Below, piece by piece: positions 1-20,304 of a DNA stretch of 20,304 nt. The DNA comes from a virus. Within the stretch, counting starts at the first letter, position 1. Every line of letters begins with the position of its first letter. The translations under genes were made by a program, and so were the position numbers. Below the pieces are notes generated by a model, which saw nothing but the letters and a program-made list of their open reading frames with translations, had not been told where the DNA came from and searched no databases. The stretch lies in IMG/VR virus record IMGVR_UViG_3300004369_000197, positions 1 through 20,304 of that record. One strand, given 5' to 3'.

Positions 1-264
1 AACTTCAGATTTGTAGAGTATAATGATAATATCGATCGTTGTGCGTTCTTTGAAGAACTGAACAACGGTTGGTATCAAATGTATATCTACCCATATGATT
101 ACATGTACTATCCAACCATCAGTGAGGAGAGGAAGAAATGGTTGGGTGAATTCCCCCAGCAATATAATTTCTATGTGTCTGAGGTAGATTATGATTACAT
201 TATGAGTACTTCAGATGATTCTACTAATACTTTACAAAAACTATACGAGAAAAAACTACCATGA
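1..264 (+). CDS. 3' end of an unrecognised phage protein (partial)
   Basis: The frame is open from the first base of the window and ends at TGA 262-264, so this is the C-terminal 87 residues of a gene that begins upstream. The visible part is rich in Tyr and acidic residues (for example YIYPYDYMYYP around residues 28-38), with no signal peptide or membrane segment. An internal ATG at 79 could be mistaken for the start, but the frame is open before it and the preceding codons read as normal protein (FRFVEYNDN). The stop overlaps the ATG of the next gene (ATGA, 261-264), indicating translational coupling. I do not recognise the family; it could be a small conserved cyanophage protein. Confidence 0.6.
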   Translation, partial: NFRFVEYNDNIDRCAFFEELNNGWYQMYIYPYDYMYYPTISEERKKWLGEFPQQYNFYVSEVDYDYIMSTSDDSTNTLQKLYEKKLP

Positions 265-428
265 AACTAGAATTGAGACCAGAACAGTGGCGTCTTATCC
301 AGACTGCGGTTCGTCGATACCAAATTGAACGATGTCTTCATAATAGTAATGAATATCAAGAATGTGGTGAAATACTTGACGAATTATTCGATTACGTCTA
401 TACTCAAAACAGAGAACAATCTACATAA
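261..428 (+). CDS. small hypothetical protein, 55 aa
   Basis: This ORF starts at an ATG overlapping the stop of the previous gene and ends in TAA, which overlaps the ATG of the next gene. The product begins MKLELRPEQW and is charged and predicted mostly helical, with two Cys (residues 25 and 34), and ends DYVYTQNREQST. The chained start/stop overlaps on both sides (ATGA, then TAATG) are the main evidence that it is real, because such coupling is typical of phage small-gene clusters. I do not recognise a domain. It is not membrane-bound. Confidence 0.6.
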   Translation: MKLELRPEQWRLIQTAVRRYQIERCLHNSNEYQECGEILDELFDYVYTQNREQST

Positions 429-544
429 TGACCGAACCTTATCCTGATGAAATGTTTGAAGAAGCAGAGCGTCGTGAAGCAGAAAAAAAAGCATTAGACG
501 CAGTAAATAAACTCAATGTTTATTTTTCACACGAACATCCCTAA
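428..544 (+). CDS. small acidic helical protein, 38 aa
   Basis: A 38-codon ORF starting MTEPYPDEMF, with a strongly charged helical middle (EEAERREAEKKALDAV, residues 11-26). Its ATG shares one base with the upstream TAA, which supports coupled translation. Its stop (TAA 542-544) overlaps the stop of the convergent minus-strand gp53 gene by four bases. No known domain is visible. Overlap with the neighbours and codon use like theirs support it, but its small size keeps confidence moderate. Confidence 0.5.
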   Translation: MTEPYPDEMFEEAERREAEKKALDAVNKLNVYFSHEHP

Positions 545-1293
545 GAACCACCTAATCTTGGATTATAAGCTTGTTTCAAGTAATTACTGATAAACTGTGT
601 TGACTTCTTATAAGTCATAATTCTTCTCATATCAGAGATAATAGTATCTAAAAATTCTGCTTTTACAACCTTAATTCTTCTTTTTCCATCATTGATATTG
701 ACTTCATATTGGTAATTAGTAACTCCAATTACCTCGGTATTTTGTAATATTTTCCCGTTGACATCTCTTACTGTTCCAGCATTATCTGTTGTAAAATTAG
801 TTTGCGAATCTACAACACCATAATAAACTTCATAAGTTCTAGATGGAGTGGTTTGTAGATACTTCATAGTAAAATTAGAATCAACTTTTAGTCCAGGTGG
901 TAAAACTAATCTTTCGTATTCATCTCTAAAAAGTTTAGTTTCATAGTGGTGAATCTCTTCAAGAGCTTCATAAGATCCATATTTTTCCAAAATATACTTC
1001 TCAAATGAAGTTGAATTTAAAGGCCACTGAGATCGATAGTTAGTAATATCATTAGCAATCAATACAACCCAATCATATCTTGGATCACCATAAATTGATG
1101 AAGATACTTCATCTGGTCGCATATCCTCAGCAATAACGTAGTCAGCAAAAGCAGTGAATACGTTTTTTAAGTCTCCACGAAGTTTTGGTCTTTTGAATAT
1201 ATTCTTTACTGCAATATACTCGTCATTAGACGCTCTAGTCGATGTTCTAGAAACGTAATTAAAAGATGGAAAATATGAAAAATATGATGCCAT
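541..1293 (-). CDS. 53: gp53-like baseplate wedge subunit
   Basis: The 250-aa product resembles T4 gp53, a baseplate wedge protein that links wedge to hub during assembly. Recognisable parts are the N-terminal MASYFSYFPSFNY and the central conserved block with IYGDPRYDWVVLIAND and NITNYRSQWPLN-like text (about residues 67-95), typical of the gp53 family where this Trp- and Asp-rich stretch is the signature. T4 gp53 is about 196 aa, so this version is longer, mainly in the C-terminal half. It is last in a minus-strand group with gp48 and gp4, and only one base separates it from the gp48 stop. Its stop overlaps the stop of a convergent plus-strand gene. Confidence 0.85.
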   Translation of the reverse strand: MASYFSYFPSFNYVSRTSTRASNDEYIAVKNIFKRPKLRGDLKNVFTAFADYVIAEDMRPDEVSSSIYGDPRYDWVVLIANDITNYRSQWPLNSTSFEKYILEKYGSYEALEEIHHYETKLFRDEYERLVLPPGLKVDSNFTMKYLQTTPSRTYEVYYGVVDSQTNFTTDNAGTVRDVNGKILQNTEVIGVTNYQYEVNINDGKRRIKVVKAEFLDTIISDMRRIMTYKKSTQFISNYLKQAYNPRLGGS

Positions 1294-1294
1294 T

Positions 1295-2863
1295 TTAGTA
1301 TCCTACATCTGTAAACGAACTATTAGTGCCAAAGGTCAATGGTATCAAATCTGGTCTACTTGGATCCGCTTCATTACTGTAGTCTGTATTATATATTGGT
1401 TCTAGCTCAGTAAATTCCAATTGCATCTCAATAGAAACTGGTTGACCACCTTCAAAAGCATTCCATTCACCATCTGGTGTATAATTGGTGGATATTCTGG
1501 TTAATGCACAGGGTTTGAATCTATTCACACCAGCAATTAAATTGCCATTATTTGTTACATATTTTAGTTGGAATACATGTGGTGTTCCTAAGAAGTATGA
1601 AGGAGAACCAGCTTTACCAACTGTTTGTGCCCCTGTACTTATCTTAGCAATCTTTCTGGGTGCAGACCACTGTTTTAACGCACGAATGATTGTTCTGATA
1701 ACGTTAGCTTCTGTTGGACCTCTTGCAGACATTCTATAAGTAAAGGTAAATGATCTCATTGGACCAACACCCCTAAACATTAGTTCTGTGTTGGAGTTTT
1801 GTACGATTCCTCCAGCTCTACTCAAGATAGTTTCTGGAGAAATATCAAATCCCATTGAACCAGCTAACATACTGGTTAATATTGGACCTAATGATGTCTG
1901 TAAGGCTGAAGAATTTCCTGCTGCTCCAACTAGCCTTGCATATAATGCAAGTCTAGTAGCCAAACTACCAACGTTTCCAGATCCAAGAATATTGCCAATT
2001 ATGTTTCCGCCAAGTAAAGCTCCTCCGTAAGCAGCAAAATTTTGACGTATGTCAGTTACAGCTGCTTGACTTAATGCAGAAAAATTATCTTCTTTCCATG
2101 ATGCTGCATTACTGTCCTTTGCATCTTTAGGCATAGGCAAGTAAATATTTGGTTTGATTTGTTTTTTAAATGCACTTGTTCTTTGTAGTCCATTAAACAA
2201 ATCATTGAGACCTGCATCAAAGTTTGCTGCATATGGTGGTTGATATGCATAACAGCTTATAACTAATCTATCTTGATTTCCCAGAAGATCTAGTGGATAT
2301 CGCAGTGCTCCCCCCTGAGCAAACTTATTAAAGGCATCATCTAAAGCAAAATCATACTTATCACTTTGCACACCCCAACCATTGGGCCCAGTTATTCCAT
2401 TAAGAGGATCCTTGATAGTACCAATAAATTCTCTAGCAGCATTAAGGAAATCAAATACATTACTTGGGGCATTTCCTTGTTGTGCAGTCTGGATATTTTG
2501 ATTTGGAGTTCCTGGTGCTTGAGCTGGATCGCCTTGAGCAGGAGTTAGTGTCCATGCTGGCGCTGGTCCTGACCCGCCAGATGTTGTTCTATGGTAAGAT
2601 CTTACTGCGGTTTTAATTACATCGTCATAGTTAGTTCTTTGTGTTGGAAGAAGTGAAGGATCTTTTTGCACTTCAGCTCTTTGCCACACACCATCAACAT
2701 AAAGAGGACTTGAGTTCGCTAATTTTTGTCCGTTTGCATCGACTGGATATAAACTAGCAGATTGGGTTGAACTTTGGTAGAAAAGGTGATATTCTGTCTT
2801 GGTGCCATTAATTGTTAGAGTAACCTCTCCACCTGGCACTGGTATTCTCTGTTCTGTTGCCAT
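1295..2863 (-). CDS. 48: gp48-like baseplate tail-tube cap protein
   Basis: The 522-aa product fits the T4 gp48 family, the hub-top protein on which, together with gp54, the tail tube is polymerised. The C-terminal third holds the family-like pattern ALTRISTNYTPDGEW followed by a QLEFTELEPIY motif (about residues 450-490), found in tube-like baseplate proteins. A glycine/alanine-rich middle follows a Pro/Gln/Gly-rich linker (about residues 92-135), and the first 90 residues form an extra beta-rich N-terminal module. T4 gp48 is about 364 aa, so the N-terminal extension explains the extra length. The start shares a base with the stop of the preceding gene (TAATG on the minus strand). A role as another tube-type baseplate protein cannot be excluded. 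Confidence 0.8.
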   Translation of the reverse strand: MATEQRIPVPGGEVTLTINGTKTEYHLFYQSSTQSASLYPVDANGQKLANSSPLYVDGVWQRAEVQKDPSLLPTQRTNYDDVIKTAVRSYHRTTSGGSGPAPAWTLTPAQGDPAQAPGTPNQNIQTAQQGNAPSNVFDFLNAAREFIGTIKDPLNGITGPNGWGVQSDKYDFALDDAFNKFAQGGALRYPLDLLGNQDRLVISCYAYQPPYAANFDAGLNDLFNGLQRTSAFKKQIKPNIYLPMPKDAKDSNAASWKEDNFSALSQAAVTDIRQNFAAYGGALLGGNIIGNILGSGNVGSLATRLALYARLVGAAGNSSALQTSLGPILTSMLAGSMGFDISPETILSRAGGIVQNSNTELMFRGVGPMRSFTFTYRMSARGPTEANVIRTIIRALKQWSAPRKIAKISTGAQTVGKAGSPSYFLGTPHVFQLKYVTNNGNLIAGVNRFKPCALTRISTNYTPDGEWNAFEGGQPVSIEMQLEFTELEPIYNTDYSNEADPSRPDLIPLTFGTNSSFTDVGY

Positions 2864-3357
2864 TACTTACTCCAACTCCAGGCTTTGTGTTTAGGATACT
2901 TCATTCCCTTTCTGTCTATGAATTTTTCCGTAGGCAGAAGAGAAATACTGCCCCAATCCTCACTTTTTGGAATCTTATATAAGTTTCCCATACCACTATA
3001 CAAGTATCTATGTATAGAATTTTTGGGTACTGTTACACCTCTTCCACTATTTATCAGGCTTTTTGCAACTGCATCCCTGTAATCTGGATTTATGTAATGT
3101 AGATTCGATCCAAGGAATCCATCTTTTTGGAAATCAATAACAAATGCTAGAGGTTGTACATCCCAAAATTCATATTTTTCTGGAAACTTTGCTCCATATG
3201 AGAAAAATAATAAATCACCCACTGCAACTCCGCCAGTATCGCTTTCACTAATATCTGGTTCTTGTGCAGAAGCTAACTTAGATTCTAGAGAATTGATATA
3301 CCAGTCTCCACTCCTATTCTTTTTACCTGCTTCTTTTAGTATTTCTTCTGTTATCAT
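2863..3357 (-). CDS. conserved-looking phage protein of unknown function, 164 aa
   Basis: This gene lies between gp4 and gp48 and overlaps both (35 bases with gp4, one with gp48), so it is co-translated with head and baseplate completion genes. The N-terminal 25 residues are helical; the core has a hydrophobic, aromatic pattern GDLLFFSYGAKF, then WDVQPLAFVIDF and GSNLHYINP (about residues 47-95), and a basic C-terminus ending KHKAWSWSK. This Phe/Tyr/Trp pattern suggests a small beta-barrel-like fold and I associate it with conserved proteins in T4-like marine phages, but I cannot name a function. No catalytic motif or membrane segment is visible. A structural or assembly role is inferred only from position. 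Confidence 0.75.
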   Translation of the reverse strand: MITEEILKEAGKKNRSGDWYINSLESKLASAQEPDISESDTGGVAVGDLLFFSYGAKFPEKYEFWDVQPLAFVIDFQKDGFLGSNLHYINPDYRDAVAKSLINSGRGVTVPKNSIHRYLYSGMGNLYKIPKSEDWGSISLLPTEKFIDRKGMKYPKHKAWSWSK

Positions 3358-3796
3358 TTGAAATTCCTAGATCGTCTTCGGTCATGATCTTGAATTCATA
3401 ATTACGGTCAGCACAATATTCTTCTGCAGCTTTCCACTTTGCTTGATTTACCACCCAAGTCTCAACACTCTTTACCCAAGATTTTGTTTTTCTCTTGGGA
3501 TTTTTTTCAGGCATAACTAATTGTTTTTTTGGTTTGACTTCAATCACCATTGCTCTATTTTTTCCAGTGGAATCAACATACTTGATAAAGAAGTCTGGAA
3601 AATATCTATGATATTTGTTATCTAGTGGAGATTTGTATGGAATAAAGAACTCTTCAGACTGCCATTGATATACACTTTCATTCAGGTCACAATACTTCAT
3701 GAATTTTCTTTCCCACAAAGACCTATAAACAATGTTTGTGGGATCACCTTTGTACTTTCTTGGATACTCTGGTTGGTATTTTCCCTGATAAGACAT
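3323..3796 (-). CDS. 4: gp4-like head completion protein
   Basis: The product strongly resembles T4 gp4 (gp50/gp4), which acts with gp2 to complete the packaged head before tail joining. Shared text includes SYQGKYQPEYPRKYKG at the start, then GDPTNIVYRSLWERKFMKYCD, and a block with IPYKSPLD, HRYFPDFFIKY and VIEVKPKKQ. The PDF...EVKPKK arrangement looks like a PD-(D/E)XK nuclease-type core, as has been suggested for this family. I prefer the ATG at 3796 (157 aa) because T4 gp4 starts just before its SFQGKY motif; upstream in-frame ATGs at 3802 and 3814 would add two to six residues. The gene is divergent from gp54 and overlaps the next gene by 35 bases. Confidence 0.9.
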   Translation of the reverse strand: MSYQGKYQPEYPRKYKGDPTNIVYRSLWERKFMKYCDLNESVYQWQSEEFFIPYKSPLDNKYHRYFPDFFIKYVDSTGKNRAMVIEVKPKKQLVMPEKNPKRKTKSWVKSVETWVVNQAKWKAAEEYCADRNYEFKIMTEDDLGISNDNRRNTKRSR

Positions 3797-3819
3797 ATAC
3801 ATAGTATAAAGCATTAAAA

Positions 3820-3827
3820 ATATTTAG
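3820..3827 (-). promoter_or_regulatory. putative T4-type late promoter motif (CTAAATAT) for the gp4-gp48-gp53 block
   Basis: On the minus strand the sequence reads CTAAATAT just upstream of gp4, close to the T4 late promoter box TATAAATA. With transcription starting roughly 6-8 bases downstream, the leader would be about 15-20 bases long before the ATG at 3796. The same CTAAATA text occurs at 4740 in front of the gp26-like gene but also inside coding regions, so this is a tentative call. Confidence 0.35.
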
Positions 3828-4733
3828 ATGCCAACAGGAAGAGAAATTCTACAACGAATAGGTACACTTAATAGTGATATCACTAATAGTACTATTGGTG
3901 GTGGAAGAGGTAATGGTCGTTCCTTTCAAACCAATCTAGGAAATCCATCTCTATCCAATACATACAAAGTATCGTTGATGTTAGCAAGTGCTACTGCAGG
4001 TAGTGCTGGATCTAACCTCGATACTTGGTTGACTAGTGCTGGAGTTTTTGATAACTACGCTCCAGATAGATTTGATTTCCTGTGTGCGGAGACCATGCTC
4101 CCTGGAACTAAATTAGACATCTATCAGGAATTGGGAAGTAGACAGGGAATCCTAGAAGCCTTTCCTAAGAGAAGGGAATATACTGACATGGCTATGTCAT
4201 TTTATGTTTCTTCCGACTATCAGATATTGAGATTATTTCAAGAATGGATTAACTTTATCAATCCAGTTCACACTGGTGGAGGAACACCAACTAAAGGTAG
4301 TCCTGGTGGGTATCCAAATACTGCGGATCCAAATGCCTTTCATAGATTCAGATATCCAGTTTATTATAAGAGAGATATTGCAGTAACAAAGTTTGAAAAG
4401 AATCTAGACGAAAGTATTACATATGTTTTTATTGGCGCATTCCCAATCAGTTTAAATTCAATTCCATTAAATTATGACTCTGCTCAAGTAATGCAGTGTC
4501 AGGTTGAATTTAAGTATGATAGATACTTTATTGCTCAACAGAACAAACCACAACAGTCATATCTGGCTGGTGATTTCTCAAGCGTTGGTGCTGTTACAAG
4601 ATCCGCTGGACAACCATCACAACTACTTTCTGGTGGTCTTCCTGCATCTACAGGAGGAAATGCAAGAGGAACTACTAATACCAATTTGAGTATCAATGGA
4701 TCCGACCAAGGTATTAATAATGAGGTCGCATAA
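3828..4733 (+). CDS. 54: gp54-like baseplate tail-tube initiator
   Basis: The 301-aa product matches the gp54 family, the last hub-top protein added before the tail tube assembles on it. The pattern includes NTYKVSLML (about residue 44), then DRFDFLCAETMLPGT (about residue 80), FPKRREYTDMAMSFYVSSDY, RLFQEWINFINP, and FIGAFPISLNSIPLNYDSA (about residue 200), all typical of tube-like gp54/gp19 proteins. T4 gp54 is 320 aa, so length agrees. The last 55 residues are a Ser/Gly/Gln-rich tail. It is the first gene of the long plus-strand baseplate operon and lies back to back with gp4, leaving only a short divergent control region. Confidence 0.88.
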   Translation: MPTGREILQRIGTLNSDITNSTIGGGRGNGRSFQTNLGNPSLSNTYKVSLMLASATAGSAGSNLDTWLTSAGVFDNYAPDRFDFLCAETMLPGTKLDIYQELGSRQGILEAFPKRREYTDMAMSFYVSSDYQILRLFQEWINFINPVHTGGGTPTKGSPGGYPNTADPNAFHRFRYPVYYKRDIAVTKFEKNLDESITYVFIGAFPISLNSIPLNYDSAQVMQCQVEFKYDRYFIAQQNKPQQSYLAGDFSSVGAVTRSAGQPSQLLSGGLPASTGGNARGTTNTNLSINGSDQGINNEVA

Positions 4734-4739
4734 CTAACA

Positions 4740-4746
4740 CTAAATA
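4740..4746 (+). promoter_or_regulatory. putative late promoter motif CTAAATA upstream of the gp26-like gene
   Basis: This is the only real gap in the early part of the operon (4734-4771). It carries CTAAATA 25 bases before the ATG of the gp26-like gene, resembling the T4 late box TATAAATA. It could add a transcript starting at the tail assembly genes. The motif is short and also appears inside genes, so the call rests on its intergenic position. Confidence 0.4.
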
Positions 4747-4771
4747 ATCATAACTGACTTGATAAGACATC

Positions 4772-5491
4772 ATGCCTTTACCAAAGATTACTACATCTCA
4801 ACATGAACTAATTCTTCCATCTACAGGAAAACCTATCAAATTTAGACCATTTCTGGTTAGAGAAGAAAAGATTCTTATCTTGGCACTTGAAAGTCAAGAT
4901 CAAAAACAGATTACAAATGCAGTAAAACAAGTCCTTAAGGAATGCATCTTGACTAGAGGTGTTAAACTTGAAGAACTGCCTAGTTTTGATATTGAATATA
5001 TCTTCTTAAATATTCGTGGTAAGTCTGTCGGTGAAACTGTAGATATTATTGTTACCTGTGGTGATGATGGCAAAACTACCGTTCCTACAACTATCTTTAT
5101 TGATGATATTAAGGTAGAAACAGATCCAGATCATAGTACAGATATTCAACTTGGAGATTATACTCTTAGAATGAAGTATCCAACTTTGACACAGTTTATT
5201 GAAACCAATTTTGGATTCAATAAAGAAAGAAATGATGTAGAAGCTTCCTTTGATATTGTTGCTTCTTGTATTGATATGGTCTTTAATAAGGATGAAATGT
5301 GGTCAGCCTCTGAGTGTACTTCAAAGGAACTTAAAGACTGGATTGATGGTCTAACTTCTGAACAATTCAAGAAGATTGAGAACTTCTTCAAGACTATGCC
5401 TAAATTGACTCATACCGTAAAAGTCATTAATCCTAAAACTGGAAATGAAAATACGGTTGTTTTGGAGGGATTGACTGATTTTTTCGCCTAG
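4772..5491 (+). CDS. 26: gp26-like baseplate hub / tail assembly chaperone-like protein
   Basis: The 239-aa product resembles the T4 base plate gp26 family (T4_baseplate, PF12322), required for hub assembly. Typical text is MPLPKITTSQHELILPSTG, then KPIKFRPFLVREEKILILA (residues 22-40), and DIEYIFLNIRGKSVGE (about residues 73-88). T4 gp26 is 208 aa. Its position, directly followed by a 62-aa helical ORF and then large tail genes, parallels the tail assembly chaperone pair that precedes tape measure genes in other tailed phages. Six codons from its end the frame reads gaT TTT TTC, a perfectly placed -1 slippery heptamer; a slip there would extend the product into the next ORF to give about 303 aa (see the separate entry). 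Confidence 0.85.
   Translation: MPLPKITTSQHELILPSTGKPIKFRPFLVREEKILILALESQDQKQITNAVKQVLKECILTRGVKLEELPSFDIEYIFLNIRGKSVGETVDIIVTCGDDGKTTVPTTIFIDDIKVETDPDHSTDIQLGDYTLRMKYPTLTQFIETNFGFNKERNDVEASFDIVASCIDMVFNKDEMWSASECTSKELKDWIDGLTSEQFKKIENFFKTMPKLTHTVKVINPKTGNENTVVLEGLTDFFA
5479..5485 (+). promoter_or_regulatory. candidate programmed -1 frameshift site (T TTT TTC)
   Basis: The heptamer follows the X XXY YYZ rule in the zero frame of the gp26-like gene (codons GAT TTT TTC GCC TAG). After a -1 slip, reading continues CGC CTA GTA ATG and enters the 62-aa ORF in frame with no intervening stop, giving a fusion ...DFFRLVMSHID. No strong downstream hairpin is obvious by eye. Frameshifting here would mirror the lambda G/GT arrangement seen upstream of tape measure genes in many tailed phages. 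Confidence 0.6.
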
Positions 5492-5493
5492 TA

Positions 5494-5682
5494 ATGTCTC
5501 ATATTGATCTTGAGGCATATTATCGAATCAATTTTGCTTTGATGCAGTTCCATAAATATTCTTTGACTGAGATTGAAAACTTAGTTTCTTGGGAAAGAGA
5601 TATCTACGTGGGATTATTGAAACAACATATTGAAGAAGAGAATCTAAAAGCACAACAGAGAGCCGCAGCTGCAAGGTCATAA
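5494..5682 (+). CDS. 62-aa helical tail assembly protein, possibly the frameshift (T-like) domain
   Basis: The ORF starts at ATG 5494, two bases after the gp26-like stop, and ends immediately before the next ATG. The product is helical and charged, with FALMQFHKYSLTEIENL and VSWERDIYVGLLKQH, then an Ala/Gln/Arg tail. A short domain with a TrpGlu pair in a helix is the sort of text found in the second half of phage tail assembly chaperones. It may be made alone from its own ATG, as an extension of the gp26-like protein through the slippery site, or both. It occupies the place of T4 gene 51 (hub assembly catalyst, 249 aa) but is far shorter, so I do not assign that symbol. Confidence 0.75.
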   Translation: MSHIDLEAYYRINFALMQFHKYSLTEIENLVSWERDIYVGLLKQHIEEENLKAQQRAAAARS

Positions 5683-7353
5683 ATGGCACAAATACTTCCT
5701 AGTGTAAAAACATTTTCAAGGCCTGCAAGGGCTAATTTCGCTGGGAATTTTTTCGGTAGAAGTAGTGCTAGTAAGTTTGGGTTTTCTGGTGGCCCAAGTG
5801 GAATGCCATCTGCCATGGCATCCAGGGTTAGACCCGCTCCTTCTCCTCTGATTGGATCTATTCAGAATATTTCCCAGAGTGTATATGGTGGTGAAGAACA
5901 AGCGTCTCCAAGTATAGTCAATAGACTTGTAACGCAGAAGATCAATAATTTAATACCAAATATTACGAATAGGGTTGAACAGACAGTCAACACCTTTGAT
6001 CCATCTGCACTTTTAGGCAAACTTTTCAGTGGTGGATTGGGTCCACTGCAATCATTTGCTGATGGATTATCGCAACTAACACAACCACTGAAACAATTAT
6101 TAGACTTCGCTACACAATCTGCACAGATATTTGCGAAGTTAATTAAACAATTAGCCGATAGTGGACAACCAGCATCTACTGGAAAGGGTAAAGGTTTATT
6201 AAGTGGAATGAAAAACCTCCTCAAGGGAGGTACAATCGCTTTAGGTGCAGCATCAACTGGAATGGCAGTAGATACTGTCATGAGGGCACAGAGAGAACCA
6301 GTTGTGACTGATACTGGCTCTCCACCACCTGCTCCTCAATCTTCTATTCTCCCAGCGCAAGAAGGGTCTACTAAAGATCTGATGCCTGGAACATTGAATA
6401 TTGATGAGATCAAGGCATTCAATGATGCCATATTCAAATTTGATAGACTGTTGTCTGCAATGTTGAGACAACAGGATGCCCCAGAAACCTCTGGTGGGAG
6501 TACATCGACTCCACAATCCTCTGCAATGGAACCAGTTGATTCTGGTGCTCCTCCAGGTAACGTAATGAATGGAAGTGGCCCTGGTGCAGGATCCATGTCT
6601 AAGGCTGGTGCATTTACTATACCAGATACTGTTGCACTATTGAAGAGTGTTGGTGCTACAGATGCAGAAGCTGTTGCATTGGCAACCAGAAGTAAGTATG
6701 AGTCCACTGGAAATCCAATGGCTCATAATGATAGTTATTTGAAAGGTGGGTCGGATAATTCATATGGATTATTCCAAGTCAATATGATTGATAAACCAGG
6801 ATATAAACTTGGAGAAGAAAGAAGAAGCAGATATGGAATTAAAAATGAGGATTTATTTGATCCAGTAACCAATGCAAGAATCGCACTTGATATTCTAAGA
6901 TCTGGCGGTAAAGCTGGATTAAGTGCTTGGACTACTGGTGGTAAAGTAACTGCTTCCGATGTTAAAGAAGCAGAAGCATCTCTATCAACATGGAAGGAAA
7001 CTGCAGCAACTTTGGGTGCAAAATCAGTTGCTACTCATGGACAAAAACCACCAACAGTGCAAACTCCACCACCATCAACCGCTCAAGCAGCACCCGCAGA
7101 AGCACAACAGAGACAAGAAGCATCACAAACCATATCTACAGATGCAAGTAGTGCTGCAACATCTGAAGATGGAACAGAAGGTGATGTAAATACTACCATT
7201 TTACCAATCTCTATGGGTGGCCAACAACAGGATCCTGTAAAATTGAACCCTCCAGATTCAAGATCTTCTGTTACTATTCCATTCTTACTAGCTATGAAAG
7301 ATGATGTCCACATGATGTATTCAAGAATCGTATACAACGTTGTTGACGCATAA
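5683..7353 (+). CDS. tail/baseplate protein with a lysozyme-like (SLT-type) domain
   Basis: The 556-aa product has three parts. Residues 1-160 are Ser/Gly/Pro-rich, then amphipathic helix (NNLIPNITNRVEQTVNTF; LTQPLKQLLDFATQSAQIF). Residues 160-305 are a low-complexity linker with a possible hydrophobic stretch near 175-190. Residues about 308-425 form a lysozyme-like domain: catalytic-type Glu340 in KYESTGNP and the SYGLFQVNM motif (360-368), both typical of transglycosylase/lysozyme folds that cut the glycan strand of peptidoglycan. The C-terminus (435-556) is a Gln/Ala/Pro linker and a short conserved end. Following the gp26-like/62-aa pair, it sits where a tape measure or gp29 gene is expected, so it may be a tape-measure-like hub protein carrying a muralytic domain. 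Start and stop abut both neighbours. Confidence 0.8.
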   Translation: MAQILPSVKTFSRPARANFAGNFFGRSSASKFGFSGGPSGMPSAMASRVRPAPSPLIGSIQNISQSVYGGEEQASPSIVNRLVTQKINNLIPNITNRVEQTVNTFDPSALLGKLFSGGLGPLQSFADGLSQLTQPLKQLLDFATQSAQIFAKLIKQLADSGQPASTGKGKGLLSGMKNLLKGGTIALGAASTGMAVDTVMRAQREPVVTDTGSPPPAPQSSILPAQEGSTKDLMPGTLNIDEIKAFNDAIFKFDRLLSAMLRQQDAPETSGGSTSTPQSSAMEPVDSGAPPGNVMNGSGPGAGSMSKAGAFTIPDTVALLKSVGATDAEAVALATRSKYESTGNPMAHNDSYLKGGSDNSYGLFQVNMIDKPGYKLGEERRSRYGIKNEDLFDPVTNARIALDILRSGGKAGLSAWTTGGKVTASDVKEAEASLSTWKETAATLGAKSVATHGQKPPTVQTPPPSTAQAAPAEAQQRQEASQTISTDASSAATSEDGTEGDVNTTILPISMGGQQQDPVKLNPPDSRSSVTIPFLLAMKDDVHMMYSRIVYNVVDA

Positions 7354-9329
7354 TGAAATCGACACTATCAATCCTGTCTGTCACGAACACATCCAAGAGA
7401 AGCGTTGACAGTTCCAAACAATCAATAAAGTCTTTCGTAAAGTTCATGAGAATTTACGAGAGAAAGATAGAGTCGATTGAGTTTCCATCTAAGCGACAGA
7501 TGAAAGCTGTTGCTAATTTAAATTTTAGTCCCAAACAAAATCCAGATGGTAGTGTAGATGTACCAGTACCACAGTTTACAATTCCAAACTGGTTGGTTGG
7601 TTTATCTGTTGGAACTACATTATTTACTGCTCCTGCTTGGTTGCCAGATGCACTTCAAAAACATCTCGGTCTCAATCTAATAAACAAACAAGAGTCAGAA
7701 ACATACAAAGCTGAAGGAACCAGGACAGAAAAATTAAATAGACTTCTAAAAGAAAAACAAGGATTGAGTTGGTGGGATTGGGTTACTGGACGTGCTCAAG
7801 AGATCGATGAACAGATAAACTTTGTTCAAACTGGAAGAACAAAGGCTTATACTTTTAATGGGAAGGGAACAACACCAACAACACCAACATTCTCTGAGAA
7901 TGATCCAAATTGGCAAGGGACCATAGGAACTGGTAGTATTGCACAAAAACAGGAATCTGAAGAGTTTAAGAAGAGATATTTTGATCAAAAACTTAATGTT
8001 GAACTATTTTCAAGATCTGTAGATAAATTTGAAAAAGTTTATTTTGGAGAATCTGCTGCGACTGCATCATCTTCTCCGAGTATGCAACAAGCCTCTGATA
8101 TGGGTATTCCACCAAGAGATCCATCTGGACCTCCAGTTGAGAATCAAGTAGATGCTGACTATATTGTAAGTGGAGGTGAGTTACCTAGCAAATATGTAAA
8201 TACACCTGATTATGGTGAAAAGAGATCTCAAGGGCACAATCACCAAGGTGAAGATTATCCAATAGCACAAGGAACACCAGTTAGTATGGTTGTCCCTGGT
8301 ACTGTAGCACAGGCAGGATTTTCTGCTGGTGCTGCTGGTGGAAATATATTAATAACTCATGAAGATGGAAAACAGACAAGATATCTTCACATGAGTGCTA
8401 TTAATGTTAAACCAGGAGATAGAGTTGTATCTGGACAAGTTATTGGTCTGACTGGAGGAGAACCAGGAACAAGAGGTGCTGGTAGATCAACTGGACCACA
8501 TCTACACCTTGAATACTATGAGACCACTACTTCATATTGGTCAGATCCAAAACCACATGCCGACAAGTATTTTAGATTTGGTGGAAACGTAAAGGTAAAA
8601 CCAAAACCAAAAACTGGTGGATCAAAACCAACTGCTACAACTCCATTTCTGGGTTCTCAACAACAACAACCTACTGCTGTTCTTGCTGCAGGTACAAACA
8701 ACTATGACGATCCAAACAAAGCTGCTCAAGACCTAAAGGCATCCATTGATGAGTTACAGAAGAAAGGATATAAAGTCGTTGTAGTTCCACCAGCAGACAA
8801 AGGAGTCTATGCACCAGTGGCAAAAGCAGTTGAAGATGTTGCTATTGCTTCAGGTGCAACTGTTGAGAAAGGAATGTATGATCCAAATGACCCAACAAGG
8901 GCATATACACATCTAGATCCAAATGAAGCAAAGAGGATCAAAGAAAAGTATCCTGATGCTATGATTATGGGAGACAGTAATGCTGCAAGAATTGCTGGAG
9001 ATCGTGGTTTACAGGGTGTTAGAAAAGAAGGAGCAGGAACAGATGAAATCTTAGGATTTGTAAAGGCCTTGCAACAGATCGGAACCCCACAAATTTCTGG
9101 TCCAAGAAATGTCCCAATGCCTCCTGCCCAGTACCCTACATACAATAGAAGTAATCGCGGAAGTCAAAACAATATTATGATAACTCCTATAAGTACGGGA
9201 TCAAAGAGTAAACCAATTATATTGACTTCTGGTGGTGGACAACAGTCAATGCCTGATGTGGGCCCAGTGCCACCAAGTATGTCTGATTTTGCAACCGCTG
9301 TTCTACTTACTCAATTATCAGGATCATGA
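7353..9329 (+). CDS. tail protein with M23 peptidase domain and SGNH-hydrolase-like segment
   Basis: The 658-aa product starts with a basic helical region (1-60), then a spacer containing a hydrophobic stretch (about residues 80-95). Residues about 270-405 are an M23 (lysostaphin/LytM-type) endopeptidase: HQGED gives His297 and Asp301, RYLHMS gives His346, and GPHLHLEY gives His383-x-His385, the zinc-binding and catalytic set that cleaves peptidoglycan cross-links. Residues about 442-580 carry SGNH esterase motifs in unusual order: GTNN (447-450), THLDPNEAKRI with His520, then GDSN with Ser542. The last 70 residues are Pro/Ser/Gly-rich. The Asp normally three residues before the block V His is Ala here. 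It overlaps both neighbours by one to four bases and probably works with the preceding lysozyme-domain protein during infection. Confidence 0.85.
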   Translation: MKSTLSILSVTNTSKRSVDSSKQSIKSFVKFMRIYERKIESIEFPSKRQMKAVANLNFSPKQNPDGSVDVPVPQFTIPNWLVGLSVGTTLFTAPAWLPDALQKHLGLNLINKQESETYKAEGTRTEKLNRLLKEKQGLSWWDWVTGRAQEIDEQINFVQTGRTKAYTFNGKGTTPTTPTFSENDPNWQGTIGTGSIAQKQESEEFKKRYFDQKLNVELFSRSVDKFEKVYFGESAATASSSPSMQQASDMGIPPRDPSGPPVENQVDADYIVSGGELPSKYVNTPDYGEKRSQGHNHQGEDYPIAQGTPVSMVVPGTVAQAGFSAGAAGGNILITHEDGKQTRYLHMSAINVKPGDRVVSGQVIGLTGGEPGTRGAGRSTGPHLHLEYYETTTSYWSDPKPHADKYFRFGGNVKVKPKPKTGGSKPTATTPFLGSQQQQPTAVLAAGTNNYDDPNKAAQDLKASIDELQKKGYKVVVVPPADKGVYAPVAKAVEDVAIASGATVEKGMYDPNDPTRAYTHLDPNEAKRIKEKYPDAMIMGDSNAARIAGDRGLQGVRKEGAGTDEILGFVKALQQIGTPQISGPRNVPMPPAQYPTYNRSNRGSQNNIMITPISTGSKSKPIILTSGGGQQSMPDVGPVPPSMSDFATAVLLTQLSGS

Positions 9330-10645
9330 CGCAGGAATCACAATCACATCAGAATATAACAATTAAGACTGCCCTACTTACTCCATCTGGACAGTCTGGT
9401 GATTCTAAAGCTCTTAACGTTGAGAGAATGATTGCTAGTCTTGATTATTACGAGGATCTATTATCACCTGCCGTATCATGTGTCGTGAATATGGTAGATA
9501 CAAATAGTGTTTATTCTAAGATGAATCTTAGAGGATATGAAAGACTTGATCTTAAAATAGGAACGGCATTTGGTGACTGGGATTTTACAGATGAGAATAC
9601 TCCATTCTATGTTAATAGCGTAAATGGTTTACTTTCATCGGAATCTTCTGAGGGATTCCAGTTATCATGCACAACAAAAGAAAATCTAGATAATGAAGCG
9701 ACAAGATGCAGAGGTAAGTATGAGAAGTCTCCAATTCACGAACATGTAAATAAGATTCTAACTGATACTCTTGGTACGGATAGAATTGGAACTATTGAGT
9801 CAACATCGAATGCTTATGGGTTCTATGGTAATAGTAAGAAACCATTCCATGTCTGTACTTGGTTAGGACCAAAGTCAATCTCAAAGAAACAAGGAGTTTC
9901 TGGAACATCTGGCAAAGGAACAAAAGCAAAGACTCGTGGTTCTAGTGGATTTCTATTCTATGAAAACTATGATGGATTTCATTTCAGATCAATTGACTCT
10001 CTTGTATCGGATACAGTAAGCAGCACTAGTACTGATAAGAAAGAAGTTCCAGTCTATACTTATACTTCTGTTGCAGAACAGGGTGGAAGTCCATTTAAAA
10101 TCATACATTATGTCTTAGATAAGAATACCGACATATTCAAGAATATGAGAGTTGGTATGTATTCCAATCTAACATACTTTTTTAATCCATATGACTGGGA
10201 GTTTGATGCTTTTACATATAAAATGACAGAATCTGTAAGTCCAGATATGGGTCAGTTTATTCCCATTCCAGGAGATGATCTTCCAGATAAGACTACAAGA
10301 ATCATGGTTAGAATTGGAGACCAGGGAATGTTTGATAAGTCTGGTAGTTTACAACTAGATAGTGGTAGAGATAATGCCGACATGGCAAAGTCATTCTCAC
10401 GATACAATTTGATGTTCTTACAGTCACTAAATATTGCAGTACCATGTAATGTCAAACTTAGAGTTGGTGATATAATAAGAGTGGTTCTGCCTTCTAGTGG
10501 ACCATCAGATTCCAATAAAGAAGCAGATCAAACCCAAAGTGGTAACTATTTGATTAGAAGTTTACGACATCATTTTGAAGTAGCTAGTGGTAATAATATT
10601 ACCTCATTAAATCTCGTAAGAGATTGCTATGGACTTTCCTTATAA
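9326..10645 (+). CDS. 27: gp27-like baseplate hub protein
   Basis: The 439-aa product fits the hub proteins that form the trimeric ring under the tail tube and hold the gp5 spike. The family-like features are an early beta region (MIASLDYYEDLLSPAVSC, about residues 34-51), LRGYERLDLKIGT (about 68-80), and the motif FLFYENYDGFHFRSIDSL (about residues 210-230) that I associate with tail hub proteins of marine myoviruses. T4 gp27 is 391 aa. The gene starts within the stop of the M23 gene (ATGA) and precedes, after a CP12-like gene, the gp5-like gene, as expected for the hub partner. Identity to gp27 is inferred from pattern and position. Confidence 0.75.
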   Translation: MTQESQSHQNITIKTALLTPSGQSGDSKALNVERMIASLDYYEDLLSPAVSCVVNMVDTNSVYSKMNLRGYERLDLKIGTAFGDWDFTDENTPFYVNSVNGLLSSESSEGFQLSCTTKENLDNEATRCRGKYEKSPIHEHVNKILTDTLGTDRIGTIESTSNAYGFYGNSKKPFHVCTWLGPKSISKKQGVSGTSGKGTKAKTRGSSGFLFYENYDGFHFRSIDSLVSDTVSSTSTDKKEVPVYTYTSVAEQGGSPFKIIHYVLDKNTDIFKNMRVGMYSNLTYFFNPYDWEFDAFTYKMTESVSPDMGQFIPIPGDDLPDKTTRIMVRIGDQGMFDKSGSLQLDSGRDNADMAKSFSRYNLMFLQSLNIAVPCNVKLRVGDIIRVVLPSSGPSDSNKEADQTQSGNYLIRSLRHHFEVASGNNITSLNLVRDCYGLSL

Positions 10646-10657
10646 ACAGTAATTAAC

Positions 10658-10870
10658 ATGGAAAACATCGAAGCCCACATTCAAGCAGATAAGGATGAAC
10701 TGGAGAATCCTCAAATTTCTGCACAACGCCGTCGTCACATTGAAGACGAACTAGAAGAATTACAAGCATATCACGTTCGTCACCCAGAAGACGATCATGA
10801 TCCAACTCCACTAGAGTTGTATTGCGATACACATCCATATGCATCAGAGTGTAAAATTTACGAAGATTGA
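10658..10870 (+). CDS. cp12: CP12-like protein (Calvin-cycle regulator), 70 aa
   Basis: The C-terminus PLELYCDTHPYASECKIYED has the exact layout of the C-terminal loop of CP12, the small disordered protein that binds GAPDH and phosphoribulokinase and switches off the Calvin cycle: a Cys pair spaced C-x8-C (Cys56 and Cys65), a Pro between, and ECxxY followed by acidic residues. The middle RRRHIEDELEELQA resembles the helical AWD-VEELQ region of CP12, although the AWD is missing. The N-terminal Cys pair of plant CP12 is absent. Cyanophages are known to carry cp12 as a metabolic gene. It lies inside the baseplate operon, 12 bases after the gp27-like gene and 4 bases before the gp5-like gene, so late expression is likely. 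A virion role of a CP12-derived module is an alternative. Confidence 0.72.
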   Translation: MENIEAHIQADKDELENPQISAQRRRHIEDELEELQAYHVRHPEDDHDPTPLELYCDTHPYASECKIYED

Positions 10871-10874
10871 TTAA

Positions 10875-13355
10875 ATGATAGATCACGCTTTACTACAGAC
10901 AAATTTCGCAGGAAGAGATGGATTCGTTTGGTGGATCGGTAAAGTAGCCGATCCACAGTATTGGCGTGATGGGGCAACTGATGTAGAACAGGGTTGGCCT
11001 TTTAGGTGTAAGGTTAGAATCATTGGTTATCATCCATTTGATGAAACAGAATTAAAAGAAGAAGATCTGCCTTGGGCGCATGTGATGGTTCCTGCCCACA
11101 CTGGAGCTGGTCAAGGTTGTCTAGGTGATAGTAGTAGAATGGTTGGAGGAGAAACCGTTTTTGGTTTCTTCATGGATGGTGAAGAAGGACAACAACCAGT
11201 AATTTTTGGTGCCCTTGTAAGAAGTCTAAAGGGACCTACTAATGTTGCAACGGATGCGAAGAAAAGAGAAAAAGGATCCGCATTCTCTCCCCTAAGTGGA
11301 AGAAAAGCTGGTGGTCAGGGTTTAACAACTCAACCACCAGCAAAGGCGGGTGTAGCTGCAACTCCATCAAAGAATGCCGATAATAAAGCAGGATCACCAT
11401 CTGGAGAAGATAAGAAAGAAGGATTGAGAAGATATAATGCTGCTAGTCAGGCATTTGCAAACCTAGGATATACCCATACTGCATCCAACGCATGTGAGAA
11501 TGATTCAATTTCTAAGATAACACATGCTATTGGAAGTTTCTTAAAGACTGTAAACACTCTTACACTATTTGCTCAGACATATATTGATGCTGCCCAAAAT
11601 TTAGTTGCAGACATCCGCAGAATACTAACTAAAACCACAAGATTAATTGTTGGTGCAGTGAAATGGTTAGTAAATTTAATGCGTGATAAAATCATGTGTT
11701 TTCTCGGAAAGAGATTCCGAGATTTTGTTGGATTAGTAGTTCCAGAACCACAAAAGTCCCCAGTGGTTCAAGCACTTAAGAGAATCATGGATATTGTATT
11801 CTGTGTTCTCGAAAAATTAGGTATCAATATTTGGGATTATATATTTGGATTGCTTAAGGATTTGATAGGTAAAACAATCAATACCGCAGTTTGTGCGATT
11901 GAACAGACTCTTGGAGCAATTCTTGCAAAACTAAATGATGCCTTGATGAAGGCACTAAAACCAATCTTAGAAGGATTAGATTGGCTTACTGGTGCCTTGG
12001 GATCTCTTGGTGGATTCTTGGGTAAAGTGACGACATATATCAATCTTATCATGAGTTTCTTATCTTGTGACGCTTTACAGTGTAAGGCATACGATGATTG
12101 GTCTCAAGGATGGGGTCTATCGACTAAGAATGCTCAGAAGATGGCTAGTGTTCTAGATAATGTTAAAGTTATCAATGATCTAGATGCAACTTTTGGTGAT
12201 GGAGATCTTTCATTCCTGAGTATGCTTGGTGGAAATATATCTCAATTCTTTGATTGTAATCAAAAAATACAGAATCCACAATCGCAGGATGATTTGATTG
12301 ATTCAATTCCTCCTGGATTTGTCTTTGATAATTGTATTCCACCAGCAGTTTACATAAGTGGAGATGCCATCAAACCAGCTAAGGTTTTACCTGTTGTTGC
12401 TGATGATGGTAGTATTCTCACCATTCGTATTCTGGATGGTGGATATGGATATGAAACTGCTCCTGGTATAAGTGTTATCGATAAGACTCACCATGGCGGT
12501 GGAGCTGTCGCAAAAACTAAAATTGATGATCAGGGTAGACTCATTCAGATCTTCATGGTAGAGAAGGGTGAGGACTATTGTCCAACAACGGGAGGAAGTC
12601 CCAATACTCCACCTGAAGACGAATCGGATCCTGGTGATGGACCAGGACCTGGTGACGATGGAACGGGATCAGATACAACCCCACCATACATTATCTTCAC
12701 CACTCCAGCTGATGATGCTGTAGGTGTTCAAACTTCCATCAGCGTATCAGTTTCATTCAATGAAAGTGTTCGTAGAGGCGCTGGAGTCGTTATATTGAGA
12801 GAAGCTAGAAGTAACGACGTTCATGAGATCATTCCAGTAGATGACGATAGAATCACCTTCATTTCAGATAAGATTATAAGAATTGATCCAGATAAAGATC
12901 TTAAGTTTGAGACTGAGTACTTTATTACGATGTCTCGTGGATCTTTTGTTGATGAGTCTGGCAATAAGTTTGCTGGTATCGCAAGAACAGATACTTACAA
13001 CTTCACAACTAGACCTTCTGCTGGTCTTGGACCTCAACCTGTTGGTATTATTACTGATATTGTCCCTTGGAGACCTGGTATTGAATATTGTGATTGTGAT
13101 ACTGGAGAAGTTGTTGGATATGATTGTACCTTCAATCTAGTAGTAACTCCCGCTGGATCTATCGTGGGTATCACTGATCTTAAGTGTCCCAATAAGTTTG
13201 ATTCTATCCCAGATATCATAATAAATACCAATACTGGAAGAGGTGCAGAATTGAAAGCTGTTCTTGCATACAGTCCAGACTTTACGAGAGATCCTGGAAT
13301 TGGTCCAGATCCTCAGACTTTAGTCATCACTGTTGTCGATTGTGTAGGTAAGTAA
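10875..13355 (+). CDS. 5: gp5-like baseplate hub protein (OB-fold), no lysozyme domain, with Ig-like domain
   Basis: The 826-aa product begins with a gp5/VgrG-type OB domain (about residues 10-117): GFVWWIGKVADPQYW, LPWAHVMVPAHTGAG, GETVFGFFMDGEEGQQPVIFG-like text. A charged linker follows (120-185), then a long helical and hydrophobic region (about 205-400) that could be a coiled or membrane-active segment. Residues 500-565 show a GGYGYETAPGISV pattern common in phage fibre proteins. An Asp/Gly/Pro linker (about 573-600) leads to a Big_5-like bacterial Ig domain (about 601-715, TPPYIIFTTPADDAVGV start) and a Cys-containing end. No lysozyme motif such as T4 gp5's is seen. The neighbours, gp27-like upstream and a beta-helical protein downstream, fit a hub and spike. 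It is a large, rearranged version of gp5. Confidence 0.8.
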   Translation: MIDHALLQTNFAGRDGFVWWIGKVADPQYWRDGATDVEQGWPFRCKVRIIGYHPFDETELKEEDLPWAHVMVPAHTGAGQGCLGDSSRMVGGETVFGFFMDGEEGQQPVIFGALVRSLKGPTNVATDAKKREKGSAFSPLSGRKAGGQGLTTQPPAKAGVAATPSKNADNKAGSPSGEDKKEGLRRYNAASQAFANLGYTHTASNACENDSISKITHAIGSFLKTVNTLTLFAQTYIDAAQNLVADIRRILTKTTRLIVGAVKWLVNLMRDKIMCFLGKRFRDFVGLVVPEPQKSPVVQALKRIMDIVFCVLEKLGINIWDYIFGLLKDLIGKTINTAVCAIEQTLGAILAKLNDALMKALKPILEGLDWLTGALGSLGGFLGKVTTYINLIMSFLSCDALQCKAYDDWSQGWGLSTKNAQKMASVLDNVKVINDLDATFGDGDLSFLSMLGGNISQFFDCNQKIQNPQSQDDLIDSIPPGFVFDNCIPPAVYISGDAIKPAKVLPVVADDGSILTIRILDGGYGYETAPGISVIDKTHHGGGAVAKTKIDDQGRLIQIFMVEKGEDYCPTTGGSPNTPPEDESDPGDGPGPGDDGTGSDTTPPYIIFTTPADDAVGVQTSISVSVSFNESVRRGAGVVILREARSNDVHEIIPVDDDRITFISDKIIRIDPDKDLKFETEYFITMSRGSFVDESGNKFAGIARTDTYNFTTRPSAGLGPQPVGIITDIVPWRPGIEYCDCDTGEVVGYDCTFNLVVTPAGSIVGITDLKCPNKFDSIPDIIINTNTGRGAELKAVLAYSPDFTRDPGIGPDPQTLVITVVDCVGK

Positions 13356-13356
13356 A

Positions 13357-13941
13357 ATGGCTAAAGAGACTCAAAAATATAATACGAAAGAATTTTTCTC
13401 AAACAATCCTGGATTCAGGGTTGAATCTGGAGTAAAAATTCCTGATGGTGATCTTAAGGGTAAGACAGTAGATTGGGGAATAATTACTGATAATGGCCAG
13501 GGTATTTGTTATTATACTGATGGATACAAAAAAGATATTTGCCATGGCACAAGTTATGAAATTTGTGGTGTAAGAAGTGAAGAGAAGGATTACGCTAAGA
13601 TATTAACTGCTGCATCTGGACACATCTTGATTGATGCCCAAGATGGTGATATAATTCTTAAGGGTAGAAATATTCGTCTTACCGCTGAAGATGGCCAGGG
13701 AGAGATTACATTAGTATCTGGTAAACATGTTTATATTAAAGCAGCAGTAACTCATATCAAAGGAACTAATGTTAACATATTAGCCAGTAACAACTTATCC
13801 GCTGGCGGTACATTCGTTGAGACTAGTGGAGCTGTAAGTAATGAAGCTGGAACTCAGACAGATATGTTCCAAGGATCATTTTTAGGTAAAATATTCAAGT
13901 GGATCGACAAGTTTAAAGATTTCTTAGGGAAGTGTGAATAA
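13357..13941 (+). CDS. beta-helical spike/needle protein, gp5 C-terminal-like
   Basis: The 194-aa product starts one base after the gp5-like stop. From about residue 80 to 150 it has short beta-strand repeats (ILTAASGHILIDAQDGDIIL, then GRNIRLTAEDGQGEITLVSG and KHVYIKAAVTHIKGTNVNIL) with the rhythm of the triple-stranded beta-helix that forms the T4 gp5 C-terminal needle and VgrG tips. Four Cys occur within residues 50-75 and at the end (ICYYTDGYKKDIC; YEIC; GKCE). The final 30 residues are helical. I infer that the needle, which is part of gp5 in T4, is encoded separately here. The stop overlaps the next start (TAATG). Confidence 0.7.
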   Translation: MAKETQKYNTKEFFSNNPGFRVESGVKIPDGDLKGKTVDWGIITDNGQGICYYTDGYKKDICHGTSYEICGVRSEEKDYAKILTAASGHILIDAQDGDIILKGRNIRLTAEDGQGEITLVSGKHVYIKAAVTHIKGTNVNILASNNLSAGGTFVETSGAVSNEAGTQTDMFQGSFLGKIFKWIDKFKDFLGKCE

Positions 13942-14828
13942 TGTCAGCATCATCTTCTATTTCATATATTGGCGATAAACAAGTAATTGGATATCTTGAT
14001 ACATCTTTCTTATCAATTAGTGATAAGCTTCTTCCTGGAACATTAGTTGCTAATGGTCCTTGTTATTTTGGTATGCCTATGGCAATTGGTGTTGCTCGTG
14101 CAACAGTAATGATTGGTCCTCCAGTCACTACATCTTTACCCGCATCACTTGAAGTTACTGGAATTGCAAATATCTATGGTTCATTTAATGTTCTAGCCAT
14201 TAGTACATTTACTGGACTGTCAACAAAACTCGGAACAGTTATTAAGAACGCGCTTAGTTTGAAAAATGGTATTGATGTTAAGAACGCAGTAAATATTTCA
14301 AATGGTGTTGGTCTTGATAATGCCAACAGAAACACCAATGGTATTCTCCACGTTGCTGGAGTTATTAAGTGTGCGTGGTTGGATACAAAAATTGCCGCTG
14401 CAATGGCATCCCCACCAAAGGGATTTGACATGCATCACCCAACTAAACCAGGGTGGAGATTGACACATATCTGTATTGAAGGTCCAGAAGCTGCAGTTTA
14501 TTATCGTGGTAAGTTGGAGGGTGGAAATATGATAGAACTGCCCGATTATTGGAGGGGATTGGTTGATGCCGAAACCATTTCTGTTCAACTAACACCAATA
14601 GGTGTATGGCAAGAACTATCATATGAGTTGTCTGATTGGGGGACCAAAATTAAAGTGTTAAATAATTCTGGTAGTGCAATCAATTGTAGTTATGTTGTCT
14701 TCGGAGAAAGAAAAGACGTTGATAAAATCGTCGTTGAATATGAAGGAAAGATTGAAGATTATCCAGGAAGAGACCAACGATCAATCGTTGGATATCATTA
14801 TGACTATCGAGAAGGAGTGAACGGATAA
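13941..14828 (+). CDS. virion structural / fibre-like protein
   Basis: The 295-aa product has a beta-rich N-terminal half (VANGPCYFGMPMAIGVARAT; ASLEVTGIANIYGSFNVLA) with repeats of KNALSLKNGIDVKNAV type, as in phage fibres or spike-tip proteins. The C-terminal half (from about residue 160) contains KGFDMHHPTKPGWRLTHICI and EGPEAAVYYRGKL, a module I recognise as frequent at the ends of cyanophage structural and fibre proteins, but whose function I cannot name. Starts and stops overlap both neighbours (TAATG). Coming after the needle-like gene it may sit at the tip or on the baseplate. A PAAR-like tip is not supported by a clear PAAR repeat. Confidence 0.6.
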   Translation: MSASSSISYIGDKQVIGYLDTSFLSISDKLLPGTLVANGPCYFGMPMAIGVARATVMIGPPVTTSLPASLEVTGIANIYGSFNVLAISTFTGLSTKLGTVIKNALSLKNGIDVKNAVNISNGVGLDNANRNTNGILHVAGVIKCAWLDTKIAAAMASPPKGFDMHHPTKPGWRLTHICIEGPEAAVYYRGKLEGGNMIELPDYWRGLVDAETISVQLTPIGVWQELSYELSDWGTKIKVLNNSGSAINCSYVVFGERKDVDKIVVEYEGKIEDYPGRDQRSIVGYHYDYREGVNG

Positions 14829-16444
14829 TGCCAAAGGCGGATCCCCAAAAGATTTCAAAAAGACTCAGAGATCAAGCAAAAGATCAAGATCGTCAGAGAG
14901 AACAGTTGTTAGAACAATTGACTATCACTGATGCCATCATCGATGAGTATGATGAATTGATCTTGAAGTTGGACGGATTGAACCCAGAACTTATATCTGA
15001 GATCAATGTAAAGATCAAAGCAGTTGCTGATGCATATAAGGCAAGAATTTCTGCTGGTTGTAGAAACGATCTTGCATGGGTTGCTGTACAAGAAAATAGT
15101 TTATGGACAAGAATTAGCGGGATTTCAGAGAGAGTTACAGTAACAACCTATGAATGTAAGAAGGATCCTGCTCAACGAGTTCAACTTAATAATTATGGTA
15201 TTAAGTATTACAGACACCCAAAAAATAGAGAATATGGTGCGGGTGTAGTTGATGAGATTCAAGATGCAAGTATTGATAAACTATCATCAGTCCTAGTTTT
15301 ATTTGGTGATCTTGCTGGTAGTTATGCTGGTGTTGTTGCAGTGGGAGACTATATTACTGACGATCTGGAAGAACCACAGGTTTGGTCTACTGGAAACTTA
15401 CCTAGAGTTGTTAGTGTGGGGACGGCGGATTACCCAGGAGAGCAGAGCACAGTAAGTGGATTCTGTACTGCTGGTGTGTCCAGACTGTATGGAGATGGTG
15501 TCGTTGGTGTATTATCAGACTTCAACGTAGGTGATTATGTTATCGCTGAGGGATATTTCCCACTGAATACTACTATTACTGGATTTGGAGAAGCTGAATA
15601 CCAACAAGACTTTATTGATGATGTTGGTGTAACAACTACAATCACCACTTCAATTTTCTATGCAGATTTGAGTAATGTTGCCATTGGAGAAACAAACAAC
15701 CATGATTTTACTGTTGGCATTGTTTCCTCATACAATGCACTATTCTTAAGTGCATCTACGGATGTTGGTGCTGCCCGTAGTTCGTTCTTGATTGTCAGAC
15801 CACCAGATGCTGGAGATTTGGACTTTGAGGTAACAAAGAATCCTATTGATCCTGTTGAAATTGGTATTGTTAAAGGAAAGAAAACTGGTAAAGGACACGG
15901 GGTTCAACTAATTAATAATGGTGATCCTGACGTGGTTAAAAACTGGCACTCAGTAAGAGAAGATCCAGAACCACCAGTTGGCGCTGGATATGAAGAGTAT
16001 TGGACAGGAAACTTTGCATGGCCTACATTAGAAACAACAACAATTACTGGTTATGAAATGGAAGGTGGTGATCCTATCTTTTCTTCATTTATTAATTATG
16101 CTACCGAAGGTCAGAGGGTTACAATCAGTGTCGGCACTATCACTCCACAATCAAAGATTGGTACTACTTCAGTAAGTCCAACCAATCCAGGTGGTAGTGG
16201 ATGTGGTGCATTAGATTCGGCAATATCTACTGCAGAATCTCAAATGAATTCAAAGATCGCAGAGAACACTCCAAAGATAAATCATAATCTTGGAGGTACA
16301 CAAGCTCTTAGGAATTTAAGAGATGAAGAGGAAACTCAGGCCTGGGGATATCTACAGGGTATTGCATACATCAACGATAAAAAGAAGAAGCTAAATAATA
16401 GTGCTACAGCAATTAGTGATTTTAATTGGAGTACTATTGAATGA
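14828..16444 (+). CDS. large structural protein with coiled-coil ends, function unknown
   Basis: The 538-aa product has a charged coiled-coil N-terminus (about residues 5-75; KRLRDQAKDQDRQREQLLEQ), a long beta-rich central part with many Gly/Val/Thr residues (about 80-440, for example GVVGVLSDFNVGDYVIAEGY), and a helical C-terminus (about 460-538) with GCGALDSAISTAESQM and EEETQAWGYLQGIA. This layout is that of an elongated virion or baseplate-associated trimer rather than an enzyme. I do not recognise a named family. It overlaps the preceding gene by one base and the following oxygenase by four, and is the last gene of the structural run. Confidence 0.65.
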   Translation: MPKADPQKISKRLRDQAKDQDRQREQLLEQLTITDAIIDEYDELILKLDGLNPELISEINVKIKAVADAYKARISAGCRNDLAWVAVQENSLWTRISGISERVTVTTYECKKDPAQRVQLNNYGIKYYRHPKNREYGAGVVDEIQDASIDKLSSVLVLFGDLAGSYAGVVAVGDYITDDLEEPQVWSTGNLPRVVSVGTADYPGEQSTVSGFCTAGVSRLYGDGVVGVLSDFNVGDYVIAEGYFPLNTTITGFGEAEYQQDFIDDVGVTTTITTSIFYADLSNVAIGETNNHDFTVGIVSSYNALFLSASTDVGAARSSFLIVRPPDAGDLDFEVTKNPIDPVEIGIVKGKKTGKGHGVQLINNGDPDVVKNWHSVREDPEPPVGAGYEEYWTGNFAWPTLETTTITGYEMEGGDPIFSSFINYATEGQRVTISVGTITPQSKIGTTSVSPTNPGGSGCGALDSAISTAESQMNSKIAENTPKINHNLGGTQALRNLRDEEETQAWGYLQGIAYINDKKKKLNNSATAISDFNWSTIE

Positions 16445-17106
16445 TTGAAATTGATGCAAGTAAAGAATCTTTGGACTGGTCAAAGTATGACCTTGCCAAA
16501 GATGAAATCTTTGTTATTGATAATCTATTTCCATGGTGGTTTGTTGAACACCTAGACACAACACTACTTCATGGATTTGGGTGGCAGTATGGACTATGCA
16601 GTAGTCACAAAAAGAACGCAGACGGTACTTCAAACTTTGAGTATGATAAGGGTGCGGATGAAGAGTTTGAAGTTCCTTGTTTCAAACAATCAATTTATCC
16701 ACCAAGATCAGAATCTGCTTCAGATCCCAGTTATGGAATGATCTTCAAAGCAGTTATGTCCACTCTTCCATTTGAAGTAGAATTGGGAGAAATTTTGGTT
16801 AATGGTCAACAATACATCCACAACACTACAGTTCATCAAGACTGTAGTTGTGATAATGGAATTAGTTTCATTTACTATGTCAATAGGAACTGGAAAGATT
16901 CTTGGGGTGGAGCAACTAGAGTACAAACAGAAGATGGTTGGGTAGAAATATTGCCCAAACCAGGAAGAGTGTGCTTATTCAAGGGAAATATCCCACATCA
17001 CGGAATGCCGCCAAATGATAATTATCGTGGTCTTAGAGCAACACTAGTATATAAGACTATGAGAAAGATTCCTTTACCTGCAAATAAAAAAAGCACTATA
17101 TTATGA
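16441..17106 (+). CDS. 2OG-Fe(II) oxygenase (prolyl-hydroxylase-like), 221 aa
   Basis: This is a double-stranded beta-helix dioxygenase that uses Fe(II), O2 and 2-oxoglutarate. Iron ligands are readable: His132-x-Asp134 in TTVHQDCS, the distal His (His186 or His187) in NIPHHGMPP, and an Arg (Arg196 or Arg199 in YRGLRATLVYK) for 2-oxoglutarate. The hydrophobic strands ISFIYYVNRNW and GRVCLFKGN frame the site, and the SWGGATRV loop matches the family. Substrate is unknown; protein side-chain hydroxylation is plausible. It overlaps the previous gene by four bases and the next by four, so it is the first of a run of oxygenases with tiny genes. Such enzymes are very common in cyanophages. Confidence 0.88.
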   Translation: MIEIDASKESLDWSKYDLAKDEIFVIDNLFPWWFVEHLDTTLLHGFGWQYGLCSSHKKNADGTSNFEYDKGADEEFEVPCFKQSIYPPRSESASDPSYGMIFKAVMSTLPFEVELGEILVNGQQYIHNTTVHQDCSCDNGISFIYYVNRNWKDSWGGATRVQTEDGWVEILPKPGRVCLFKGNIPHHGMPPNDNYRGLRATLVYKTMRKIPLPANKKSTIL

Positions 17107-17618
17107 GAAAAGATCTTTTTAGTATTCCCATTTTCGAAGATAAAGTCGATCTAACAGTATTTAAATTTCCAGAAGAAGAACTTGAACCCACCTGGGACTC
17201 TGGAACACCAACAACATTCTCAAAGTCAGTTAAATTATCCGATGAGTCGTTAATACATCTGGGTGAAATAATTACAAGAAATCTTTCGTCATCCAATTTG
17301 ATGGGCAGTAATGCTCGAATAGGACATATGTGGAGAAATACTTATAGTGAAACGGACTATCAAGATGTACATATTCATCCACATTGTCAATGGAGTTTCA
17401 TCATTTACGAAACTATGAAATCCCAAACATCTTTTTTGAATCCATCAATTAAAGATATACAGAACCAACTTGGGACAAATGTGCTTGCCTTTCCTTTGGA
17501 TTACAAACCAAACCTAGGTCCTGGAGATATCATCATATTCCCATCGTTTTTGTTCCATTCTGTTAACAAAGGTAACGGCGGATCATCTATTTCTGGTAAT
17601 ATATACATGGAGTATTGA
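17103..17618 (+). CDS. putative 2OG-Fe(II) oxygenase (2OG-FeII_Oxy_5-like), 171 aa
   Basis: The N-terminus (DLFSIPIFEDKVDL) and two conserved blocks, QDVHIHPHCQWSFIIYE (residues 87-103) and GDIIIFPSFLFHSVNKG (about 141-157), match the PF13759-type oxygenase-like family. Metal-ligand candidates are His90, His92 and the distal His152; Asp88 lies just before the first His. The His-x-His in place of the usual His-x-Asp is a family feature, so enzymatic activity is less certain. It overlaps the previous gene by four bases. A clearly related copy is at 18725-19276, sharing the HIHP...QWSFIIYET text, which points to duplication. Substrate unknown. Confidence 0.78.
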   Translation: MRKDLFSIPIFEDKVDLTVFKFPEEELEPTWDSGTPTTFSKSVKLSDESLIHLGEIITRNLSSSNLMGSNARIGHMWRNTYSETDYQDVHIHPHCQWSFIIYETMKSQTSFLNPSIKDIQNQLGTNVLAFPLDYKPNLGPGDIIIFPSFLFHSVNKGNGGSSISGNIYMEY

Positions 17619-17626
17619 GTAAAGTC

Positions 17627-17971
17627 ATGGGAATGTTCGATACGATATTTTCTTCCTATTCTAAGTTTAGGGGAGAGTATCAAACAAAAGACTTAGATTG
17701 CTTTATGGCAGACTATTGGTTATCCCCTAAGGGGGAGTTATATGAAATTGATTATTCTGGGACTTCAGACTATGTAAATATTCCAGAGGAGGAAAGAACT
17801 ACTCCATGGAATGTATTTCAATTGGTCCCAAACGGGAATCATGGGAAAATAAAGCCAACAGATTACTACAAATATGTTAGAATGTATTCTGGAGATGATG
17901 AAATAACTCTCCATGTTAAAAAAGGAAAAGTCGTAGCGTATCAAAGAAATGACAGAAAAGACTGGGAATGA
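17627..17971 (+). CDS. conserved phage hypothetical protein, 114 aa
   Basis: The product begins MGMFDTIF and contains YQTKDLDCFMADYWLSPKG, a pattern I know from small conserved phage proteins of unknown function, with a mixed alpha/beta composition and a C-terminal ITLHVKKGKVVAYQ strand pair. I chose ATG 17627 because the family typically starts at MGMFD; a TTG at 17615, overlapping the preceding stop, would add four residues (a start with ATG 17633 is also possible). No catalytic motif is seen. It overlaps the next gene by 23 bases. It may be an early or middle gene in the oxygenase/tRNA cluster. Confidence 0.7.
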   Translation: MGMFDTIFSSYSKFRGEYQTKDLDCFMADYWLSPKGELYEIDYSGTSDYVNIPEEERTTPWNVFQLVPNGNHGKIKPTDYYKYVRMYSGDDEITLHVKKGKVVAYQRNDRKDWE

Positions 17972-18143
17972 ACTTTTACTAGATAATTTAGATGTATTTG
18001 GAGCCGCTATTGCTCAACTACAAGATCGACTGAAAAAACTTGAAGCACGAGTGGAAAGTATTAAGGTTAATGTAGACGCCAATACATTTAATATTAATAC
18101 CATGTATGATGAACTCATGATTAAGGAGGAATCCAATGACTAA
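17949..18143 (+). CDS. small coiled-coil protein, 64 aa
   Basis: The product is almost wholly a heptad-like helix: AIAQLQDRLKKLEARVESI (residues 20-38) is a good coiled coil. It is acidic at both ends. The start lies inside the preceding gene (23-base overlap) and the stop overlaps the next start, showing a coupled cluster. The function is unknown; a small oligomerising or adaptor protein is plausible. Confidence 0.6.
   Translation: MTEKTGNELLLDNLDVFGAAIAQLQDRLKKLEARVESIKVNVDANTFNINTMYDELMIKEESND
18123..18130 (+). promoter_or_regulatory. strong Shine-Dalgarno sequence AAGGAGGA
   Basis: This eight-base SD lies five bases upstream of the ATG at 18136. It is much stronger than those of most genes in the window, which mostly rely on start/stop overlap or have no clear SD. 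It supports the reality and start of the 44-aa ORF. Confidence 0.7.
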
Positions 18144-18270
18144 AAGAACTTTTGTAGACAAGAATGGCAATTCTTGGGAGTGGGAAGAGACTCCTGAAGT
18201 CATCAAAGCGATCGAGAAGATGAATGGTACTACTGTACTGCAACCACCGCCACGCAAACCCAGCGATTGA
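18136..18270 (+). CDS. small conserved-looking cyanophage protein, 44 aa
   Basis: The ORF starts eight bases inside the previous gene (17949-18143). Its product reads MTKRTFVDKNGNSWEWEETP and ends in PPPRKPSD. The Trp-rich GNSWEWEE stretch is familiar from tiny cyanophage proteins. A strong SD precedes the ATG. The end of the ORF (from 18267) overlaps the -35 box of the downstream sigma70 promoter, so the coding sequence and the promoter share bases. No function can be assigned. Confidence 0.6.
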   Translation: MTKRTFVDKNGNSWEWEETPEVIKAIEKMNGTTVLQPPPRKPSD

Positions 18271-18295
18271 CAAGGAAGGGTCCATGCCCTATAAT
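18267..18295 (+). promoter_or_regulatory. perfect-consensus sigma70 promoter (TTGACA, 17 bp, TATAAT)
   Basis: TTGACA lies at 18267-18272 and TATAAT at 18290-18295 with the ideal 17-base spacer. Transcription would start at about 18302, 16 bases before the ATG of the 50-aa gene, and run on into tRNA-Ile, tRNA-Met and tRNA-Leu. Such boxes are expected of early promoters read by the host RNA polymerase. The -35 box overlaps the last codons of the preceding ORF. Confidence 0.85.
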
Positions 18296-18317
18296 AGGTG
18301 GGTAATCAATTGAAGAC

Positions 18318-18470
18318 ATGAAGTTTCGGGTTACCTACCAAAGACCAAAGAAAAAAGGACAATCCATTCAAAACGCAGTTTTCTATGATCTTGAAGATGC
18401 AATTCGCTGGGAAAAACATGTTCAATCTATCGGGTGTACGAATACAGAAGTCATTCCTGTGATGAATTGA
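18318..18470 (+). CDS. small protein, 50 aa, first gene behind the early promoter
   Basis: This ORF begins 16 bases after the predicted transcription start of the consensus promoter and ends six bases before tRNA-Ile. It encodes MKFRVTYQRPKKKGQSI, a basic N-terminus, then YDLEDAIRWEKHV and ends in EVIPVMN. The pattern (short beta strand, helix with the DLEDAIRWE motif, strand) looks like a compact alpha/beta mini-protein common in cyanophages. No SD is obvious (GAAGAC precedes the ATG). Function unknown. Confidence 0.65.
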   Translation: MKFRVTYQRPKKKGQSIQNAVFYDLEDAIRWEKHVQSIGCTNTEVIPVMN

Positions 18471-18476
18471 CTTCTG

Positions 18477-18546
18477 GGACTGTCGCCTAATGGTTAAGGC
18501 CCTCTGCTTATAACGGAGTGAATCGGGTTCAATTCCCGACAGTCCT
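18477..18546 (+). tRNA. tRNA-Ile(UAU)
   Basis: Acceptor stem GGACTGT (18477-18483) pairs with ACAGTCC (18539-18545). The anticodon stem CTCTG/CGGAG encloses loop CTTATAA with anticodon UAU, which reads AUA. The T arm is TCGGG-TTCAATT-CCCGA. D arm GCC...GGC. CCA is not encoded. It is an unusual isoacceptor because many bacteria decode AUA with a modified CAU tRNA. Confidence 0.88.
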
Positions 18547-18549
18547 ATC

Positions 18550-18622
18550 GCTCCTTTAGCAATCTGGTGAATGCAGCGAACTCATAATTCGCCTGAGGCG
18601 TGTTCGATCCACGCAAGGAGCA
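18550..18622 (+). tRNA. tRNA-Met(CAU)
   Basis: Acceptor GCTCCTT/AAGGAGC, anticodon stem GCGAA/TTCGC with loop CTCATAA (anticodon CAU), T arm GCGTG-TTCGATC-CACGC. G1-C72 is a normal pair, so it is not a formyl-methionine initiator of the mismatched type. A lysidine-type Ile tRNA is possible but less needed because a UAU tRNA is encoded next to it. Confidence 0.85.
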
Positions 18623-18626
18623 CCTC

Positions 18627-18710
18627 GGGACGGTGGTGGAATTGGTATACACAACAGACTTAAAATCTGTCGGGCGTTAGCCCTTGAGGGTTCAAGTCCC
18701 TCTCGTCCTA
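18627..18710 (+). tRNA. tRNA-Leu(UAA)
   Basis: Class II tRNA with a long variable arm (CGGGC-GTTA-GCCC). Anticodon stem ACAGA/TCTGT encloses CTTAAAA, anticodon UAA, reading UUA. T arm GAGGG-TTCAAGT-CCCTC. The acceptor GGGACGG/TCGTCCT has G-U pairs at both ends. No CCA encoded. Confidence 0.88.
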
Positions 18711-18724
18711 TCACAAAAAAAATC

Positions 18725-19276
18725 ATGAAAAATCAAGTTGATTTATTTTCAGTTCCTTTCTTTATTGATGACGTTGATCTGGAAAAGATTCAATTAATTG
18801 ATGAGGAACAGAGACCAACCTTTCGTAGTGGATTGAAAACTAGCATACGTTGCAATAGACAGATCAGTTCCGATACAATTGCATATCTTTCTGAAATTGT
18901 TTCACGAAATATTGATACATTAGGAATTAGATATGGTAGTGCTGTAATTGGAGAACTTTGGAGGAATACCTACACAAAATCCGATTTTCAAGATCCACAC
19001 ATTCATCCATTTTCACAATGGAGTTTTATTATTTACGAAACAGTAAATCAATCAAAAACTGTATTTTTAAATCCATACAGGTTTCGTGTTCAGACACAGA
19101 TGTCTATGTATGATGATTACTTTCGTGAGGACTGGGTGCCACAACTAAAACCAGGACAAATCATCATTTTTCCCTCCTTTATAGAACATTATGTTCTCAC
19201 TGGTAATGAAGGATCAACGGTTGCCGGCAACGTATTTCTAAGTCCCATAAATATTGACGATCAGGATCAGTCCTGA
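18725..19276 (+). CDS. putative 2OG-Fe(II) oxygenase, paralogue of the gene at 17103
   Basis: The 183-aa product shares with the 17103 gene the N-terminal DLFSVPFFIDDVDLE, the ELWRNTYTKSDFQD block, the QWSFIIYET block and GQIIIFPSF, so they are clear paralogues. Ligand candidates are His92, His94 and the distal His155 in FIEHYVLTG; Asp90 stands two before His92. The HIHP arrangement is the same as in the other copy. It lies between tRNA-Leu and tRNA-Thr, and the -35 box of the following promoter is in its last codons. A poly-A stretch precedes the ATG and no SD is clear. Substrate unknown. Confidence 0.78.
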   Translation: MKNQVDLFSVPFFIDDVDLEKIQLIDEEQRPTFRSGLKTSIRCNRQISSDTIAYLSEIVSRNIDTLGIRYGSAVIGELWRNTYTKSDFQDPHIHPFSQWSFIIYETVNQSKTVFLNPYRFRVQTQMSMYDDYFREDWVPQLKPGQIIIFPSFIEHYVLTGNEGSTVAGNVFLSPINIDDQDQS

Positions 19277-19282
19277 TATAAT
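19254..19282 (+). promoter_or_regulatory. near-consensus sigma70 promoter (TTGACG, 17 bp, TATAAT)
   Basis: TTGACG at 19254-19259 and TATAAT at 19277-19282 are 17 bases apart; one base differs from the perfect consensus. Transcription would start at about 19289, three bases before tRNA-Thr, and would continue into the tmRNA. The -35 box lies inside the coding end of the preceding oxygenase gene. This fits host-polymerase early expression of the RNA cluster. Confidence 0.8.
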
Positions 19283-19291
19283 ATATTCTCT

Positions 19292-19365
19292 GCCTCCGTA
19301 GCTCAGCTGGATAGAGCAACGGTTTTGTAAACCGTAGGTCGTCGGTTCAAGTCCGACCGTGGGCT
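19292..19365 (+). tRNA. tRNA-Thr(UGU)
   Basis: Anticodon stem ACGGT/ACCGT encloses loop TTTGTAA, anticodon UGU, reading ACA. T arm GTCGG-TTCAAGT-CCGAC. The acceptor GCCTCCG pairs with CGTGGGC except for a C5:U68 mismatch next to a U4:G69 wobble. The discriminator is T and no CCA is encoded. The rest of the tRNA is canonical. Confidence 0.85.
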
Positions 19366-19381
19366 TTCCCCTTCTGGGGAA
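19366..19381 (+). other. perfect hairpin between tRNA-Thr and the tmRNA acceptor segment
   Basis: TTCCCC-TTCT-GGGGAA forms a six-base-pair stem with a four-base loop, directly following the tRNA-Thr discriminator. There is no U-tract behind it, so it is not a typical terminator. It may mark RNA processing or belong to the 5' end of the tmRNA acceptor piece. Confidence 0.5.
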
Positions 19382-19660
19382 TAGGTGGTTCCACCGATAT
19401 TTCGGACAGGGGTTCGACTCCCCTTATCTCCACTTCACGGGGATACAATGGTTTCGACGGGGTGTTAGGAGGATCACTGAAACCTGCTTGGATAAGCAAC
19501 AAATAGATGCCAAAAACATCGCTCCTGCGAACAAGATTGTTCGCTTCTCCCGTCAAGCAGCCCCTGTTGCTGCCTGACCCATATACGGAGATCGGGGTTA
19601 AGTTAGCCTTGTTACCCAAATAACTCTTTGAGGGTGAAATGCCCTCTACATAAAGTATAT
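19382..19660 (+). ncRNA. ssrA: circularly permuted (two-piece type) tmRNA
   Basis: The tRNA-like 3' half comes first: ATTTCGGACAGGGGTTCGACT text with T arm AGGGG-TTCGACT-CCCCT (19408-19424) and acceptor strand TATCTCC (19425-19431) plus discriminator A. Only six bases later the 5' half begins, GGGGATACAATGGTTTCGACGG (19439 onward), the hallmark tmRNA start. GGGGATA pairs with TATCTCC over seven bases and includes a G3-U70 pair, the alanine identity element. The tag ORF (19527-19577) follows. This order is the one described for the two-piece tmRNA of alpha-cyanobacteria. The outer ends are approximate: the hairpin at 19366-19381 could belong to the acceptor piece, and the coding piece may end near 19646-19660, after the hairpin GAGGG/CCCTC. 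Confidence 0.85.
19527..19577 (+). other. tmRNA proteolysis tag reading frame
   Basis: The resume codon is likely GCG, and the frame encodes ANKIVRFSRQAAPVAA then TGA. The C-terminal AAPVAA is like cyanobacterial tags, whose hydrophobic end marks proteins for ClpXP-type proteolysis. The frame could be read further upstream as a longer ORF, but that is a by-product of the RNA gene. Confidence 0.8.
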
Positions 19661-19670
19661 CTACGGGTAA

Positions 19671-19847
19671 ATGAAAATTAATCTTTGGTATTGCGAACAT
19701 CTAAAAACATGGAGGTGGACTCTTACAGATGATCATAGACCTATTGTGAGACAAGAATCTGGATCACAACCGTTCTTACGTGATGCTATGAATGATGTTG
19801 CAAATACAGTAGAATATATGATGGATTGTATCCAGAGACATGATTAA
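19671..19847 (+). CDS. small protein, 58 aa, function unknown
   Basis: An ORF that lies between the tmRNA and tRNA-Ala, starting MKINLWYCEHLKTWRWTLTD and ending YMMDCIQRHD, with one base before the tRNA. The Trp-rich CEHLKTWRWTLTDDHRP start and the LRDAMNDVANTVEYMM helix resemble small conserved cyanophage proteins seen near tRNAs. No signal peptide or membrane segment. Its ATG is close to the 3' end of the tmRNA, so transcription may be shared. Function unknown. Confidence 0.6.
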   Translation: MKINLWYCEHLKTWRWTLTDDHRPIVRQESGSQPFLRDAMNDVANTVEYMMDCIQRHD

Positions 19848-19848
19848 C

Positions 19849-19921
19849 GGGGAATTAGCTCAGTTGGTAGAGCGCCTGCTTTGCAAGCAGGATGTCAGGA
19901 GTTCGAGTCTCCTATTCTCCA
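19849..19921 (+). tRNA. tRNA-Ala(UGC)
   Basis: Acceptor GGGGAAT/ATTCTCC with the G3-U70 pair required by alanyl-tRNA synthetase; anticodon stem CCTGC/GCAGG with loop TTTGCAA, anticodon UGC (reads GCA). T arm AGGAG-TTCGAGT-CTCCT. No CCA encoded. Its acceptor stem resembles that of the tmRNA, with which it shares the first five base pairs. Confidence 0.9.
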
Positions 19922-19938
19922 TATCAAAGTAGAATAAT

Positions 19939-20304
19939 ATGTTTGAACTAAATCCAGATCTAGAAATTACAGTAATACGTGATATTGGTCCAAGCAAAGT
20001 AACTGCTATAACAATAGAAAATTTCTATTTGGATCCATATGAGGTTCGTAGATACGTAGATAATGCAAGGCAAGATTTGGAAAATATACAATCCGTCCAC
20101 CATTATGGAGATAGATTGTATGTACCTACAAAAGAAATATCTAAGAATGTAAAGCCATTATTTGATACCCTATGTCTAGATCAAACCATATGGCCTTATA
20201 AAATAATTGATAATGAAGTGTATGAAAAAAACTGGGAAGAATTAGGACTTATTGTAAATTTAAATAGTGAGGAAAATATTCTTAAAAATCCTCTAGGTAT
20301 AATT
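19939..20304 (+). CDS. N-terminal part of a protein, perhaps a 2OG-Fe(II) oxygenase-like (DUF6445-type); truncated by window end
   Basis: The frame is open from ATG 19939 to the end of the window (122 codons). The start MFELNPDLEITVIRDIG followed by TAITIENFYLDPYEVRRYV (about residues 22-40) resembles the opening of DUF6445-like oxygenase proteins, where a strand and helix with DPxxVR precede the beta-helix core, whose metal ligands would lie beyond the window. This match is weak. Other options are a phage structural or hypothetical protein. No SD is clear; the gene starts 18 bases after tRNA-Ala. Confidence 0.55.
   Translation, partial: MFELNPDLEITVIRDIGPSKVTAITIENFYLDPYEVRRYVDNARQDLENIQSVHHYGDRLYVPTKEISKNVKPLFDTLCLDQTIWPYKIIDNEVYEKNWEELGLIVNLNSEENILKNPLGII

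Follow-up and report, generated by a model that had tools for sequence, protein, structure and literature searches.

A Circularly Permuted, Cyanobacterial-Type tmRNA in a T4-like Cyanophage Fragment and Its Phage Relatives

The tmRNA Locus

The window, i.e., the whole stretch of DNA that was analysed, is a metagenomic virus record of 20,304 bases. It carries T4-like structural genes (a gp53-like baseplate wedge, T4_tail_cap, tail tube, T4_baseplate and a tail protein), a weak gp5-like match and a DNA end protector. At positions 19366-19650 (+) of this T4-like cyanophage fragment lies a complete circularly permuted tmRNA of the cyanobacterial type. The tmRNA and its neighbours comprise the following features:

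19254..19282 (+), predicted sigma-70-type promoter TTGACG-17-TATAAT with TG before the -10 element (11/12 consensus)
19292..19365 (+), tRNA-Thr(UGU), abutting the tmRNA (ARAGORN; 74/74 identical in the contigs L213/L133)
19366..19432 (+), tmRNA acceptor piece (3' tRNA-like half): long-helix strand, T arm, acceptor strand and discriminator (sequence, Rfam)
19366..19381 (+), 5' hairpin of the acceptor piece, UUCCCC-UUCU-GGGGAA (Rfam alignment, MFE fold)
19408-19424 (+), T arm AGGGG-TTCGACT-CCCCT (sequence)
19425-19431 (+), 3' acceptor strand TATCTCC (sequence)
19432 (+), discriminator A, end of the 3' tRNA half (sequence)
19433-19438 (+), intervening segment CTTCAC, 6 nt (sequence)
19439..19650 (+), tmRNA coding piece, starting at G19439, 3' end approximate (sequence, Rfam)
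19439-19445 (+), 5' acceptor strand GGGGATA (sequence)
19527..19577 (+), tag frame ANKIVRFSRQAAPVAA plus TGA, with a host-type VAA end and an RNA hairpin over the degron codons
19671..19847 (+), 58-aa ORF outside the tmRNA, phrog_2818 (PHROG match, E 1.5e-26)
19849..19921 (+), tRNA-Ala(UGC), closing the tRNA-Thr/tRNA-Ala slot (ARAGORN, cmscan)

A cmscan search with Rfam matched RF01851 cyano_tmRNA at 19349-19646 (+) over model positions 1-288 of 288, with 190.4 bits (gathering score 70 bits) and an E-value of 6.2e-54 that excludes a chance match. The same region also matched RF04321 tmRNA_permuted (108.2 bits), and ARAGORN independently called a permuted tmRNA at this locus. Since the 5' end of the RF01851 match runs into tRNA-Thr, the tmRNA proper is taken to begin at about 19366. 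A sequence-only reading of the window had described a permuted tmRNA of the two-piece, alpha-cyanobacterial kind that starts at 19366, with the 3' half upstream of the 5' half across a six-base gap and with a G3-U70 pair. The full-length RF01851 match and the ARAGORN call agree on the kind, the overlap with tRNA-Thr on the start and CTTCAC on the gap, and the covariance-model check proposed at the time gave a score far above the cut-off rather than a poor one.

The coding piece, which from G19439 reads GGGGATACAATGGTTTCGACGG, contains the 5' acceptor strand, the TTTCGAC loop, a long-helix strand, the tag frame and downstream helices. The acceptor stem is paired at 7/7 positions and includes the G3-U70 pair as claimed; CCA is not encoded after A19432 in the window sequence. 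The minimum free energy of the whole tmRNA stretch is only moderately better than that of shuffles (z -2.15), a modest gain that may be expected of a pseudoknotted RNA.

The tag given in the earlier reading was likewise recovered, intact at 19527-19577, with both an Ala resume codon and an Ala-Ala end. It terminates in QAAPVAA, the same ending class as that of complete host tags, and a rewritten degron, meaning an end unlike the host-type APVAA, was not found in this tag. A longer tag proposed by ARAGORN (AKNIAP...) was rejected as the product of a mis-set resume codon, since in the alignment the ANNIV/ANKIV start of hosts and phages falls on GCG at 19527.

Genomic Context and Predicted Transcription

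The tmRNA is embedded in a tRNA cluster with the order tRNA-Ile, tRNA-Met and tRNA-Leu (18475-18710), a 2OG-Fe(II) oxygenase gene (18725-19276), tRNA-Thr, tmRNA, the 58-aa ORF and tRNA-Ala. The promoter at 19254-19282 ends ten bases upstream of tRNA-Thr, and the predicted transcription start is at about 19289; tRNA-Thr and the tmRNA follow directly and are likely carried on one transcript; the 58-aa ORF, kept in L213 (149/177 nt), possibly belongs to this transcript as well. The pattern TTGACN-N16-18-TATAAT occurs twice in the window versus 0.14 times expected from shuffling, and the promoter site is identical in L133, with variants in L215, L238 and L214. The promoter match suggests transcription by the host polymerase, perhaps early in infection. 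A search for a terminator-like site 3' of the tmRNA in the window found none.

Some further features of the window are worth recording. The sequence TTGACA-17-TATAAT at 18267-18295, upstream of the tRNA-Ile/Met/Leu cluster, matches the sigma-70 consensus perfectly. Three 2OG-Fe(II) oxygenase-like genes (16441-17106, 17103-17618 and 18725-19276, all +) are clustered 5' of the tmRNA, and a TnsA-like endonuclease domain (PF08722) at 3323-3814 (-) lies among the structural genes, where it adjoins the DNA end protector.

S-RIM8 and S-RIM32 possess a tRNA-Thr and a tRNA-Ala nearly the same as those of the window (97-98%), and the tRNA-Thr at 19292-19365 (+) has a C-U mismatch in the acceptor stem that is also present in both. 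In S-RIM8 a locus tag is skipped between the two tRNAs, which suggested a tmRNA at this place; this candidate was rejected for both phages, as the interval instead holds a degenerate tRNA-like sequence, its anticodon unusual, together with a shared conserved stretch (L343:2576-2903 in S-RIM8, L342:2578-2787 in S-RIM32). The tRNA-Thr/tRNA-Ala interval resembles an exchange slot flanked by tRNA genes.

Phage Relatives and Known Phage tmRNAs

Homologues of the tmRNA were found by blastn in the Synechococcus phages Sf-FS3, S-CAM1, S-CAM3, S-SSM7/S-SSM6a and S-CRM01, and also in AG-345-P14, all of which, like the window, present a cyanobacterial-type permuted tmRNA in T4-like cyanophages. Sf-FS3, S-CAM1, AG-345-P14, S-SSM7 and S-CRM01 score above the RF01851 cut-off in cmscan, and the assignment of S-CAM3 is based on similarity and tmRNA anatomy. 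The tmRNA of Sf-FS3 directly follows tRNA-Thr, as in the window, and precedes a tRNA-Asn/tRNA-Ala pair; in S-SSM7, too, the position resembles that in the window. The records of these phages, as viewed, contain no tmRNA feature, and some cyanophage records have a hypothetical CDS annotated over the tmRNA. In S-CAM1 a wcaG RNA motif (RF01761, 83.5 bits) was observed downstream of the tmRNA region (L124:5566-5662).

A wider set was collected from virus contigs. A tight tmRNA pattern retrieved one virus contig only and a looser one six of mixed type; the useful set came from a tag pattern, which forces ANNIV and FSR and leaves the degron part unconstrained. Because of this, conservation of ANNIV and FSR was not used as evidence for selection. 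The resulting phage set comprises 65 distinct sequences, after removal of duplicates and one beta-type sequence (L128); two standard-type sequences (L129 and L131) were excluded as well. ARAGORN also called "standard" tmRNAs with the tag APDLKSVD... in L123, L183 and other contigs; these calls overlap tRNAs and were dismissed as false.

The window tmRNA shares with the RF01851 family of Prochlorococcus and marine Synechococcus the permuted order, G3-U70, the TTTCGAC loop, a short intervening segment, the tag start ANKIV/ANNIV and the end APVAA. The spacer of 6 nt also falls within the host range (5-29 nt, most often 6). Host cyano_tmRNAs reach 295-310 bits against the Rfam model; the window tmRNA, by contrast, scores 190, about 110 lower, and it sits in a phage tRNA cluster. 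Its acceptor stem GGGGATA/TATCTCC is absent from 120 host loci, where GGGGTTG or GGGGCTG occurs instead.

The kind of gene is already known, and the window tmRNA is not unprecedented, as several sequenced cyanophages carry homologues. To our knowledge, the tmRNAs of the Bxz1 group, Wildcat and Bacillus phage G are not of the cyanobacterial permuted type. Like the window, these mycobacteriophages (Bxz1 group and Wildcat) and Bacillus phage G encode a tmRNA, and phage DS6A has a tRNA-like domain only (PMC4131195). A report from 2022 describes two-piece tmRNAs of marine phages, including a cyanobacterial branch (its Figure 5). It counted 53 two-piece tmRNAs, of which 50 were marine or aquatic, in 18,146 phage genomes (PMC9004378). 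The methylophage Melnitz and pelagiphages treated there carry a two-piece ssrA, and hence, like the window, exemplify a phage-encoded permuted tmRNA in marine T4-like phages. Unlike the window, however, their ssrA is of the alphaproteobacterial type and lies under a glutamine riboswitch, and a cmscan search with Rfam found no riboswitch in the window. A further study lists 79 phage tmRNAs (PMC11915505).

Structural Constraint

The patterns used for collecting sequences did not require pairing. Nevertheless, the acceptor stem is paired 7/7 in 65/65 phages, with G1-C72, G2-C71 and G3-U70 invariant and with both-side changes in 3 pairs, and the 5 pairs of the T stem are formed in 65/65 phages, with both-side changes in 4 of them. 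Shuffles, in which the 3' letters are dealt out anew and relatedness is not accounted for, reach at most 96.0% for the acceptor stem and 93.5% for the T stem. The long helix connecting the two pieces is 91% paired over its first eight pairs, where shuffles do not exceed 84%, and its outermost three pairs show no advantage over shuffles. Between the window and L133 three acceptor pairs differ, and all are compensated (GGGGATA/TATCTCC versus GGGGTCG/CGACTCC). The hairpin at 19366-19381 changes its sequence in close relatives while keeping its pairing; the phage set as a whole is poorly aligned there. The unbroken, compensated pairing and the near-consensus promoter support a function of the phage tmRNAs. 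Phages that encode a ribosome-rescue RNA presumably have some need for it, and constraint is visible on its tRNA-like part.

Origin of the Phage tmRNAs

In an unrooted tree with 65 phage rows, 115 host rows and a few long phage branches, a single branch (98/82) splits all phage from all host tmRNAs, and the window groups with L133 as its sister (100/90) on the phage side. This phage contig is the nearest relative of the window (230/253 aligned positions, 91%), whereas the nearest host matches at 193/234 aligned positions, which corresponds to a divergence of about 18%. The tree and this divergence rule out a recent capture from a host lineage like those sampled. The proposal that the tmRNA was taken from an alpha-cyanobacterial host therefore holds at most for an old event. 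The cyanobacterial-type tmRNAs of cyanophages form a phage lineage of their own on this tree, which, being unrooted and long-branched on the phage side, may also comprise several old captures from unsampled hosts.

Tag Ends in Phages and Hosts

The C-terminal Ala-Ala of the tag is what ClpX reads. Of 114 distinct host rows, 113 have a tag that terminates in VAA or IAA, and the exception (L119) is cut by the end of its stretch. Ala-Ala ends occur in 23/64 distinct phage sequences, and one further phage row (ending TSE) is likewise cut off; about 40 of the 63 complete phage tags lack Ala-Ala, versus 0/113 in the hosts (Fisher p 1e-22, relatedness ignored). The other phage tags mostly end in ATA, VTA, VAV, ALV, AAL, VPA or VVA, with -LVTA, -LATA, -TALV, -AVAV and -VAAL among the ends and with L126, L123, L216, L002 and L127 as examples of Ala-Ala loss. 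Following ANNIV/ANNVV, the tags of the isolates and AG-345-P14 named above run into -RELATA (Sf-FS3), -DELVTA (S-SSM7), -SLVAAL (S-CRM01), -STVAA or -RQLATA. The host-type QAAPVAA of the window is also kept by L133, L215 and L238.

On a tree built without the degron columns the Ala-Ala state changes at least 8 times. The pooled pairwise pN/pS of the degron, computed from pairs that are not independent, is 0.62 in phages versus 0.07 in hosts. The tag frames are intact across the phages, and a hairpin over the degron codons, formed by other sequences, is predicted in nearly all of them. Tentatively, and with somewhat less than even odds, these patterns may reflect an old cyanophage tmRNA lineage in which rescue was conserved and the proteolysis signal freed or retuned, so that the fold and the ANNIV start were held and Ala-Ala was repeatedly replaced. 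If true, the window and its nearest relatives would represent the least altered form, and during infection tagging would move away from host degrons towards phage degrons. The conserved fold versus the changing degron lets experiments ask which of rescue, tagging and altered tagging the phages want, and the homologues in the cultivable isolates S-SSM7, S-CAM1 and Sf-FS3 are open to experiment. The degron contrast was not found in the openly licensed papers searched, supplements aside, and may be on record elsewhere.

Functional Interpretation and Alternatives

We consider it probable (roughly 0.8) that the region encodes a functional two-piece tmRNA of a phage lineage, i.e., a ribosome-rescue RNA. 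By sequence and by comparison, the anatomy is complete, the structure constrained, the frame intact, the promoter matched and SmpB not found in related phages; transcription, processing, charging, tagging and benefit are inferred. The Rfam score below those of the hosts and the modest gain in folding energy over shuffles count against this reading. Host RNA polymerase would read tRNA-Thr and the tmRNA from the promoter at 19254-19282, and host RNase P and tRNA 3'-end enzymes would excise the acceptor and coding pieces and discard CTTCAC. The acceptor piece would receive CCA, the acceptor stem and the long helix would keep the two pieces joined, and host alanyl-tRNA synthetase would charge the phage tmRNA via G3-U70. 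Together with host SmpB and EF-Tu, the tmRNA would then enter ribosomes stalled on broken mRNAs, add ANKIVRFSRQAAPVAA and free them. The most likely benefit would be additional capacity for ribosome rescue at the time when infection brings degradation of host mRNA. SmpB is presumed to come from the host because none was found in 9 related phage records (including five complete isolate genomes), in a search whose control was positive in 10/14 genomes; as the window is a 20-kb fragment, a phage SmpB may lie elsewhere in its genome.

The selected role could instead be altered tagging, with rescue kept and the degron retuned such that tagged proteins undergo less degradation or reach it through a different route. 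The scarcity of Ala-Ala ends in phage tags, their repeated change on the tree, the pN/pS contrast and the hairpins kept over differing degron codons would fit this reading, yet relaxed constraint combined with turnover of the RNA hairpin could yield the same pattern, and the window and three relatives keep QAAPVAA; we regard it as unlikely. Accordingly, the earlier suggestion that the tmRNA alters the tagging of host proteins does not suit this copy, the degron of which is host-type, and is plausible for most of its phage relatives. Considerably less probable is a decoy or inhibitor that would occupy host SmpB or alanyl-tRNA synthetase and block host trans-translation, as proposed for phage DS6A. 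An RNA of the DS6A type does inhibit tmRNA in Escherichia coli (PMC4131195, PMC11915505), but in the window copy the resume codon, tag, stop and downstream helices are all intact, as are the frames across phages.

A decaying, functionless relic of host capture would account for a score below those of the hosts and for the sporadic presence of the gene, which is lacking between the same two tRNAs in S-RIM8 and S-RIM32. This explanation is very improbable in the face of compensated pairing that is unbroken in 65 sequences, the invariant G3-U70, intact tags and a promoter retained in relatives. Least credible of all is a host chromosomal sequence or a chimeric contig, a concern raised by the metagenomic nature of the record. 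The designation as a virus record and the T4-like baseplate and tail genes that share these 20 kb with the tmRNA uphold the claim of a tmRNA in a phage genome, the gene order is the same in L213/L133 at 89-93% identity, and the tmRNA occupies a comparable position in the isolates Sf-FS3 and S-SSM7. Rescue by a functional phage tmRNA remains our preferred reading.

Nested tRNAs and Probable Two-Piece Processing

The spacer between the tmRNA halves is 4-9 nt long in most phages. In 11/66 distinct sequences it measures 81-89 nt and holds a whole tRNA; these correspond to fifteen phage loci (L136, L137, L138, L140, L180, L245, L255, L256, L265, L266, L271, L299, L306, L331 and L333), in which an intact tRNA-Asn(GTT) or tRNA-Tyr(GTA) is nested between the halves. 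A nested tRNA is also apparent by eye in L251 and L219. Because whole tRNAs lie between the halves in these relatives, both halves are probably cut by tRNA enzymes, and two-piece processing is thereby supported indirectly. Genes of this type constitute a natural construct for testing such processing. A nested tRNA-Ala in one nominally archaeal record was called unique (PMC11915505); the openly licensed papers searched, supplements aside, did not mention that nested tRNAs recur in cyanophages, which may be on record elsewhere. A spacer unlike all others occurs in the tmRNA of L318 (5774-6336, -), where 220 bases full of short repeats (GTTAGTATTCA...TAATACTC) separate the two halves.
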